In this document: in pieces, positions 1 through 64,000 of the stretch
How the letters are laid out: every line of letters begins with the position of its first letter
Position numbering within the stretch: the stretch's first letter is position 1
NCBI GenBank assembly: GCA_017640785.1
Contig: JAEPPZ010000002.1
Coordinates: forward strand, 281,748 to 345,747
Reading direction: 5' to 3'
DNA length: 64,000 bases
Origin: Balneola sp.
Lineage (GTDB): Bacteria; Bacteroidota; Rhodothermia; Balneolales; Balneolaceae
Translations under genes and position numbers: made by a program
Notes under the pieces: model-generated
Seen by the model: the letters and a program-made list of their open reading frames with translations, nothing else
The model's database searches: none
What the model was told of the DNA's origin: nothing

Positions 1-90
1 ATAGATGTAACTTTCTGGAATGCTAAATTTGGTATGCTTGAAGACAAGTTCGGAATTAAATGGATGGTAAACTACTCCCTTAAACCCTGA
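1..90 (+). CDS. VOC/PhnB-like protein, C-terminal fragment
   Basis: Thirty codons run from the window edge to a TGA stop. The translated tail contains VTFWNAKFGMLEDKFGIKWM, the usual C-terminal strand of PhnB/3-demethylubiquinone-methyltransferase-like members of the vicinal oxygen chelate (glyoxalase) superfamily. Only this tail is visible, so substrate and start cannot be judged. It converges on the minus-strand aminotransferase with only 7 bases between the two stops. Confidence 0.7.
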   Translation: MDVTFWNAKFGMLEDKFGIKWMVNYSLKP

Positions 91-97
91 CCCTTAT

Positions 98-1276
98 TCA
101 GTAATTGTTTAGCGCTGACAAAATAGTATTGATAACAAAATTTAGTTGTTCATCAGAAATTATCAATGGTGGAGCTAGTCTGATCAGTTGATTTGAGTGG
201 AGAGTCCAACCTAATAAAATTTCATTCTCAAAACAGTGATCAACAACGTGCTTTGTTAGCTCAACACTCTCTAGCTCAAGACCAAGCATAGCTCCCATTC
301 CACGTACTTCCTTGATCCCTTTACCTTTTAAGCCGGACTTCATAATCGTTTCAATTTCCTGTGCTCTGTTAAAGTAACTTCCCTCCAGAAGTTCTTTTAA
401 ATTTGCATGAGCCGCTGCACAACTAACCGGATGTCCACCAAAAGTTGTTACATGGTTTAAAGGTGGATCGTATTTAAAAGTCTGGAATATCTGTTTTGAT
501 GAAACAAATCCTCCAATTGGCATTCCCCCACCCATCGCTTTTGCCATGCATAAAATATCCGGTGTCACTCCATAATGCTCAAAGGCAAAAAGTTTTCCTG
601 TTCTTCCAAATCCACTTTGTATCTCATCAAAAATTAAAAGAGCACTATGTTCATTGCATTTCTTTCGAAGTGATGCCAACCATTCTTTATTTGCCGGTAT
701 TATTCCACCCTCTCCTTGAATAGGTTCCAAAATTACAACAGCTGTTTCATCATCGATCAAATCAAGAGCCGAGTCAGAATTGAATTCCCCAAAATGCACA
801 TCAGGAAGTAAAGGTAAATACGGATCTCTGTAAATATCTCTTCCGGTTACGCTCAAAGATCCCTGAGTGTCACCATGATAGCTATTCTTAAAAGCCACAA
901 GTTTAGACCTTCCCGTATATTTCTTAGCTAATTTTAAAGCACCTTCATTAGCTTCTGTACCACTATTAACCAGATAGATCTGTTCCATTGAGTCAGGAAG
1001 TTGATCCAAAAGTAACTGAGCAAATTCAAGTTGGGGCTTTTGAATATACTCCCCATATACCATAACATGTAAATGGCGATCAATCTGTTCGTGTAGTGCT
1101 TTAATTATCTTTGGATGTCCATGCCCCAAACTACTTACAGCAATTCCTGATATAAAATCCAGATACGATTTTCCGGAACTGGTATAAATATAACAGCCCT
1201 TTGCTTTAGATATCTCTAATGCCATTGGAGAATCACTTGTTTGTGCAATTATGTGTTGGAATAAGTGTTTATTCAA
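98..1276 (-). CDS. Class-III PLP-dependent aminotransferase (acetylornithine/ornithine type)
   Basis: A 392-residue fold-type I aminotransferase. Visible family signatures are NSGTEANEGALKLAKK (about 104-119), the Asp-containing LLIFDEIQSGFGRTG (about 213-227) and the Schiff-base lysine in MAKAMGGGMP (Lys246). The length fits ArgD/RocD-like enzymes, which transfer an amino group between an omega-amino donor and 2-oxoglutarate. Substrate cannot be fixed from sequence: no arg genes are adjacent. The frame opens with TTG at 1276; the next in-frame ATG (residue 18) would remove part of the N-terminal segment, so TTG is preferred but not proven. It is divergent from the small lipoprotein gene at 1369. 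Confidence 0.85.
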   Translation of the reverse strand: MNKHLFQHIIAQTSDSPMALEISKAKGCYIYTSSGKSYLDFISGIAVSSLGHGHPKIIKALHEQIDRHLHVMVYGEYIQKPQLEFAQLLLDQLPDSMEQIYLVNSGTEANEGALKLAKKYTGRSKLVAFKNSYHGDTQGSLSVTGRDIYRDPYLPLLPDVHFGEFNSDSALDLIDDETAVVILEPIQGEGGIIPANKEWLASLRKKCNEHSALLIFDEIQSGFGRTGKLFAFEHYGVTPDILCMAKAMGGGMPIGGFVSSKQIFQTFKYDPPLNHVTTFGGHPVSCAAAHANLKELLEGSYFNRAQEIETIMKSGLKGKGIKEVRGMGAMLGLELESVELTKHVVDHCFENEILLGWTLHSNQLIRLAPPLIISDEQLNFVINTILSALNNY

Positions 1277-1368
1277 AGTTGCTGTTATTAATCAAAATAT
1301 TATAAATTAATACGGTAATAGTTGCTGTAAATTACAATATTGTATCAACTATTAAATCATCATTTTAA

Positions 1369-1773
1369 ATGAAAAAACATGTTCTTTTAGCTATTTGTGC
1401 TCTCCTTTTAATAAGTTGTGCGAATAAAAAAAATACAACCGATACATCCCAACCAAGCCCACAAGCTGAACTAAGCTTGGCTCCCGGTTATATTCAAGCT
1501 TATCTAAAGATTTTGAATATAGAGGATAACGGTGAACAAAAGATCATTTCTTCTGAAGTTTTAGAAATTCTAAACTACGGAAGTTCTACAGACCCCGTAC
1601 CCAAAGGAACTTATCTTAAATTTACTATTGATAAAGAACTTTACAATAGTTCATCTTCCAAATTCAAATCGAATGGCACTCTTACCGCAATACTTTCTAA
1701 ACAAGCAAGTGGTATGATGATGGGAGGACAAGAAAAGCCAAAACTTTGGAAACTAATAACTATCAACAACTAA
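1369..1773 (+). CDS. Small putative lipoprotein
   Basis: A 134-residue protein with a short basic N-terminus, a hydrophobic stretch and a lipobox-like LLISC, so Cys17 is probably lipidated after signal peptidase II cleavage. The rest is Ser/Thr-rich and beta-like, with no domain I recognise. It ends two bases before the ATG of the large secreted beta-propeller gene, suggesting co-transcription and perhaps a shared envelope role; that link is inference only. Confidence 0.7.
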   Translation: MKKHVLLAICALLLISCANKKNTTDTSQPSPQAELSLAPGYIQAYLKILNIEDNGEQKIISSEVLEILNYGSSTDPVPKGTYLKFTIDKELYNSSSSKFKSNGTLTAILSKQASGMMMGGQEKPKLWKLITINN

Positions 1774-1775
1774 CA

Positions 1776-4655
1776 ATGAAGAGAAGATTACAAACCATTT
1801 CAAGTGCTCTTTTATTAGCTCTTACGCTAGTTTTTTTGACCACTTTAACAACTTTCAAGAATTCTGAGAATTCGAATGATAGTTTTGTTCCTGATCAGGA
1901 AAAGTCCGTCAACGACAGAGCTGAAAATTCGCAAGCCCGCAAAGAACACTTTTTCAGATTAACAAGAAGCCCTCACACTAATACTATCCCTGAAAATATT
2001 AGATCAAGAGAGCTTTCTCATGCCAAATCGCTTGAAAATTCTTTTAATTACAAAACCAATACACTCCTTCAGGATGAGATCTTAATAATGGAGGCCGGCC
2101 CGAATGATGTTGGTGGTCGTACAAGAGGCCTGGGAGTTGATTCAAGAAATTCAGATATAATACTTGCCGGAGGTGCCTCAGGTGGCATGTGGAAGTCTGT
2201 TGATGGAGGTGCAAATTGGTCTCAAACAAGTGATTTAGGTGAAAATTTAGGAGTTACCTCTCTGATTCAGGATCCTAATAATTTAGACATTTGGTATTAC
2301 TCAACCGGTGAATTTTCCGGAGGTTCAGCCAGAGCAAGAGGCGGTGGTGGTCAACTTTACGGTTCCGGAATTTATGTATCAACTGATAATGGTGATAGTT
2401 GGGCTCAAATTCCTACTACTGATGATTCTGACGTCTCCTTCAACTCGAAATTCGATTATATTTCAAGAATTGAAGTTAGTCCTACTACAGGCACTACATT
2501 TTTTGCCAGTAACGCAATAGGTGTTCATAGGTCGATCAATAACTTTGTAAGCAGTTCTCTTGCTTTAGGTGGAACTAACCAACATGTTTACAGTGATGTT
2601 CAAGTGGCCTCTGATGGAGTTGTTATAGCTGCTATTTCAAGGCCTTTTGATGGCTTTTCCCAAGCAAACTCTTCCGGAGTTTATATTTCAACAAATGATG
2701 GTATCACATGGACAGATGTTACACCTGCTACCTATCCATCTAATCCGGGAAGAGCTGTGATCGGAGTATCTGAATCTGATCCTGCATTCTTTTATGTATT
2801 TGCGGCTGATAATTCTAATCAACCTACTTTGTTTAGTTTTAATATTTCCGATCCTGAAAATGTTTTGTCATTCGATCGAACAGACAATATTCCTAATTTT
2901 GGACCTCAAGTAGGGAGTTTAAATCTGCAAGGTGGATATAACATGGTTTGTGAAGTACACCCTACTGACCGTAATACTGTTTTGATTGGTGGTACTAACT
3001 TGTTCAGATCAGTTGATGGATTTACTTCTACTCCGGCAGATAATGAAGATCAAGATGGAAATGCAGGCAGTGATGGTTATACGGATAACACTGAAAAAGA
3101 CAAGTATTGGATAGGCGGCTATGCTCCTCAGAACAATATATCACAATACCCGAATCATCATCCTGATCAACATTTTGTAGTTTTTGATCCAAATGATTCG
3201 GATCGTGTTTTCAGTAGTCATGATGGAGGAATAAGTGTTACTTCAAATATTAAAGCAAATACTATAAGTTGGCAAGATCTAAACAATGGATACAATATAA
3301 CTCAGTTCTATACTGTTTCGATACATCCTGATGCCGGAGACGACCGGATTCTGGGAGGTACTCAGGATAATGGTTCTCCGTTTTTTGAGTTTTCAGCACT
3401 TTTAGGTACCAGTGAATCTTTTGATATATCCTCAGGTGATGGAGCCTACGCTTATCTTGGAGAAAATTATCTTACAACCTCATCCCAAAGAGGCCGATTA
3501 ATACAGTACCGATATACTTTGGACGGAGATCCGACGACATTCTCTTATATCGCTCCGATAGATGCCTCTAATCAGTTATTTATCCATCCCTATTTAGTTA
3601 ATCCTAATAGTGAGAATCATATTTTTTATCCCGGAGGTAATAAACTATTCAGAAATTCATCGGCAACACTAATTCAGGTAAATCAAAATAATCCGGATGG
3701 TACTTCTGAAGGATGGTCTGAACTAACAGATATGGCAACGCCTGCCGGTACAATTATTTCTACTCTTGCAATAAGCTCTACTAATCCGGCTAATGTACTT
3801 TATTATGCTTCATATTCAGCATCCCAAAAACCTGAAATTTACAGATTGTCTAATGCTAACAATTCTTCATCCACCAGCGATCTTAAGGTACAAACCTTTA
3901 CAGCTGTGAATTCGGACTCTATTCCGCCTGAAGGTGCTTACATACATGATATTGCAGTAAGTGAAGATAATGGTAATGAGATTATTGCTGTAGTATCTAA
4001 TTATAGTACAGAAAGTATTTATTACTCCACGAATGGAGGCAACACCTGGACAGGAATTGGAGGAAACCTTGAACCTTCGAATGGGAATGGACCCTCTGTG
4101 AGAACTGCAGCAATTACTAAAACTGCTTCAGGGGAAAAAACATATTTTGTTGGAACCAGCACAGGATTATATGCAACGAATACCATCGCAGGTGCCAATA
4201 CAGAATGGAAACTCCAAGGGACTTCAACTATTGGTAACTCTGTAATCGAATATTTAGATTATAGATCTTCCGATAAAACATTAGCAATAGCAACACATGG
4301 TAGAGGTATTTTTATCGGCAACGTATCAATGTCGGTTTCTAATGAAATAGCTGATCTTACTGATATTCCCGGTGAATTTAGTCTAGATCAAAACTATCCA
4401 AATCCTTTTAACCCATCTACAAATATCTCGTATTCGCTACCCTCAAACAGTACAGTGAATATCTCAGTATATGATATAAACGGAAGAAAAGTAGCAGATC
4501 TTCTTGCAGGAGAATCTAAAACTGCAGGAAATCATACTTTAAGTTTTGATGCCAGCAATCTTGCTAGTGGAGTCTATCTCTACAGAATTGATGCTAACTC
4601 CGTTTCTCAAAATCGTTCTTTTTCTCAAATAAAAAGAATGACCTTGATCAAATAA
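1776..4655 (+). CDS. Secreted VPS10/BNR-repeat protein with T9SS type A sorting domain
   Basis: About 959 residues from the ATG at 1776; an in-frame TTG at 1746 lies inside the preceding gene and is not needed. An N-terminal hydrophobic segment acts as signal or anchor. The body carries repeated Asp-box/sortilin-type motifs such as SVDGGANW, STDNGDSW, STNDGITW and STNGGNTW, typical of multi-bladed beta-propellers in extracellular glycan- or protein-binding enzymes. The C-terminus (about 870-959) has the NYPNPFNPSTNISYSLP opening and the GVYLYRI ending of type IX secretion sorting domains, so the protein should be exported through T9SS and trimmed or anchored at the surface. Substrate unknown. 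A 23-bp tandem duplication starts inside the last codons. Confidence 0.88.
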   Translation: MKRRLQTISSALLLALTLVFLTTLTTFKNSENSNDSFVPDQEKSVNDRAENSQARKEHFFRLTRSPHTNTIPENIRSRELSHAKSLENSFNYKTNTLLQDEILIMEAGPNDVGGRTRGLGVDSRNSDIILAGGASGGMWKSVDGGANWSQTSDLGENLGVTSLIQDPNNLDIWYYSTGEFSGGSARARGGGGQLYGSGIYVSTDNGDSWAQIPTTDDSDVSFNSKFDYISRIEVSPTTGTTFFASNAIGVHRSINNFVSSSLALGGTNQHVYSDVQVASDGVVIAAISRPFDGFSQANSSGVYISTNDGITWTDVTPATYPSNPGRAVIGVSESDPAFFYVFAADNSNQPTLFSFNISDPENVLSFDRTDNIPNFGPQVGSLNLQGGYNMVCEVHPTDRNTVLIGGTNLFRSVDGFTSTPADNEDQDGNAGSDGYTDNTEKDKYWIGGYAPQNNISQYPNHHPDQHFVVFDPNDSDRVFSSHDGGISVTSNIKANTISWQDLNNGYNITQFYTVSIHPDAGDDRILGGTQDNGSPFFEFSALLGTSESFDISSGDGAYAYLGENYLTTSSQRGRLIQYRYTLDGDPTTFSYIAPIDASNQLFIHPYLVNPNSENHIFYPGGNKLFRNSSATLIQVNQNNPDGTSEGWSELTDMATPAGTIISTLAISSTNPANVLYYASYSASQKPEIYRLSNANNSSSTSDLKVQTFTAVNSDSIPPEGAYIHDIAVSEDNGNEIIAVVSNYSTESIYYSTNGGNTWTGIGGNLEPSNGNGPSVRTAAITKTASGEKTYFVGTSTGLYATNTIAGANTEWKLQGTSTIGNSVIEYLDYRSSDKTLAIATHGRGIFIGNVSMSVSNEIADLTDIPGEFSLDQNYPNPFNPSTNISYSLPSNSTVNISVYDINGRKVADLLAGESKTAGNHTLSFDASNLASGVYLYRIDANSVSQNRSFSQIKRMTLIK

Positions 4656-4676
4656 AAAGAATGACCTTGATCAAAT
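4631..4676. repeat. 23-bp tandem duplication across a stop codon
   Basis: The 23-base unit beginning AAAAAGAATGACC and ending TGATCAAAT occurs twice in direct tandem (4631-4653 and 4654-4676). The first copy encodes the last residues of the T9SS protein; the second lies just after the TAA stop. Because 23 is not a multiple of three, the second copy is out of frame and looks like a recent slippage duplication. Confidence 0.9.
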
Positions 4677-4693
4677 AAAAAATCATAGATCAC

Positions 4694-4728
4694 AAAAAAG
4701 CCCCTTTCTTATAAAAAGGGGCTTTTTT
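4694..4728. terminator. Bidirectional rho-independent terminator
   Basis: Perfect stem AAAAAAGCCCCTTT (4694-4707) / AAAGGGGCTTTTTT (4715-4728) with a 7-base loop. The A-tract on one side and T-tract on the other let it work in both directions, fitting its place between the convergent T9SS cargo gene and transketolase. Confidence 0.9.
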
Positions 4729-4751
4729 ATTTCAACGAAATTTAAAGGAGT

Positions 4752-6746
4752 TTATCTCTGGGATTCTACTGCTTCAACTACTTTTTCAGTTGTAATCCCA
4801 AAATGCGAATACAGCTCTTCATAAGGAGCTGATTCACCAAATGAGTCAATACCGATAGCAATACCTGTGTTACCTATCCATTGGTTCCATCCAAAGGTTG
4901 TGCCGGCTTCTACCGAAACTCTATTTGTTACAGATCCGGGTAGTACTTTCTCGATATACTCGGCATCTTGTTTTTGAAATAACTCCCAACAAGGCATACT
5001 TACAACTCTTGCATCAATTCCTTTTTCTGATAAAATTGCTTTAGCTTCCATCGCTAAATGAACTTCTGATCCTGTCCCAATAAGAATTGAATCAGGAATT
5101 TCCTTGTCTGAATCAGATAGAATATAAGCCCCTTTTTCGGTTAAGCTTGCAGCATTACTTGATGTTCTGGAGAATGTTGGGATATTCTGTCTTGTTAAAA
5201 CAATGATGGTAGGTGTATCTTTACTTTCAATGGCTATTTTCCATGCATATGAAACTTCATTAGCATCTCCGGGTCTTATTACATTTACATTCGGCATTGC
5301 TCTTAAACTAGCTAAATGCTCTATCGGTTGATGGGTTGGCCCGTCTTCTCCTAATCCAATACTATCATGAGTCATAACATAGATGGAAGGCGTCTGCATT
5401 AAACCAGCCAAACGAATTGAAGGTCTACAGTAATCTGTAAACACAAAAAATGTTCCACCAAAAGGAATCATACCACCATGTAATGCCATTCCATTCAGAG
5501 CTGCAACCATTCCGTGTTCTCTAACTCCATAATGCACATTCCTGCCTACGGAATTTTCCGAGCTAAATACACCTTCATCTTTTAGATTGGTCTTAACACT
5601 ACCCTCTAAATCTGCTGAGCCTCCAAATAGATTAGCTACTTCGTCTTTCAAAGCATTTAGCACCGTACCTGATGCGGATCTTGAAGCAACTCCTTTTGGA
5701 TCTTCATCGAAAGTAGGTAACAGCGTCTCAAGATTCTCAGAGATATTTCCATTCATCCAGTCATCGAATAAAGAAGCAAGCTCTTTGTTCTCTGATCTAT
5801 ATTCATTCAGTATTTCCCCCCAAGATTCCTCCAAAGCTATCCCTTTGGATACTTCTTTTCTGAACAAATTAAGAGCTTCTTCAGGAATGAAAAACTTTTT
5901 CTCAGGATCCCAGCCATAGGCCTTTTTTGTGAGCTTTATCTCATCTTCTCCTAATGGAGATCCGTGTGAAGAAGCTGAATCTTGTTTGTTAGGGCTTCCA
6001 AATCCAATATGGGTTCTGCAAATTACAATAGATGGCTTTGCTGTTTCTGACTGCGCTTTTTTTATTGCTGATTCAATTTCATCATGATCATGACCATCAA
6101 TTTCCTGTACGTGCCAACCATATGCTTCAAACCTTTTTACAGGATCTTCTGTAAATGCTAGATCAGTTGAACCGTCAATGGAAATAGAATTAGCATCGTA
6201 AAGATAGATCATTTTTCCCAGCTGCAAATGCCCCGCTAAAGATGCCGCCTCATGAGAAATCCCTTCCATCAGGTCTCCATCACTAACAATTGCATATGTG
6301 TAATGATCTACGATCTTATGTTGATCTGTATTAAACTTACCCGACAGAAATTTTTCTGCCATAGCCATACCAACCCCGGTTGCAAATCCTTGCCCCAAAG
6401 GCCCTGTAGTCATCTCTACTCCCGGTGTTAAATGCTTCTCAGGATGTCCTGCGGTCTTGCTCCCCATCTGGCGAAAGTTCTTGATCTCATCCAAACTCAG
6501 ATCATAACCTGTTAGATGGAGAAGACTATAGATAAGCATTGAACCATGACCCGCCGATAAGATAAATCGATCTCTGTCAAACCATTCCGGGTTTTTCGGG
6601 CTGTGTTTAAGAAATTTTGTCCATAAAATATAGGATACATCAGCCATTCCCATTGGCATTCCCGGATGCCCTGAGTTGGCTTTTTGAACAGCGTCTATTG
6701 AAAGAGTTCTTATTGTATTGACACACAGCTGATCTAAAGAAGCCAT
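4752..6746 (-). CDS. tkt: Transketolase
   Basis: A 664-residue enzyme from the ATG at 6746; the frame is open to a TTG at 6800, but homologues begin near [16 protein letters not shown]. It is a thiamine diphosphate enzyme transferring two-carbon ketol units in the non-oxidative pentose phosphate pathway. Visible signatures are the N-terminal SGHPGMPMG, the ThDP/Mg motif starting SDGDLMEG, and the central pyrimidine-domain segments [15 protein letters not shown] and TRQNIPTF. All three usual domains are present at normal length (E. coli TktA is 663 residues). It is monocistronic, with terminators on both sides. Confidence 0.95.
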
Positions 6747-6838
6747 AGATAAAGAGTAGTTAGTTTTAAAATTTAAGATAACGAAGGTCTTTTCGATCAA
6801 AAAAGATAAGCCTTTTTCCAGAAGTTATTTTAAATAAA

Positions 6839-6869
6839 AAAAGCCCAATGAAAAAATCATTGGGCTTTT
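6839..6869 (-). terminator. Rho-independent terminator after the TPR gene
   Basis: Stem AAAAGCCCAATGA (6839-6851) / TCATTGGGCTTTT (6857-6869) with a 5-base loop. Read on the minus strand it is followed by a T-tract, ending the TPR transcript about 20 bases after its stop and insulating transketolase. Confidence 0.85.
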
Positions 6870-6889
6870 AAGATGCATTAAATAATATG

Positions 6890-7900
6890 CTAGTTAGTTG
6901 AACTACACTTTAGTTCGAACTCCATTGAATGCTTTGCAGGAGCACTGAATGATCCAAATGATGCATTCGTATAAGCACTACAAGCATCTGCTTTATTACC
7001 TTTCATTTGGTAAGCGAATCCCATTTCAAAATAAATTTTAGCCTTATCAGTTTTCCCTCCTTTTTCATAGGTGAGAGCAGTTTTAGCATTAGAAATAGCT
7101 GAATCATATTTACTTTGCTTATTATAAGCCTCCGCTAATCTGTAATACACATCTGCAGATTCGGCATCATATTCAGTTGCTAAATTTAGAAGATCAATTG
7201 CCTCGCTATAGTTCTTTGCTTCGATAAGCTTAGCGCCTCTGAAAAGAAGTTCGTCATGAGCAGCATTTTTTGCTTGTCTAGAAATCTGTCCTTTACTAGT
7301 CTTATCAGCTACTGCAATTGCTTGATCAAACCATCTTAAAGCGTCATTAATATCATCAGATAATTTCTTAGCAACAAGACCTTTTGTATAGTAAGGCTGA
7401 GCATAATTAGCATTTGCTTGAATAGCACTATTTAAAGCATCATCCGCTTCTTCGTACATTTCTCTTTTAAATAACATAGTTCCTTTTTGGTAATATAATT
7501 GAGGAACGTAGCCACGTGCTGTTTGCATAACACGATCATCACCATATTCTTCAGCCAATTCTACAGTCTTTTCAAACTCAGCTATTGCTTTGTCAAGATC
7601 AGGAATTTCTTTAGAAGATCTGAATGCATTAAATAGGTTTCCTGCTTTGTTTAGTTGAACCTTTGGTATCTGTTGCTCAGAACGTGTTTTGATATCCGCT
7701 CCCTGTGGTGTTCCCAGTTCTTCGCCAATCTTTGCTGCTTCCATATATGTAGAAATAGCTTTGTCGTATTCCTTTGCTGATGCTTGTTCAGCAGCACTAT
7801 TATATAATTTTACTGCATCTTCATAAGTGCTTTGCGCATAAACAGCACTTGATAACAGCCCCACAAATAAAACCAATAAACTTTTATTGATAAACTTCAT
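6890..7900 (-). CDS. Exported tetratricopeptide-repeat protein
   Basis: A 336-residue protein with a clear Sec signal peptide (basic MKFINK, hydrophobic LLVLFVGLLSS, cleavage near AVYAQ). The mature part is built of TPR-like helical pairs, with segments such as YYTKGLVAKKLSDDINDALRW, cut here for length, and VYYRLAEAYNKQSKYDSAI, spaced by about 34 residues. Such proteins act as periplasmic scaffolds in Bacteroidota; no partner is shown here. It has its own terminator. Function beyond protein interaction is unknown. Confidence 0.8.
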   Translation of the reverse strand: MKFINKSLLVLFVGLLSSAVYAQSTYEDAVKLYNSAAEQASAKEYDKAISTYMEAAKIGEELGTPQGADIKTRSEQQIPKVQLNKAGNLFNAFRSSKEIPDLDKAIAEFEKTVELAEEYGDDRVMQTARGYVPQLYYQKGTMLFKREMYEEADDALNSAIQANANYAQPYYTKGLVAKKLSDDINDALRWFDQAIAVADKTSKGQISRQAKNAAHDELLFRGAKLIEAKNYSEAIDLLNLATEYDAESADVYYRLAEAYNKQSKYDSAISNAKTALTYEKGGKTDKAKIYFEMGFAYQMKGNKADACSAYTNASFGSFSAPAKHSMEFELKCSSTN

Positions 7901-8040
7901 TTTTCTAATGTCTAGTGTTAATTATTTCAAAGCTTTTAATTTAAATAAAAAAAAGCTTCATATCTAAAATTAATAACCCGTTTATTCTGATGAATATTTC
8001 TCACATATTCATGTTAGTACAAATACTCATCTTTGGTGAT

Positions 8041-8748
8041 TTAAAATGAAAAATTGGGTTTTGGTTCCTTTTTCTCATAAAAGTCACATATTATCTTTAC
8101 AGCTTCTTCTTTGCTGTCCGTAACATGAAATAAATCAGAATCTTTCTCCGAAATTGTACCCGACTCTTTCATAGTAGTATTAATCCAATCAACTAAGCCT
8201 GCCCAATAATCAGATCCAAAAAGGATAATCGGAATCTTTGAAATCTTATGAGTTTGAATCAGTGTCAAACTTTCAAAAAGTTCATCTAAAGTTCCAAACC
8301 CACCCGGGAAAACGATAAATCCCTGAGCATATTTTACGAACATTACTTTTCTGACAAAGAAATAATTGAAGTCCACTGAATAATCTTTGTTTACAAATTC
8401 ATTCATCCCCTGTTCAAACGGTAGTTCGATTCCTAATCCAACTGAACGACCATTTCCATCCGCCGCTCCTTTATTACCGGCTTCCATTATACCGGGTCCC
8501 CCTCCTGTAATTACTCCGAATCCTTTTTCTGTAATTAGTTTAGCCGTTTCAACAGCAAGCTCGTAATATTTATCGCCGGGTTTTGTTCTTGCAGATCCGA
8601 AAATAGAAATACATGGGCCTACTTTGTATAAGGTATCAAAGCCTTCAACAAATTCTCCCATAATTTTAAAGACACTCCAAATATCCTTATTACTCCCTTC
8701 CTCATACTGCCTTTGTATTTGTGCTTCTGATTTTTTGGGTTTATTCAT
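8041..8748 (-). CDS. LOG-family (TIGR00730) Rossmann-fold protein
   Basis: About 235 residues from the ATG at 8748, which sits immediately after the stop of the DUF5683 gene; an upstream in-frame start at 8784 would overlap that gene. Diagnostic motifs are GGGPGIMEAGNKGAADG and FPGGFGTLDELFE (the PGGxGTxxE motif) of the lonely-guy family. Characterised members are cytokinin riboside 5'-monophosphate phosphoribohydrolases or nucleotide 5'-monophosphate nucleosidases. The substrate here is inferred only as a nucleoside monophosphate. It is the last gene of the parA-parB-DUF5683-LOG run. Confidence 0.88.
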   Translation of the reverse strand: MNKPKKSEAQIQRQYEEGSNKDIWSVFKIMGEFVEGFDTLYKVGPCISIFGSARTKPGDKYYELAVETAKLITEKGFGVITGGGPGIMEAGNKGAADGNGRSVGLGIELPFEQGMNEFVNKDYSVDFNYFFVRKVMFVKYAQGFIVFPGGFGTLDELFESLTLIQTHKISKIPIILFGSDYWAGLVDWINTTMKESGTISEKDSDLFHVTDSKEEAVKIICDFYEKKEPKPNFSF

Positions 8749-8749
8749 A

Positions 8750-9364
8750 CTAAAAACTAATTGAAAGTGAAATTGAAGGTACATCTCCGAGTAAAGGAGA
8801 ATTAATGTTGTTGGGTTTAAATGTTCTGTTCATTGAAAGATCATCTGATACATCAAATGGCCGTAAATGTGCAAAAACATATGCATCTACTGCATTTAAC
8901 ACATATGAGAGAAATATCGTTACATAAATAAAATCTCTTCTGTTTCTGAGAAAATCTCTGTTACTTTTTAATGCAGTTTGACCTTGACCACTTAATCGAT
9001 CAGGAGTTGGCCCAAATCTCATATCTGTGTTTGAATCAAAAGAATTATAGTAAGCAGCTCTGTAATCATGATATTGTTTTGTAAGATATACACTGTAATA
9101 TCCAAGTCCGCCTAGCAAACCATAAACTATGGGGACTTTCCAGGCTTGCCTGTTTGTTATTTGTCCCCAGCCCGGAATTATTAGAGATCTTCGTACTACT
9201 AATTTAGGATCAGGGTACTGAGTTTTTGTACTATCTGTATTTAAAGAATAGCTATAAGAATATTTTTCTAAATCTGCTTTTTGTAAATACTGTGCTTTTG
9301 TATTTACGCTGCTTAAAAGAACTAAGCTTGCAAAAATGATATTAAATCGAATCAAAGATCCCAA
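8750..9364 (-). CDS. DUF5683 membrane/envelope protein
   Basis: The segment SLIIPGWGQITNRQAWKVP followed by a hydrophobic stretch is the hallmark of DUF5683 proteins, common next to parB in Bacteroidota. The frame is open to a GTG at 9415, but TTG at 9364 gives a normal signal peptide (short basic n-region, IIFASLVLLSS, cleavage near TKAQ) and has GGAG seven bases upstream, so I place the start there; this overlaps the parB 3' end by 23 bases. Two or three membrane segments are predicted by eye (around the IVYGLLGGLGYYSVY and YVTIFLSYVLNAVDAYVF stretches). Function unknown. Confidence 0.75.
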   Translation of the reverse strand: MGSLIRFNIIFASLVLLSSVNTKAQYLQKADLEKYSYSYSLNTDSTKTQYPDPKLVVRRSLIIPGWGQITNRQAWKVPIVYGLLGGLGYYSVYLTKQYHDYRAAYYNSFDSNTDMRFGPTPDRLSGQGQTALKSNRDFLRNRRDFIYVTIFLSYVLNAVDAYVFAHLRPFDVSDDLSMNRTFKPNNINSPLLGDVPSISLSISF

Positions 9365-10286
9365 GAATGCGCTCCAGGTCGTCTTCTGAATAATATTCGA
9401 TTTTGATTTCTCCACCTTTGGCTTTTGGGTTAACCTGCACTTTAGTACTAAAAGTATGCCTCAGTCTTGAAGATATTTCTTCGTAAAATGGATTGTTTGG
9501 ATCTTTTTTAGACGAGGTTTTCTTTTTCTTTCCTGCTGAAGATAACGCTCTTACCGCATCTTCCATTTGTCGTACTGACCATTCATTGGTAACCGCTTTT
9601 TTCAACAATTTTTGCTGATCAGAAATATCTTCGATAGTAATAAGAGAACGAGCATGCCCCATTGCTATTTCATTCTTTTTTAATGCTGTTTGAATGAAAT
9701 CCGGCAAGGTCAATAACCGTAACATATTTGTAACAGTTGTTCTGTTCTTACCTACTCTTTCAGCAACTTGAGCTTGAGTATAATCAAATTCTTCTAAAAG
9801 CCTTTTGTAAGCCAAAGCAACTTCAAGAGCATTCAGATCTTCCCGTTGAATATTTTCTATCAAAGCAAATGCCATGCTTTGCTCATCATCGGCTTTACGA
9901 ACGTATGCTGCTACCTCTTTAAGCCCTGCAAGTTTCGATGCTTTTAATCTGCGTTCTCCACTTATCAGCTCAAACTTTCTCTCGCCAATATACCTTACCG
10001 TAAGTGGCTGAATAATTCCATGCTCTTTAATAGAATCAGCCAGTTCGTCCAGCTTTTCTTCATCGAATTCCTTACGCGGCTGGTGTGGGTTTGCTCTGAT
10101 ATCATCTACAGGAATATGAAGAACTACATTTACTAATTCGGCAGGATCAACTTCAACCGGTTTTTCCGAATCGGAGCCTTTTTGTTTTGCTATAGGCTCT
10201 CTTTTATTCTCTTCGGATTTCTCCTCATCGGATTGATACTCCGGGAAATAAACACCTAAACCTCTTCCTAAAACCTTCTTTGCCAT
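9342..10286 (-). CDS. parB: Chromosome-partitioning protein ParB
   Basis: A 314-residue protein. It has the ParB/Spo0J N-terminal CTPase core with NPHQPRKEF, the ISGERRLKASKLAG box and ENIQREDLN, followed by a helix-turn-helix (YTQAQVAERVGKNRTTVTN) and a C-terminal dimer region ending at YYSEDDLERILGIFDSI. The family binds parS sites, hydrolyses CTP, slides as a clamp and works with ParA in origin segregation. Residues 20-50 form a charged linker. The ATG lies 11 bases after parA. No parS-like palindrome was seen in the window. Confidence 0.95.
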   Translation of the reverse strand: MAKKVLGRGLGVYFPEYQSDEEKSEENKREPIAKQKGSDSEKPVEVDPAELVNVVLHIPVDDIRANPHQPRKEFDEEKLDELADSIKEHGIIQPLTVRYIGERKFELISGERRLKASKLAGLKEVAAYVRKADDEQSMAFALIENIQREDLNALEVALAYKRLLEEFDYTQAQVAERVGKNRTTVTNMLRLLTLPDFIQTALKKNEIAMGHARSLITIEDISDQQKLLKKAVTNEWSVRQMEDAVRALSSAGKKKKTSSKKDPNNPFYEEISSRLRHTFSTKVQVNPKAKGGEIKIEYYSEDDLERILGIFDSI

Positions 10287-10297
10287 TCTATTATTCC

Positions 10298-11095
10298 TTA
10301 ATTAGAAAGTACAGGACTATCCTTAAATAGCTTTCTGTTTTTCTTAATGATCTCACGAGCTAAAGACAGATAATTTTTACTTCCGGTGCTGGTAGAATCA
10401 TATAAAAGCGCCGGTTTACCAAAACTTGGAGCTTCAGCGAGCCTGATATTTCTGGCAATCACCGACTTGAAAACTCTGTCATCAAAATAACGCTTTACTT
10501 CTTCAGCCACCTGATTGGATAATCTTGTTCTGGTATCATACATCGTCAATAAAACGCCTTCAATATCCAAGTCAGGATTCAAGTGTTGTCTTACAATTTT
10601 GATCGTATTCAATAATTGACCAAGACCTTCTAATGCAAAGTACTCACACTGAACTGGTATTACAATTGAATCCGATGCTGTAAGCGCGTTGATAGTTAAA
10701 AGTCCCAGCGAAGGCGGACAGTCAATAATGATAAAGTCATATTTATCTCTTAGATCACCGATTGCCTTATCAAGAATTCTTTCGCGATCCTCTCTGTCAA
10801 TCATTTCGATTTCCGCACCTACCAAATTTATATGAGCCGGTACCAAATCCAGAAAATCTAATTCTGTTGAACGTATCGTTTCAGTAGTGTCAGTGCTACC
10901 AATCATCACCTCATATACAGAATTGGTAACGGTCTTAACATCAATACCTAATCCACTAGTTGTATTACTTTGAGGATCTATATCAATTACAAGTGTTGGG
11001 TGCTCTATGGCCGCTAAACTAGCAGCTAAGTTGATAGCAGTAGTTGTTTTACCTACTCCTCCCTTTTGATTTGCTATAGAGATAACTTTACCCAT
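10298..11095 (-). CDS. parA: Chromosome-partitioning ATPase ParA/Soj
   Basis: A 265-residue deviant-Walker P-loop ATPase: [20 protein letters not shown] at the N-terminus, the Walker A' motif DIDPQSNTT and the Walker B-like [13 protein letters not shown]. It binds DNA non-specifically as an ATP dimer and positions ParB-parS complexes. Normal length for chromosomal Soj proteins, with no N-terminal DNA-binding domain. First gene of the parA-parB run; the 111 bases before it hold two DnaA-box matches. Confidence 0.95.
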
Positions 11096-11168
11096 TAAAT
11101 ACTCGCTTATTTTGGTTCTTTGACATTAAAATCAATATAAAGCGAGGTATCATGCGATACAAAAATAC

Positions 11169-11199
11169 TTATTCACATCCATATAGTAAGTTATCCACA
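11169..11199 (+). promoter_or_regulatory. Pair of DnaA-box matches upstream of parA
   Basis: TTATTCACA (11169-11177) and TTATCCACA (11191-11199) both fit the DnaA box TTWTNCACA; the second is identical to the classical strong box. They have the same orientation with starts 22 bases apart, about two helical turns, in the gap between the anti-sigma gene and parA. They could make parAB DnaA-responsive or be part of an origin-proximal cluster. Confidence 0.5.
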
Positions 11200-11206
11200 A
11201 TTGGGA

Positions 11207-11782
11207 TCAGTTATTAACCGGAGAACTGGTTAATAGTACTCCCTGTCTTTGATTCGAGGGTTCATCGACTTTATTTACAGGGATAAGTTTTTCATAACTC
11301 TTTTCGTACTCGGCCCCAATTCTTTGTGCCTGAACCGCATCGGTACGGTCTGATATATTAATAATTTCATTCCTGTCAACCCATGGCTGAACGGTGCCGG
11401 CAGAAATAACAGTGGTTTGAGCTGGTGAGCTTGTTAACGTTCCAAAATCAATGAAATACACAGAAACCGAAATAAGAAGCAGGATAGTTGCAGCTACTGC
11501 TACCGTTTTTCCAAACCAACCTATTAATTTAAACGAACTACGTAGACGCTTTTGTTGGTCGGATACGGCTTGTTCTTTAACCTTATTGAGTATTTCAGCA
11601 GGTGTCTGCTTTAATGGTAACTTTTTAACCTTATTGTATGTGCTCCTTAAACTTTCAACTTCTATGAGTAAGTTTTCGTTACTCATCATTTCTCTTTCAA
11701 ATTCGATCTCCTCAGAGGGATCCATCTCCCTCATGAGGTACCGAATACAGTCTTCATCGTTTATTTGCATGTTTAAACTCAT
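11207..11782 (-). CDS. Putative transmembrane anti-sigma factor
   Basis: About 191 residues. The N-terminal cytoplasmic part (INDEDCIRYLMREMDPSEEIEFEREM) resembles anti-sigma domains of ECF regulators, followed by a single membrane helix (FGKTVAVAATILLLISVSVYF, shortened) and a periplasmic tail. The ATG at 11782 has AGGAAG about nine bases upstream; the frame also opens at a TTG at 11800. It overlaps the end of the sigma gene by 29 bases, so the two are translationally coupled, as expected for a sigma/anti-sigma pair. Assignment rests on architecture and context. Confidence 0.7.
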   Translation of the reverse strand: MSLNMQINDEDCIRYLMREMDPSEEIEFEREMMSNENLLIEVESLRSTYNKVKKLPLKQTPAEILNKVKEQAVSDQQKRLRSSFKLIGWFGKTVAVAATILLLISVSVYFIDFGTLTSSPAQTTVISAGTVQPWVDRNEIINISDRTDAVQAQRIGAEYEKSYEKLIPVNKVDEPSNQRQGVLLTSSPVNN

Positions 11783-12398
11783 GTTGTCTTTCTTCCTCAA
11801 AGTGCTTGCGCAAATTTATCAACGCATAACGCATACGACCTAGTGCCGTATTTATTGATACATTAGTCAATTCTGCGATTTCTTTAAAGGGCATTTCATA
11901 ATAATGCCTCAAAAGTACAACGGTGCGTTGTTCCTCAGGTAATTTAGCTATATGAGCCATTAAACTGGACTTTGTTTCGCCCTCAACTAATTGCTCATCA
12001 GCGTCTACCCAACTCTCGTCCGTCATTCTATCAAAGTAATCTGAGCGAGAATCGTCATCGTCGTACCAAGAGTTAACGTCAATGTAACGCTTTTGTTTTC
12101 TTATATGATCAATTGTTGCATTGTGCGCAATTCTCATTACCCACGCAATCCATTTACCTTGTTCGTTGTAGGTGTCATCCATTTTTGTGACTACCTTCGT
12201 AAACACTTCCTGAAAAATATCATTAGCTGTTTCAGGGTTGTTGATCATACTATAAATGTATGAATAAATTTTTGCCTGGTGACGGTTCATTAATTCATTG
12301 AATGCAGCTTCGTCAGCTTTTTTTCTGAAATAACGTACCAGATCTCTGTCCCGAAGATCTTTATAAGATGCCTTTGTAGTTCTCTTTAATAGTTCCAT
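11754..12398 (-). CDS. ECF-type RNA polymerase sigma factor
   Basis: About 214 residues from the ATG at 12398, with an in-frame GTG at 12407. Region 2 is clear: AFNELMNRHQAKIYSYIYSM, then DIFQEVFTKVV and WVMRIAHNATIDHIRKQKR. Region 4 is LPEEQRTVVLLRHYYEMPF then KEIAELTNVSINTALGRMRY. These are the hallmarks of RpoE-like sigma-70 family group 4 factors. The acidic linker (VNSWYDDDDSRSDYFD) between regions is longer than usual. It is followed by an overlapping membrane anti-sigma gene, so it likely answers an envelope signal. The 237 bases upstream to uvrC hold no gene and must contain the promoter. Confidence 0.9.
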   Translation of the reverse strand: MELLKRTTKASYKDLRDRDLVRYFRKKADEAAFNELMNRHQAKIYSYIYSMINNPETANDIFQEVFTKVVTKMDDTYNEQGKWIAWVMRIAHNATIDHIRKQKRYIDVNSWYDDDDSRSDYFDRMTDESWVDADEQLVEGETKSSLMAHIAKLPEEQRTVVLLRHYYEMPFKEIAELTNVSINTALGRMRYALINLRKHFEEERQHEFKHANKR

Positions 12399-12635
12399 TG
12401 TGTTCACCCGTGTATTTTGGGGTTAACTCTTTGCCAACGTATTGATTAAACTCTGAATACCTCGATTACATTCAATCAATAACATTTATTAACACAAAGA
12501 GCATTTTACCTCTTGTCTTGCACTATTGTACGAAGAGCTAAGACAATTGGCTTGGTTCTATTTTAATTGATGATACTCAACCTTCATATCACATGATGAT
12601 GTTAGCCGTTTAATCACATCAAAATCTAAGACGAG

Positions 12636-14480
12636 CTAGTTATTGAAATGGTTGTAAACTTTTTCTCCGGATTTTTTCCCGATCACTTTTTGAATCTCTT
12701 CTATTTCGGCTTGTTTTACTTTTTTTACTGAACCAAATTCCTTCAACAGTGCTTGTGATGTTTTTTCACCCACTCCCTCTATATCAGTGAGTTCTGTGAT
12801 CAATGTTCTCTTGGACCTTTTTTGACGATGAAAAGTGATCGCAAAACGGTGCGCTTCATCTCTGGCTTGTTGGATCAGTTTAAGGGCAGTTGATTTTTTA
12901 GGGATCATTATCGAGTCCATTTTACCAGGTATAAATACCTCTTCCAATCTCTTTGCTAAGCCGATAATTTCACATTCACCGTAGAACCCAATTTCTTTAA
13001 GGGCTTCCACTGCAGAACTAAGTTGTCCTTTCCCACCATCAACAATAATAAGATCCGGAATTTGCAATCCATCTTTCATCACTTTGGAGTAGCGCCGCGT
13101 CAAAATCTCTTTCATAGAAGCAAAGTCATCAGGACCTACAACCGTTTTAATATTGAATCGCTTGTACTCGCTTTTTCGAGGTTTTGCATCTACAAAACAA
13201 ACCATAGAAGCTACAGGATCTGATCCTTGTAAATTTGAATTATCAAAGCACTCAATTCTTCTGGGAAGTCTCTGTAAACCTAAATGTTCTTTCAGTTCTT
13301 TTACTGCATGAGGAATACGATCGCGTTCTGCTTTTTCTTTTTCTAATCTTCTTTCGTTTAAATGTAGTTTCGCATTCGATTTGGCCATTTTGATCAACTG
13401 GGCCTTTTCTCCAATCTGTGGTACATGAACCGGTACTTTCTTTCCTTTTTCCTGATATAGATACTGTACCAATGCTTCATCATCTTCCATCTCTTTGCTG
13501 ATATACACCTCATCAGGAATGGCAGCTGTATATTGTCCGGTGTAATAATCTTCCACAAAAGACTGAAGCAGAACACCTTCAGCCAGTCCATCAATATTTT
13601 TCAAGAAACGATGGAATTTACCTATCAACTTGCCTTCCCGCACTTTAAATAAAACCCCACAGGCTTCTCCAAGTTCCGAATCGATTATCAATGCAAATAC
13701 ATCGCGATCTACTTTTTTGTCCGCGACCATTTTCATTTTCTTGCTGTAGCGCTCAACGGCAATAAGGCTATCCCGAAGCTTAGCTGCTTCTTCAAATGCT
13801 AAAGCGGAAGATGCTATTTCCATCTCTTCTTTCAGTTCACGGATCAACACCTCCGTTTGTCCATTCAGCAATCGCTCTACTTTAGATACAACAACATTAT
13901 AGCGTTCATTATCCCAATCGCCAGAACAGTTCTCTAAATAATCATCGAAACAGGAATGCCACTTAGGAATCCCACGAGTTCGATCAATATTCTTGATTGA
14001 AACTGCGCAGGTACAAAGATCAAAAGCTTTTCGAATGGTTTCCAGCATCCGCTTCATGTTTATAACGCTGTCGTACGGACCATAATATTTACTTCCGTCT
14101 TTCACGATAGTTCGAGTTGGAAACACTCTTGGCTTATCATCTTTTGTGATGCAAATGTAGGGATACGACTTGTCATCCCGATACATAATATTGTAGCGAG
14201 GCTGATACTGCTTAATAAAGTTATTCTCTAAGATCAAAGCTTCCGCTTCTGAATCAGTAACTACCACTTCCAGATCATCGATCTTGGAAACCATCGTTTT
14301 GATGCGTCCATCTACATTACGGGATTCTTGAAAATAAGAACGAACTCTGTTTCTTAACTTCTTGGCTTTACCTACATACAACACACTTCCGTTTTTATCT
14401 CTGTAGATATAAACTCCGGGTGAAAGCGGTAGATTCGCTACTTTTTCAGAAACTTCTATGTTGATCTTTGGATTGCTCAC
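12636..14480 (-). CDS. uvrC: Excinuclease ABC subunit C
   Basis: A 614-residue nucleotide excision repair nuclease. The N-terminal GIY-YIG domain shows LPLSPGVYIYRDKNGSVLYV and GKAKKLRNRVRSYF; a UVR motif (LAFEEAAKLRDSLIAVE) lies near residues 215-240. The UvrC RNase-H-like core has IECFDNSNLQGSDPVASMV and IIVDGGKGQLSSA, and the C-terminus has helix-hairpin-helix elements (IEGVGEKTSQALLKEFGSV). All catalytic modules are present at family length. The start is GTG. It is transcribed away from the DUF3311/symporter pair. Confidence 0.96.
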   Translation of the reverse strand: MSNPKINIEVSEKVANLPLSPGVYIYRDKNGSVLYVGKAKKLRNRVRSYFQESRNVDGRIKTMVSKIDDLEVVVTDSEAEALILENNFIKQYQPRYNIMYRDDKSYPYICITKDDKPRVFPTRTIVKDGSKYYGPYDSVINMKRMLETIRKAFDLCTCAVSIKNIDRTRGIPKWHSCFDDYLENCSGDWDNERYNVVVSKVERLLNGQTEVLIRELKEEMEIASSALAFEEAAKLRDSLIAVERYSKKMKMVADKKVDRDVFALIIDSELGEACGVLFKVREGKLIGKFHRFLKNIDGLAEGVLLQSFVEDYYTGQYTAAIPDEVYISKEMEDDEALVQYLYQEKGKKVPVHVPQIGEKAQLIKMAKSNAKLHLNERRLEKEKAERDRIPHAVKELKEHLGLQRLPRRIECFDNSNLQGSDPVASMVCFVDAKPRKSEYKRFNIKTVVGPDDFASMKEILTRRYSKVMKDGLQIPDLIIVDGGKGQLSSAVEALKEIGFYGECEIIGLAKRLEEVFIPGKMDSIMIPKKSTALKLIQQARDEAHRFAITFHRQKRSKRTLITELTDIEGVGEKTSQALLKEFGSVKKVKQAEIEEIQKVIGKKSGEKVYNHFNN

Positions 14481-14610
14481 GGTTTAAAGGTAGTGGTTTT
14501 GGAACACTGATTCCGCTGATTTTGGATTGCTTATTTCAGCTTATGGTTTTATTAAACCTCTTTCGATTCAAAACTTCTTTTCGTATTTATAGCGAAATAT
14601 TTTTTTAAAT

Positions 14611-14865
14611 ATGAACAACAAGATCCCAAACGGCTTAGTTTTTTCTACTCGATCACCAAAGCGAAGAAAACGTGCATTTATTTTAGTTCCGATTCTGATA
14701 CTAATTCAAATTTGCCTGATCTGGCCGGTTTATCCATTGATGAGTTCAGCAAGGCCACTAATTCTTGGGCTGCCCCTATCCTTTTTCTGGGTTATCCTGA
14801 TGGTTTGTTGCTCCTTTACAGCACTCTTTCTCTTTTTCAGAAAAGATACTGAGGAGGAAAGCTAA
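14611..14865 (+). CDS. DUF3311 small membrane protein, symporter partner
   Basis: An 84-residue protein with a basic N-terminus (SPKRRKR) and two membrane segments (about 23-45 and 52-76) joined by PLMSSARPLILGLPLSFFW, the DUF3311 signature. Genes of this family usually sit directly before a sodium/solute symporter gene, as here, where its stop touches the next start. It probably assists assembly or function of that transporter; direct evidence is lacking for this protein. Confidence 0.8.
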   Translation: MNNKIPNGLVFSTRSPKRRKRAFILVPILILIQICLIWPVYPLMSSARPLILGLPLSFFWVILMVCCSFTALFLFFRKDTEEES

Positions 14866-16344
14866 TTGGCTGACTGGATCATTATTCTCGGAATTTGTGG
14901 AATCTATTTGGCGATCACTTTGGTGATGGGAATCATCCCGGGAAGAAAAGTGAGCAACAGTGCCGCCGGATATGTAGCTGGTGACCGTTCCATGAATGTG
15001 TTCATTCTCTATTTCGTGTTGGGCGCATCCATTTTTTCCTCTTTTGCATTTTTGGGTGGTCCGGGTTGGGCGTATTCCCGTGGAGCTGCTGCTTTCTACA
15101 TCATCGCTTACGGAGCTTTGGGAATGGTTCCCTTTTACTTTTTTGGCCCCAAAGCCAGAAAACTTGGTGCAAAACACGGATTTGTTACCCAAGCCGAATT
15201 ACTTCAGGATCGCTACAACAGTAAACTACTTTCAGCTCTATTAGCAGTTCTAACTGTAGTGGTTTTGATTCCCTATTTAACACTGCAAATGAAAGGCGCC
15301 GGATTGGTCCTGAATACGATCAGCGAAGGAACTATTCCTGAATGGTTGGGCGCCGGAATTGCGTACGGAGTCGTGCTTGTGTACGTGTTCTTTAGTGGAG
15401 TGATGGGGGTTGGGTGGACGAATACTTTCCAAGGAATTTTCATGCTGATCATTGCGTGGTTTTTGGGAATCTATCTTCCTGAAAAGATGTATGGTGGAAT
15501 CGGGCCGATGTTTGAAGAATTAATAGCTTCCGATTTTGGTGACGCACTTACTGCTCCGGGTTTAACCAGTAGCGGAGCCGCCTGGGATTGGTGGGGATTC
15601 AGTTCTGCCGTGTTGATCTCTGCAATCGGATTTTCCATGTGGCCACATTTCTTTATGAAAGCATTTGCTGCAAAAAGTGATCGAACTATTAAATTAACGG
15701 TTGTCCTCTACCCTACTTTTCAGATCTTTTTGGTTCCGATTTTGATCATCGGTTTTGCTGCCGTTCTTGCTTTTCCGAATGTAACTCCGGCTGATTCTAT
15801 TCTTCCACATGTATTGCTTCAAATGGATTTGCCGGTAATTCTGATCGGCTTGGTTTGTGCCGGGACTTTGGCGGCTTCCATGTCTTCGGGTGATGCTATT
15901 GTTCACGCAGCGGCTTCGGTTGCTGTTCGGGACGGTCTTTCAAAATCCCCATCACTTGCAAACTGGATGAAAGCAGAAGGCAATGAACGGACATTGATAC
16001 GAATTTTAGTAATTGTAATAAGTTTGATCGCCTATTACTTCGCGGTGTTTTCAGAAACGGATATTGTATCTCTATTGCTGGGAGCATATGGCGGAATTGC
16101 TCAGATGTTCCCGTTGGTATTTGCCATGTTCTACTGGCCACGGGCAAATGGAAAAGGTGCGCTGGCAGGATTGATCGGTGGGATTGTGGTCACGCTGTTC
16201 TTCCTGTACAATCCTGAATTCAAACCACTTCCTATGCATGAGGGAATTTATGGATTGATTGTGAATCTGGCTTTATTGATAGGAATTAGCTTGACCACCG
16301 AGCCTGAGGATAGAGAACGAATTGAAAGGTATACAGAACTTTAA
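14866..16344 (+). CDS. Sodium:solute symporter family (SSS) transporter
   Basis: A 492-residue polytopic protein with about 13 hydrophobic helices and SSS landmarks: MGIIPGRKVSNSAAGYVAGDR at the start of the core (cut for length), FVLGASIFSSFAFLGGPGWA, and LAASMSSGDAIVHAAA in the later helices. Family members couple sodium entry to uptake of pantothenate, proline, sugars, acetate and others; the substrate is not determinable. The start is TTG at 14866, directly after the DUF3311 stop. It is supported by a strong Shine-Dalgarno GGAGG (about 8-10 bases upstream), which is unusual in this window. Confidence 0.88.
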   Translation: MADWIIILGICGIYLAITLVMGIIPGRKVSNSAAGYVAGDRSMNVFILYFVLGASIFSSFAFLGGPGWAYSRGAAAFYIIAYGALGMVPFYFFGPKARKLGAKHGFVTQAELLQDRYNSKLLSALLAVLTVVVLIPYLTLQMKGAGLVLNTISEGTIPEWLGAGIAYGVVLVYVFFSGVMGVGWTNTFQGIFMLIIAWFLGIYLPEKMYGGIGPMFEELIASDFGDALTAPGLTSSGAAWDWWGFSSAVLISAIGFSMWPHFFMKAFAAKSDRTIKLTVVLYPTFQIFLVPILIIGFAAVLAFPNVTPADSILPHVLLQMDLPVILIGLVCAGTLAASMSSGDAIVHAAASVAVRDGLSKSPSLANWMKAEGNERTLIRILVIVISLIAYYFAVFSETDIVSLLLGAYGGIAQMFPLVFAMFYWPRANGKGALAGLIGGIVVTLFFLYNPEFKPLPMHEGIYGLIVNLALLIGISLTTEPEDRERIERYTEL

Positions 16345-16354
16345 AATTATATAC

Positions 16355-16392
16355 ATTCATGTTACTATATCTGTTTGCGGAGTAACATGAAT
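16355..16392. repeat. 12-bp perfect inverted repeat after the symporter gene
   Basis: ATTCATGTTACT (16355-16366) and AGTAACATGAAT (16381-16392) are exact reverse complements with a 14-base spacer. No T-run follows, so it is not an ordinary terminator. It starts 10 bases after the symporter stop and lies just before a gene of different character. Confidence 0.75.
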
Positions 16393-16436
16393 AGAATGCG
16401 TGTTATTTCATTGTTAGGCTTTAATGTAAAACAACG

Positions 16437-17024
16437 ATGACAGAAACTATGAAACAAATATTTACCATTCTTATTCTTGTGCTGACTTGTGGACTTCAAA
16501 ATGTAAAAGGACAACAAAGTGAAATCACCAAGACCTTTGACAAATACATAGAAGCTACAAAATCAGAAAATATAGAAGAACAGCTCGATTATTATCATCC
16601 TGAAATATTTAAACATCTCCCCAGAGATACTTTTTTATTGGCTTTCAAAATGCTGAAGTCTAATCCAATGATTCAAGTTGGAAATGAAAAATTGGTTTCT
16701 GTTTCTAAAATTTATACTGAGAACAAATCAAGTTATGCATTGCTGACCTTTACACAAGAAATTTCAATGGACATGTCTAACATGAAAGATGAAGGTGGAG
16801 CATCAACTGCTATCTCATTTATGCTAATTGAATTGAATAAAGAACACGGTGAAGACAATGTGATATTTAATGAAGACAAGTATATAGTTAAAATTTCCAT
16901 GACAAATGAGTTTTATACCATACTTGAACCAACTTTGAAAGAATGGAAATTTTTACCGAAAGAAGACGATACACAAATTATTATTGAACAAATAATTCCA
17001 AAAAGAATAATAAAGAAAATTTAA
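16437..17024 (+). CDS. Hypothetical exported protein
   Basis: A 195-residue protein; the start may be the ATG at 16437 or the one at 16449. A signal peptide is evident (IFTILILVLTCGLQ, cleavage near VKGQQ). The mature part is mixed alpha/beta, Glu/Lys-rich and about the size of a secreted cystatin/NTF2-like domain, beginning TKTFDKYIEATKSENIEEQL. I do not recognise the family. It lies between an inverted repeat upstream and a DUF1801 gene downstream, with no sign of an operon with either. Confidence 0.6.
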   Translation: MTETMKQIFTILILVLTCGLQNVKGQQSEITKTFDKYIEATKSENIEEQLDYYHPEIFKHLPRDTFLLAFKMLKSNPMIQVGNEKLVSVSKIYTENKSSYALLTFTQEISMDMSNMKDEGGASTAISFMLIELNKEHGEDNVIFNEDKYIVKISMTNEFYTILEPTLKEWKFLPKEDDTQIIIEQIIPKRIIKKI

Positions 17025-17062
17025 AAAGCACTATACACAACATTTTATAAGAAGTTTAAAAA

Positions 17063-17482
17063 ATGAACCTATCCACCAACCCAAAAACCATCGAAGTTTT
17101 CGAGAATTATCCGGGTTCTGTTCGCTCTCAAATGGAGAAGCTCAGAGAATTGGTACTGGAAGCTGCTTCAGAAGTTGATGGTATAGAAAAATTGGAGGAA
17201 ACGTTGAAATGGGGTGAACCCAGTTATCTTACCAAACACGGAAGCACCGTTCGCATGGACTGGAAAGAAAAGAAACCGGATCAATATGCCATGTATTTCA
17301 AATACACTTCCAAGTTAGTCCCTACTTTCAAAGAACTCTATCCGGATGTATTCACTTTTGAAGGCGACCGAGCCATTATATTTAAGCTGGATGAAAAAAT
17401 CCCCGAGAACGAGCTAAAGCATTGTGTAAAACTGGCTCTCAATTATCATAAAGTGAAGTATTTACCACTTTTGGGTGCTTAG
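17063..17482 (+). CDS. DUF1801 (YdhG-like) domain protein
   Basis: A 139-residue cytoplasmic protein with features of DUF1801: KLEETLKWGEPSYLTKHGST, MYFKYTSKLVPTFKELYPD and FEGDRAIIFKLDEKIPENEL. The family is a small alpha/beta fold related to frataxin-like/YdhG proteins with no established biochemical role. Single gene; starts at ATG 17063, 38 bases after the previous stop. Confidence 0.8.
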   Translation: MNLSTNPKTIEVFENYPGSVRSQMEKLRELVLEAASEVDGIEKLEETLKWGEPSYLTKHGSTVRMDWKEKKPDQYAMYFKYTSKLVPTFKELYPDVFTFEGDRAIIFKLDEKIPENELKHCVKLALNYHKVKYLPLLGA

Positions 17483-17609
17483 AAATTCTCTAGACCTGTA
17501 TTGTTTTTTTTACATCTGAAATCAAAAATAATCTCAGCAACTAAATCAAAAGTAATAAAATGTTAGTATGAATTAACTTCTTAGATTTAAAGGAAGAACC
17601 TTTAATGCT

Positions 17610-17984
17610 CTAAAAATTACTAACTTTTTTAATGCTCATTTGACTGGAAGTACTCATCAGATTGTAAGCTACCAATCTAGGTTCTTCTCCTTTCTTAACA
17701 GGATCCAGAATGGCAATTAACATTCTTTGATTTTCTTGTGACCCAATTAAACTGTAAACCTTAATAGAGTCTTCATTCGCGATTGTACTTGAAAGGTCTT
17801 TCAAAGATTGACTATCATTATCTTGAACAAGTTTAGAAATATCTTTAAATATAGATTTACTCTTGCTTTGAATGGTAGCGATCTCAATGGAGTGCTGGTA
17901 ACGGAAGTCAATATCATTATCCAAAAATACTTTTGGAATACAAATTTCTCTAAATACTTCCTTTTTCTTGAACCAATTAAACAT
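17610..17984 (-). CDS. Hypothetical protein, 124 aa
   Basis: A 124-residue protein with no signal peptide or membrane helix. It begins MFNWFKKKEVFREICIPKVF and contains a Ser/Asp/Lys-rich middle (SKSIFKDISKLVQDNDSQSL) and a C-terminal beta-like part. I do not recognise a family. The ATG and codon use look normal, and the frame is longer than chance shadows here, so it is kept as a probable gene. It stands alone between a DUF1801 gene and a 294-base gap in which I see nothing. Confidence 0.5.
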   Translation of the reverse strand: MFNWFKKKEVFREICIPKVFLDNDIDFRYQHSIEIATIQSKSKSIFKDISKLVQDNDSQSLKDLSSTIANEDSIKVYSLIGSQENQRMLIAILDPVKKGEEPRLVAYNLMSTSSQMSIKKVSNF

Positions 17985-18278
17985 ATTTAGTCTTTAGATG
18001 AACTTTTTTCTCTTTTGTGGTTTTATAATCACTACTATACAAAGAGTGAGAATAGTGCCCGATGTTACAATTACAGAATTGAACGGGTTACCTTAACTTT
18101 TATTTGCTCACCTTTATAAATTAAGAATACTTTCATTAATAAACTTTTCACTCTTTTAATATTAAGGATTTATAAGAAAGTATTTAAAGCATTTCAATTC
18201 ATTGAAACTCAATAGATTAATCAAAAGCAAATAGAAATCAATATTTAAAAAGATGTATTTTCCATAAGAATCCTGAGA

Positions 18279-18983
18279 ATGAATATGAAAAAACAGACTA
18301 CACGTACCAATCCGGATATTCCTATTATTTATGAAGACAATCATTTATTGGTGATTGATAAACCGGCCGGTGTTCTTTCGCAGGAAGATCATACCGGAGA
18401 CCCTGATGTATTAACTCTTTGTAAAAAATACATTAAGAAGAAATATAACAAACCGGGCGATGTTTGGATGGGATTGGTCCACCGATTAGACAGACCTGTA
18501 AGTGGAGTAATGGTTTTGGCCAGAACCTCAAAAGCAGCGTCTCGACTATCTGAACAGATTAGAAATAATAAAATGGACAAAACTTACTGGGCTATGGTTG
18601 AGGGTATGACTCCGCCAAGTGACACATTGGTTCATTACTTGGAGAAAGACAATCGTTCGAATAACGTTTCCGCATATAAAAAGCCCAGGGGCAAAGCCAA
18701 AGAATCTAAGCTCAGCTTTGAAACCATCAAACAAAATGCCAATTACAGCTTGGTTGAAATAGACTTGTTTACTGGTCGACCTCATCAAATAAGGGTACAA
18801 ATGGCTAAAGAAGGTCATCCATTATGGGGCGATTATCGATACGGAGAAGAAGGAAACAAAGATGGCAAAGAAATGGGTTTAAGAGCCGTTGGGTTGACTA
18901 TTGAGCATCCTACTCTTAAAAAGAAAATGACTTTTAATGCAGATGTTCCAAATCTTCAACCCTGGAATTTCTTTGAATACTGA
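18279..18983 (+). CDS. RluA-family RNA pseudouridine synthase
   Basis: A 234-residue enzyme. The opening IIYEDNHLLVIDKPAGVLSQ is the conserved first strand, and GLVHRLDRPVSGVMVLART holds the catalytic Asp in HRLDRP. FTGRPHQIRVQMAKEGHPLWGD is the third family motif (shown in part). It converts specific uridines in rRNA or tRNA to pseudouridine. No S4 domain is present, which points to the short RluA/RluC-like subclass; the target is not predictable. The start is ATG 18279 or the ATG two codons later. It converges on the thioredoxin-like gene with one base between stops. Confidence 0.9.
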   Translation: MNMKKQTTRTNPDIPIIYEDNHLLVIDKPAGVLSQEDHTGDPDVLTLCKKYIKKKYNKPGDVWMGLVHRLDRPVSGVMVLARTSKAASRLSEQIRNNKMDKTYWAMVEGMTPPSDTLVHYLEKDNRSNNVSAYKKPRGKAKESKLSFETIKQNANYSLVEIDLFTGRPHQIRVQMAKEGHPLWGDYRYGEEGNKDGKEMGLRAVGLTIEHPTLKKKMTFNADVPNLQPWNFFEY

Positions 18984-18984
18984 T

Positions 18985-19608
18985 TCAGTTCAATGATTCT
19001 AAAAATTCTTTGAACTCTTCCTGAGTGGTTTTGCCTTTATCTCTGGCATACCACAAATGGAGTTCTTCAGCTGCTTTCTTATTATCATAATCAGGATCTC
19101 TCCTTTTTTTGACATAATCTTCGTGAACGGCTTTCGGACGTGGTCCCCAGCTCCCCAATACATCAAGGTTTTCTTTATTCAGGACAACAACTTTCGGAAT
19201 CGACCTACTTCCGTCTGTTAAAAATTCATCCATTACTTCGGGATGTTGATCTCTGAGTATGAGTTTCAGCTCAATTTTCTCATTAAGCTCTGATATTTTA
19301 TTTATAAAAGGAAGTATCTGAGCAGCATCTCCGCACCACCCTTCTGTGATCACCAACCAGATCTGATCATTATTAATCTTATTGACCACTTCCTTCAGAT
19401 CATCATTCAGCTTAGCTCTCTTTTGCCATCTTGAAGCCCGCTGAATATTCAGCTTGGTATAGTTCAGCTGACTTTCAGAATTATCGTCATTGGTTGTTCT
19501 GTTTTCAGAAAAAAGATCTTCTATCAGCTTCGTATAACTTTCATAGTTAAGAGCCTTGGTAAGAACTTCGTTGGTAATAGCTGATGACTTCATCATTTGT
19601 TGTCTCAT
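18985..19608 (-). CDS. Thioredoxin-fold family protein
   Basis: A 207-residue protein with a thioredoxin-like core (about 80-170): WLVITEGWCGDAAQILPFI, then LILRDQHPEVMDEFLTDGS and SIPKVVVLN with the cis-proline loop. The usual CxxC is reduced to a single cysteine, CGDA, as is typical of this cytosolic subfamily, so it probably does not act as a classical disulfide reductase. The N-terminal ~75 residues are helical and charged. Role unknown. Starts at ATG 19608. Confidence 0.8.
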   Translation of the reverse strand: MRQQMMKSSAITNEVLTKALNYESYTKLIEDLFSENRTTNDDNSESQLNYTKLNIQRASRWQKRAKLNDDLKEVVNKINNDQIWLVITEGWCGDAAQILPFINKISELNEKIELKLILRDQHPEVMDEFLTDGSRSIPKVVVLNKENLDVLGSWGPRPKAVHEDYVKKRRDPDYDNKKAAEELHLWYARDKGKTTQEEFKEFLESLN

Positions 19609-19696
19609 TTAAAATTTTACCAAACTTATAAACTATTTCTATCACAATTGATTGATATATGTGATAAGATTGATAGTCTATTTTATTGAGACAAGC

Positions 19697-20144
19697 TTAA
19701 AACAAGTATTTTTCTTCAAAATCAATCTCAAACTCATTAAGAAGAGACATATACTCATCACGAAAGGAAGTTTTTTATGATGCTCCTCTTGATTCTTGAC
19801 ATAATTTATTAGTCGCTCTTTTTCTTTCAAAGAATAGGTAAATGCACCATACCCCTCTTGCCATCCATGAAAGCCAAAGAATAATTTGTTCTCTTTGATA
19901 TAAAACGAACTGGCAAGCTTGATATCTTTAACAAGTTGTGAAAGTGCAACACTGGGATGGATGTGTGTTAGAATATGAATATGATCTTCAACCCCATTTA
20001 TCTGATACAAATGACATTTTTTTTATTTTTTAAAATACCCCAGATGTATTTAAAAAGATCAGGTCTTCCTTTCTTATGCAGAACAGGAACTCTGTTTTTT
20101 GTACTAAAAACAATCTGATAAATAATTTGTGTATACGTGCTCAT
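19697..20144 (-). pseudogene. IS200/REP-type (Y1) transposase with two frameshifts
   Basis: Read from ATG 20144, the protein starts MSTYTQIIYQIVFSTKNRVP, then breaks at an A8 run (20017-20024 on the plus strand). It resumes one frame back with CHLYQINGVEDHIHILTHIH, containing the HUH motif HIH. It runs through the catalytic tyrosine in INYVKNQEEHH, then breaks again at an A6 run (19771-19776), after which the correct frame reads TSFRDEYMSLLNEF and stops at 19697. Each break is a -1 shift; the repaired product is about 149 residues, normal for TnpA/RAYT proteins. Causes could be decay, homopolymer sequencing error or programmed slippage. Palindromic repeats lie directly upstream. Confidence 0.85.
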
Positions 20145-20148
20145 TCTG

Positions 20149-20351
20149 TTTAACCCCTTTGGGGTTTCAATATCACAATTTCATTAATCTATTCATATTC
20201 AAGTCCTTCGGACTTATTTAATATTAACAAAGAGTTTTAATTAGACAAGCTGAACTAAAATTTACCAAGCCTATAATTTCTGATTAATCCCGAAGGGATT
20301 CAATGTCAATAGATGTAAGATATTTCCCACAAAAACCCTGAAAGGGTTAAA
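20149..20351. repeat. REP/BIME-like palindrome pair beside the transposase
   Basis: Four 15-base hairpins, each a 6-bp stem with a 3-base loop: AACCCC-TTT-GGGGTT (20152-20166), AAGTCC-TTC-GGACTT (20201-20215), AATCCC-GAA-GGGATT (20286-20300) and AACCCT-GAA-AGGGTT (20334-20348). The first two and last two are spaced 49 and 48 bases. The last pair is the reverse complement arrangement of the first, and the flanks also match in inverted orientation (TCTATTCATATTCAAG versus TCTATTGACATTGAAT). This is two ~70-base units head to head, like a bacterial interspersed mosaic element. Confidence 0.85.
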
Positions 20352-20372
20352 TCCAATTCCTTATCTTTGGAT

Positions 20373-21380
20373 ATGCAAGCAGTTATACCTGACATAAATA
20401 TAGACGTGGTTCTTTCGGAAGAAGAATGGAAGTCCAGACAAACAGACCACGAATCCAAAGTAGATAATTTAGTCGGTCGATATTTAATCGAGCGTTCTCA
20501 ACACAAAAAGAATCCGGTAATGGATTTCTTGTTTCAATATTACGCCTTTCGTCCTTCAATGCTGAAGAGATGGTCGCCAGGATTTGGAACCGCTCTTGAG
20601 TTTTCTGACGTGGAAACTCTCCCCGATTTTGAGGAGCTGAAGATCTCAGATAATAAAGCGTGGATCGATATGGATCTTTTTCCGGAAAGAAGAATTCGGT
20701 CTGCTACCTGGATTCTGGAAATGCTGAAAAACACTCAAAACAGTCGCCCGTCTTTTGGATGTTTTGGTATGCATGAATGGGCTATGGTCTACAAAGCCGA
20801 AAAACCAAGACATAATCAGGTTCCACTACGAATGGAGCCGGATGAGCTTGCTGAATTTGTGGAATCTCGACCTCTGCTTTGTACACATTTTGATGCTTTC
20901 CGCTTTTTTACAAAACCTGCACAGCCCATGAATCGCTTTGAGCTTTCCAGAGATACATTCTCAGAAACCGAACAGCCGGGTTGTATTCATTCTAATATGG
21001 ATCTGTATAAATGGGCATTCAAATTATATCCGTGGGTAAGCAGCGATCTTATCCTGGAAGCATTTGAACTGGCATTAGAAGCCCGAACCATTGACATGAA
21101 GGCAAGTCCTTATGATTTAAAAGATCATGGCTTAGAACCGATCAAAATCGAAACAGAAGAGGGAAGAAAAGAATACAAGGCGCTTCAGGAAGCTATTTTT
21201 GAGAAAGGGAAACCGATTAGAGATAAAATCATTGTTAAACTCGAGAAACTACTTCATTCCACAGAAATTTTTTATTCTGAAACAATGCAAGGTTTAGCTA
21301 AAGGAGAAAAAGCAATTCGCGAAGGGAACATAATTTCACATTCTGTTGCAAAGAAAAGTTTGAGTAAATGGCTTAAATAA
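20373..21380 (+). CDS. Conserved protein often annotated as 3-methyladenine DNA glycosylase-like
   Basis: About 335 residues from the ATG at 20373, with an in-frame TTG at 20367. Conserved blocks are MDFLFQYYAFRPSMLKRWSPG, shown in part as FLFQYYAFRPSMLKRW, plus PSFGCFGMHEWAMVY, CTHFDAFRFFTKPAQPMNR, EQPGCIHSNMDLYKWAFKL and DMKASPYDLKDHGL. I recall this block pattern from actinobacterial proteins labelled 3-methyladenine DNA glycosylase; the label is weakly supported and I see no glycosylase helix-hairpin-helix. The His- and Asp-rich invariant motifs suggest an enzyme. TATCTTTG (20362-20369), a match to the Bacteroidota -7 element TAnnTTTG, overlaps the start region, so the message could be nearly leaderless. 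Confidence 0.7.
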   Translation: MQAVIPDINIDVVLSEEEWKSRQTDHESKVDNLVGRYLIERSQHKKNPVMDFLFQYYAFRPSMLKRWSPGFGTALEFSDVETLPDFEELKISDNKAWIDMDLFPERRIRSATWILEMLKNTQNSRPSFGCFGMHEWAMVYKAEKPRHNQVPLRMEPDELAEFVESRPLLCTHFDAFRFFTKPAQPMNRFELSRDTFSETEQPGCIHSNMDLYKWAFKLYPWVSSDLILEAFELALEARTIDMKASPYDLKDHGLEPIKIETEEGRKEYKALQEAIFEKGKPIRDKIIVKLEKLLHSTEIFYSETMQGLAKGEKAIREGNIISHSVAKKSLSKWLK

Positions 21381-21389
21381 TGTATTTCT

Positions 21390-22511
21390 TTAAAAACTAA
21401 CCTTCCCCAGCTCCCACTCTCCTCCAACAACACATTCGTTTGCAAGAAATGCCATCAACACCGCTTCTTTTGAATCTGCAGTAATTCCTGATTCTTCAAA
21501 GTCTTTGAATTCAGCATTAACAATCCTCTCTTTCAGTCCATCCATAACGGTTGTGTTATGCACTCCCCCACCAGATACAAAAATTTCAAAAGGCTTAGTT
21601 CCGATAACTTCTTCAAAAGCTCGTGTAATACTTTGAACTGTTAAATGAGTAAGTGTGGCCACAAGATCTTCGGGTTCCAGCTCGATCTTGAATCCGGTCA
21701 TTAATTCTTCCACCAGATCCAGGTTAAAATCTTCCTGTCCCGTGGTTTTCGGAAAAGGCTTTCTGAAAAATGGTTCCAGTAATAAATATTTCAGCAATCC
21801 GGAATGTACATTTCCGTTTGATGCCACTTTTCCATTCTCATCAAAAGGTTTGTTGAAATGCTTCTTCATTGCTTCGTTGATGAGCGTATTGGCCGGACCA
21901 ATATCTGAGGTCATTATATCCTCACTACTTTCCTTACTCGGTAGCCAGGTAAAATTTGAAATTCCTCCCAGATTTAAGAGCAATCGGTGTTTTGTTTCTG
22001 ATCGGAATAAAGCCTCATCCATGATACCTGCCAATGGTGCTCCTTCTCCTCCTTTGGCAACGTGTTTTTGGCGGAAATCAGAGATGGTAACAATTCCTGT
22101 TTTTTCGGCAATATGATCTCCATCAACGATTTGAAGTGTGCTGTTCATTTTTTTATTGGGATGGTGATAGATCGTTTGTCCATGACTGGCAATCAAGTCT
22201 ACCTGATGCGCTTCAACTCCCCATTCTTCCAGAGATTCCAAAACCAGATCAGCGTATAAATGAGCCAACTCTGTATGCAAAACACAAACTTCCTGAAGAT
22301 TAACCTGCATCTGTGATTGAACAGCCCTGATTCTGTTTCTTAAATCTTGGGAATACTCTACAGTTCTGAAATTCAGCAACTGAGGCTTCTTCCACTTGAA
22401 CTTACACATAGCAATATCCAGTCCATCCAGTGAAGTTCCGGACATCAACCCAATAATAGTTCTCTGAGGTTTTTGGGCAATCTCAGTTAGTCGAAGAAGT
22501 TGCTTGTTCAT
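21390..22511 (-). CDS. anmK: Anhydro-N-acetylmuramic acid kinase
   Basis: A 373-residue ASKHA-fold kinase. The signature IIGLMSGTSLDGLDIAMCKF opens the N-lobe; LIASHGQTIYHHP, SDFRQKHVAKGGEGAPLAG, LLNLGGISNFTWLP, MTSDIGPANTLINEAM and IFVSGGGVHNTTVMDGL follow in family order. It phosphorylates and opens 1,6-anhydro-MurNAc, recycling cell-wall sugar to MurNAc-6-phosphate. Full length. It is convergent with the gene ending at 21380 and divergent from the small acidic protein gene at 22556. Confidence 0.95.
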   Translation of the reverse strand: MNKQLLRLTEIAQKPQRTIIGLMSGTSLDGLDIAMCKFKWKKPQLLNFRTVEYSQDLRNRIRAVQSQMQVNLQEVCVLHTELAHLYADLVLESLEEWGVEAHQVDLIASHGQTIYHHPNKKMNSTLQIVDGDHIAEKTGIVTISDFRQKHVAKGGEGAPLAGIMDEALFRSETKHRLLLNLGGISNFTWLPSKESSEDIMTSDIGPANTLINEAMKKHFNKPFDENGKVASNGNVHSGLLKYLLLEPFFRKPFPKTTGQEDFNLDLVEELMTGFKIELEPEDLVATLTHLTVQSITRAFEEVIGTKPFEIFVSGGGVHNTTVMDGLKERIVNAEFKDFEESGITADSKEAVLMAFLANECVVGGEWELGKVSF

Positions 22512-22555
22512 GACTCAAACTCGGGGTATTTTTGCTTCAAATCAAATCCATCTGC

Positions 22556-22801
22556 ATGAATAATATAGAAGAAACAGAACATCAATCCTTTGAAGAAGAT
22601 CTTCAATTTCTAATTAAAACGTTAAAAGAGAGCTTCGAGTCCACGGATGTTCAATATTTTGTGGATGACCACAATGATACTTTGTATGTAAAACTCGAAG
22701 GCCTGGATGAATATCCTGAAGAAGAAATTGAAGAGATTGCAACTCCGATCTTTGAAATTCTTGATCTGGACTTTGAAGAGATTATTTTATTACCGCTTTA
22801 G
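22556..22801 (+). CDS. Small acidic hypothetical protein
   Basis: An 81-residue, strongly acidic protein (many Glu and Asp) from the ATG at 22556; the frame opens at a TTG 24 bases earlier. It has no membrane segment or cysteine. The segment VQYFVDDHNDTLYVKLEGLD then EYPEEEIEEIATPIFEIL suggests a small alpha/beta fold. I do not recognise it. It lies between anmK (divergent) and the threonine-synthase fusion gene (same strand, 83 bases downstream). Confidence 0.6.
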   Translation: MNNIEETEHQSFEEDLQFLIKTLKESFESTDVQYFVDDHNDTLYVKLEGLDEYPEEEIEEIATPIFEILDLDFEEIILLPL

Positions 22802-22884
22802 CTGATAGCTCAAAAAAGCGGTTTTCCATCCTTCATTCCTATTTAAAAGCTTTGTATTTTGGATAAATTTCAAAATTATTTTTC

Positions 22885-24591
22885 ATGAAGAGTTCTAATT
22901 CCGGCTACACTGTTCGATGCATTATTTGTGATACAGTAAATGACGAGCGCGTCACCAGCACCTACTGTACTAACTGCGGCGGCGTACTAACCGTTGACTA
23001 CAAAGAAGCCCGGGAAGAAATTCAATATCCTTTAAAGAATATTATTCCTGATCCGTTAAAAACAGATTTCACTTCTTTAAAGAAGCTGGAAAGACTTTCT
23101 GAATTATACGAAGCTGATCTTTATGCTAAACTTGAATTAGAAAATCCTACGGGATGCTTTAAAGATCGCGGAAGTTATATTGAAGTACTTAAAGCTTTAG
23201 AATTAGGCGCTGATGCCATTTGTTTAGCATCAACCGGAAATATGGCAGCTTCTGTAGCAGCGTATGCCTGTTATTTTAAAATTCCTTGCTTTGTTTTTGT
23301 GCCTGAACAAACACCGGATGCTAAACTAGCTCAATCCACTATTTACGATGCCACTATAATCAGAATAAAAGGTGATTTCAGAACTTGTGAACTGCTTTGT
23401 CGTGAATTCGCCAAATCAGGGAATTATTATTTAGCAGGCGATTATGTATTCAGGCAGGAAGGACAAAAATCCTTTTCTTATGAGCTGATTGAGCAAGGTG
23501 CAATGGATTATGATTATATCTTTGTGCCGATTGGAGCAGGAACTAACTTTGCTGCTATTTATAAAGGATTAGTGGAATTAAAAGCAGCCGGAAGAATAGA
23601 CAAAATCCCAAGTTTTGTTGCCGTTCAGCCTGAACAAAGTTCTCCTGTAGTTGAGGGCATTTTCAAAAAAGAAAAAATCATTAAGGACCAAGTAAATACA
23701 ATGGCTGATGCCGTAGCGGTTGCTGATCCTTTCGATTTCTATAAAGTTCTGGAAGGCATCAACGAAACAAACGGACATGCTTTTACGGCTACCGAAAATG
23801 AACTATTGTCTTCAATGAAAGAAATGACCGTGGAGGAAGGAATTTTCACAGAGCCGGCATGTGCAATTCCTTTGGCTTGCTTCAAAAATAATCTGGATAT
23901 CTTTAAAGGTAAGAAATGTCTGTTTGTTCTTACAGGAACAGGATTAAAAGCCGCTCATATTGTAGCTAAGTATTCCCTTTCTTCTCCTATCCTTTCTCCA
24001 AAACTGGAACGCATTCAGCAGTATATAGAATCCGGATTCCCGGATATGCAGAAAAATAGTTGGGGGCAATCCAGAGATCTTTTCTCAGGGAATGTCACTT
24101 TGGATGAAAATCATGAAAAGCTCTATACGGAATACGTTAACGGGATCAATAAAAAGGGAAAAACCCTTAGAGAAGCAGAGATAAAAGCTCTTAAATCAAT
24201 GGTTTCTGCAACAGATGCTGATCTTGAATTCCCGGTTGAGGTTGTTGATTACAAAATTACTATGCGGAAGCATGGATTAGTTGCCGCTGCTGTTAAAATG
24301 AAGATCAATGACGGTGAAGAAGTCGTTTCTCTTGAACAAGGTGTTGGCCCTATGGACGCAGTTCTTGCCGCTATGAAAGCCGAAACAGATTCATTTCTGG
24401 CACTGCAGATACTTAATCACGAAGTAGAAATTTTAAGCCCTGATACGGATTCACTTGTTATTGTAACTTTAACCCTCGAAAAAGAAGGACATGAATTTAC
24501 AGCAAAAGGAGCTTCACCCGATACTATAGAAGCACTGATTCAGGCGTTCGTAAATGGATTGGCAATAGCAAATAAAGCGTTGGCGGTATAA
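22885..24591 (+). CDS. Threonine-synthase-like PLP enzyme fused to a LeuA-type regulatory domain
   Basis: A 568-residue protein with three parts. Residues 1-35 form a zinc ribbon (Cys12, Cys15, Cys28, Cys31). Residues 40-365 are a fold-type II PLP enzyme of the threonine synthase group: NPTGCFKDRGS with Schiff-base Lys93, LASTGNMAASVAAYA for phosphate binding, and VPIGAGTNFAAIYKG. Residues about 445-568 match the allosteric/dimer domain of 2-isopropylmalate synthase: VEVVDYKITMRKHG, LEQGVGPMDAVLAAM and GASPDTIEALIQAFVNGLA. The family reaction would be O-phosphohomoserine to threonine. The C-terminal domain binds leucine or related acids in LeuA, so feedback by a branched-chain product is inferred. 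A classical ThrC exists at 61530, so the true substrate may differ. Confidence 0.85.
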   Translation: MKSSNSGYTVRCIICDTVNDERVTSTYCTNCGGVLTVDYKEAREEIQYPLKNIIPDPLKTDFTSLKKLERLSELYEADLYAKLELENPTGCFKDRGSYIEVLKALELGADAICLASTGNMAASVAAYACYFKIPCFVFVPEQTPDAKLAQSTIYDATIIRIKGDFRTCELLCREFAKSGNYYLAGDYVFRQEGQKSFSYELIEQGAMDYDYIFVPIGAGTNFAAIYKGLVELKAAGRIDKIPSFVAVQPEQSSPVVEGIFKKEKIIKDQVNTMADAVAVADPFDFYKVLEGINETNGHAFTATENELLSSMKEMTVEEGIFTEPACAIPLACFKNNLDIFKGKKCLFVLTGTGLKAAHIVAKYSLSSPILSPKLERIQQYIESGFPDMQKNSWGQSRDLFSGNVTLDENHEKLYTEYVNGINKKGKTLREAEIKALKSMVSATDADLEFPVEVVDYKITMRKHGLVAAAVKMKINDGEEVVSLEQGVGPMDAVLAAMKAETDSFLALQILNHEVEILSPDTDSLVIVTLTLEKEGHEFTAKGASPDTIEALIQAFVNGLAIANKALAV

Positions 24592-24596
24592 ATGTT

Positions 24597-24667
24597 GGTG
24601 TGATGGTGCTATAGTGTTATGGTTGCTCAATTCAACCTTAACACTATCACACCTTAACACTTTTTTT
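24597..24667 (+). repeat. Hairpin of 8-nt words ending in a T-run, terminator-like
   Basis: The left arm is three octamers, GTGTGATG, GTGCTATA, GTGTTATG (24598-24621), then GTTG; the loop is CTCAATT. The right arm is CAAC then CTTAACAC, TATCACAC, CTTAACAC (24637-24660), followed by seven T's (24661-24667). The inner stem 24614-24625 / 24633-24644 pairs with one mismatch and the outer words pair less well. It probably terminates the fusion gene transcript, but its word-like build is odd for a terminator. Confidence 0.7.
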
Positions 24668-24714
24668 ATATACCCCATGAACTTTCACTCCTTCATCTTA
24701 TCCTAGCAGTACAA

Positions 24715-25842
24715 TTGATAAAAATCTTAAAGTATATAATGACAACATTTTTTGTTTTAGCAGTTATTCTGGTAATTGCTACTTTTTTCTATATGCGACA
24801 GGACAAATTCGGAGAAGCTCCTGCCGGACAACATCTCGAAGAAATTTCAAGATCACAGAATTTCAACGATGGTATGTTTCAGAACCTTCAACTTACTCCT
24901 GATCTTTCCGAGGGACATTCTTATTTCAGCATTTTATATGATCAACTTTTTGTTAAACATCCAAGAACTAAACCAAAAGGTGTAATTCCATCTGTAAAGA
25001 CTGATCTGTTCTCTATTCCTGAACATGAAAATGTATTGGTTTGGTTTGGTCACTCTTCATATTTCATACAACTGGATGGAAAAAAGATTTTGGTTGATCC
25101 TGTTTTCAGTGGCAATGCTTCTCCAATTCCCGGAACGGTAAAATCTTTTCCGGGAACAGATATCTACACAATCGATGATATTCCTGAAGTAGATTATTTG
25201 ATTATCAGCCACGACCATTACGATCATTTGGATTACAAAACCATCACGGGATTAAAAGATAGAATCAAGAATGTAGTTTGCGGACTTGGAGTTGGATCAC
25301 ATTTTAAAAAATGGGGATTCTCTGATCAACAGATCACCGAGCAAGATTGGTTTAGTGAGCTACAATTAGATTCCGGTTTTTCTATTCATACCATGCCTAC
25401 TCGTCATTTTTCCGGACGTGGATTTAAACGAAAAAACACATTATGGGCTTCTTATGTGTTAGAATTCAAATCCCAGACCATTTATGTTGGCGGTGATAGT
25501 GGCTATGGAGATTTCTTTGCAGAGATCGGAAAACGGTTCGATTCTATTGACCTAGCTATTCTGGATAACGGGCAATACAACGATGCCTGGAAAGAAATAC
25601 ACATGCATCCGGATCAGGTTTTACAAGCTGCAAATGATCTCAAAGCAAAACGTCTTTTCCCTGTTCATTCTTCAAAATATGTACTGGCTATGCATCCTTG
25701 GGATGAGCCTTTGAATAGAGTAAGCCGATTAAATCAAGAAAGTAAAAATCCTATTTCCTTATTTACACCTCAAATTGGAGAAAAAGTGAATTTAGATGAT
25801 TCAACCAGAATTTTTGAGAAGTGGTGGGAAGAAATTAACTAA
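24715..25842 (+). CDS. Membrane-anchored MBL-fold hydrolase (UlaG/NAPE-PLD-like)
   Basis: A 375-residue protein with one N-terminal membrane helix (TTFFVLAVILVIATFF) and a metallo-beta-lactamase domain: VWFGHSSYFIQLDGKKILVD, then DPVFSGNASP, the metal motif ISHDHYDHLDYKT, GGDSGYGDFFAEIG and MHPDQVLQAANDL. The pattern with an early WFGHSSYF strand is that of the UlaG/NAPE-PLD-like subfamily, which hydrolyses lactone or phosphodiester bonds. The substrate is unknown. The start is TTG 24715 or ATG 24739; the longer form supplies Lys residues before the helix. Confidence 0.82.
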   Translation: MIKILKYIMTTFFVLAVILVIATFFYMRQDKFGEAPAGQHLEEISRSQNFNDGMFQNLQLTPDLSEGHSYFSILYDQLFVKHPRTKPKGVIPSVKTDLFSIPEHENVLVWFGHSSYFIQLDGKKILVDPVFSGNASPIPGTVKSFPGTDIYTIDDIPEVDYLIISHDHYDHLDYKTITGLKDRIKNVVCGLGVGSHFKKWGFSDQQITEQDWFSELQLDSGFSIHTMPTRHFSGRGFKRKNTLWASYVLEFKSQTIYVGGDSGYGDFFAEIGKRFDSIDLAILDNGQYNDAWKEIHMHPDQVLQAANDLKAKRLFPVHSSKYVLAMHPWDEPLNRVSRLNQESKNPISLFTPQIGEKVNLDDSTRIFEKWWEEIN

Positions 25843-25982
25843 TACCGCTCGTTCATATGAATTTACTTTACAAATGGTTCTGAATTCAGAATTATCATTT
25901 AATAAAGATTAATAAATGCTAATTATCTATAAAACATCCTAATAGTTATTTTAAATACAATTTAAAATACATTTTCGAGGTC

Positions 25983-26771
25983 ATGAAAAATATACGGGTA
26001 CTTTATTTTCTTCTATGTTCAGTCTTATTAATTACATTTTCAAACTGTTCGGAAGATTCTCTATCTAACAATAATGTAGAAACATCTGTTAGTGATGATG
26101 CGCTTGCTAAAAAAGGTGGCAAGGGACAGTCCGCAACAAATAACAATTCTAATTCCAATAATACCGGAACGGGAACAAAACTGGAACAAGTAACTGAAGA
26201 TGAAAACAATTCATATTCTGTTTACTCACATTCTCTATGGGCCGGCCAGGATTCTTATGCAGGTGAAGTTATTGTTACTAATAATGATAATGAATTAAGC
26301 ATTACTTACAACACAGATGCCAGTGCAGATCTAAAAGAAGTTCACATTTATGTTTGGGATCATGAGAATATAGTTCCGAACAAACGTCCGGCTCCCGGAA
26401 AAGCTCCTTTTAAAGCAGAAAACCTTAATGCTGATATCTACTCTATTTCTATTCCAAAGACTATAGTTTGTGACAGAAAGTTTTATATCTCAACTCATGC
26501 CGCTCTTATACAAAACGGAACTGAGGAAGATCCTGAAGATGATGGAGATGGAGATGATAATGGAGATAATGATAATGATGACAATGACGACGATGGTGAT
26601 AATGGTGAAAACGATCCTGATTTTAAAACTATCGCGCCAAAGTCTAATGCAGGAGAGACTGCTTATGCTGGTGGTTTAGGCTTTACTTCCCAAAAAGGTG
26701 CTTGGTGGGGATACTTTGAATACGTAGTTGAATGCTCAGACGATGATGGTGGTGTAGTTACCCCTCTATAA
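25983..26771 (+). CDS. Putative lipoprotein with an Asp-rich linker
   Basis: A 262-residue protein with a lipoprotein signal (LYFLLCSVLLITFSNCSED, lipidated Cys near residue 22). It has a low-complexity Asn/Ser/Gly stretch, a beta-rich domain (YSVYSHSLWAGQDSYAGEV) and an uninterrupted Asp/Gly/Asn/Glu linker of about 31 residues (about 182-212) that could bind calcium. It ends with a short domain (NAGETAYAGGLGFTSQKGAW) that repeats the AG-x-AYAG idea seen in the first domain. I do not recognise the family. It probably sits on the outer membrane. It has its own promoter region of about 140 bases and a strong terminator. Confidence 0.65.
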   Translation: MKNIRVLYFLLCSVLLITFSNCSEDSLSNNNVETSVSDDALAKKGGKGQSATNNNSNSNNTGTGTKLEQVTEDENNSYSVYSHSLWAGQDSYAGEVIVTNNDNELSITYNTDASADLKEVHIYVWDHENIVPNKRPAPGKAPFKAENLNADIYSISIPKTIVCDRKFYISTHAALIQNGTEEDPEDDGDGDDNGDNDNDDNDDDGDNGENDPDFKTIAPKSNAGETAYAGGLGFTSQKGAWWGYFEYVVECSDDDGGVVTPL

Positions 26772-26796
26772 AAAAAGAACCTTTAGTTAACTAGTT

Positions 26797-26828
26797 AAAA
26801 AAGGAGTTGTTAGACAACTCCTTTTTTT
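26797..26828. terminator. Bidirectional terminator between the lipoprotein gene and dapD
   Basis: Stem AAAAAAGGAGTTGT (26797-26810) / ACAACTCCTTTTTT (26814-26827) with a 3-base loop and T's continuing to 26828. It ends the plus-strand lipoprotein gene and, read backwards, the minus-strand dap cluster; it overlaps the last bases of dapD by about two nucleotides. Confidence 0.88.
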
Positions 26829-27573
26829 ATCTGAGCGCTTCTTCTAGCTCCAAAGATGCATTGCTTCCTTCATCGCGGTATTTCACTATAATCGGGCAAT
26901 CCATACTTAGACCTTGTTTCTTTGCCCAGTCTGAATTTACCGGACGTGAACCCGGAATTACTACTGCTCCTTCCGGAATTTCAGAACCGCGTTCTCTGAT
27001 TTCTTCTTTAACAGCATCGTAAACCGGAATAGATTTTGACAGAACAACACCGGGAGCAATTACTGCTTTTGAACGGACTAGGATTCCTTCAACTATCACA
27101 ACTCCCGCACCAATAAAACAATCGTCTTCGATTATTACAGGATTCATTCCAACCGGCTCTAAAACTCCACCGATTTGAACTCCTGCCGACAAGTGCACAT
27201 TCTTCCCGATCTGAGCACATGAACCCACCAGCGCATGACTGTCTACCATGGAGCCTTCGTCTACGAATGCACCTACATTCACATAAGCCGGTGGCATAAT
27301 GATCACTCCCGGAGCAACGTAAGCTCCACGTCGAACTGAGGAACCACCCGGAACTAGTCGTACTCCATCTTCAGGTTCAAAGTATCTCGGAGGGAGATTA
27401 TGCTTATCCACAAAACCTTCATAGATCCCTTCGTAGGAAGTGTTTTCACCATTCTTGAAGGATTCTAAGATCGCTTTTTTAACTTCCACATTGGCTTTCC
27501 AGCCGTTTTCAGTTTTATCAGCTGATCTAAGTTCGCCTTCTTCTAATTTGTCTAAAATTTCTTCGTAGTTCAT
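26827..27573 (-). CDS. dapD: 2,3,4,5-tetrahydropyridine-2,6-dicarboxylate N-succinyltransferase
   Basis: A 248-residue left-handed beta-helix acyltransferase. The N-terminus is helical ([19 protein letters not shown]). The hexapeptide-repeat helix is seen in [39 protein letters not shown] and [19 protein letters not shown]. It transfers succinyl from succinyl-CoA to tetrahydrodipicolinate in the succinylase branch of diaminopimelate/lysine synthesis. Slightly shorter than the E. coli enzyme (274 residues). Last gene of the lysC-dapB-dapA-dapD run, separated from dapA by a 97-base gap holding a complex hairpin. Confidence 0.93.
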
Positions 27574-27595
27574 TCTATTTTAAGTTGCAAAGTGT

Positions 27596-27678
27596 CTAAG
27601 TAACATAGTTACAAAGTAAAAGCTAGTACTTTTACTTTGTAACTAAACGCAACGCGTTGATGTAACTCTGTTACTTAG
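27596..27678. repeat. Nested inverted repeat of 8-nt words between dapA and dapD
   Basis: The inner perfect inverted repeat is AGTTACAAAGTAAAAG (27607-27622) / CTTTTACTTTGTAACT (27629-27644) with a 6-base loop. The outer repeat is CTAAGTAACATAGTTAC (27596-27612) / GTAACTCTGTTACTTAG (27662-27678) with one mismatch; its right arm contains the dapA stop codon. The two share AGTTAC, so they are alternative folds. The left side reads as octamers AAGTAACA, TAGTTACA, AAGTAAAA. No terminator T-tract is evident for the minus strand. Confidence 0.8.
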
Positions 27679-28567
27679 CCACTTCTTTAATCCATAAGTT
27701 AATTTTTCTATCCGCTTCCAGTAGTGCTTCCTCACCTTCGTGAGTTAAATCTTTTAATGAAAGTGGTAATCGTACGTTCGTATGTGTGATCCAGCCTTTA
27801 TGCTGAAGTAAAACCTTTGAGGGAACAGGATTTGACGCTGAAAAAAGTGCGTTCGCGGATTCTTCCCAGTCTTCAAAAAGCTCATCAAAATTCCCGCTCA
27901 ACATTAACTCTACCATTTTTCTGGTTTGAGCCGGCCAGACATTTGAAGCCACTGAAATCAGTCCGACTCCTCCTTCTTTCACAAATGCCTCAGTTAAAAC
28001 ATCATCTCCGGAATAGAAATTAAGTTTCGGGCTTTGCTTTCTGAATTCTTTAAATTCTTCTACACTTCCACTAGCTTCCTTTACTCCAACAACATGAGAG
28101 AATTTTTCAGAAAGCCTCGCAGGCACTTCCGGGTGCAACTTCACTCCTGTTCTGGAAGGCACATTATATAAAATGCACGTAGTCTCAGTAGTTGATAGTA
28201 ATTCCGAAAACCATTCAAACTGACCTTCTTTCCCCGGTTTTGAATATAGCGGAGTCACTAATAGCAGCGAATCAACACCAACTTCATCACAGTAAGTAAT
28301 AAATTCTTTTTGAGCTTGAATACTATGTCCACCAATTCCAACCATCAATGGAACATCCAGATTCATTTCCTTAGCGAACTTAACGATCGCTCTATTTTCC
28401 TGCGCATTAAGATTCAGGCCTTCACCCGTACTTCCAAGAACTAACGTACCAACCTTAGCTTCCTGCTGTTTTAGCAATAAGTACTCAAAACTTTCAAAAT
28501 CCACACTTCCATCTTCATTGAAAGGTGTTATCATTGCTGTAAAAACTGGGAATTCTAATCTATTCAT
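27671..28567 (-). CDS. dapA: 4-hydroxy-tetrahydrodipicolinate synthase
   Basis: A 298-residue TIM-barrel aldolase from the ATG at 28567, which overlaps the dapB stop by 8 bases; a start further up at 28600 would lie inside dapB. Family motifs: PVFTAMITPFNEDGSVDF, LVLGSTGEGLNLNAQEN (shown in part), the Tyr-containing CILYNVPSRTGVKLHPE and VVGVKEASGSVEEF with the Schiff-base lysine. It condenses pyruvate with aspartate semialdehyde, the first committed step to diaminopimelate and lysine. Translationally coupled to dapB. Confidence 0.94.
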   Translation of the reverse strand: MNRLEFPVFTAMITPFNEDGSVDFESFEYLLLKQQEAKVGTLVLGSTGEGLNLNAQENRAIVKFAKEMNLDVPLMVGIGGHSIQAQKEFITYCDEVGVDSLLLVTPLYSKPGKEGQFEWFSELLSTTETTCILYNVPSRTGVKLHPEVPARLSEKFSHVVGVKEASGSVEEFKEFRKQSPKLNFYSGDDVLTEAFVKEGGVGLISVASNVWPAQTRKMVELMLSGNFDELFEDWEESANALFSASNPVPSKVLLQHKGWITHTNVRLPLSLKDLTHEGEEALLEADRKINLWIKEVAK

Positions 28568-29237
28568 TATTTTTTGTGATGAAATCAAACAGTTGTCCAA
28601 AGGTATAAATACCGTTTGTTAAATTCTGATTTTTGATCAATTGTTCCGCTGCCCAAATTGCGCCTTCTGCAAACAGAGCTCTGTCTAAAGCATCATGTTT
28701 AAGTGTTATTCTCTCATTTGCCGTCGATACTGTCAATTCATGGATACCGTTCACATCTCCTTCTCTTGCTGAAGTGATTTCAGCTTCTTTATTTAACCAT
28801 TCCTTCCAGGAAAGAGCCGTGCCACTTGGAGCATCCTTTTTGTGGATATGATGCACTTCATGAATTTTGATCTCTGGTTCTTTTAATATTACTGATCCAG
28901 CTGAAATAGCTTCAATTGCATTTCGGATAATATTCATCCCTAAACTGAAATTGGTAGCCAACACCCATTTGGTTTCCATTTTTTGGACTTTATCTTCCAG
29001 ATCTTCCGGCCAGGAAAATCCGGTACTTCCCCAGGCAGCAGGAATGCCGGATTCTAAAACCTTAGGTAAAATATCTTTTACAGCATCTCCGGGAACAAAA
29101 ATGATTACAGCATCACTTTCTTTTAACTTTTCAACTGTTGGGGGATTGGATTCATCGAATGCATAAGCGAGATTATCGCCCAGCATTTCAACTACTTTAC
29201 TTCCGGTTTTACCGGTACCAATTACTGAGATTTTCAT
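28560..29237 (-). CDS. dapB: 4-hydroxy-tetrahydrodipicolinate reductase
   Basis: A 225-residue NAD(P)H-dependent reductase, short compared with the E. coli form (273) but like other Bacteroidota proteins. The nucleotide-binding ISVIGTGKTGSKVVEML is at the N-terminus; TNFSLGMNIIRNAIEAIS and the substrate motif EVHHIHKKDAPSGTALSWKE follow. It reduces the DapA product to tetrahydrodipicolinate. Its ATG overlaps the lysC stop by 4 bases and its 3' end overlaps dapA, so lysC, dapB and dapA are translationally coupled. Confidence 0.94.
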   Translation of the reverse strand: MKISVIGTGKTGSKVVEMLGDNLAYAFDESNPPTVEKLKESDAVIIFVPGDAVKDILPKVLESGIPAAWGSTGFSWPEDLEDKVQKMETKWVLATNFSLGMNIIRNAIEAISAGSVILKEPEIKIHEVHHIHKKDAPSGTALSWKEWLNKEAEITSAREGDVNGIHELTVSTANERITLKHDALDRALFAEGAIWAAEQLIKNQNLTNGIYTFGQLFDFITKNNE

Positions 29238-30562
29238 ATTTCAATAAACTCTTTATGCAACAATTTCACAATAGCTTCACCTTCCGATTCATCAGCTAGA
29301 AAACAGATATTGTTTTCGCTGGCACCATGGCAAACCATCCTGATATTGAAATCCTTTAGTTTATCAAATATAGCTCCGCTTATTCCTGCGGTTTTATTCA
29401 GATTATTCCCGATCAGTGCTACCAAAGAATATTCCTTTTCGATTTTAACTTCGCAAAACTTTTTCAATTCGTTAATTACATCCGAAGTTAACTCTACTTT
29501 GTTCGATGCATTAACGGCTGTATCAAGCGTTAAAGATACGCTTACCTCACTAGTACTTACCAGATCCACAGAAATTTTATAATTCGCTAATACCTGAAAT
29601 AATTTTGCAAGAAATCCATACTGATGAAGCATCGCCAAACTTTTAACTGTCAAAAGGGTTTGATTTTTTCTAAGTGACAATGCTCTTATTACCGGTCTTT
29701 CCATTGATTCATGAACGATCAATGTTCCCTCTTTTTCAGGCTCACTGGTTGAAGCCACTCTTACATCAACTTTACCTCTTATTGCGGGTTTTAAAGTGGC
29801 GGGATGAAGTACTTTTCCCCCAAATACCGAAAGCTCAGCGGCTTCATCAAAAGTGATCTCTTTGATAGGTCTGGCTTCTTTCACAACTCTTGGATCCGTA
29901 GAATAGATTCCGGCAACATCAGTCCAGATTTCCAACTTCTCTGTTTCAAGAGCTTCTGCAAACAATGCTGCTGAAAAATCGCTCCCTCCTCTGCCTAATG
30001 TGGTTGTGTTTCCAAATATATCCGAACCGATAAATCCCTGTGTTAAATACACTGAATCTGAATTTACCTTTTCATTAATATTTTTCTTCAGTTTTGGAAG
30101 ATCAACAACTGCATTTCCGAAATTAGAATCTGTTTTCAGAAATTCACGGGCATCTAACCACTTTGCATCCACTCCATTCTCTTTGAGAACATGGATAAAG
30201 ATCTTTGTAGACATCAATTCACCGAAGGAAACTAAACGATCTTTCCATCGCTTATCTCTGGCAACCTGCTCCAAGTGCTGTCGTAGCTGAGTAAGCTCTT
30301 CTTTAAAGTCCCTTTCAGCTTCTTCCTTATTTTCCAGCTCATGGATTATTGAAAGGTGCCTTTCTTTGATGCGAATCAAGATCTCTTCCTGAGATGTAGC
30401 ATCCAGTTCTGAAATCCCGAGAGCAACCAGATCATTGGTTGTACCGGAAGTTGCACTAATTACAATTAACTTTCTGTTTGTGTCTGCACCAACAATTTCA
30501 GCACTGTTTTTCATTGCCTGAAAAGCACCTACGCTGGTTCCACCAAATTTTGAAACGATCAT
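29234..30562 (-). CDS. lysC: Aspartate kinase, monofunctional
   Basis: A 442-residue enzyme. The kinase domain begins IVSKFGGTSVGAFQAMKNS; TTTLGRGGSDFSAALFA, EIWTDVAGIYSTDPRVV and FGGKVLHPATLKPAI are the standard motifs. Two C-terminal ACT domains follow (about 300-442). It makes aspartyl-phosphate, the first step for lysine, threonine and methionine. Co-location with dapB, dapA and dapD suggests this is the lysine-dedicated, lysine-inhibited isozyme, separate from the ThrA kinase at 58181; inhibitor specificity is inferred. First gene of the unit; the 158-base gap before it must hold its promoter. Confidence 0.94.
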   Translation of the reverse strand: MIVSKFGGTSVGAFQAMKNSAEIVGADTNRKLIVISATSGTTNDLVALGISELDATSQEEILIRIKERHLSIIHELENKEEAERDFKEELTQLRQHLEQVARDKRWKDRLVSFGELMSTKIFIHVLKENGVDAKWLDAREFLKTDSNFGNAVVDLPKLKKNINEKVNSDSVYLTQGFIGSDIFGNTTTLGRGGSDFSAALFAEALETEKLEIWTDVAGIYSTDPRVVKEARPIKEITFDEAAELSVFGGKVLHPATLKPAIRGKVDVRVASTSEPEKEGTLIVHESMERPVIRALSLRKNQTLLTVKSLAMLHQYGFLAKLFQVLANYKISVDLVSTSEVSVSLTLDTAVNASNKVELTSDVINELKKFCEVKIEKEYSLVALIGNNLNKTAGISGAIFDKLKDFNIRMVCHGASENNICFLADESEGEAIVKLLHKEFIEI

Positions 30563-30720
30563 ATTCCTCTTAATGATTAGGCTTGAAAATAAGAAGCTCA
30601 GAGATTAGTAAAGCAAAAAAATCGTCTTTTTTTACCAGCTTTGATTTTTTAGTGATCTCCCTTTCAAATCGTCCCTAAAATGTGTTATTCTCTCTGAGTT
30701 AACTATTTAAGAAAAAACTT

Positions 30721-31941
30721 GTGCTACAAAACAGAATCACCTTTTTAATATTAGTACTAATCTTTGGGATTTCCTGTTCTTCTGAGTCAACTAAAGACGG
30801 AATTACCATTACTGAATTAGAAGAACGTCTGGAAGATATTTCATCTATACAGGATGATTCTCAGCGAAAAGCGGAAGCAGATTCCCTTTGGAAAAAACTC
30901 GCTCTTGAAGATCAGATTCCGTTCAAACAAGATTCTATTGCGGTATTTCTCTTTAAAGGTGAAGCAGACCAAGTAAGCTGGAATGGTGATTTCAATTCTT
31001 GGAGTGGAAATAAGAGTTTTGATAACGAAGGTACCAGAATTAAAGGAACCAATATCTGGATGTTGAAAGCTGTCTTTCCTCCGGATGCCCGCATTGACTA
31101 CAAAGTTACCATTGATGAAAGCTGGATACTGGATCCGGTAAATCCTCATTATCAGTGGAGTGGTTTTGGACCGAATTCCGAGCTCAGAATGCCGGAATGG
31201 AAACCTGAACCTTTACTAGAACGAATTCCAGAAGCTCCAAAAGGATCAGTAACCGAAAATATCTTGATCAAAAGTACTCATCTGGGTTATGATGTTCAGT
31301 ATCAGGTCTACACACCCGTTGGTTATGAGAGTCTGGAAAACCTACCGGTAATTTATATTCTGGACGGACAAGAATATTCTGACGACAAGCTTGGTGGAAC
31401 AGTAATTATGCTGGATAATCTCATCCATTTGAAAAAAATTAAACCCGTTGTAGCTGTATTCATTGATCCAAGAGACCCGGCAGATCCGGAAAGCAATCGC
31501 AGAGGAGATGAATTCGGCACCAATGAAGATTACAACGATTTCTTCACCAAGGAATTAATGCCAAAGATCGAATCTGATTATAAGATCTCTACAAAGAAAA
31601 ACGACACTGCACTTTTGGGGACTTCTTTGGGAGGATTAAATACCACTTACCTTGGATTTTTAAATCCTGATAAATTCGGGAAATTAGCAATACAAGCACC
31701 TGCGTATTGGTACAAAGAAAAAGAGATATTCGGATTAGTCAGAGGAACTGAACAAGCAGATTTTGATATTTTTATGAGCGTAGGCACCATTAATGATAAC
31801 ATGCCTGACGCCAGACTTATGAAACAAGAGTTTGAGCGACTTGATCTTGACATGAATTACATGGAAGTAAGTGAAGGTCACTCATGGGGAGCGTGGAGTG
31901 CTCAAATGGACGATATTCTCATTCAATTTTTTAAGAAATAA
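30721..31941 (+). CDS. Lipoprotein esterase (Esterase-D fold) with N-terminal CBM48-like domain
   Basis: A 406-residue protein starting with GTG. A lipoprotein signal (FLILVLIFGISCSSES) anchors it. Residues about 70-150 read like a glycogen-binding/CBM48 or E-set domain (VAVFLFKGEADQVSWNGDFN, then WMLKAVFPPDARIDYKV). Residues about 175-406 are an alpha/beta-hydrolase of the putative esterase family with nucleophile Ser in LLGTSLGGLNTTYLG, preceded by PVIYILDGQEYSDDKLGG and ending with a catalytic His in SEGHSWGAW. Related enzymes are feruloyl/siderophore esterases. Substrate unknown; the next gene follows after 21 bases and may be co-transcribed. Confidence 0.82.
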   Translation: MLQNRITFLILVLIFGISCSSESTKDGITITELEERLEDISSIQDDSQRKAEADSLWKKLALEDQIPFKQDSIAVFLFKGEADQVSWNGDFNSWSGNKSFDNEGTRIKGTNIWMLKAVFPPDARIDYKVTIDESWILDPVNPHYQWSGFGPNSELRMPEWKPEPLLERIPEAPKGSVTENILIKSTHLGYDVQYQVYTPVGYESLENLPVIYILDGQEYSDDKLGGTVIMLDNLIHLKKIKPVVAVFIDPRDPADPESNRRGDEFGTNEDYNDFFTKELMPKIESDYKISTKKNDTALLGTSLGGLNTTYLGFLNPDKFGKLAIQAPAYWYKEKEIFGLVRGTEQADFDIFMSVGTINDNMPDARLMKQEFERLDLDMNYMEVSEGHSWGAWSAQMDDILIQFFKK

Positions 31942-31962
31942 TAAAACAGAACTGATTTATTT

Positions 31963-33204
31963 ATGGAAACACCACTGATTACCAATGATGCTGTAGTTTT
32001 TGGATTGCTGATGGCAATACTGGCCGTAATTTTCACTACTTCGCACAGCGACAAACCGGGCTGGCAAAAATTCTACAAATTTGTTCCCTCGCTCCTACTT
32101 TGCTATTTCGTGCCTTCTGTTTTTACAACGCTTGGAGTAATTTCACCGGATGGATCTAATCTTTATTACGTTGCTTCTAGGTTTCTTTTACCTGCCAGTT
32201 TAATATTACTAACATTAAGCATCGATCTTAAAGCGATCATGAATTTAGGATGGAAAGCTGTGATGATGTTCTTTGCAGGAACGTTCGGAATTTTTATTGG
32301 AGGTCCCTTAGCGCTATTAATTGTTGGGGCAATCAATCCTGATATAGTAGGTGGTGCCGGTCCTGAAGAAGTATGGCGTGGACTTTCTACAGTAGCAGGA
32401 AGTTGGATTGGTGGTGGAGCTAACCAAACGGCTATGTACGAAGTTTTTCAACCTAGTGACACACTATTCAGCGCAATGATTACTGTTGATATAATCGTTG
32501 CAAATATCTGGATGGCATTTTTGCTTTACGGTGCAGGAATAAGCGACCGTGTAGATAAATGGTTTAAAGCTGATTCTTCTGCTATTGATCAACTAAAAAA
32601 GAGTGTAGCTGACTACCAGGCTAGTATCGCAAAAGTAACCACACTTGTTGACTTGACTAAAATAGCAGCCATCGCATTTATAATTACTGCATTTGGCCAT
32701 ATTGTTGGTGATTTTATGAAGCCTTTTGTTGAAAATAATTATCCGGGACTGAAAGAACTTAGCTTAAACTCTCAGTTCTTCTGGATTATCGTTGTTGCCA
32801 CTTTAGGTGGATTTGCAATGTCATTTACAAAAGCTAGAAAATTAGAAGGCGCCGGAGCTTCCAAGATCGGAAGTCTTTTTCTATACATTTTGGTAATGAC
32901 CATTGGAATGAAAATGGACCTTGGCGCTTTTACAGAAGTTCCCGGATTCTTCGCCATCGGTTTTGTTTGGATCATCATCCATGTGATCGTTTTGCTTGGA
33001 GTCGGAAAACTTATTAAAGCTCCTTTCTTCTTTACAGCAGTAGGAAGCCAGGCCAATGTTGGAGGCGCCGCTTCTGCTCCGATTGTAGCTTCGGCTTTCT
33101 CTCCTGCGCTTGCTCCGGTTGGTGTTCTGCTCGCAGTACTTGGATACGGAGTCGGTACATTTGTAGCTTACTGGTGTGCGATAGTGATGAAGTTTATTTC
33201 TTGA
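31963..33204 (+). CDS. DUF819 family integral membrane protein
   Basis: A 413-residue polytopic membrane protein with roughly ten or more helices, Gly-rich segments such as VAGSWIGGGANQTAMYEVF and a C-terminal VGSQANVGGAASAPIVASAF. These repeated GG/N-containing re-entrant-like motifs are typical of DUF819 (YjcL-like), thought to be a secondary transporter family. Substrate unknown. It follows the esterase gene closely. Confidence 0.85.
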   Translation: METPLITNDAVVFGLLMAILAVIFTTSHSDKPGWQKFYKFVPSLLLCYFVPSVFTTLGVISPDGSNLYYVASRFLLPASLILLTLSIDLKAIMNLGWKAVMMFFAGTFGIFIGGPLALLIVGAINPDIVGGAGPEEVWRGLSTVAGSWIGGGANQTAMYEVFQPSDTLFSAMITVDIIVANIWMAFLLYGAGISDRVDKWFKADSSAIDQLKKSVADYQASIAKVTTLVDLTKIAAIAFIITAFGHIVGDFMKPFVENNYPGLKELSLNSQFFWIIVVATLGGFAMSFTKARKLEGAGASKIGSLFLYILVMTIGMKMDLGAFTEVPGFFAIGFVWIIIHVIVLLGVGKLIKAPFFFTAVGSQANVGGAASAPIVASAFSPALAPVGVLLAVLGYGVGTFVAYWCAIVMKFIS

Positions 33205-33731
33205 TCTAAATAATAACTAGTTCCGTAGCTCCGCTGCGGAACAAAAGTACATTGCCAAGTAAATGTACACACGCTCCTAAGAAAGACCTCCTCTGTCTCC
33301 TCCTGCAACAGGAGGAGGACTCGTTGATAAGAATTAGAATCAACTTTGGAATTCCCTTCCTTATCCAAGGAGGGGCGACCTACTCAGAACCAAAGAATCT
33401 GTTTCGTAGCCGGGGAGGTCCGTTTCCAACTCATAGCATCGGGACTAGATTAAAAGGCTTAGCTGAACATAAAGCACCTAATATTGTCTTGATATCCCAT
33501 TCGAACGGGACAAAAGTTCAAGCCGAAGTATGTTTCTTCGAACTGTCACTGCTAAACTGTCAACGAATTACATGACATCTACAGGGATGACGTAATATTC
33601 TCACTCTCCTGCTTCCGTGATTTAGTGACAAAAACTCTCCTCCAAAATCAACGATCCTTTTTCAAATATGGTTACAGGTTATTCGTATCTTTACAGATAC
33701 CAGAATTTAAATAATTAACCATTTTTTTGTT
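33205..33731. other. 527-base gene-free region with several hairpins
   Basis: No credible gene; a plus-strand open frame here has no family resemblance and is interrupted by palindromes. Hairpins: a 10-bp stem around 33220-33242 (arms GTTCCG/CGGAAC, core AGCTCCGCT), CTCCTCCTG-CAA-CAGGAGGAG (33297-33317) and CCCTTCCTT / AAGGAGGGG (33354-33375). Pyrimidine-rich tracts around them echo one another. The promoter of the next gene should lie near 33670-33731. Confidence 0.7.
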
Positions 33732-34892
33732 GTGAAGAGAGCCCTCAAGTTCCTCCTCGTTTTTATAGCAGCTACCATTGTAATCGTACTCGCTGCCGGA
33801 ATTCCGAATTACTCAGCTTTTAAAACACTTTTCTCAAATACCGATGGTATGAGAGAGGGCTATGAATATGTAGAAAAGACATTCTCGCTCCGAGGACTAA
33901 CCGAATTCATCGGAGAGCACCCGGAATATATGTCGGTAGTAAGTTTTAATGTTAATGAACCCGATTCAGGCATTTATTACGGTGCAGATATCCCACGTGC
34001 ACAGGGAGCTATTTCGAATCTTTTTCTTCTTATAGAATACGAACGACAAGTTCTGGAAGGAAAAATTGATCCTGATGAGCCTGTACAGATTTCAGATATT
34101 GAACGTTTCTTCCTTCCTCAGATCAGTGAAAACGCGTATAATTCCAGTATTGAGCTTCTTGAGGCTAAATCAGAAGATGGTGTTCTTACTTTGGATGAAG
34201 CAGTTGCAACGATGATATCATCAAACGGATTAGCTATTGCAGACTATGTCTGGTTCAAATTGGGAAGGGAGAATATCTTTAATTTGATTGATGAGCTACA
34301 ATTGGAAGTAACCGAAGCACCACTTCCATTTTCCGGACTTTATCTGGCAATCCAGCCAACCATCTCAGATACTAATACAACAAAATCATATGATAAGATC
34401 ATTGAACTGGCATCACGTTTTAATTCTGATGATACTTTTAATTCAGAAACCAAAGAGCTTTTCAGAGAAGAGCGATTGAATCTGAGTTTCATACAGGAAA
34501 AAAATGCATTGGCTGAATTCCCTCAAACTACAGCAATGGAAATGGCTACGTTGATGGCTCAACTTCAAAAAGATGATCTGATATCTGTTGAAGTTTCACA
34601 AGCAGTAAAAGAAAAAATGAAATGGGTATTTGGAGGTGAAGCTATACAACGTAGTTTCAGCAACTACGGAGCTATTTATGATAACCGAATGGGAATGCTG
34701 AGTGGAATTGATTTTGGAACTTCCATCTATGACGGACATACTTCAGCTCAAGCTGTCTTTTTTGACCAATTGCCTGTTGCATTCTTTATCCATTTATCGG
34801 CAAATCACATGCAGGAAGACTATCAACAGCGTCTTATTTGGGATCCCGCTTTGTATGAAACAACTGTAAATGAAATCGAAAAAAATAACTGA
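33732..34892 (+). CDS. Beta-lactamase/transpeptidase-fold protein, probably catalytically dead
   Basis: A 386-residue protein starting with GTG, with one N-terminal membrane helix (LKFLLVFIAATIVIVLAAG). The layout matches class A beta-lactamase-like serine hydrolases. However, the segment aligning with the SxxK nucleophile motif reads AISNLFLLIEYERQV (93-107), with Ala and Asn at the Ser and Lys positions. The SDN-like segment reads MISSNGLAIADYV (161-173), and no KTG/KSG is evident in MGMLSGIDFGTS. I infer a pseudoenzyme that binds peptidoglycan or a partner. Alignment by eye; fold call is moderate. Its stop overlaps the next start (TGATG). Confidence 0.6.
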   Translation: MKRALKFLLVFIAATIVIVLAAGIPNYSAFKTLFSNTDGMREGYEYVEKTFSLRGLTEFIGEHPEYMSVVSFNVNEPDSGIYYGADIPRAQGAISNLFLLIEYERQVLEGKIDPDEPVQISDIERFFLPQISENAYNSSIELLEAKSEDGVLTLDEAVATMISSNGLAIADYVWFKLGRENIFNLIDELQLEVTEAPLPFSGLYLAIQPTISDTNTTKSYDKIIELASRFNSDDTFNSETKELFREERLNLSFIQEKNALAEFPQTTAMEMATLMAQLQKDDLISVEVSQAVKEKMKWVFGGEAIQRSFSNYGAIYDNRMGMLSGIDFGTSIYDGHTSAQAVFFDQLPVAFFIHLSANHMQEDYQQRLIWDPALYETTVNEIEKNN

Positions 34893-35380
34893 TGTCAAAA
34901 TACAGATTACTCACTTTTTATTGGTTGATTCCGATGTACCTGTTCTTTCTGGTATCGCAACAAGCCATGGTTTATGTTGGAGCTAAAGATACCGTAGAGG
35001 AAGGAATTCACTACGAAGCTGACGTTCTGGATATGGAAGTAAAGCAGATCGCTGCTCAAAGTAATGGCTACATCGTGATCGCTTTTGAAACGAATTCAGG
35101 GACAAGAATCGAGAGGAAAATGACATTGTCTATCCAAATGGCACAAAAACTTCTTGAAAGCTCTAAGGTAAAACTCAGTTATCGAAAAGGTGGTTACCCT
35201 GAAATCGTGCTTCTCCCAACCTATGAACTTCAGGTTAAAACATCGCTATTTAATGGATCCGTAGCATTTCTGGGATTGATCGTGACTTTAATTGCAGGTG
35301 TTAGGGTTCAAAAATATATCAACAGAAAAAGCGCTGATGAAACCGGCGATGATTTTAACATAGAAAGAGTTGATTCATGA
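34892..35380 (+). CDS. Hypothetical membrane protein with two helices
   Basis: A 162-residue protein with an N-terminal membrane helix (LLTFYWLIPMYLFFLVS), an extracytoplasmic beta-rich domain of about 90 residues and a second helix (VAFLGLIVTLIAGV) before a charged tail. The layout recalls DUF3592-type proteins, but I do not claim the family. It is translationally coupled on both sides: one base of overlap with the upstream serine-hydrolase-like gene and 4 bases with the methylase gene. Confidence 0.65.
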   Translation: MSKYRLLTFYWLIPMYLFFLVSQQAMVYVGAKDTVEEGIHYEADVLDMEVKQIAAQSNGYIVIAFETNSGTRIERKMTLSIQMAQKLLESSKVKLSYRKGGYPEIVLLPTYELQVKTSLFNGSVAFLGLIVTLIAGVRVQKYINRKSADETGDDFNIERVDS

Positions 35381-36087
35381 AAGGAACACTGTATTTAATA
35401 CCCACAACACTGGGCAAAACTTCCGAAAACAACGCTATTCCTGAATATACACTTTCAATTCTTCGAGGATTGGAATCTTTAGTGGTAGAAAATATTCAGA
35501 CTTCTGTGAAATTTCTGCAATGGGTAGGTGATACCATCCCGGAATACAAAATCGATTTCTATCAGTTGAACAAAAACACACCTGATACAGAGATTTTTTC
35601 TTTTATGAAGCCGCTGAAAGCCGGCAAGGATGTTGGATTGTTATCCGAAGCTGGAGCTCCTGCAGTAGCTGATCCGGGTTCAAAGCTGGTGAAAATGGCG
35701 CATCAGAATGGAATTAAAGTAGTTCCTTTGGTTGGGCCCTCTTCTATTTTACTTGCATTGATGGCTACCGGATTTAACGGACAAGCGTTCTCATTTCATG
35801 GTTATCTTCCTATCGATGCCAACAAAAGAAAGCAACTGCTGATCCAGTTGGAGGGCGAATCACGCAGACATGACCGAACTCAGCTGTTCATGGAAGCTCC
35901 GCATAGAAATAACGAACTATTCAAAGCAGTTCTTGAAACCTGTATTCCGCAAACCTGGTTAAGTGTTGCCACTGATATTACTCTGGAAACTGAAGAAATT
36001 GCTACAAAAACGGTTTCAGAATGGAAATCAGCAGAAAAACCTGATCTCCATAAAAGACCTACCATTTTTTCTATTTACGCGAAGTGA
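35377..36087 (+). CDS. RsmI-like SAM-dependent methyltransferase (tetrapyrrole methylase fold)
   Basis: A 236-residue protein with the TP-methylase pattern: TLYLIPTTLGKTSENNAIP, LLSEAGAPAVADPGSKLVKM, then VPLVGPSSILLALMATGFN and the C-terminal FMEAPHRNNELFKAVLE. RsmI 2'-O-methylates C1402 of 16S rRNA. This shorter Bacteroidota paralogue diverges at the N-terminus (no canonical GxIGN start), so its substrate may differ. Overlaps the previous gene by 4 bases. Confidence 0.82.
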   Translation: MKGTLYLIPTTLGKTSENNAIPEYTLSILRGLESLVVENIQTSVKFLQWVGDTIPEYKIDFYQLNKNTPDTEIFSFMKPLKAGKDVGLLSEAGAPAVADPGSKLVKMAHQNGIKVVPLVGPSSILLALMATGFNGQAFSFHGYLPIDANKRKQLLIQLEGESRRHDRTQLFMEAPHRNNELFKAVLETCIPQTWLSVATDITLETEEIATKTVSEWKSAEKPDLHKRPTIFSIYAK

Positions 36088-36098
36088 TTTAGGGAAAC

Positions 36099-36333
36099 CT
36101 CAGAGGGCACAGAGAATTTATCTTTCTCCCAAGCTCCTGCTTGGGATGACGACGGGGAGCTCCTGCTCCCTATGGAGACGAACCTAGAACATGAATTCCC
36201 TTCATTAAGGCAAAGCCTCAAATTCAAATTCCGAACTGAGACGTCCGAAACGAGAGCAACCACGCATTAAAGTTTCAAAATAAATGTATTTGGAGCAAGA
36301 GCTCCATACTAATTTCCCGAGCAGGAGCTTGGG
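36099..36333. repeat. Palindrome cluster with AGCTCCTGCT core
   Basis: Four hairpins share a core AGCTCYTGCT with changing arms: CCCAAGC-TCCT-GCTTGGG (36128-36145), GGGAGC-TCCT-GCTCCC (36155-36170), TGGAGC-AAGA-GCTCCA (36291-36306) and CCCGAGC-AGGA-GCTTGGG (36316-36333). The first two carry TCCT loops and the last two carry reverse-complement-type loops, so the cluster has two pairs in opposite orientation. Just before it, CTCAGAGG and GCACAGAG (36099-36114) form an 8-nt word repeat. No gene is present between 36088 and 36345. Confidence 0.8.
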
Positions 36334-36345
36334 AAAGAGTTAGAA

Positions 36346-37287
36346 TTACACCTCAACTTGTTTGATAGGAACACTACTCGGCAATAACTGTCTTCTGTTT
36401 AGCTCTGTTAGAATAAGTTCTGTAATCTCTCCTTTCAACAGGAATTCGTAGCGGATATCTAAAACGTATGCTTTCACTTTCAGGTGAATGATGTAATTTT
36501 TATCGATAACCTGATTTTCTGTGATCACAACCACCGGTTTATTCAAGTACACATATCTGGACGTAATCGCTGCTTTATAGGCTACTTCTTTTACGGTATC
36601 AATATTAGTATCAGCCGGTAAATAGATCGAAGCTACAACCTGACAATCGAGGGCCCCTGTATTCGAGTTGGAAACTGAGTTATTAACGATATCCGCATTT
36701 GGAATGGTTACCAGAGAATCATCAGGAGTTACAATTCTGGTAGATCGTAAACCTATTCCGGTTACTTCTCCATAATACCCATCAATTTCGATCTTATCAC
36801 CAACCTGAAACGGACTGTCTAATATGATGATAAATCCACCGAAAATATTCTTCAGTATATCCTGAGCTGCAAAACCAACTGCTATACCTATGGAAGCTCC
36901 AACTGTCAGAATGGTTTCAACAGGAGGGTTTATAATTCCTCCAATAACAATAAACAGAGCAACTGACCACAGGATCACATTTAAAAAAGGGATCAATCTC
37001 TTTATAAGTAATCGATACGAAGCCTGATTTTCGGCGAGTTTACCAAGTAAGAACGTTATAAATCTGTTCAACAAGAATGCAAATATCAGTACAATGAACG
37101 AAGAAATGATCTTTCCCGTAGAAAAGAGCTCTTCAAATGGAACGATCTTTGGCTTAAGATTTATGACATTAGACGAGTCAGTTACAGATGAATCAGCATG
37201 AGCGGTACTGAGCGAATCCTGAGCACTCAGAGCAAAAGAGCTCAAGCTGAAAACCAGAAACATGAAATATGTAAGTATTCTTTTCAT
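36346..37287 (-). CDS. Small-conductance mechanosensitive channel (MscS family)
   Basis: A 313-residue protein with a signal peptide (FMFLVFSLSSFALSAQ) and a short periplasmic stretch, then three membrane helices. The pore helix is GASIGIAVGFAAQDILKNIF, followed by the MscS beta-domain FQVGDKIEIDGYYGEVTGIG and LVTIPNADIVNNSVSNSN. The C-terminal alpha/beta cytoplasmic domain runs to the end. It opens under membrane tension to relieve osmotic downshock. One base separates it from the upstream P-loop ATPase gene, which suggests functional coupling. Confidence 0.92.
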   Translation of the reverse strand: MKRILTYFMFLVFSLSSFALSAQDSLSTAHADSSVTDSSNVINLKPKIVPFEELFSTGKIISSFIVLIFAFLLNRFITFLLGKLAENQASYRLLIKRLIPFLNVILWSVALFIVIGGIINPPVETILTVGASIGIAVGFAAQDILKNIFGGFIIILDSPFQVGDKIEIDGYYGEVTGIGLRSTRIVTPDDSLVTIPNADIVNNSVSNSNTGALDCQVVASIYLPADTNIDTVKEVAYKAAITSRYVYLNKPVVVITENQVIDKNYIIHLKVKAYVLDIRYEFLLKGEITELILTELNRRQLLPSSVPIKQVEV

Positions 37288-37288
37288 A

Positions 37289-38635
37289 TCAGTGAATAAT
37301 ATTTCTTCGTTTCAGTAATCGTAATACTTGACGATACACCAATTGATTGAGATAGTATCCACTTTCCTCTTCGATCAAAACTCCGCGTGATTTTAATCTT
37401 GTAAGCAGTACTCTGCTCTGAGCCAGTGTTAAATTCAGAACTCTGCAAAGCTCAGCTACTTTTAAAGTATCGTGTAATACAATAGCTGCAAGGGTAAATA
37501 ATGTTTCCGGCTTTAATATCTCCAGTGTCTCAATATTAACAGGTTGAAACGGAGAAATAGTTATAGTTCTTCGTTCCACTTTTTTGATAGAACGAAGCCA
37601 AAGAATGGTAGCAACAGAGGTATTTCCTTCCGTTATGTCTGCTAATCTCTCAAAATATATTTCCTTCAAATACTCCTGAACAGCTTTCGGGTCATTCAAC
37701 CTCTTTTTATAATTTCGAGATTTTCTGGTTGATTCGTCCGCCTCAAAATTCAAACGGTACACACTTTTCTGATGTCGGTTCATTATCACGGACTGAATAT
37801 GATCATCACTTAACGCATCAGTAAAAAAGACATGTGTGAAATGAGTTTCTACCCCTTCAACTTTGTTCAAAAATTCCCATGCATACCTGGAACACGTAGT
37901 TATCCAGAATACTTTTCCCTTGGTTTCAGAAATGATCAACCATAAAGCATCAAGTGCATCAAAACCGTTTATGTTTCTAAGATAGAGTTTCTGTAAACCT
38001 TCCAAGTTCACAACTATTCTTTCTTCGAGTGCATTTAAAGCGTTAACTATATGTTCCGGCCGGTTTACATCTTTAATATCAAAAGCACTACCGAATAAGC
38101 TTAATATCTGTTCGATCTTCCAGGTGGATTGCTTAATTTCGATATTGATGATCTTTTGTTCTTTAAAGATCTCATTCGTTAACAAATTGGAAAGAGTTGA
38201 CTTCCCACTGCCCTTTTCACCAACTAACGCTACGCTGCTTGGAAACCCTTCTTTCCATGCATCAAAAGCCTTTCCTACCGCTCTTATATTGTCTGATGCA
38301 TTAACATAAAGCTCAAGATCTATTTGTTTACTCAGGTCGAATAGTTCTCTGTAAGACTTAGGAAGTTCCTGGATCTTTTGATCTGTTTCGGTTAAAAAAG
38401 TGCTTAATCCAACACTCTTTTGAACTGACTTATCATCAATGATCTTAAATCCAAAAATTCTTTGGATCGGGATAATGATCTGGCGTAGTTTTCTACTGGC
38501 AAATCTTAGAAATACTGCTGTAGCATCAACTGTCTTAGCCCAATAAGCAATTGAAAGATTCTTAACCCTTCCTGCCCAACGTTTAAGCCTTAGTATATAT
38601 AGTTTGGATCGTTTATTGATCTCTGTAGAATTAAA
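37289..38635 (-). CDS. P-loop ATPase with C-terminal winged helix; start codon unresolved
   Basis: The frame is open from 38635 (after a TAA at 38636-38638) to the stop at 37289, about 448 residues. It holds a membrane-proximal basic N-terminus (INKRSKLYILRLKRWAGRVK), a Walker A motif VGEKGSGKSTLSN at about 138-150, and a C-terminal winged-helix-like segment (VAELCRVLNLTLAQSRVLLT). Yet no ATG, GTG or TTG occurs in frame before a TTG at 38185, which lies after the Walker lysine and would destroy the ATPase. Either a non-canonical start is used, or a single-base indel near 38633 separates it from an upstream ATG at 38657. Directly upstream of mscS. Confidence 0.75.
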   Translation of the reverse strand, partial: FNSTEINKRSKLYILRLKRWAGRVKNLSIAYWAKTVDATAVFLRFASRKLRQIIIPIQRIFGFKIIDDKSVQKSVGLSTFLTETDQKIQELPKSYRELFDLSKQIDLELYVNASDNIRAVGKAFDAWKEGFPSSVALVGEKGSGKSTLSNLLTNEIFKEQKIINIEIKQSTWKIEQILSLFGSAFDIKDVNRPEHIVNALNALEERIVVNLEGLQKLYLRNINGFDALDALWLIISETKGKVFWITTCSRYAWEFLNKVEGVETHFTHVFFTDALSDDHIQSVIMNRHQKSVYRLNFEADESTRKSRNYKKRLNDPKAVQEYLKEIYFERLADITEGNTSVATILWLRSIKKVERRTITISPFQPVNIETLEILKPETLFTLAAIVLHDTLKVAELCRVLNLTLAQSRVLLTRLKSRGVLIEEESGYYLNQLVYRQVLRLLKRRNIIH

Positions 38636-38778
38636 TTATTATTCGATAATGTACCATTTTTGCAAAACCTTCCATAGATATACAAAAAATTTATTTTTCT
38701 GCTCACCGTTAGGTATTAAAAATGAGGCTTTTTATGCATCCCAGAATGTATTAAATTGAGTAAATCATCTACAAAATT

Positions 38779-40068
38779 ATGTTTAACAAAATTACCCTGA
38801 AAAGAATGTTTAAAATTCATTCTAGGCGTACCTTCTTTTTTGTTTTTCTTTGCTTTCTTTTAGCATTAAGTGATTCAATATCAGCTCAGAACAGTCTTTC
38901 GAGGATATCAACAGTTGACCGAAGCGATGGTAAAGGAGCTGTAATCAGATATCACTTTTCAGAAGCTGTTGATTCATTTGAAGTCATTCAACCGGCTCCT
39001 GATCTTGTCCAAATGGTCTTATACGGTGATATTGATACCACTGGAATTCAGCTACCGGGTTACGGGGATAAAGTAAATCAGGTTATCCTCTACAAACAGG
39101 ATTATGGATTTGGAGTAGATATTTATTTGGGACAAGACTATGCATATATAGCTGATGCTTATCCTGATCAAAATGGAAAACATCTGTTAGTGGGCCTTAC
39201 CGAAACCAATTACCAAGAATTGGACGCCTATTCTCAACAATTTCTGGCCAAAACCTGGTACGAAAATTTTGAATTTACTGAAGCCCCTACTCCTACAACA
39301 ATCATCGATACCGGTTCAGTTACAGATAGCTATAATCCCGTTCGGGATAAATTAAAGTTTGATAAGATCGTGATCGATGCCGGACATGGAGGACATGATC
39401 CCGGGAATTTAGGCTACAAAAGAAGTGCTAAAGAAAAAGATGTTGTTTTATCGATAGCAAAAAAATTGGGTGGTTATATAGAAGAGAATCTCCCGGATGT
39501 TGAAGTGATTTATACAAGGGAGACAGACGAGTTTATTGATCTTTGGGAACGGGGAAGTATTGCGAACAGAGCTGAAGCGGATTTGTTTGTGTCTATTCAC
39601 GCTGATGCTTTTACTAACTCTTCAGTACGTGGTGCATCAGTGTTTTTCTTAGGGCTTGATAGAAGTGATCGTTCTTTTGAGGTTATGAAAGAAGAAAATC
39701 AGATCTATGCTGATCATGAAGTAGTTGAGGATTTATCTGAAGAGGACCTGATTGTTTATGAATTGGCTCATAGTGGGAATATCGCAAACAGTGAACGCAT
39801 TGCCTATATGGTGGAAGATCAACTTAAAAACAGAGCTCAGAGAAAGTCACGTGGGGTTCGCCAGAAAGGTCTAGTTGTACTTTATCAATCAACCATGCCG
39901 GCTATTCTGGTTGAAACAGGCTTTCTGACAAACCCGGCAGAAAAAAGATACCTGACAAGCGATTGGGGGCAAAGTTTAATCGCATCAGCTATATACAGAG
40001 CTATTAAACAATACAAACAAGAACAAGACGAGAGCTATTCTTTAAAAGCGACTTCAGCAAATGACTAA
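38779..40068 (+). CDS. N-acetylmuramoyl-L-alanine amidase
   Basis: A 429-residue secreted enzyme. The signal peptide is near TFFFVFLCFLLALSDSISA; residues about 40-150 form an AMIN-like beta domain. The zinc amidase (Amidase_3) domain runs from VIDAGHGGHDPGNLGYK through LFVSIHADAF to PAILVETGFLTNPAEKRYLT, including the metal ligands (His in GHGG, the Glu/His set, and Glu in VETGF). It cleaves the lactyl-L-Ala bond of peptidoglycan for daughter cell separation or turnover. Its last 8 bases overlap udk. Confidence 0.92.
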   Translation: MFNKITLKRMFKIHSRRTFFFVFLCFLLALSDSISAQNSLSRISTVDRSDGKGAVIRYHFSEAVDSFEVIQPAPDLVQMVLYGDIDTTGIQLPGYGDKVNQVILYKQDYGFGVDIYLGQDYAYIADAYPDQNGKHLLVGLTETNYQELDAYSQQFLAKTWYENFEFTEAPTPTTIIDTGSVTDSYNPVRDKLKFDKIVIDAGHGGHDPGNLGYKRSAKEKDVVLSIAKKLGGYIEENLPDVEVIYTRETDEFIDLWERGSIANRAEADLFVSIHADAFTNSSVRGASVFFLGLDRSDRSFEVMKEENQIYADHEVVEDLSEEDLIVYELAHSGNIANSERIAYMVEDQLKNRAQRKSRGVRQKGLVVLYQSTMPAILVETGFLTNPAEKRYLTSDWGQSLIASAIYRAIKQYKQEQDESYSLKATSAND

Positions 40069-40687
40069 ACCTTTGATCATCGGAGTTGCCGGAGGTAGTG
40101 GCTCAGGAAAGACTACGGTTGTAAGTACCATCTCCAAAACTCTTGGTACAAACAAACACCTGCTTTTACAGCACGATTCCTACTACCGTGATCTTAAACA
40201 CCTTCCCTTTGAGGAACGTATAAAACATAACTTTGATCATCCAGCTTCACTAGAAACTGAACTTCTAATTCGTCATATAAATGCTTTGGTGGAAGGATAC
40301 CCGATTGAAGTGCCTCAATATGACTTTTCCAAGCACATTCGAAAAGAACAAACCACAGCTGTTACTCCTAAAGAAGTGATTCTGATTGATGGAATCCTGA
40401 TCTTCAGCGAACCTGAGCTTTTGGAATTGATGGATGTGAAGATCTTTGTTGATACAGACGATGATATTCGTTTACTAAGAAGGTTAAAACGAGATATAAA
40501 TGAACGAGGGCGTTCTGTTGAAAGCGTAATGGAACAATACCAAAAATTTGTACGTCCAATGCATCTGGAATTTGTTCAACCAAGTAAAAGATATGCTGAT
40601 GTGATTATCCCCAGAGGGGGCAAAAATAAAGTCGCGCTGGATATGGTACTGGCGCTGATCAATGAAAAGCTTTCTAACCGCGAATAA
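40061..40687 (+). CDS. udk: Uridine kinase
   Basis: A 208-residue P-loop kinase: GVAGGSGSGKTTVV (8-21), the lid/substrate segment LLQHDSYYRDLKHLPFEER, NFDHPASLETELL and VFVDTDDDIRLLRRLKRDI-type region (here KIFVDTDDDIRLLRRLKRD). It phosphorylates uridine and cytidine in pyrimidine salvage. Length matches E. coli Udk (213). Overlaps the amidase gene by 8 bases and, tail to tail, coaX by 14 bases. Confidence 0.93.
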   Translation: MTKPLIIGVAGGSGSGKTTVVSTISKTLGTNKHLLLQHDSYYRDLKHLPFEERIKHNFDHPASLETELLIRHINALVEGYPIEVPQYDFSKHIRKEQTTAVTPKEVILIDGILIFSEPELLELMDVKIFVDTDDDIRLLRRLKRDINERGRSVESVMEQYQKFVRPMHLEFVQPSKRYADVIIPRGGKNKVALDMVLALINEKLSNRE

Positions 40688-41417
40688 AAGCTTCCATTCC
40701 TTTAAAGATCAGGAATTCATCTCTTTTTGAATTCATCGAGATCAAATCCGAAAGTGTATTGGCATCTCCTCCGGTTAAATAAAGATTAAAATGACCAAAA
40801 GTTTCCTGATATCGTTTTAATGAAGCATTGATCCCATCCACAAAAAACGCAACCTGCCCCCATTGTAATGACTCTACAGTACTTTTTCCCGGAAACCTTA
40901 AAGGGATTTCAGTTTCAATTGCAGGAAGTTCCGGAGCTGAAGTTTTGAAAATATTCAAAATACTCTGTAAACCCGGCATTATAACTCCTCCCTGATAAAC
41001 TCCATTTTCGCTCATGATGTCTATTGTACAAGCACTACCTGCGTCTACCACTACAACAGATCCTTGCTCTTGTTTATGTGCCCCTAAACAGCCCAAGAAA
41101 CGATCGATTCCCAACGTTTTTGGTGTTTGGTAACTCAAATTTTGTTCAGGTATATCATTAATTTCGATACTTTTTATTTCGAAGTCTGTTATCTGATTCC
41201 TTAATAATTCAAAGTGATCTTTTCGAACACTTGCGACTACAAGATTCTGAATTGAGTCTTTATGTTGGTTCAACCATGAAATCAAATAAGTTACTGATTT
41301 AAAATTATCAGTAGACTTTTCCCAAACACTATTATTCCTGAAAGCCACCTTTATGGAAGAATTACCAATATCGAGAAAAAGCGTTTTTTTTGAATTTTGT
41401 GAATCGATTTTGCTCAT
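40674..41417 (-). CDS. coaX: Type III pantothenate kinase
   Basis: A 247-residue ASKHA-fold kinase: LFLDIGNSSIKVAF (phosphate-1), TLGIDRFLGCLGAHKQ, VVVDAGSACTIDIM and YQGGVIMPGLQSIL, then LTGGDANTL near the end. It phosphorylates pantothenate, the first step of coenzyme A synthesis, with the potassium-dependent, feedback-resistant type III chemistry. Its 3' end overlaps udk on the opposite strand; it is divergent from the SDR gene. Confidence 0.93.
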   Translation of the reverse strand: MSKIDSQNSKKTLFLDIGNSSIKVAFRNNSVWEKSTDNFKSVTYLISWLNQHKDSIQNLVVASVRKDHFELLRNQITDFEIKSIEINDIPEQNLSYQTPKTLGIDRFLGCLGAHKQEQGSVVVVDAGSACTIDIMSENGVYQGGVIMPGLQSILNIFKTSAPELPAIETEIPLRFPGKSTVESLQWGQVAFFVDGINASLKRYQETFGHFNLYLTGGDANTLSDLISMNSKRDEFLIFKGMEAFIRG

Positions 41418-41468
41418 GAATTTGTATTACATTAAAGACATAAGAGAATAATCAATCTAAACGATAGT

Positions 41469-42185
41469 ATGAATTTAAAATCAAAGATTGCGATAGTTAC
41501 CGGAGCAAGTAGTGGAATTGGTGCAGAATTTTCAAAAGACCTTGTTAAAAAAGGAGCTAAAGTATATGGCTTAGCCAGAAGTATCGATAAGCTCAATAGT
41601 ATCAGAGAAAAAATAGGAAATAATTTCGTTCCTGTTCAGCAGGATGTTACTAATAGTGAAAGCCTGGAAACCTGGGTTGAGGAAACATTTTCTGATGACC
41701 ATTCTCCGGACATTTTAATTAACAACGCCGGACTCGGATATTTTGCAAACGTAGATGATTTGAAAATTTCTGAGTGGGATAAGATGCTGAATGTAAATCT
41801 TTCCGGAATTTTCTATCTAACACGCCTTATCGTTCCTTTAATGAAGCAAAATGAAAATATTTGCCATATTGTAAATATTTCTTCCATAGCCGGATTGATG
41901 GGAAATCCTCAAATTTCTGCTTATAACGCCACAAAATACGGATTAAGAGGATTCAGCGACGCTCTGTTCAAAGAACTTAGATATGACGGGATCAAAGTAT
42001 CCTGCTTTTTCCCGGGCTCTATTGCCACTCATTTCTTTGATGCCATTGATGAAGTGGATCAGCATCCGAACATGATGCAAGCGTCTGACGTTTCTAACAC
42101 ATTGGTCCATGTTTTGGAAACACCGGATAATTTTCTGATAAACGAAATTATAATGCGTCCACTCAATCCAAAGAAACCAGGGTAA
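41469..42185 (+). CDS. Short-chain dehydrogenase/reductase
   Basis: A 238-residue classical SDR: cofactor motif TGASSGIGAEFSKDL (Tgly-x3-GxG), NNAGLGYF, the catalytic Ser in VNISSIAGLMGNP and YNATKYGLRGFSDAL (YxxxK). The Arg after the second strand (GLARS) suggests preference for NADP(H). It is most like the YdfG/3-oxoacyl or serine-dehydrogenase group, but substrate is open. The next gene starts one base after its stop, so they are probably co-transcribed. Confidence 0.88.
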   Translation: MNLKSKIAIVTGASSGIGAEFSKDLVKKGAKVYGLARSIDKLNSIREKIGNNFVPVQQDVTNSESLETWVEETFSDDHSPDILINNAGLGYFANVDDLKISEWDKMLNVNLSGIFYLTRLIVPLMKQNENICHIVNISSIAGLMGNPQISAYNATKYGLRGFSDALFKELRYDGIKVSCFFPGSIATHFFDAIDEVDQHPNMMQASDVSNTLVHVLETPDNFLINEIIMRPLNPKKPG

Positions 42186-42560
42186 ATGTTTAGAAATATG
42201 ATACCTCTTTTGATAGGGTGCATTATTCTTTTTAATTGCAATAATGATCATCCTATTCAAAAGCCGGATAACTTAATGGCTGAAGAGTTGTATCTGGATC
42301 TTTTTTACGAATTAGAATTACTTAGTGTTTATCAGGATAGAGGTGCAAAAGGCTCAGTTGTTGACTCTCTGTATGAGGAGATCTTTAAAAAATATAACTC
42401 AGACAAAGATGTTTTTATGAGCAGTCATAAATACTACCAAAGCCAAATTACAGAACAGCAAATTCGTACTGATTCAGTTATTAAAAAGATCGAAAGGGAT
42501 CTAATAGCAATTGACAAATTAGACTCGCTTACAACTCAGGAAGACTCTGTTAAAGAGTAA
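42186..42560 (+). CDS. DUF4296 lipoprotein
   Basis: A 124-residue protein with a lipoprotein signal (IPLLIGCIILFNCNND, Cys18 probably lipidated) and the DUF4296 pattern: KPDNLMAEELYLDLFYELEL, LYEEIFKKYNSDKDVFMSSH and YYQSQ. The family is confined largely to Bacteroidota and has no known function. It starts one base after the SDR stop and its 3' end overlaps that of recQ by 25 bases on the other strand. Confidence 0.82.
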   Translation: MFRNMIPLLIGCIILFNCNNDHPIQKPDNLMAEELYLDLFYELELLSVYQDRGAKGSVVDSLYEEIFKKYNSDKDVFMSSHKYYQSQITEQQIRTDSVIKKIERDLIAIDKLDSLTTQEDSVKE

Positions 42561-44476
42561 TAACTCAAGTCTTCCTTACTTACTTCAATTACATTCTCTT
42601 TTACTAAATAAGAAAGGATCTGCTTTGCTGCATTTTGATTGATGGAAAGTTTAGAGGCAATACTGATCAATGATTCATCTTCGTTTTTAAGCAATTCAAT
42701 TACATCCGTGATTAATTGCTTATCGAATGTCTTATTAGCTACATTTGAATTACTTTTCAAACAGTTATCGCAATGCCCGCACGGTTCGTTTTTAGTGTCT
42801 CCAAAATAGTTTCTTAGAAAAACTTCTCTACATGTGTCTGAGTTAATGAAGCTATTCATTTTATCTAACTTCATCAGTAACACGTCCCGATGTTGCTCCA
42901 CTTCTTGCTTATTTATGGGTAGCCTTGATGATCGGGGTTCAAGAATTCTTACCAAATCTCTTTCCTCTATAAGCGTAAAGATCAAAACATGATCGTTCTG
43001 CATCAATACATTCAGTGCTTTAATAAGACCGTTTCTGTTGATATCTAAAGCTGACAACAAAGTTTCTTCATCCGTCTCTATCATATCGTAAAATGCCTGA
43101 CTATTTAAAGTCCTTTCTAACTTATCTACGAATTCAGCTTTATCAGGATTATTACATCGCTCTTTAAACTTTTGAAGCATTTCCTGGCTCAAAGTAAATT
43201 GAATAGAAAAGGCAGGTTTAACATCCTGAATCCAGGAAATAATGCCGAATTGTTCCAAAAGTCTTAGGGAGGTTCTTATAATGCTGAATGACTCTTTTGA
43301 CCTCTTTTGAAGTGCCTTTAGTTCCAGTTCTGAAGCATCCAACATGATTGCTCCTTCTGCCAGCTCAAAGCTGTCACACAATGTTTGGTATACTTTTTCT
43401 AATTGTTCTCTCTTTGGGTAATTTTGAACAATTCGGTTTTTTGCTCCTGAATAATCAGATGGTTTGTAATATAAAATCGGATATGCCTCTTTTCCATCTC
43501 TTCCTGCCCTCCCTGCTTCCTGATAGTAAGCCTCAATTGAATACGGCATAGACTCGTGAATTACGTATCGGCAATTAGGTTTATCTATTCCCATTCCAAA
43601 AGCATTTGTTGCAACAACTAAAGGCGTTTCTCCTTTTATCCAACGAGTTTGAATGTTCTTTCGGGTTTCACTTTCTATACCTGCATGATAGGCTTCCGTA
43701 TTTATCCCTTTTTTGGTAAAAAAGTCTGCCCAATACTCACAATTTTTCCTTGTTCCACCATAAATTAAACCATCTCCCTTTTTAGAAGCTCTGGTAACGC
43801 CTTCTATCAGTTTCTCTCTCTTCTTTTCAGTTTCGACCACCCACCATTTTAAATTCGGTCGTTTAAATCCTAGCGATACTACTTCGGGTTGATGGAAGCT
43901 CAGATTCTCAAGGATATCTTTTCGAACTTCAGGAGTAGCAGTTGCAGTTAATGCGATCCAGGATGCAGAATCCGAAATTGATTCCAGATTTGTTTTTATA
44001 TCTCTGTAAGCGGGACGAAAATCATGTCCCCATTCAGATATACAGTGTGCTTCATCTACAGCAACAAGATCAATATTTAGGTTATGCAGTTCGTTTTGAA
44101 AGAGTTCCGTTCCAAGCCTCTCTGGTGCACAATACAATAGTTTATACATTCCATTTCTGGCATTCACCAATCGTTGTTCAACTTCATAAAATGGAATTGT
44201 ATTATTTATGAATGTTGCTGAAATACCCTGATCATTTAATTGCTGAACCTGATCCTGCATTAAAGCTACAAGGGGTGAAATAACCAAGGTCATTCCTTCA
44301 AATACAGTCGCAGGAACCTGATAACAAAGAGATTTACCTCCGCCGGTTGGGAAAAGCACTAAAGTATCCTTTCCGGAAAAAACAGAATTTATTGCAAGAT
44401 CCTGCCCTTCCCGGAACGATTCATATCCCCAAAACTCTTTTAAATGTTCTAATGCCTGATTAAATTGGTACTGCAA
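42536..44476 (-). CDS. recQ: ATP-dependent DNA helicase RecQ
   Basis: A 646-residue superfamily 2 helicase. Motif 0/I: FREGQDLAINSVFSGKDTLV then PTGGGKSLCYQVPA; motif II: AVDEAHCISEWGHDFRP; motif III: ALTATATPEVRKDI; motif VI: YYQEAGRAGRDGKE. The zinc cluster is in CREVFLRNYFGDTKNEPCGH then CDNCL. The C-terminal winged-helix is reduced and an HRDC domain is not evident. The start is TTG 44476, supported by GAGG seven bases upstream and by the lack of an ATG before the helicase motifs. Confidence 0.93.
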   Translation of the reverse strand: MQYQFNQALEHLKEFWGYESFREGQDLAINSVFSGKDTLVLFPTGGGKSLCYQVPATVFEGMTLVISPLVALMQDQVQQLNDQGISATFINNTIPFYEVEQRLVNARNGMYKLLYCAPERLGTELFQNELHNLNIDLVAVDEAHCISEWGHDFRPAYRDIKTNLESISDSASWIALTATATPEVRKDILENLSFHQPEVVSLGFKRPNLKWWVVETEKKREKLIEGVTRASKKGDGLIYGGTRKNCEYWADFFTKKGINTEAYHAGIESETRKNIQTRWIKGETPLVVATNAFGMGIDKPNCRYVIHESMPYSIEAYYQEAGRAGRDGKEAYPILYYKPSDYSGAKNRIVQNYPKREQLEKVYQTLCDSFELAEGAIMLDASELELKALQKRSKESFSIIRTSLRLLEQFGIISWIQDVKPAFSIQFTLSQEMLQKFKERCNNPDKAEFVDKLERTLNSQAFYDMIETDEETLLSALDINRNGLIKALNVLMQNDHVLIFTLIEERDLVRILEPRSSRLPINKQEVEQHRDVLLMKLDKMNSFINSDTCREVFLRNYFGDTKNEPCGHCDNCLKSNSNVANKTFDKQLITDVIELLKNEDESLISIASKLSINQNAAKQILSYLVKENVIEVSKEDLSYYSLTESS

Positions 44477-44537
44477 TTTTAAACCTCAATTTCTTTTCCC
44501 AAAAGTATTGATATCATTCTGTTCATCAAATAAAAAC

Positions 44538-45506
44538 ATGAAGCAATTTTTCTATCTATTTTTTTTAGTTGTATTCCTGAGTTGTGCATCATCTTCTCCT
44601 AAAGAAAAAATAGACTACCGCGAAGAGATGAGAAACTTTGTTATTGAAATAGCAGAGTTTGCCAGAGAGCAAGACTCCGATTTTATTGTAATCCCTCAAA
44701 ATGGTCATGAATTAATTCTTAAGAACGACAGTAGCATTGCTCAAGATTACCTCTCTGCCGTAGATGGATTGGGACAGGAAAGCCTGATCTTTGGCTATTA
44801 TGGTGATAACACGATCACTCCAACCGACAGCAGAGAATATCTGCTCCAGTTACTTAGGACCGGCAAACGTGAAGGCAAAACTGTACTTGTTACAGACTAT
44901 ACCGATGAGGATCAAAAAATTAAACGTTCTTATGAGCGAAATTCTCTGAATGGGTTCATTTCTTTTTCTGCGCCTGAGCGTGAACTAACTTATATACCGG
45001 AACCATCTGAGTTTGTGAAAAATGAAAATAGCAGAGATATACAAACCCTTTCTGATGCCAGAAATTTTCTTTACTTATTGAATTATGAAAACTATGATTC
45101 AAAAGAAGAGCTGCTTTCTTCACTTTCTGATACAAATTTTGATGTATTTATCATGGATGCGTTCTTTTGGGGTAAAATATTTACCAAGGAAGACCTGGAT
45201 CGGATACGAATGAAAAGCGACGGAGGAAAGCGACTCCTTATCAGTTATATGAGTATTGGAGAAGCTGAAGATTACAGATTCTATTGGGATGAAAGTTGGG
45301 ATAAAAAGGAGTTAAAATGGATCGACTCAGAAAATCCAGACTGGCCCGGTAATTTTAAAGTGAAATACTGGAATCAAGACTGGAAAAAGATCATTTATGG
45401 CGAAAGTAATTCTTACACACAAATGATTATAGACGCCGGTTTTGACGGCGTCTATCTGGATATCATTGATGGCTTTTGGTATTTCGAAAATCTTGCATCA
45501 AATTAG
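44538..45506 (+). CDS. GH114/TM1410-like TIM-barrel lipoprotein
   Basis: About 322 residues from ATG 44538, which directly precedes a lipoprotein signal (FYLFFLVVFLSCASSS). The barrel has the hallmarks of the TM1410/GH114 group: DFIVIPQNGHELILK, FDVFIMDAFFWGKIFTKED, LLISYMSIGEAEDYRFYWD and the end AGFDGVYLDIIDGFWYFEN, with acidic residues at strand ends. Characterised relatives cut alpha-1,4-polygalactosamine. Activity on a biofilm or envelope polysaccharide is inferred. Confidence 0.8.
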   Translation: MKQFFYLFFLVVFLSCASSSPKEKIDYREEMRNFVIEIAEFAREQDSDFIVIPQNGHELILKNDSSIAQDYLSAVDGLGQESLIFGYYGDNTITPTDSREYLLQLLRTGKREGKTVLVTDYTDEDQKIKRSYERNSLNGFISFSAPERELTYIPEPSEFVKNENSRDIQTLSDARNFLYLLNYENYDSKEELLSSLSDTNFDVFIMDAFFWGKIFTKEDLDRIRMKSDGGKRLLISYMSIGEAEDYRFYWDESWDKKELKWIDSENPDWPGNFKVKYWNQDWKKIIYGESNSYTQMIIDAGFDGVYLDIIDGFWYFENLASN

Positions 45507-45526
45507 TTTGTTTGAACTTTTTGAAG

Positions 45527-46642
45527 TTAAATTACCGGTAAACTACCTTCAAACATATTTTCGAAATTAACTTCTTTGGGTTCTTCTGCTTCAATCAATA
45601 GACTAATTACATCTCCGGCTTTAGAACAAGTAACATGGCTGATAGGATCCAGATCAGGTGTAACAAGGCCTTGAGCAATAGATCTGTCGACTGCGTTTCT
45701 GATTGAACTTGCCTCCCGGTATAATTCAAAACTTTCCAACATCAGCGCTACCGATAAAATGGTTGCAATGGGGTTTGCAATATCCTTGCCGGCAGCTTCA
45801 GGATAACTACCATGAATAGGTTCAAATAACGATGTTTGATCACCTACTGATGCAGAAGACAGCAAGCCTATTGAACCTGTTATCACACTTGCTTCATCGG
45901 AAATAATATCGCCAAACATATTCTCCGTTAAAATCACATCGAATTGATTAGGTCTTTGGATTATCTGCATAGCAGCATTATCTACATATAAATATTCTAC
46001 ATCTACCTCAGGGTAGTTTTTTGATAGATCCTGAACTGTTTCTCTCCACAACCTGGATGTTTCCAATACATTTGCTTTATCAACCAATGTTAATTTCTTG
46101 CGTCGCCTCATTGCAGCATCAAAAGCCATAACTGCAACTCTCACAATTTCATTTACACTGTATTCGCATACATCATATGCAGATGTTCCTTCTTTACTTC
46201 TTCCCTTTTCTCCAAAATATATTCCGCCGGTCAATTCACGGTACACAATCAGATCTGTTCCTGTTATGCACTCTTCTTTTAAAGGAGAACGATCGGCTAA
46301 TGAATCAAATAATTTAACGGGACGAATGTTTGCATAAAGTCCTAAGCTCTTCCTTAGTTGTAACAGCCCCTGTTCAGGTCTCACCTTTGCTTTTGGATTG
46401 TTATCGTAAGAAGGATCTCCTATTGCACCAAAAAGGACAGCATCTGCTTGTCTGCAAATTTCGATCGTTTTTTCAGGTAAAGGGCTACCGGTTTTGTTAA
46501 TCGCATCAGCACCAACCAGAGCATATTCGTATTCGAATTCGTGATCAAATTTCAAAGCAACCCCCTCAAGTACTTTTTTAGCTTGTTTAATTACTTCGGG
46601 GCCAATCCCGTCACCGGGTAGAACAGCTATCTTTTTCTTCAT
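45527..46642 (-). CDS. leuB: 3-isopropylmalate dehydrogenase
   Basis: About 371 residues from ATG 46642, two bases after the leuD stop. Motifs: IAVLPGDGIGPEVIKQAKKV, the substrate arginines in LRKSLGLYANIRPVKLF, YRELTGGIYFGEKGR, the catalytic Tyr/Lys/Asp set including VDKANVLETSRLWR and NMFGDIISDEASVI, and the NAD loop FEPIHGSYPEAAGKDIANP (shown in part). It oxidises and decarboxylates 3-isopropylmalate in leucine synthesis. Last gene of leuA-leuC-leuD-leuB. Confidence 0.95.
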   Translation of the reverse strand: MKKKIAVLPGDGIGPEVIKQAKKVLEGVALKFDHEFEYEYALVGADAINKTGSPLPEKTIEICRQADAVLFGAIGDPSYDNNPKAKVRPEQGLLQLRKSLGLYANIRPVKLFDSLADRSPLKEECITGTDLIVYRELTGGIYFGEKGRSKEGTSAYDVCEYSVNEIVRVAVMAFDAAMRRRKKLTLVDKANVLETSRLWRETVQDLSKNYPEVDVEYLYVDNAAMQIIQRPNQFDVILTENMFGDIISDEASVITGSIGLLSSASVGDQTSLFEPIHGSYPEAAGKDIANPIATILSVALMLESFELYREASSIRNAVDRSIAQGLVTPDLDPISHVTCSKAGDVISLLIEAEEPKEVNFENMFEGSLPVI

Positions 46643-46644
46643 TC

Positions 46645-47238
46645 TCAAAATTCTTTGTGTGTTTGTTCAAATTGTTCGATCTGACTTTTTTTACTTATCA
46701 AATAGTCTATATCATCATATCCATTTAATAAGCAGGTTTTTTTATATGCGTTGATATTATATTTCTCTTTATGGTTTGTTCCTGGAATCGAAATCTGCTG
46801 ATCGATCAATTCAATCTTTAGCGTTGTATTCTTGTCTTGTTTAACCAATTCAAAAATGGTCTCTAAAAAAGCATCGCTTACCTGTACAGGTAAAAGACCG
46901 TTGTTAAGTGCGTTCCCTTTAAAAATATCGGCGAAATAACTGGATACTACAGCTCTGAAACCAAAATCATAAAGTGCCCATGCAGCATGTTCTCTACTCG
47001 ACCCGCATCCAAAATTCTTACCTGTCACCAAAATGCTTCCGGAATAAGATGGGTCGTTTAGTATAAAATCTTCTTTCAAATCACCTTGTGAATCATATCT
47101 CCAGTCTCTGAATAAGTTATTTCCAAACCCTTCTCGTGTAGTAGATTTCAGGAATCTTGCCGGTATGATCTGATCTGTGTCAATGTCTTCGTTTGCAAGT
47201 GGTATAACTGTACTGGTAAGAGTTTTAAATTTTTCCAT
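46645..47238 (-). CDS. leuD: 3-isopropylmalate dehydratase small subunit
   Basis: A 197-residue swivel-domain protein: [40 protein letters not shown] and [19 protein letters not shown]. It combines with LeuC to isomerise 2- to 3-isopropylmalate. Its ATG overlaps the leuC stop by one base, indicating coupled synthesis of the two subunits. Confidence 0.95.
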
Positions 47239-48635
47239 TATGCCGTTACGACCTTATTTACATAATTTCTGGTATCTACGATTTTACCTTCAATAGCTAT
47301 TATTGCAGCTGTTAAAGGGCTTACCAACATTGTTCTTGCTCCGGGACCTTGTCTGCCTTCAAAATTTCTGTTCGATGTTGAAACACAATATTCACCATCA
47401 GGTATTTTATCTTCATTCATGCCTAAACAAGCTGAACATCCCGGCTCACGAAGTTCAAAACCGGCATCTGCCAGCACCTGATGAATCCCTTCTTCACGTG
47501 CTTGTTTCTCAACCTGTTTGGATCCCGGGACGATCATAGCTTTTACATGATCTGCTTTTTGTTTCCCGGCTACATATTCAGCAACAATTCGTAGGTCTTC
47601 AATTCTGCTGTTGGTGCAACTACCGATAAATACATTGTCAATCTTTTTGTTTAACAAATAAGTACCTGCTTCCAGATTCATATACTTCAATGACTTCTTA
47701 AATGACTCAGAATCATTCTCAGGAATAGTCTCATCAATACCAATACCCATTCCGGGATTGGTTCCATATGTGATCATTGGTGGAATTCTTTCAGCTTCAA
47801 ACGTGTACTCTTTATCAAAATATGCGTCTTCATCTGAATACAAAGTTTTCCAATAATTGATCGCTTCTTCTAATGCAGCCCCATCAGGAGCAAACTCTCT
47901 CCCTTTGATATATTCGAAAGTAGTTTCATCGGGAGCGATCATTCCTCCCCGTGCCCCCATTTCAATACTCATGTTACAAATGGTCATCCTCGCTTCCATA
48001 GATAGTGAAGTAATCGCAGACCCCGCATACTCCACAAAATGACCTGTACCACCTGCTGTGCTCAATTTTGAAATGATATACAGAATGATATCTTTTGAAG
48101 AAACGCCCCTTTGAAGTTCTCCATTAATAGTTATGCGCATTGTTTTGGGTCGCTCTAACAATAAACATTGAGTCGCCATTACTTGTTCCACCTGAGAGGT
48201 GCCAATTCCAAAAGCAATTGCCCCAAAAGCTCCATGAGTGGATGTATGACTGTCACCACAAACTATTGTCATTCCCGGCTTTGTAATTCCCAGTTCGGGT
48301 CCAATTACATGAACTATTCCCTGATAAGGATGCCCAAGTCCATAAAGATCAATGCCAAATTCTTTGCAATTCTGGATAAGTGTATCAACCTGAAGTTTAG
48401 AAAGAAGTTCTTTGATAGGAAGATGTTGATCTTTGGTAGGTACGTTGTGGTCTGCAGTTGCCACAATTTTATTTTTTCTGAATAGTTCGATACCTCTTCG
48501 TCTTAATCCTTCAAATGCCTGAGGGCTTGTGACTTCATGGATAAAATGTCGATCTATGTATAATATTTCCTGCTCATTTTCTACAGAATCAACTATATGA
48601 CTCTCCCAAACTTTCTCGAAAAAGGTTTTGCCCAT
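47238..48635 (-). CDS. leuC: 3-isopropylmalate dehydratase large subunit
   Basis: A 465-residue aconitase-type protein. Fe-S cluster cysteines are visible in [18 protein letters not shown] and in [19 protein letters not shown]; other motifs are [20 protein letters not shown] and [19 protein letters not shown]. The N-terminus starts at once with [13 protein letters not shown]. Normal length. Part of the compact minus-strand leu cluster. Confidence 0.95.
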
Positions 48636-48644
48636 AATATATTT

Positions 48645-49811
48645 TTATGCTGTTAGAGAATCAGATGTTTGAGAGAATAACTGTATCAAATCCTTATCAG
48701 TTACTACTTTTTTAGTGTCTGCGATAGATAAAAATCTTTTGTAATGTTCTTCCAATTCATTTTTGCTTACTTCAAAACCCAGTCTCTTTCCCCGGAATTT
48801 AAGAGCAGCTCTTCCACTTCGGGCTGTTAGAACAATAGAAGATTCGCTTACGCCCACTTCCAGAGGATCAATAATTTCGTAGGTTTCTCTATTTTTTATA
48901 ACTCCATCCTGATGAATTCCTGACGAGTGCGCAAACGCATTAGCTCCAACAATTGCTTTATTAGCCTGAACCGGCATTTTCATCTTTTCAGAGACCAATT
49001 CACTTACAGATTTCAAACATCTTGTATTGATACCTGTGTCATATTCTAAGCTTTTTTGTTGTCTTAGTATCATGACAACTTCTTCTAATGAAGCATTACC
49101 GGCTCGCTCTCCAATACCATTCATTGTACATTCTACCTGAGTTGCGCCGTTCACTACTCCCGATATAGAGTTTGCAGTTGCCAAGCCAAGATCATTATGA
49201 CAGTGAGTAGAAATAGTCACATTCTGAATGCCTTTTACATTCTCATATAGATATTTAATTTTTTCACCATACACCCAAGGCATACAATATCCGGTTGTAT
49301 CAGGAATATTCAGTACTGTTGCTCCGGCTTTAATAACTTTTTCCAAAATAGTAGCAAGGAATTCGTTTTCTGTTCTACCTGCATCTTCCGCATAGAATTC
49401 AACATCTTCAACAAAAGTCTTGGCATATTTTACTGCGGCCACTCCCCGCTCTACTACCTTTTCTCTGGTAGTTCTTAGTTTATCAAACACATGACTGTCT
49501 GAAGTACCGATACCGGTATGGATCCTGCTATTTTTTGCATCTTCAATTGCTTCTGCGGCGACTTTTATATCGTTTTTAACAGCTCTTGATAATGCACATA
49601 CCCTTGTATTCTTAATAACCTTGGATATTTCCTGAACAGATTTAAAATCTCCCGGGCTGGATACAGGAAATCCAACTTCCATTACATCAACGCCAAGAGC
49701 TTCCAGAGCTAAAGCGATTTCAATTTTTTCTTTTGTGTTTAGTTGACATCCCGGTACTTGCTCACCGTCTCTTAGTGTGGTATCAAAAATTTGTATTCGC
49801 TTGTTTGGCAT
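48645..49811 (-). CDS. leuA: 2-isopropylmalate synthase, short form without regulatory domain
   Basis: A 388-residue enzyme with the DRE-TIM barrel: [19 protein letters not shown], then metal-binding [19 protein letters not shown] and [18 protein letters not shown], and [19 protein letters not shown] in subdomain I. It condenses acetyl-CoA with 2-oxoisovalerate. Classical LeuA proteins are about 510-520 residues; here the chain stops after the accessory subdomain, so the C-terminal leucine-sensing domain is absent. Length agrees with other short Bacteroidota LeuA proteins. It leads the leu cluster, with a 9-base gap to leuC. Confidence 0.93.
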
Positions 49812-50009
49812 TATACTTGGGATTTCTAACTTAACTAAATATTCTAAAGCGTTGTCGTTGATGGTTCTTTTATGCGCAGAAATTACCTTCTCCTTGTAAT
49901 CTTAAAAAACAAGATTTATGATTAATTACGACACCCAAGAAAATATTTGATAGAATTAAAATTAATTTTAACAATTACTTAATTGTTATTTTAGATTTGC
50001 TTTTTTACA

Positions 50010-51548
50010 ATGGCTAACCAACCAAATGATCATCTTTATCAACTAATAAAGTCACTTACTAAAGCGGAGAAAAGAGGGTTTAAGATCTATGCCACTCGCT
50101 CAGGGAATGAAAGCGCCAAATTTATCAAATTGTTTGATGCTCTGGATAAAGCCTCTTCTTATGATGAAGCTGCCATTATTAAAAAGGTAAGTGGAATACA
50201 TAAGCGTCAACTATCAAATCTAAAAGCACACCTTTATAAGCAAATACTTACCAGCTTAAGGTTGATCAACATAAATCATAATATTGATATTCAACTTCGC
50301 GAGCAGCTTGATTACGCCCGAATTTTATATAACAAAGGGCTTTATCAACAGAGCTTAAAGATCCTTGAAAAAACAAAAGAAGTAGCAACTCAACATTATC
50401 GGGCTACTTTACGCTACGAAGTTTTGGTCTTCGAAAAGATTATCGAATCACAATATATAACAAGGAGTCTCAAAAACAGAGCTGATGAACTTATTGGAGA
50501 AACACGAGTAACGCTGAACTCAATGACAGAATACACGGCTTTGAGTAATCTCGCACTGAGATTATATGGTATTTACATCAAAGCCGGACATGTTCGTAAT
50601 AAAGAAGACTTTGAAAATATATCCTCTTTTTTCTCTGAATCAATTAATAGTATCGATGTTTCAAAGCTGGATTTCTTTGGAAAACATTATTTAAATGTAT
50701 CTCATGCGTGGTATAGTTTGATCGTACAGGATTTTCTTCTTCAATACAGACATGCTACCAAGTGGGTTGAGTTATTCAGAAATAACCCTGAAATGCTGGC
50801 ATTAGAACCTATCTGGTATTTAAAAGGAATGCATGTGTTGTTAGAAGCACTTTTTGTACTTGGACACGCAGAAAAGCACTCTCGGGAAATTGAAAAACTG
50901 GATGAATTTCTCGCCAATCCACCAAGCCGTATAGACGAGAATTTAGAAACTGTAGGTTTTATTTATTCCTATACATCCAAAATAAATGTACACTTTATTG
51001 ATGGTAGTTTTACAGAAGGTGTACAGCTAGTTCCGGAGTTACTTAAAAAACTGGATAAGTTCGCAGACCAGGTAGATCCACACAGGATTTTAATCTTTTA
51101 CTACAAGATTGCTTGCCTTTATTTTGGAGCCGGAAATAATAAACAATCCATTCACTTCCTCAATAAGATCATCAATTATCCTGATTCAAGATTAAGGGAA
51201 GACATTCATTGCTTTGCCCGAATATTGAATCTGATTGCACATTTTGAAATGGGGAATCAAACTTTGGTGGATTATCAGATTCGTTCTGTTTATCGGTTTC
51301 TACGAAAAATGAATGATCTGAATCTTGTTCAACAAGAAATATTGAACTTTATACAGAATTTAGGAAACCTTAAACAAGATCAGACTAAAGAAGCTTTTCT
51401 TAATTTGCGCAACAGGCTTCTTGAAATCAATAAAATGCCATATCAAAAAAGGCCATTTTTATATTTGGACATCGTATCATGGTTGGAATCTAAAATTTAT
51501 GAAAAATCAGTTCAGGAGATCATTAAAGGTAAATTCAGATCCAGATAG
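50010..51548 (+). CDS. Conserved helical-repeat (TPR-like) protein
   Basis: A 512-residue soluble protein with no signal peptide. The N-terminus (LYQLIKSLTKAEKRGFKIYA) and the rest are alpha-helical with TPR-like elements (YARILYNKGLYQQSLKILEK). I know proteins of this layout as conserved hypotheticals in Bacteroidota, but no function. It lies between the leu and ilv-thr clusters, but has its own upstream region with TAGATTTG (49992-49999), a -7-like TAnnTTTG match 11 bases before the ATG, so a regulatory link to amino acid synthesis is only a guess. Confidence 0.7.
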   Translation: MANQPNDHLYQLIKSLTKAEKRGFKIYATRSGNESAKFIKLFDALDKASSYDEAAIIKKVSGIHKRQLSNLKAHLYKQILTSLRLININHNIDIQLREQLDYARILYNKGLYQQSLKILEKTKEVATQHYRATLRYEVLVFEKIIESQYITRSLKNRADELIGETRVTLNSMTEYTALSNLALRLYGIYIKAGHVRNKEDFENISSFFSESINSIDVSKLDFFGKHYLNVSHAWYSLIVQDFLLQYRHATKWVELFRNNPEMLALEPIWYLKGMHVLLEALFVLGHAEKHSREIEKLDEFLANPPSRIDENLETVGFIYSYTSKINVHFIDGSFTEGVQLVPELLKKLDKFADQVDPHRILIFYYKIACLYFGAGNNKQSIHFLNKIINYPDSRLREDIHCFARILNLIAHFEMGNQTLVDYQIRSVYRFLRKMNDLNLVQQEILNFIQNLGNLKQDQTKEAFLNLRNRLLEINKMPYQKRPFLYLDIVSWLESKIYEKSVQEIIKGKFRSR

Positions 51549-51604
51549 CTTACATTCACAAAGTTTGGATATCCCACTTAAGCATAATATTTGAGTGCCT
51601 GTTG

Positions 51605-51636
51605 TTTGAAATTTAAATGAATTAGACATTTCTTTG
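51605..51636 (+). promoter_or_regulatory. Candidate Bacteroidota-type promoter for the ilv-thr unit
   Basis: TTTG (51605-51608) followed 20 bases later by TTTCTTTG (51629-51636), one mismatch from the -7 element TAnnTTTG. The predicted RNA start would be near 51643, about 15 bases before the leader peptide ATG. A match by eye only. Confidence 0.4.
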
Positions 51637-51658
51637 CTTCAACAAAACTAATTCAAGA

Positions 51659-51727
51659 ATGATTACACACACTACTATCACGGTCATTATTAATGTCATT
51701 GGTACCAAATACCGACCGGGGAAGTAA
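51659..51727 (+). CDS. ilv-thr leader peptide (attenuator)
   Basis: A 22-codon frame, ATG to TAA. Twelve of 22 residues are Thr, Ile or Val, with the core TTITVIINVI at residues 5-14: five Ile, five Thr and two Val codons in all. It resembles the logic of enterobacterial thrL and ilvL leader peptides. The last codons (CCG GGG AAG) overlap the strand that can pair with the downstream terminator, so translation to the stop codon would hide it. It ends 73 bases before the ilvD ATG. It contains no Leu codon. Confidence 0.82.
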   Translation: MITHTTITVIINVIGTKYRPGK

Positions 51728-51763
51728 TGTGTGATCTTAATACTCTACAAAAAAGCCTTCCCT
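51681..51763 (+). promoter_or_regulatory. Attenuator pairing elements: pause stem and antiterminator
   Basis: Pause stem (1:2): CGGTC (51681-51685, in the Thr8-Val9 codons) pairs with GACCG (51714-51718), and GGTA (51701-51704) with TACC (51710-51713). Antiterminator (2:3): GGGGAAG (51718-51724) pairs over 7 bp (one G-T) with CTTCCCT (51757-51763), which is the 5' arm of the terminator. The arrangement fits ribosome-stalling control: a stall on Ile/Val/Thr codons frees 2:3 pairing; completion of the peptide lets the terminator fold. Confidence 0.7.
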
Positions 51764-51784
51764 AATCCGGAAGGCTTTTTTTTT
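51749..51784 (+). terminator. Attenuator terminator before ilvD
   Basis: Stem GCCTTCC (51755-51761) / GGAAGGC (51769-51775), extended by A6 (51749-51754) against T's, a 7-base loop CTAATCC, and a nine-T run (51776-51784). It stands only 16 bases before the ilvD ATG, inside the leader of the operon and not after a gene, so it must be conditional. Confidence 0.9.
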
Positions 51785-51800
51785 ACAATTAATCTATAGA

Positions 51801-53480
51801 ATGGCTGAATTAAATAAGTTTAGTAAACTGATTACTCAAGATGGTTCACAACCTGCTGCACAAGCAATGTTACATGCGATCGGTTTAAATGATGAAGACC
51901 TGAATAAGCCAATGGTCGGCATCGCCAGTACAGGTTATGAGGGAAATCCTTGCAATATGCACCTAAATGATCTGGCTGTCCATGTAAAAAGAGGAGCTCA
52001 AAAAGCAGATCTCACGCCTTTGATCTTTAATACTATTGGTATCAGCGATGGTATTTCTATGGGAACTCCCGGAATGCGTTATTCTTTACCCTCTCGTGAC
52101 CTGATTGCTGACTCCATGGAATCTGTAGTCAAAGGTATGAGCTACGATGGATTTATAGCAATTGTAGGTTGTGATAAAAATATGCCGGGTGCTGTAATGG
52201 CAATGCTTAGAGTTAACAGACCTTCAATAATGTTGTATGGAGGTACTATTGCGGCCGGACATCACAATGGGAAAAAATTGGATGTTGTATCTGCATTCGA
52301 ATCCTGGGGACAAAAAGTAGCAGGCAAAATTGATGACAATGAGTTTAAAAAAATAATCAAAAAAGCTTGCCCCGGAGCCGGAGCTTGTGGCGGGATGTAT
52401 ACTGCCAACACCATGTCATCTGCTATTGAAGCACTTGGTTTGGCTCTTCCCTACAACTCTTCGATTCCTGCTACAAATAGTGGCAAAGTTATTGAATGCG
52501 AAGAAGCAGGATATCATTTAAAAAACCTCATTGAAAATGATATAAAACCTCTGGATATACTTTCGAAAAAGTCGTTAGAGAATGCGTTTCGAGTTGTAAC
52601 CGTATTAGGGGGATCTACAAATGCCGTTTTGCACTTACTGGCTATTGCGAAAGCTGCTCAATTAGATTTTACGATTGCTGATTTTCAAAGAATCAGTGAT
52701 GAAACTCCGTTTCTGGCTGATCTAAAACCAAGCGGCTCTTATGTGATGGAAGATCTACATGAAATAGGTGGAGTGCCTGCGGTAATGAAGTATATGCTGG
52801 ATAAGAATATGCTTCATGGTGATTGCTTGACAGTGACCGGAAAGACTTTATCCGAAAATCTTGTTGAAGTAGCTCCTCTATCAAATGATCAAAAAATTAT
52901 CAAACCAATTGAAGATCCGATAAAGGAAAATGGACACATTCAGATCTTATTCGGAAACCTTGCCAGTGAAGGTTCTGTAGCAAAGATCACAGGAAAAGAA
53001 GGACTAATATTTAAAGGGGCCGCAAGAGTTTTTGACAGTGAAGAAGAAGCAAATGCAGGAATTCGGGATGGACTAGTTCAAAAGGGAGACGTTGTTGTAA
53101 TAAGATATGTAGGGCCTAAGGGTGGTCCTGGAATGCCCGAAATGCTAAAGCCAACTTCAGCTATAATGGGAGCCGGACTAGGTAAAGAGGTTGCCTTGAT
53201 TACAGATGGAAGATTCTCAGGTGGTTCTCATGGATTTGTAGTTGGTCATATTACTCCGGAAGCCCAAACCGGGGGAATCATAGCCTTGGTTAAAGATGGT
53301 GATATAATCAGTATTGACGCTGTCAAAAATACAATTAATGTTCAATTGACTGATGACGAGCTAAAGGCACGAAAAGCTAAGTGGACAGCACCTCCAATAA
53401 AAGAAAAAAGCGGACAGCTTTATAAATATGCACGCACTGTTGCTTCTGCATCACAAGGTTGTGTTACTGATGAATTTTAA
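51801..53480 (+). CDS. ilvD: Dihydroxy-acid dehydratase
   Basis: A 559-residue Fe-S enzyme. Cluster and metal motifs: [38 protein letters not shown] and [12 protein letters not shown]; the C-terminal swivel region has [20 protein letters not shown] and [17 protein letters not shown]. It dehydrates 2,3-dihydroxy acids to the keto acids of valine and isoleucine. First structural gene after the attenuator; ilvB follows after 14 bases. Confidence 0.96.
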
Positions 53481-53494
53481 TTTCTCAAACATTG

Positions 53495-55234
53495 ATGAAA
53501 ATTATGGAATCACAAATAGTTACTGAACAAAACAAAAAAATTAATACTGAGTTTATCAATGGTGCAGAAGCTGTAGTAAAAATTTTAATTGAAGAACAGG
53601 TAGAAGTCGCTTTTGGTTATCCGGGTGGGGCAATAATGCCTATATACGATGCTCTTTATGATGAACAGGATCGTATACAACACGTTTTAGCACGACATGA
53701 ACAAGGAGCTATTCATGCAGCTCAGGGCTTTGCAAGAGTAACTACAAAAACTGGAGTTTGTTTAGCTACATCAGGGCCCGGTGCTACGAATTTGATTACA
53801 GGTCTGGCTGATGCCCAAATTGATTCCACTCCCCTTGTTTGTATAACAGGTCAGGTTCCTTCTTCACTCTTAGGTAGTGATGCATTTCAGGAAACCGATG
53901 TAATTGGAATTTCAATGCCTGTTACTAAATGGAATTATCAAATAACGGATGCAAATGAAATACCTGAGGTGCTTGCTAAAGCATTTTATATTGCCAGTTC
54001 CGGAAGACCAGGTCCCGTTTTAATTGATATTACCAAAGACGCTCAATTTCAAAAATTTGACTATAGCTACACTTGTTTCAAGAAAATTCGCAGTTATGTA
54101 CCCAAACCTGAAATAGATCCTTCCAGCGTTGAGAAAGCGGCTTCAGCCATCAATAATGCAAAACGTCCCCTTATTTTATTTGGACAGGGTGTTATCCTTG
54201 CAAACGCTGAGAAAGAGTTTAAAAAGCTTATAGAAAAAACAGGAATTCCTGCTGCCTGGACTATTCTCGGGTTATCAGCACTGGAAACTGACCATCCCCT
54301 AAATGTCGGGATGTTAGGTATGCATGGTAATTATGGACCCAATCTACTTACAAACGAATGCGATGTTCTTATTGCTATCGGTATGAGATTTGATGACAGA
54401 GTTACCGGAAACCTGAGTAAATACGCTAAACAAGCTAAAGTTATTCATCTGGAAATCGATCCTGCTGAAATAAACAAAAATGTTAAAGCAGATATCCCAG
54501 TATTGGGTGATGCCAAAGAAACGATAACACACTTACTTAAACTAGTGAAGCCAAGCAGCCATGAAAGCTGGCTCCAGAGATTTATCGATTGTGCAAAAAT
54601 AGAGCAGGAGAAAGTAATAGATAAAGAACTAAACCCTGATTCTGAAACTCTTTCTATGGGTGAAGTCATCAATATTATTAATAAGCATACACAAGGTGAT
54701 GCAATTATTGTTTCCGATGTAGGTCAACATCAGATGGTGGCTTGCAGATATTCTAAATTCTCAAAATCTAAAAGTAATATCACATCAGGAGGTTTGGGGA
54801 CAATGGGTTTTGGGTTGCCTGCTGCTTTAGGAGCTAAACTTGGAGCCCCTGATAGAACTGTTATTGCTGTAATTGGTGATGGAGGTTTTCAAATGACCAT
54901 TCAGGAACTCGCTACCATCTATCAAACCAAAGCAAAAGTAAAAGTACTGCTGCTTAATAATGAATTCCTAGGGATGGTTAGGCAGTGGCAACAGCTCTTT
55001 TTTGAGAAAAGGTATTCATCAACTGAAATGATAAACCCTGATTTTCAAACTATTGTAAAGGGCTACTATATCCCAACCAAAAAAGTAACGGAAAGGGATA
55101 AACTGGAAAAAGCTATCGAAGAGTTTTTGAATTTTGACGGAGCCTATTTTCTGGAAGTAATGGTAGGCAAAGAAAACAATGTATTCCCTATGGTACCAAG
55201 TGGTGCCGGAGTTTCTGAAATAAGATTGGAGTGA
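53495..55234 (+). CDS. ilvB: Acetolactate synthase, large catalytic subunit
   Basis: About 579 residues from ATG 53495, preceded in frame by a TTG at 53492. It is a thiamine diphosphate enzyme: VAFGYPGGAIMPIYDALYD, the catalytic Glu in LARHEQGAIHAAQGFAR, FAD-domain segments and the ThDP motif VIGDGGFQMTIQELATIY ending in LNNEFLGMVRQWQ. It forms acetolactate or acetohydroxybutyrate, the first common step of valine/isoleucine synthesis. The stop TGA overlaps a possible GTG start of ilvN. Confidence 0.96.
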   Translation: MKIMESQIVTEQNKKINTEFINGAEAVVKILIEEQVEVAFGYPGGAIMPIYDALYDEQDRIQHVLARHEQGAIHAAQGFARVTTKTGVCLATSGPGATNLITGLADAQIDSTPLVCITGQVPSSLLGSDAFQETDVIGISMPVTKWNYQITDANEIPEVLAKAFYIASSGRPGPVLIDITKDAQFQKFDYSYTCFKKIRSYVPKPEIDPSSVEKAASAINNAKRPLILFGQGVILANAEKEFKKLIEKTGIPAAWTILGLSALETDHPLNVGMLGMHGNYGPNLLTNECDVLIAIGMRFDDRVTGNLSKYAKQAKVIHLEIDPAEINKNVKADIPVLGDAKETITHLLKLVKPSSHESWLQRFIDCAKIEQEKVIDKELNPDSETLSMGEVINIINKHTQGDAIIVSDVGQHQMVACRYSKFSKSKSNITSGGLGTMGFGLPAALGAKLGAPDRTVIAVIGDGGFQMTIQELATIYQTKAKVKVLLLNNEFLGMVRQWQQLFFEKRYSSTEMINPDFQTIVKGYYIPTKKVTERDKLEKAIEEFLNFDGAYFLEVMVGKENNVFPMVPSGAGVSEIRLE

Positions 55235-55239
55235 CAAGA

Positions 55240-55770
55240 ATGGAAAAAGAAGAATTTACGATCACAGCGTATACAGAAAATCATGTTGGATTACTCCATC
55301 GTATTACCATCATTTTTACCAAACGGAAAGTGAATATTGAAAGTATTACTGCTTCCGAAAGCGAAAAAGAAGGGATTCACAGATTTACTATTGCAGTAAC
55401 AGAAACTGAAGAAGCTGTTGAAAAAATAGTTAAGCAGATCGAAAAACAAGTTGAAGTATTAAAAGCAGATTACTACAAAAATAAAGAAGTGGTTCAGCAG
55501 GAAGTAGCTCTTTATAAGATCCCAAGTAAATCATTGACAAATGGCATCGAAGTAGAGCGGATTGTAAGACAACATAATGCACGCTTTTTAACCATTGAAA
55601 AAGACTTTCTGGTTATTGAAAAAGCCGGGTTCCGAAGAGAAACCAAAGCATTATTTGACGATTTGATTCCATTTGGCATTAATGAGTTTGTGCGATCCGG
55701 ACGTATTGCAGTATCCAGAGAAGAGCATGGAATAGGAGAATACGTTCAACAAATTTTATCAAAGAATTGA
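55240..55770 (+). CDS. ilvN: Acetolactate synthase, small regulatory subunit
   Basis: About 176 residues from ATG 55240; a GTG at 55231 overlapping the ilvB stop is an alternative. The N-terminal ACT domain is clear (ITAYTENHVGLLHRITIIFT then KRKVNIESITASES), followed by the small-subunit C-terminal domain (RETKALFDDLIPFGINEFVR). It activates IlvB and confers feedback by valine or leucine. Longer than the 96-residue E. coli IlvN and similar to the IlvH type. Confidence 0.93.
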   Translation: MEKEEFTITAYTENHVGLLHRITIIFTKRKVNIESITASESEKEGIHRFTIAVTETEEAVEKIVKQIEKQVEVLKADYYKNKEVVQQEVALYKIPSKSLTNGIEVERIVRQHNARFLTIEKDFLVIEKAGFRRETKALFDDLIPFGINEFVRSGRIAVSREEHGIGEYVQQILSKN

Positions 55771-55813
55771 ACCGAAAAAATCTATATCAAATAACAAATC
55801 AAACAATAAATAA

Positions 55814-56860
55814 ATGGCACTTTTAAATTTTGGTGGAGTTGAAGAACACGTTATAACCAGAGAAGAATTTCCTCTGAAAAAAGCACAAGAGGTTTTAAAA
55901 AATGAAACTATAGCTGTAATCGGATATGGAGTTCAGGGCCCAGGACAAGCTTTGAATCTCAGGGATAATGGATTCAATGTAATTGTTGGACAAAGAAAAA
56001 ACTCCAAAACATGGGATAAAGCAAAAAATGATGGATGGGTTCCGGGTGAAACACTTTTTGATATCGAAGAAGCCTGTGAAAAAGGGACTATTCTACAATA
56101 CTTATTATCCGATGCCGGACAGATCTCTCTTTGGGCCACAGTTAAAAAACATTTGACCAAAGGGAAAGCATTATACTTTTCACATGGTTTCGGAATTACT
56201 TACAAAGAACGGACTGGCATTATCCCTCCTGATGACGTAGATGTAATTCTGGTGGCCCCAAAAGGATCTGGCACTTCGCTAAGAAGAATGTTTCTTGAAG
56301 GCAGAGGCCTCAATTCCAGCTATGCCATCTTTCAGGATGCTACCGGTAAAGCAAAGGAAAGAGTATCTGCATTAGGAATTGGCGTTGGATCAGGATACTT
56401 GTTTCAAACCGATTTTAGAAAAGAAGTATTTAGTGACCTGACCGGTGAGCGTGGTACTTTGATGGGAGCTATTCAAGGTATTTTTGCAGCTCAATATGAA
56501 GTACTCCGATCAAATGGGCACTCCCCTTCTGAAGCGTTTAACGAAACTGTTGAAGAATTAACACAATCATTAATGCCTTTGGTTGCGGAAAATGGAATGG
56601 ATTGGATGTACGCTAATTGTTCAACTACAGCACAAAGAGGAGCACTGGACTGGTGGAAAAAATTCCGAGATGCATCAAAACCTGTTTTTGAAGAGCTTTA
56701 CTCTGAAGTAGCTGCCGGAAATGAAGCTCAAAGATCAATAGATTCCAATAGCCAAGACGATTACAGAGAAAAACTCGAGGAGGAACTCAAAGAACTGAGA
56801 GATTCTGAAATGTGGCAAGCTGGAGCAACGGTTCGAAAACTACGTCCCGAGAATAATTGA
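55814..56860 (+). CDS. ilvC: Ketol-acid reductoisomerase
   Basis: A 348-residue enzyme with an N-terminal Rossmann motif IAVIGYGVQGPGQALNLRD (Gly37-Gly42 region) and the knotted helical domain carrying metal ligands (FSDLTGERGTLMGAIQGIFA, FNETVEELTQSLMPL). The insertion-bearing substrate loop (ILVAPKGSGTSLRRMFLEGR) follows the plant/Bacteroidota subtype more than the E. coli type. It converts acetolactate to dihydroxyisovalerate with NAD(P)H. It lies 43 bases after ilvN. Confidence 0.95.
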   Translation: MALLNFGGVEEHVITREEFPLKKAQEVLKNETIAVIGYGVQGPGQALNLRDNGFNVIVGQRKNSKTWDKAKNDGWVPGETLFDIEEACEKGTILQYLLSDAGQISLWATVKKHLTKGKALYFSHGFGITYKERTGIIPPDDVDVILVAPKGSGTSLRRMFLEGRGLNSSYAIFQDATGKAKERVSALGIGVGSGYLFQTDFRKEVFSDLTGERGTLMGAIQGIFAAQYEVLRSNGHSPSEAFNETVEELTQSLMPLVAENGMDWMYANCSTTAQRGALDWWKKFRDASKPVFEELYSEVAAGNEAQRSIDSNSQDDYREKLEEELKELRDSEMWQAGATVRKLRPENN

Positions 56861-56890
56861 TCAATGTAGAACAAACCAAATCTCGTATTT

Positions 56891-58147
56891 GTGAAAGTTA
56901 AAACAACCTACTACCCTGCTTTAAAAAATATCGAAAAAGCCGCTGAAACGTTAGAATCTGTTGTATATAAAACTCCTGTACAGCAAAGTTTCTCTCTTTC
57001 AGAAAGATATAACTCGAATATTTATTTAAAGCGGGAAGATACCCAAATAGTGCGTTCCTATAAAATTCGGGGTGCATTCAATAAGATAAACTCAATAAAA
57101 GACACTAAGAGAAGTGTAGTTTGTGCAAGTGCCGGTAATCATGCACAGGGTGTTGCACTATCCTGCTATAAACTCGGAATTAAAGGCGTAATATTTATGC
57201 CTGCAACCACTCCTAAACAGAAGATCCGGCAAGTGAAAATGTTTGGAAAAGAAATGGTTGAGGTGATTATTGATGGAGATACTTTTGATGATTCTTCATT
57301 GTTGGCAAAAACATTCTGCGAAAAAAATAATGGAGTCTTTGTACATCCTTTTGATGATGAGTTAGTAATTGAAGGACAAGCAACCGTTGGCTTAGAAATT
57401 TGCAACCAAACTGACTTTAAAATTGATTATCTATTTATTCCCGTTGGAGGTGGCGGGCTTTCATCAGGAGTTTCAAGTGTGTTTAAAGCTCTGAGTCCGG
57501 AGACAAAAATTATCGGTGTTGAACCAACAGGAGCACCTGCCATGTTTAATGCTTTTAAACATGGACAAATACAAGAACTAAGGGAAATCGATAAATTTGT
57601 TGATGGAGCTTCTGTAAAAAAAGCAGGCGAACTGAACTTTCCTATTTGTAAAGATAATATGGACGAAATTTCCTTAGTAGATGAAGGAAAATTATGCTCA
57701 ACGATTATTCAAATGTACAACGAAAATGGTATAGTACTGGAACCTGCCGGTGCACTTTCTGTTGCTGTTCTGGATAAATTTAAAGATGAAATAAAGGATA
57801 AAAATGTAGTGTGTATCCTTTCGGGTGGTAACAACGATATTACCAGAACTGAAGAAATACGTGAGAGGTCACTGCTTTACGAAGGTCTAATGCACTATTT
57901 CATTGTTCGTTTTCCGCAAAGAGCAGGTGCTCTAAAAGAATTTGTGGAAGAAATTTTGGGACAAAACGATGACATAGTTCACTTCGAATACACTAAAAAA
58001 ACATCCAGAGAAAGAGGTCCCGCTTTGGTTGGTATAGAACTACAATCAAAAGATGACCTTGAACCCTTGATTGAAAAAATGAAATTGAAAAACTTCTTTG
58101 GAGAATATATTAATATAAAACCGGATCTGTTTAGCTATATGATCTGA
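56891..58147 (+). CDS. ilvA: Threonine dehydratase (threonine ammonia-lyase)
   Basis: A 418-residue fold-type II PLP enzyme starting with GTG. The Schiff-base lysine is Lys58 in VRSYKIRGAFNKI; SAGNHAQGVALSCYKLG binds phosphate; IPVGGGGLSSGVSSVF is the Gly-rich loop. A C-terminal ACT-like domain (about 330-418, LMHYFIVRFPQRAGALKEFV) is shorter than the double domain of E. coli IlvA, as in the TIGR02079 type. It deaminates threonine to 2-oxobutyrate, joining the thr and ilv halves of this unit. Confidence 0.94.
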   Translation: MKVKTTYYPALKNIEKAAETLESVVYKTPVQQSFSLSERYNSNIYLKREDTQIVRSYKIRGAFNKINSIKDTKRSVVCASAGNHAQGVALSCYKLGIKGVIFMPATTPKQKIRQVKMFGKEMVEVIIDGDTFDDSSLLAKTFCEKNNGVFVHPFDDELVIEGQATVGLEICNQTDFKIDYLFIPVGGGGLSSGVSSVFKALSPETKIIGVEPTGAPAMFNAFKHGQIQELREIDKFVDGASVKKAGELNFPICKDNMDEISLVDEGKLCSTIIQMYNENGIVLEPAGALSVAVLDKFKDEIKDKNVVCILSGGNNDITRTEEIRERSLLYEGLMHYFIVRFPQRAGALKEFVEEILGQNDDIVHFEYTKKTSRERGPALVGIELQSKDDLEPLIEKMKLKNFFGEYINIKPDLFSYMI

Positions 58148-58180
58148 CTTAAAATCATAGCTACATCAAATAATTTATCA

Positions 58181-60613
58181 ATGAAAATATTAAAGTTTGG
58201 AGGCACATCTGTTGGCTCCGAAAATGCAATCAGAAAAGTTGCTGAAATTATCCGCACGCAAAAAAAACAAGTTGTAATTATAACTTCTGCTGTAGGTGGG
58301 GTTACGGATCAATTAGTAAAAATCGGCGAGTTAGCTGCTAAGGCAGATGAACGTTATGAAGTTTTGTTATCGAAATTAGTAACACTCCATAAAGAACTGT
58401 ACCTAAGCCTGACCGGAAAGAAACCGGATGAAACTTTCCATCAAATCATCCTTGAGTTACAAGAAATTTGCAAAGGTGTTGAACTTATTAAAGAACTTAC
58501 CCCTCGTAGTTTTGACTATATTTTAAGTATAGGGGAGCGCCTTTCTTCACTGATTCTAAACGACTTTTTTATAGTTGAGGGGTTGGACATTCAATTATTT
58601 GATAGCCGTTTTATTATAAAAACCGATGATAATTTTGGAAATGCCAATGTAGAATTCACTGAAACAAACAAACGAATCAAAGAAGCTAAGAAATCATTCA
58701 AAAGAATAAACCTCTTTCCGGGTTTTATAGCTTCCAATAACGATTCAGTAACAACAACTTTGGGAAGAGGCGGATCAGATTACACTGCAGCTATACTGGC
58801 CGCGGCATTAGATGTTGAAGAGTTTGAGATATGGACTGATGTAGATGGATTAATGACAGCAGATCCAAGAATCGTAAAGAATTCAAAAGTCATCGAACAT
58901 GTTTCTTATGAAGAAGCCATGGAGCTCTCTCATTTTGGAGCAAAAGTTATATATCCACCGAGCATCCACCCTGCTCTTAGTAAAGGTATTCCTATCAGGA
59001 TAAAGAATACTTTTAATCCTGATCATCATGGAACTCTAATAACTAAAGAATGGGATGAAAACAAAGAACTGATCCGAGGCATTTCTAGTATAAAATCTGT
59101 GTCGCTGGTTACGCTAAGTGGTAGTAGTATGGTAGGTATTCCCCGGTTTTCTTCCCGGCTATTTAAAGCTCTCTCTCTTGCAAAGATCAATGTGATACTT
59201 ATAACTCAATCCAGTTCAGAACATTCAATAAGTGTTTCCATTGATGTAAAAGACGCTAAGAAAGCTGAACTAGTACTTACTGATGAATTCAGTGAATCAA
59301 TTAGATCTAAAAAGATCGATCCCATAGAAGTTGAAAATGGTTTGTCTATTCTTGCCCTTGTTGGTTCGAACATGAGAAATCAAGTTGGGGTAAGTGGCCA
59401 AATGTTTAATGTACTTGGCAAGAATGGTGTAAGCATTAAAGCAATTGCTCAGGGTTCTTCTGAACGAAATATCTCAGCTGTAATTAACCAAACTGATCTA
59501 GATAAAGCCCTTAATGTACTTCATGAAAGTTTTTTCCAATATGTAACGCGACGTATAAACCTGTTTATCATTGGCACAGGTAATGTTGGTAAAGCTTTTA
59601 TTGATCAACTGACCCAGCAATTCTCTTTTTTAAAAGTGAATCATCAACTCAATATCAAAATTATTGGTGTTGCTAATTCAAGAAAAATGAAGTTCAATAA
59701 AAATGGAATTCCCTTATCAAAATGGGAATCTGTATTAAATACAGGCGATACATATTCGGAAAATGAATTTCTCGATAATATGTATTCTATGAACCTACGA
59801 AATAGCATTTTTATTGATATAACAGCATCTGAAAATATAGCATCATTGTATCAACAGATCCTGCAGAAAAGTATTTCGGTTGTAACTCCGAATAAAATTG
59901 CTGCTACCGGCTCATATTCTGATTATCTTGCTTTGAAAGCATCCAGTAAGAAATTTGGTAGTAAATTCTATTTTGAAACAAATGTTTGTGCAGGATTACC
60001 TGTCTTATCTACACTTAATGACCTCGTTCGGAGTGGTGATCAGATAAATCAAATTGAAGCTGTGCTTTCCGGAACTTTAGTTTATCTGTTCAATGAATAC
60101 GACGGGTCTACAAAGTTTGTGGATGTTATTAAAAAAGCAAAAAAATTGGGCTACACAGAACCGGATCCCCGGCTCGACCTGTTTGGCTCAGATGTAAAAC
60201 GAAAAATTCTAATCTTGATCAGAGAAAGTGGCTATCAATTTGAGTATGAAGACATTGTCCTCGAATCATTTTTACCTGAAAGTTGCATCAAAACTTCATC
60301 GCTCGATGATTTTTACGCACAGGTTGAAAAAGAAGAAGAGCATTTCTTAAATCTTTATAAAAATGCCCAATCAAATAATACCCGCCTCAAGGTTGTAGCA
60401 ACATACAAAGATGGAAAGGGTTCGGTAAAATTAAAAGCTATTGAATCCAGTCATCCTTTTTATAATTTAGACGGTAAAGATAATATCGTTTTATTTTACA
60501 CTAACAGATATAAAGAACAACCAATGGTAATTAAGGGCGCGGGAGCAGGAGCAGATGTAACAGCTTCAGGAATTTTTGCAGATGTCCTCCGAATTTCCCA
60601 ATCTGATTTATAA
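58181..60613 (+). CDS. thrA: Bifunctional aspartokinase I/homoserine dehydrogenase I
   Basis: An 810-residue fusion. The aspartokinase domain spans about 1-300 (ILKFGGTSVGSENAIRKVAE, TLGRGGSDYTAAILAAALD, EIWTDVDGLMTADPRIV). Two ACT repeats lie around 310-455. Homoserine dehydrogenase runs from about 460 (NLFIIGTGNVGKAFIDQLTQ) through FETNVCAGLPVLSTLNDLV and GYTEPDPRLDLFGSDVKRK. It matches E. coli ThrA in order and length (820). It overlaps thrB by one base (TAATG). Likely threonine-inhibited. Confidence 0.95.
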   Translation: MKILKFGGTSVGSENAIRKVAEIIRTQKKQVVIITSAVGGVTDQLVKIGELAAKADERYEVLLSKLVTLHKELYLSLTGKKPDETFHQIILELQEICKGVELIKELTPRSFDYILSIGERLSSLILNDFFIVEGLDIQLFDSRFIIKTDDNFGNANVEFTETNKRIKEAKKSFKRINLFPGFIASNNDSVTTTLGRGGSDYTAAILAAALDVEEFEIWTDVDGLMTADPRIVKNSKVIEHVSYEEAMELSHFGAKVIYPPSIHPALSKGIPIRIKNTFNPDHHGTLITKEWDENKELIRGISSIKSVSLVTLSGSSMVGIPRFSSRLFKALSLAKINVILITQSSSEHSISVSIDVKDAKKAELVLTDEFSESIRSKKIDPIEVENGLSILALVGSNMRNQVGVSGQMFNVLGKNGVSIKAIAQGSSERNISAVINQTDLDKALNVLHESFFQYVTRRINLFIIGTGNVGKAFIDQLTQQFSFLKVNHQLNIKIIGVANSRKMKFNKNGIPLSKWESVLNTGDTYSENEFLDNMYSMNLRNSIFIDITASENIASLYQQILQKSISVVTPNKIAATGSYSDYLALKASSKKFGSKFYFETNVCAGLPVLSTLNDLVRSGDQINQIEAVLSGTLVYLFNEYDGSTKFVDVIKKAKKLGYTEPDPRLDLFGSDVKRKILILIRESGYQFEYEDIVLESFLPESCIKTSSLDDFYAQVEKEEEHFLNLYKNAQSNNTRLKVVATYKDGKGSVKLKAIESSHPFYNLDGKDNIVLFYTNRYKEQPMVIKGAGAGADVTASGIFADVLRISQSDL

Positions 60614-61533
60614 TGAATGAAATAAAAGTTTTTGCACCTGCTTCAGTAGCTAATGTTGGTCCAGGGTATGATACTTTTGGCTTCGCTATTGAAGAACTAG
60701 GTGATATTATTACTGTTTCAAAAAGAAACGATCAGAAATTAAATTTTCTACCTTCTATAGGTGCTGAATTACCAGTTGAACCCTCAGAAAATGTAGCCGG
60801 AGTTGCCATTCAATCGTTTTTGACTAAGTTGGGCTCCACTCAAGGCTTCGATATTACTATTGAGAAAATGTTTCGTCCTGGAAGTGGACTCGGAAGCAGT
60901 GCTTCAAGTGCGGCAGGTTCTGTTTTTGCTGTTAATGCTTTGTTAGGGTATCCATACACAACAAAAGAACTTCTCCCCTATGCTTTAGAAGGTGAAGCCT
61001 TAGCTTCAAAATGCTATCATGCAGATAATGTAGCTCCCTCACTTCTTGGAGGGTTTCAAGCAGTAAGAAGTTATGAACCTCTCGATATTTTCAGCATTAA
61101 AAATTTAGAAGCACTACACGTGTTGATCATATTTCCTGACGTCCAGATCAAAACTGTAGAAGCAAAAAAGCTTCTTCCTGTAACCCTTTCCATAAAAGAT
61201 GCCCGAGAGCAATGGGGAAATGTTGCTGCAGTTATTCACGCTTTGCATACCAAAGATTATGAATTACTGAACAGAGCAATCACTGACAGAATTGCTGAAC
61301 CTGTTCGAAAAAATCTTATTCCCGGTTACGAGAAAGTAAAAAAAATAGCATCCGAATCCGGTTCGGTTGGTTTTAATATTTCGGGTTCGGGACCATCGAT
61401 GTTTGCTTTATTCACAGATGAAAGCAACTTAACATCATGTTCTGAAAAAATTGAACAATTCTACTCTTCAATTGATCTTTCTGTAAAGATCCATATTTCA
61501 GGTATTAACTCAGAGGGCTGTAAGATCTTATGA
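60613..61533 (+). CDS. thrB: Homoserine kinase
   Basis: A 306-residue GHMP kinase: VFAPASVANVGPGYDTFGFA at the N-terminus, the ATP loop FRPGSGLGSSASSAAGSVFA and the C-terminal FNISGSGPSMFALF. It makes O-phosphohomoserine for threonine synthase. It overlaps thrA by one base and thrC by four, so the three are translationally coupled. Confidence 0.95.
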   Translation: MNEIKVFAPASVANVGPGYDTFGFAIEELGDIITVSKRNDQKLNFLPSIGAELPVEPSENVAGVAIQSFLTKLGSTQGFDITIEKMFRPGSGLGSSASSAAGSVFAVNALLGYPYTTKELLPYALEGEALASKCYHADNVAPSLLGGFQAVRSYEPLDIFSIKNLEALHVLIIFPDVQIKTVEAKKLLPVTLSIKDAREQWGNVAAVIHALHTKDYELLNRAITDRIAEPVRKNLIPGYEKVKKIASESGSVGFNISGSGPSMFALFTDESNLTSCSEKIEQFYSSIDLSVKIHISGINSEGCKIL

Positions 61534-62816
61534 AATTCTATTCAACGAATAAAAAAGTAGCTCCCCTATCTTTTAAAGAAGCGGTTATTCATAGTCTCCC
61601 CTCTGATCGTGGTCTTTATTTTCCTGAAAAAATCCCAACTTTGGAAAGTGATTTTTTTAAGGAATTGAATTCATATACCCTTTCTGAAATTGGCTACAAG
61701 ATACTCACTCCTTTTACTCATGAGGATATTCCAAAAGCTAAACTTAAGAATATAACAGAAGAGGCTTTTAACTTTGATGTTCCTTTAAAAAAAGTTGAAA
61801 CCGGGATTTATAGTCTGGAATTATTTCATGGACCAACTTATGCCTTTAAAGATATTGGAGCTCGATTTTTAGCTCGCTGCTTGGCTTATTTCAATGAATC
61901 ACATAATCAGGAAGTCACCATTCTTGTTGCAACTTCAGGGGATACAGGTGGAGCTGTTGCTTCGGGTTTTTATGATGTTGATGGTGTCAATGTTGTGATT
62001 TTATATCCAAGTGGTAAGGTTAGTGAATTACAGGAAAAGCAACTAACCACTCTTGGTAAAAATATTACAGCAGTTGAAATAGATGGTACTTTTGATGATT
62101 GCCAAAATATGGTAAAACAAGCTTTTTTAGATAAAGAACTAAATGAAACTCTAAACCTCAGTTCCGCTAACTCAATAAATATTGCTCGCTGGCTACCTCA
62201 ATCTATTTATTATTTTGAAGCATTTAAGCAGTTACAAAATCGGGATAATCTGGTATTCTCTGTGCCTTCAGGGAACTATGGTAATCTATCTGCAGGATTA
62301 TTAGCTCATAGAATGGGATTGCCGGTAAAACATTTTATAGCAGCATCAAATCAAAATGATGTGATACCCAGATTTTTAACTACAGAGCAATATGAACCAT
62401 TAAAAACTATTCCCACTTTGTCGAATGCTATGGATGTTAGCGATCCAAGCAATTACCCCCGACTAATGGAACTAGTAAATGGAAACCATGCAGAGTTACA
62501 AAGTGTAGTTAAAGGCTTTTCAATGGATGATGTTCAAACACTGGAAACTATCAAAAGCTGCTTTGATCAAAACTCATATATTACCGATCCTCATGGTGCC
62601 ATTGGCTATCAAGCATTAAAAGATATAATGACTGCTGATGAGAATGGAATATTTTTAGAGACTGCTCATTATTGCAAGTTTGTATCTACGGTTGAAAAAG
62701 CATTAGAAAAACCTCTATCTCAACCTGATTTTGTCTCTAACTTAATGAGTAAGCCCAAAAAGAGTATAACTATGAGCAGTAGCTTTAAGGAATTTAAAAG
62801 CTTTCTTTTCGGATAA
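61530..62816 (+). CDS. thrC: Threonine synthase
   Basis: A 428-residue fold-type II PLP enzyme of the enterobacterial/fungal ThrC type. The N-terminal MKFYSTNKKVAPLSFKEAV and LPSDRGLYFPEKIP are diagnostic; the Schiff-base lysine is Lys107 in GPTYAFKDIGARF, and the phosphate loop is VATSGDTGGAVASGFYDV. It converts O-phosphohomoserine to threonine. It differs clearly from the zinc-ribbon enzyme at 22885. Last gene of the unit; no obvious hairpin terminator follows in the 10 bases before the converging GNAT gene. Confidence 0.95.
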   Translation: MKFYSTNKKVAPLSFKEAVIHSLPSDRGLYFPEKIPTLESDFFKELNSYTLSEIGYKILTPFTHEDIPKAKLKNITEEAFNFDVPLKKVETGIYSLELFHGPTYAFKDIGARFLARCLAYFNESHNQEVTILVATSGDTGGAVASGFYDVDGVNVVILYPSGKVSELQEKQLTTLGKNITAVEIDGTFDDCQNMVKQAFLDKELNETLNLSSANSINIARWLPQSIYYFEAFKQLQNRDNLVFSVPSGNYGNLSAGLLAHRMGLPVKHFIAASNQNDVIPRFLTTEQYEPLKTIPTLSNAMDVSDPSNYPRLMELVNGNHAELQSVVKGFSMDDVQTLETIKSCFDQNSYITDPHGAIGYQALKDIMTADENGIFLETAHYCKFVSTVEKALEKPLSQPDFVSNLMSKPKKSITMSSSFKEFKSFLFG

Positions 62817-62826
62817 TATTGAAACC

Positions 62827-63309
62827 TTAAGAATTCTGGTCTCTCACCAACATACTTACCATTTTTTTACCGTCTTCTGTTATCAACTTACTTTTTTCCT
62901 TAAACCCTAACTTCTGATGGAAAGCCATGGAATCCGGATTTTTAGGTTTCAAGTTAACTTCGCAGCAAACTAAATCAGTTTCATTTTTTTCAAAGAGAAA
63001 TTCATATAGCTTTCTTCCCATCCCTTTGCCTTTAAACTCTTCTTTAATCACTATACGGTCAACATACTCGAACTGCCTGTAATGATTATTAAAGAACTTG
63101 TAATTCACACTTCCATAGTCTGCTCCTTCTCTTAGCGAGATCATAAAACCGGCAATTTCTCCATCTATATCTATAACTACAAAATTGGATGCTATTTCCA
63201 GAAAACTCAGGAAGTCCTTTCTCCTAATACTACTGACGTGGGGCACTTCTGCCTCATTCAATTTCCAGATTTCAGAAATATCTTTTGTAATCGCTTCTCT
63301 AATTATCAT
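62827..63309 (-). CDS. GNAT-family N-acetyltransferase
   Basis: A 160-residue acetyl-CoA-dependent transferase: IREAITKDISEIWKLNEAEV, then GEIAGFMISLREG, the acetyl-CoA motif YVDRIVIKEEFKGKGMGRKL (motif A) and NPDSMAFHQKLGF (motif B). Substrate is not predictable. Starts at ATG 63309. Confidence 0.88.
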   Translation of the reverse strand: MIIREAITKDISEIWKLNEAEVPHVSSIRRKDFLSFLEIASNFVVIDIDGEIAGFMISLREGADYGSVNYKFFNNHYRQFEYVDRIVIKEEFKGKGMGRKLYEFLFEKNETDLVCCEVNLKPKNPDSMAFHQKLGFKEKSKLITEDGKKMVSMLVRDQNS

Positions 63310-63482
63310 CTTCTCTAATAAATCTTGACTAAGATACCCTTAATAGTACAATAGTTTTCGTTAAAAGGGCACTTAAAACCATAAGTTATTTAATCGTTTT
63401 AATATTTTAACTATTCCTTTCTAAAATAAATTCTACTCTATGATCAGAACACGAAATTTATATTTAATCAAAAACCAGCTTC

Positions 63483-64000
63483 ATGGATTGTAAGAAAAAA
63501 GAGTTTAACCTTGATTCCAATATTACATATTTAAATTGTGCATATATGTCCCCGCTTATGTCCTCTGTTGAAGAAGCAGGAATAATTGGAATCAAAAAGA
63601 AAAGGCAACCCAATATAATTTCCGGGGAAGATTTTTTCTCTGAATCAGATAAACTAAGAGAAGAATTCTCAAAGCTTATCAATTCTGAACAACGCAATCA
63701 ATGTGTTGTTATTCCATCTGTCTCTTACGGTATGGCAAATGTTGCTAATAATCTAAAATTAGAGAAAGGAGATAACATCATTGTAGTAGGAGAACAATTT
63801 CCAAGCAATGTTTATCCCTGGATGGAAGTTGCACAAAAGGCAGAAGCTGAGATCAAAACCATTTCTCCTCCTGATACAAAAACAGGAAGAGGCGAACTCT
63901 GGAATAAACAGATTTTGGATTCAATAGATGAGCGAACAAAGCTTGTTGCTTGTGGCCACATTCATTGGGCAGATGGTACAATTTTCGATTTACGCTCAAT
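63483..64000 (+). CDS. Class-V aminotransferase-fold PLP enzyme, N-terminal part
   Basis: An open frame of 172 codons from ATG 63483 to the window edge with no stop. ITYLNCAYMSPLMSSVEEAG is the usual N-terminus of class-V enzymes (cysteine desulfurase, kynureninase or isopenicillin-N epimerase-like). VIPSVSYGMANVANNLKL is the cofactor-contact helix and CGHIHWADGTIFDLRS holds the conserved His and Asp region. The Schiff-base lysine lies beyond the window, so activity and substrate remain open. Confidence 0.8.
   Translation, partial: MDCKKKEFNLDSNITYLNCAYMSPLMSSVEEAGIIGIKKKRQPNIISGEDFFSESDKLREEFSKLINSEQRNQCVVIPSVSYGMANVANNLKLEKGDNIIVVGEQFPSNVYPWMEVAQKAEAEIKTISPPDTKTGRGELWNKQILDSIDERTKLVACGHIHWADGTIFDLRS

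What the first reader, a model, noticed from the sequence alone, without database searches (positions are those of the whole stretch)
22885..24591. Threonine-synthase-like enzyme fused to a LeuA-type allosteric domain
The C-terminal ~125 residues (about 445-568) carry the pattern of the 2-isopropylmalate synthase regulatory domain (GVGPMDAV, GASPDTIEA, QAFVNGLA), attached to a zinc-ribbon PLP enzyme with Lys93 in NPTGCFKDRGS. A separate canonical ThrC is encoded in the thr operon. So this protein may be a threonine synthase or threonine/serine dehydratase-like enzyme sensing leucine, isoleucine or a keto/hydroxy acid.
Basis: partly seen in the sequence, partly recalled or inferred. Interest (0 to 1): 0.8.

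Follow-up and report, generated by a model that had tools for sequence, protein, structure and literature searches.

The report
Threonine enzyme with borrowed regulatory domain
A marine bacterium carries a conserved enzyme whose front half resembles enzymes that make or break down threonine and whose back half is the amino-acid-sensing switch of a different enzyme (the leucine or citramalate pathway), and related genes in tiny-genome bacteria sit in isoleucine operons exactly where the usual threonine-degrading enzyme is missing.

Summary
The ORF at 22885-24591 (+, 568 aa) is a true single-chain fusion of a zinc-ribbon fold-type II PLP enzyme (PALP, E=4e-59) with a LeuA_dimer regulatory domain (62.2 bits against a cut-off of 24.9). 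An AlphaFold model of the tail matches only the regulatory domains of Leptospira citramalate synthase (isoleucine-bound) and M. tuberculosis LeuA. The fusion is intact in 42 of 68 genomes of the order and under strong purifying selection. Full-length homologues occur in Patescibacteria. There they lie in ilv operons (fusion-ilvE-ilvD-ilvC-ilvB; ilvE-ilvB-ilvH-fusion-ridA; fusion-ridA-ileS). None of 11 such genomes has a detectable IlvA, 10 have IlvC, and several lack the genes for threonine synthase's substrate. All fusions have AGDY where solved threonine synthases have NSxN. Best reading: a threonine-synthase-derived threonine deaminase under branched-chain (probably isoleucine) control. This is well supported for the Patescibacteria. 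It is less certain for Balneola, where canonical IlvA and ThrC coexist and relatives without the isoleucine pathway keep the fusion. Nothing was found on this architecture in the open literature held. The ligand, the substrate and the direction of regulation are inferred, not shown.

The parts
22885..24591 (+). Fusion gene, 568 aa (P0001)
   Evidence: full-length orthologues
22918..22977 (+). Zinc-ribbon-like N-terminus (C12-x2-C15 ... C28-x2-C31; C15 is lost in the Fodinibius group)
   Evidence: alignment; only weak Pfam zinc-ribbon matches, so zinc binding is inference
23071..23937 (+). PALP catalytic domain, residues 63-351
   Evidence: Pfam E=4e-59; best PDB relatives are threonine synthases 6cgq, 2zsj, 2d1f, 1uim
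23161..23163 (+). Lys93, predicted PLP Schiff-base lysine (NPTGCFKDRG), aligned with T. thermophilus TS Lys61
   Evidence: invariant in all fusions
23431..23469 (+). LAGDYVFRQEGQK (183-195): solved threonine synthases have VNSVNPxRxEGQK (A. thaliana ANSLNSLRLEGQK) here
23980..24189 (+). Helical linker, residues 366-435, including the LeuA subdomain-II-like segment (KKGKTLxExEI)
   Evidence: LeuA models match from residue 405; helices 408-423 and 430-442 in the model
24190..24561 (+). LeuA_dimer-type regulatory domain, residues 436-559, (BBBA)2 fold
   Evidence: PF08502 62.2 bits; PDB profile match; fold match
24340..24363 (+). GVGPMDAV motif (residues 486-493), equivalent to GDGGYDAF of LiCMS
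24514..24522 (+). S544-P545-D546 motif, equivalent to H-P493-D of the LiCMS isoleucine pocket
22556..22801 (+). Small acidic ORF upstream (81 aa, no Pfam match), conserved next to the fusion in Balneolales; probably not co-transcribed here
   Evidence: clustering; Pfam; inverted repeat followed by T-run after it read from the sequence
48645..49811 (-). Only leuA of the genome, 388 aa, no regulatory domain
56891..58147 (+). Canonical ilvA (THD1-type, ACT-like C-terminus)
   Evidence: TIGR02079 606 bits, cut-off 440.6; PF00585 match
61530..62816 (+). Canonical thrC in the thr operon
   Evidence: TIGR00260 312 bits, cut-off 167.1

Best explanation
The protein is an allosteric PLP ammonia-lyase that most likely converts L-threonine (perhaps also L-serine) to 2-oxobutyrate and ammonia. 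Its catalytic half comes from the threonine-synthase branch of the fold-type II family, not from IlvA. Its tail is the regulatory domain otherwise found on 2-isopropylmalate and citramalate synthases, together with the helical segment that precedes it there. A branched-chain amino acid, most likely isoleucine, binds the tail at the dimer interface and changes catalytic activity (feedback inhibition is the best guess). In Patescibacteria the same protein is the first enzyme of isoleucine synthesis and stands in for the absent IlvA. In Balneola it runs beside a canonical IlvA and may serve threonine disposal or balance. Shown: architecture, conservation, selection, fold, operon context, gene co-occurrence. 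Inferred: substrate, effector, direction of regulation, physiological role in Balneola.
For: Domain identity. Conservation; purifying selection. Patescibacteria operons: L149 and L150 fusion-ilvE-ilvD-ilvC-ilvB; L151 fusion-[unknown]-ilvE-ilvD-ilvB-ilvC; L152 ilvB-ilvC-[unknown]-ridA-fusion; L113 ilvE-ilvB-ilvH-fusion-ridA; L109 fusion-ridA; L108 fusion-ridA-ileS; L110 fusion-ilvE (identities checked by NCBIfam and by matches to the window's IlvC and IlvD). RidA removes the enamine that threonine and serine dehydratases release (established; PMC9127364). None of 11 Patescibacteria genomes with the fusion has a detectable IlvA, 10 have IlvC; G319, G317, G318, G321, G440 and G638 have no homoserine dehydrogenase, ThrB or ThrC hit, while G404, G316 and G320 have the fusion plus a canonical ThrC. 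In Balneolales, G023 has ilvD-ilvB-ilvN-ilvC-leuA, ThrC and ThrB but no IlvA, CimA or short dehydratase. Threonine-synthase-specific NSxNP is replaced by AGDY/CGDY in every fusion. Regulatory-pocket equivalents follow isoleucine-binding LiCMS (I458, V468, P493 kept) rather than LeuA (S, G, K). Precedent: Microcystis ThrC, of the same fold, deaminates threonine in vitro and the same is reported for T. thermophilus (PMC12172450).
Against: Balneola already has canonical IlvA, and 17 of 42 fusion-bearing genomes of the order do. At least ten Balneolales genomes keep the fusion without IlvC, so isoleucine synthesis cannot be its role there. The Balneola gene is not in an ilv operon. The Balneolales branch lacks about 20 residues, including the EGGTPL motif that the Patescibacteria proteins have, so substrate transfer by homology at 34-37% identity is not safe. 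The Patescibacteria versions pass NCBI threonine-synthase cut-offs, so annotation pipelines would call them threonine synthase. That all fusions share one origin is not significantly supported (70/42 and 66/50). The LiCMS pocket residues and the role of the TS NSxN motif are from memory.
Confidence: 0.55

Rival explanations
1. It is a second threonine synthase (O-phosphohomoserine to threonine) placed under branched-chain amino-acid control.
For: Best NCBIfam and PDB relatives are threonine synthases; Patescibacteria versions exceed TS equivalog cut-offs (307 and 313.9 against 303); Arg of the NPxR motif and EGQK are kept; TIGR00260 scores 160.2 for the window protein, just under 167.1.
Against: NSxNP is lost in all fusions; the genome has its own ThrC; several carriers have no ThrB or homoserine dehydrogenase hit and others already have ThrC; ilv, ridA and ileS context.
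Confidence: 0.2
2. In Balneolales the enzyme has moved to another substrate (serine, 3-hydroxyaspartate, a phospho-amino acid or a beta-replacement reaction), keeping branched-chain sensing as a nutrient signal; only the Patescibacteria members are threonine deaminases.
For: Kept in genomes without IlvC, ThrB or ThrC; kept beside IlvA; lost N-terminal EGGTPL segment and Tyr-to-His change in the effector pocket, both branch-specific; no ilv context.
Against: The AGDYxFRxEGQK, STGNMAAS and G-x-GTN active-site motifs are the same as in the Patescibacteria proteins.
Confidence: 0.2
3. The tail works in trans: it pairs with the short LeuA, which has no regulatory domain of its own, and couples leucine synthesis to this enzyme.
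For: Only LeuA_dimer domain in the genome, and the only LeuA is truncated.
Against: The fusion also occurs in genomes with a LeuA (G023) or a CimA (shown in G026 and G029) carrying its own regulatory domain and in genomes with no IlvC; domain-less LeuA proteins are known elsewhere (general knowledge).
Confidence: 0.04
4. Gene-prediction or assembly artefact, or chance similarity of the tail.
For: None found.
Against: Same open frame in independent genomes and two phyla, significant profile and fold matches, dN/dS about 0.02 in both halves.
Confidence: 0.01

Closest known systems
Threonine synthase, ThrC class of T. thermophilus, Aquifex, M. tuberculosis and B. subtilis (1uim, 2zsj, 2d1f, 6cgq)
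   Same: Fold-type II PLP core, N-terminal zinc ribbon in part of the family, FKDRG lysine, STGN loop, EGQK, 29-33% identity
   Different: NSxNP replaced by AGDY, GNAGN by GxGTN; extra LeuA-type tail; window protein below every TS equivalog cut-off
Biosynthetic threonine ammonia-lyase IlvA
   Same: Predicted reaction, C-terminal feedback domain on a fold-type II core, ilv operon position in Patescibacteria
   Different: Catalytic domain closer to threonine synthase (173 against 101 bits); regulatory domain is LeuA-type, not ACT-like PF00585
Citramalate synthase regulatory domain (LiCMS, 3f6g/3f6h)
   Same: Best solved relative of the tail by profile and by fold; isoleucine-pocket equivalents I458, V468, P493 kept
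   Different: Attached to a PLP enzyme instead of an HMGL-like TIM barrel; Tyr454 is His in Balneolales
2-isopropylmalate synthase LeuA (1sr9, 3fig)
   Same: Regulatory domain and preceding helical segment
   Different: No HMGL-like catalytic domain; pocket positions differ
Bifunctional ThrC of Microcystis aeruginosa (PMC12172450)
   Same: Threonine-synthase-fold enzyme with threonine deaminase activity
   Different: No regulatory tail seen in the passages read; retains threonine synthase activity

Membership tests
LeuA_dimer domain (PF08502) | Score above the Pfam gathering cut-off | tested here: met
   62.2 bits against 24.9; 74-84 bits in Patescibacteria
LeuA_dimer domain (PF08502) | (BBBA)2 fold of the LeuA/CimA regulatory domain | tested here: met
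LeuA_dimer domain (PF08502) | Binds leucine or isoleucine at a dimer interface | not testable with these tools
   only pocket residues compared
2-isopropylmalate / citramalate synthase | HMGL-like TIM-barrel catalytic domain | tested here: not met
Threonine synthase | PALP core with catalytic lysine | tested here: met
Threonine synthase | NCBIfam equivalog cut-off (window protein) | tested here: not met
   best 172.9 of 421 (PRK05638); TIGR00260 160.2 of 167.1
Threonine synthase | NCBIfam equivalog cut-off (Patescibacteria homologues) | tested here: met
   PRK08197 307 and 313.9 of 303
Threonine synthase | NSxNP-R substrate-phosphate motif | tested here: not met
   AGDY-xFR in all fusions; function of the motif from memory
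Threonine synthase | Genomes that carry it can make O-phosphohomoserine and lack another ThrC | tested here: not met
Threonine ammonia-lyase IlvA | IlvA equivalog cut-off | tested here: not met
   100.7 of 421
Threonine ammonia-lyase IlvA | Thr_dehydrat_C / ACT-like regulatory domain (PF00585) | tested here: not met
   absent from the protein
Threonine ammonia-lyase (function) | Position in ilv operons in place of ilvA | tested here: met
   Patescibacteria only; not in Balneolales
Threonine ammonia-lyase (function) | 2-oxobutyrate from threonine | not testable with these tools
   needs an enzyme assay

The most novel reading that the evidence does not exclude
The fused regulatory domain also acts in trans on the regulatory-domain-less LeuA of the same cell, so one protein couples threonine breakdown to leucine synthesis through a shared branched-chain sensor.
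Probability: 0.04. Interest if true: 0.8.

Novelty: new variant of a known kind. Interest (0 to 1): 0.57.

Why it matters
Two routes lead to 2-oxobutyrate for isoleucine: threonine deaminase, normally controlled by an ACT-like domain, and citramalate synthase, controlled by a LeuA-type domain. Here a PLP enzyme from the threonine-synthase branch appears to have taken the switch of the rival route. If confirmed, it is a case of allosteric-domain transfer between unrelated enzymes that meet in one pathway. It would fill the missing IlvA step in isoleucine operons of Patescibacteria, lineages usually regarded as poor in amino-acid synthesis. It would also correct proteins that annotation pipelines would call threonine synthase.

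Tried and rejected
Single-sequence search of the tail against PDB found nothing; the profile search did. The viral-contig search found no relative; among plasmid records none covers 80% of the query, so no sign of spread on mobile elements. Trans-replacement of LeuA regulation was considered because this is the only PF08502 domain in the genome, and largely rejected: 12 fusion-bearing genomes of the order have a second, full-length PF08502 protein, of which I checked three (G023 is LeuA; G026 and G029 are CimA-like). My first reading of the other 531-563-aa PF08502 proteins as LeuA was dropped for that reason; they are probably CimA, unchecked. Cysteate synthase was considered because CapA2 (9k3c) appears in the fold hits, but the score is 50.9 of 324.9. 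Trees of the catalytic domain place all fusions on one side of a branch, but without significant support. No Rfam element lies in the window. Literature searches for this architecture returned nothing relevant, and a review of PLP-enzyme allostery does not mention LeuA-type domains.

Full report
What is there. The window comes from a Balneola-type genome: the nearest named records are Balneola sp. at 99% identity. The ORF 22885-24591 encodes 568 residues. Pfam finds PALP at 63-351 (E=4e-59) and LeuA_dimer at 436-559 (62.2 bits, cut-off 24.9). LeuA models match from residue 405 on, so the helical segment that precedes the regulatory domain in LeuA is present as well as the domain itself. A profile of the tail finds only the LiCMS regulatory domain among solved structures (E=5e-12, next 0.04). 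The AlphaFold model of the whole chain (pLDDT 85, pTM 0.67) matches threonine synthases first, then threonine deaminases. The model of the tail alone (pLDDT 89) matches isoleucine-bound LiCMS and M. tuberculosis LeuA at E<1e-6, with the next hit at 1.5e-3.

It is one protein. The same full-length frame is found in all eight genomes of the genus and in 42 of 68 well-completed genomes of the order. In a sample of 296 genomes of the phylum it occurs in 31, all of the same order. Against a 97%-identical relative dN/dS is 0.025 in the catalytic part, 0.017 in the linker and 0.024 in the regulatory part. Both halves are therefore kept by selection.

Relatives in another phylum. A scan of 84,980 species, limited to loci matching two short peptide patterns, also returned Patescibacteria (Gracilibacteria, Peregrinibacteria, Wirthbacteria) with both domains (PALP plus LeuA_dimer at 74-84 bits) and about 32-37% identity to the window protein over its length. 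A sample of 380 Patescibacteria genomes gave seven hits, one of which (G642) is an unfused 346-aa homologue.

Context in Patescibacteria. L149 and L150: fusion, ilvE, ilvD, ilvC, ilvB in one direction. L151: fusion, an unknown ORF, ilvE, ilvD, ilvB, ilvC. L152: ilvB, ilvC, an unknown ORF, ridA, fusion. L113: ilvE, ilvB, ilvH, fusion, ridA. L109: fusion, ridA. L108: fusion, ridA, ileS. L110: fusion, ilvE. L114: leuC and leuB nearby. L112: no such context. The neighbours were checked with NCBIfam and by matches to the window's IlvC and IlvD. One weak point is the ilvH of L113, which scores 41.8 of 119. RidA hydrolyses the enamine that threonine and serine dehydratases release (PMC9127364). The fusion thus stands where ilvA would stand.

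Gene inventory. None of 11 Patescibacteria genomes with the fusion has an IlvA-type hit other than the fusion itself, and 10 have IlvC. Six (G319, G317, G318, G321, G440, G638) show no homoserine dehydrogenase, ThrB or ThrC. G404, G316 and G320 have a canonical ThrC besides. These genomes may be incomplete, so each absence is weak on its own; the pattern is consistent. A threonine synthase would lack its substrate in the first group and be redundant in the second.

Active site. In the alignment with solved threonine synthases the fusions keep the PLP lysine, FKDRG, STGN, the glycine loop, the Arg before EGQK and the Thr near the pyridine nitrogen. They have AGDY (CGDY in one Patescibacteria protein) where the synthases have NSxN, and GxGTN where most synthases have GNAGN. 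From memory, the Asn-Ser pair of the T. thermophilus enzyme contacts the phosphate of O-phosphohomoserine; I could not check this in a paper held here. A threonine synthase of the same fold is known to deaminate threonine (Microcystis, PMC12172450, which cites the same for T. thermophilus), so the chemistry is within reach of the scaffold.

Effector. Positions I recalled for the LiCMS isoleucine pocket carry the recalled letters in 3f6g, which supports the numbering. The Patescibacteria fusions keep Leu451, Tyr or Phe454, Ile458, Val468 and Pro493; the Balneolales fusions keep Ile458 (Val in one), Val468 and mostly Pro493 but have His at 454. A LeuA from G023 has Ser, Gly and Lys at 458, 468 and 493. 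Isoleucine is therefore the first ligand to test. This is a hint, not a result.

What does not fit. In Balneola a canonical IlvA and ThrC exist. Of 42 fusion-bearing genomes in the order, 17 have IlvA. Twelve others have a second PF08502 protein: CimA-like in G026 and G029, LeuA in G023. At least ten genomes have the fusion but no IlvC (G006, G013, G014, G018, G021, G170, G178, G278, G327, G328). So isoleucine synthesis is not its general role in Balneolales, although in G023 it is the only candidate for making 2-oxobutyrate, and in G005 and G010 the only regulated candidate found. The Balneolales branch has also lost the EGGTPL segment. I therefore put threonine deamination at about 0.55 for the window protein, and higher (about 0.8) for the Patescibacteria members.

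Verdict. The protein works most likely as a branched-chain-regulated threonine ammonia-lyase. By strict membership it is neither an IlvA (wrong catalytic branch, wrong regulatory domain) nor a LeuA or CimA (no TIM barrel). The window protein misses the threonine-synthase cut-offs and motif, although the Patescibacteria homologues pass the cut-offs. It is a new variant of a known kind.

Noticed in passing
window 48645-49811 (-): The only LeuA of the genome is 388 aa and has no regulatory domain, so leucine synthesis may lack the usual end-point control.
   Followed up: partly
window 22556-22801 (+): Small acidic ORF (81 aa, no Pfam match) lies directly upstream of the fusion in most Balneolales loci, in L098 and L106 with overlapping ends; in the window an inverted repeat plus T-run follows it.
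   Followed up: partly
L155 11191-13988 and L156 11517-14314: In two relatives of the order a CimA-like gene (532 aa, citramal_synth 736 bits in L155) sits next to a short 401-aa LeuA-like gene inside an ilv-leu operon; the order uses at least three entries to 2-oxobutyrate.
   Followed up: partly
L153 6402-9097: Patescibacteria genome with an unfused 346-aa homologue (LCGDYLLRREGQK) directly after a 553-aa ORF that looks like a histidine ammonia-lyase.
   Followed up: no
L037 1492-2550 (-), genome C3:71512-72432: A further threonine-synthase-like PLP protein (PRK06381, 405 bits, cut-off 266) in the same genome, besides ThrC and the fusion.
   Followed up: no
L151 7181-8116 (-): A DUF2268 predicted Zn-protease ORF is inserted between the fusion and ilvE in one Patescibacteria ilv operon.
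   Followed up: no
window 29234-30562 (-) and 58181-60613 (+): Two aspartate kinases: a separate one beside dapB/dapA/dapD and one fused to homoserine dehydrogenase in the thr operon.
   Followed up: no
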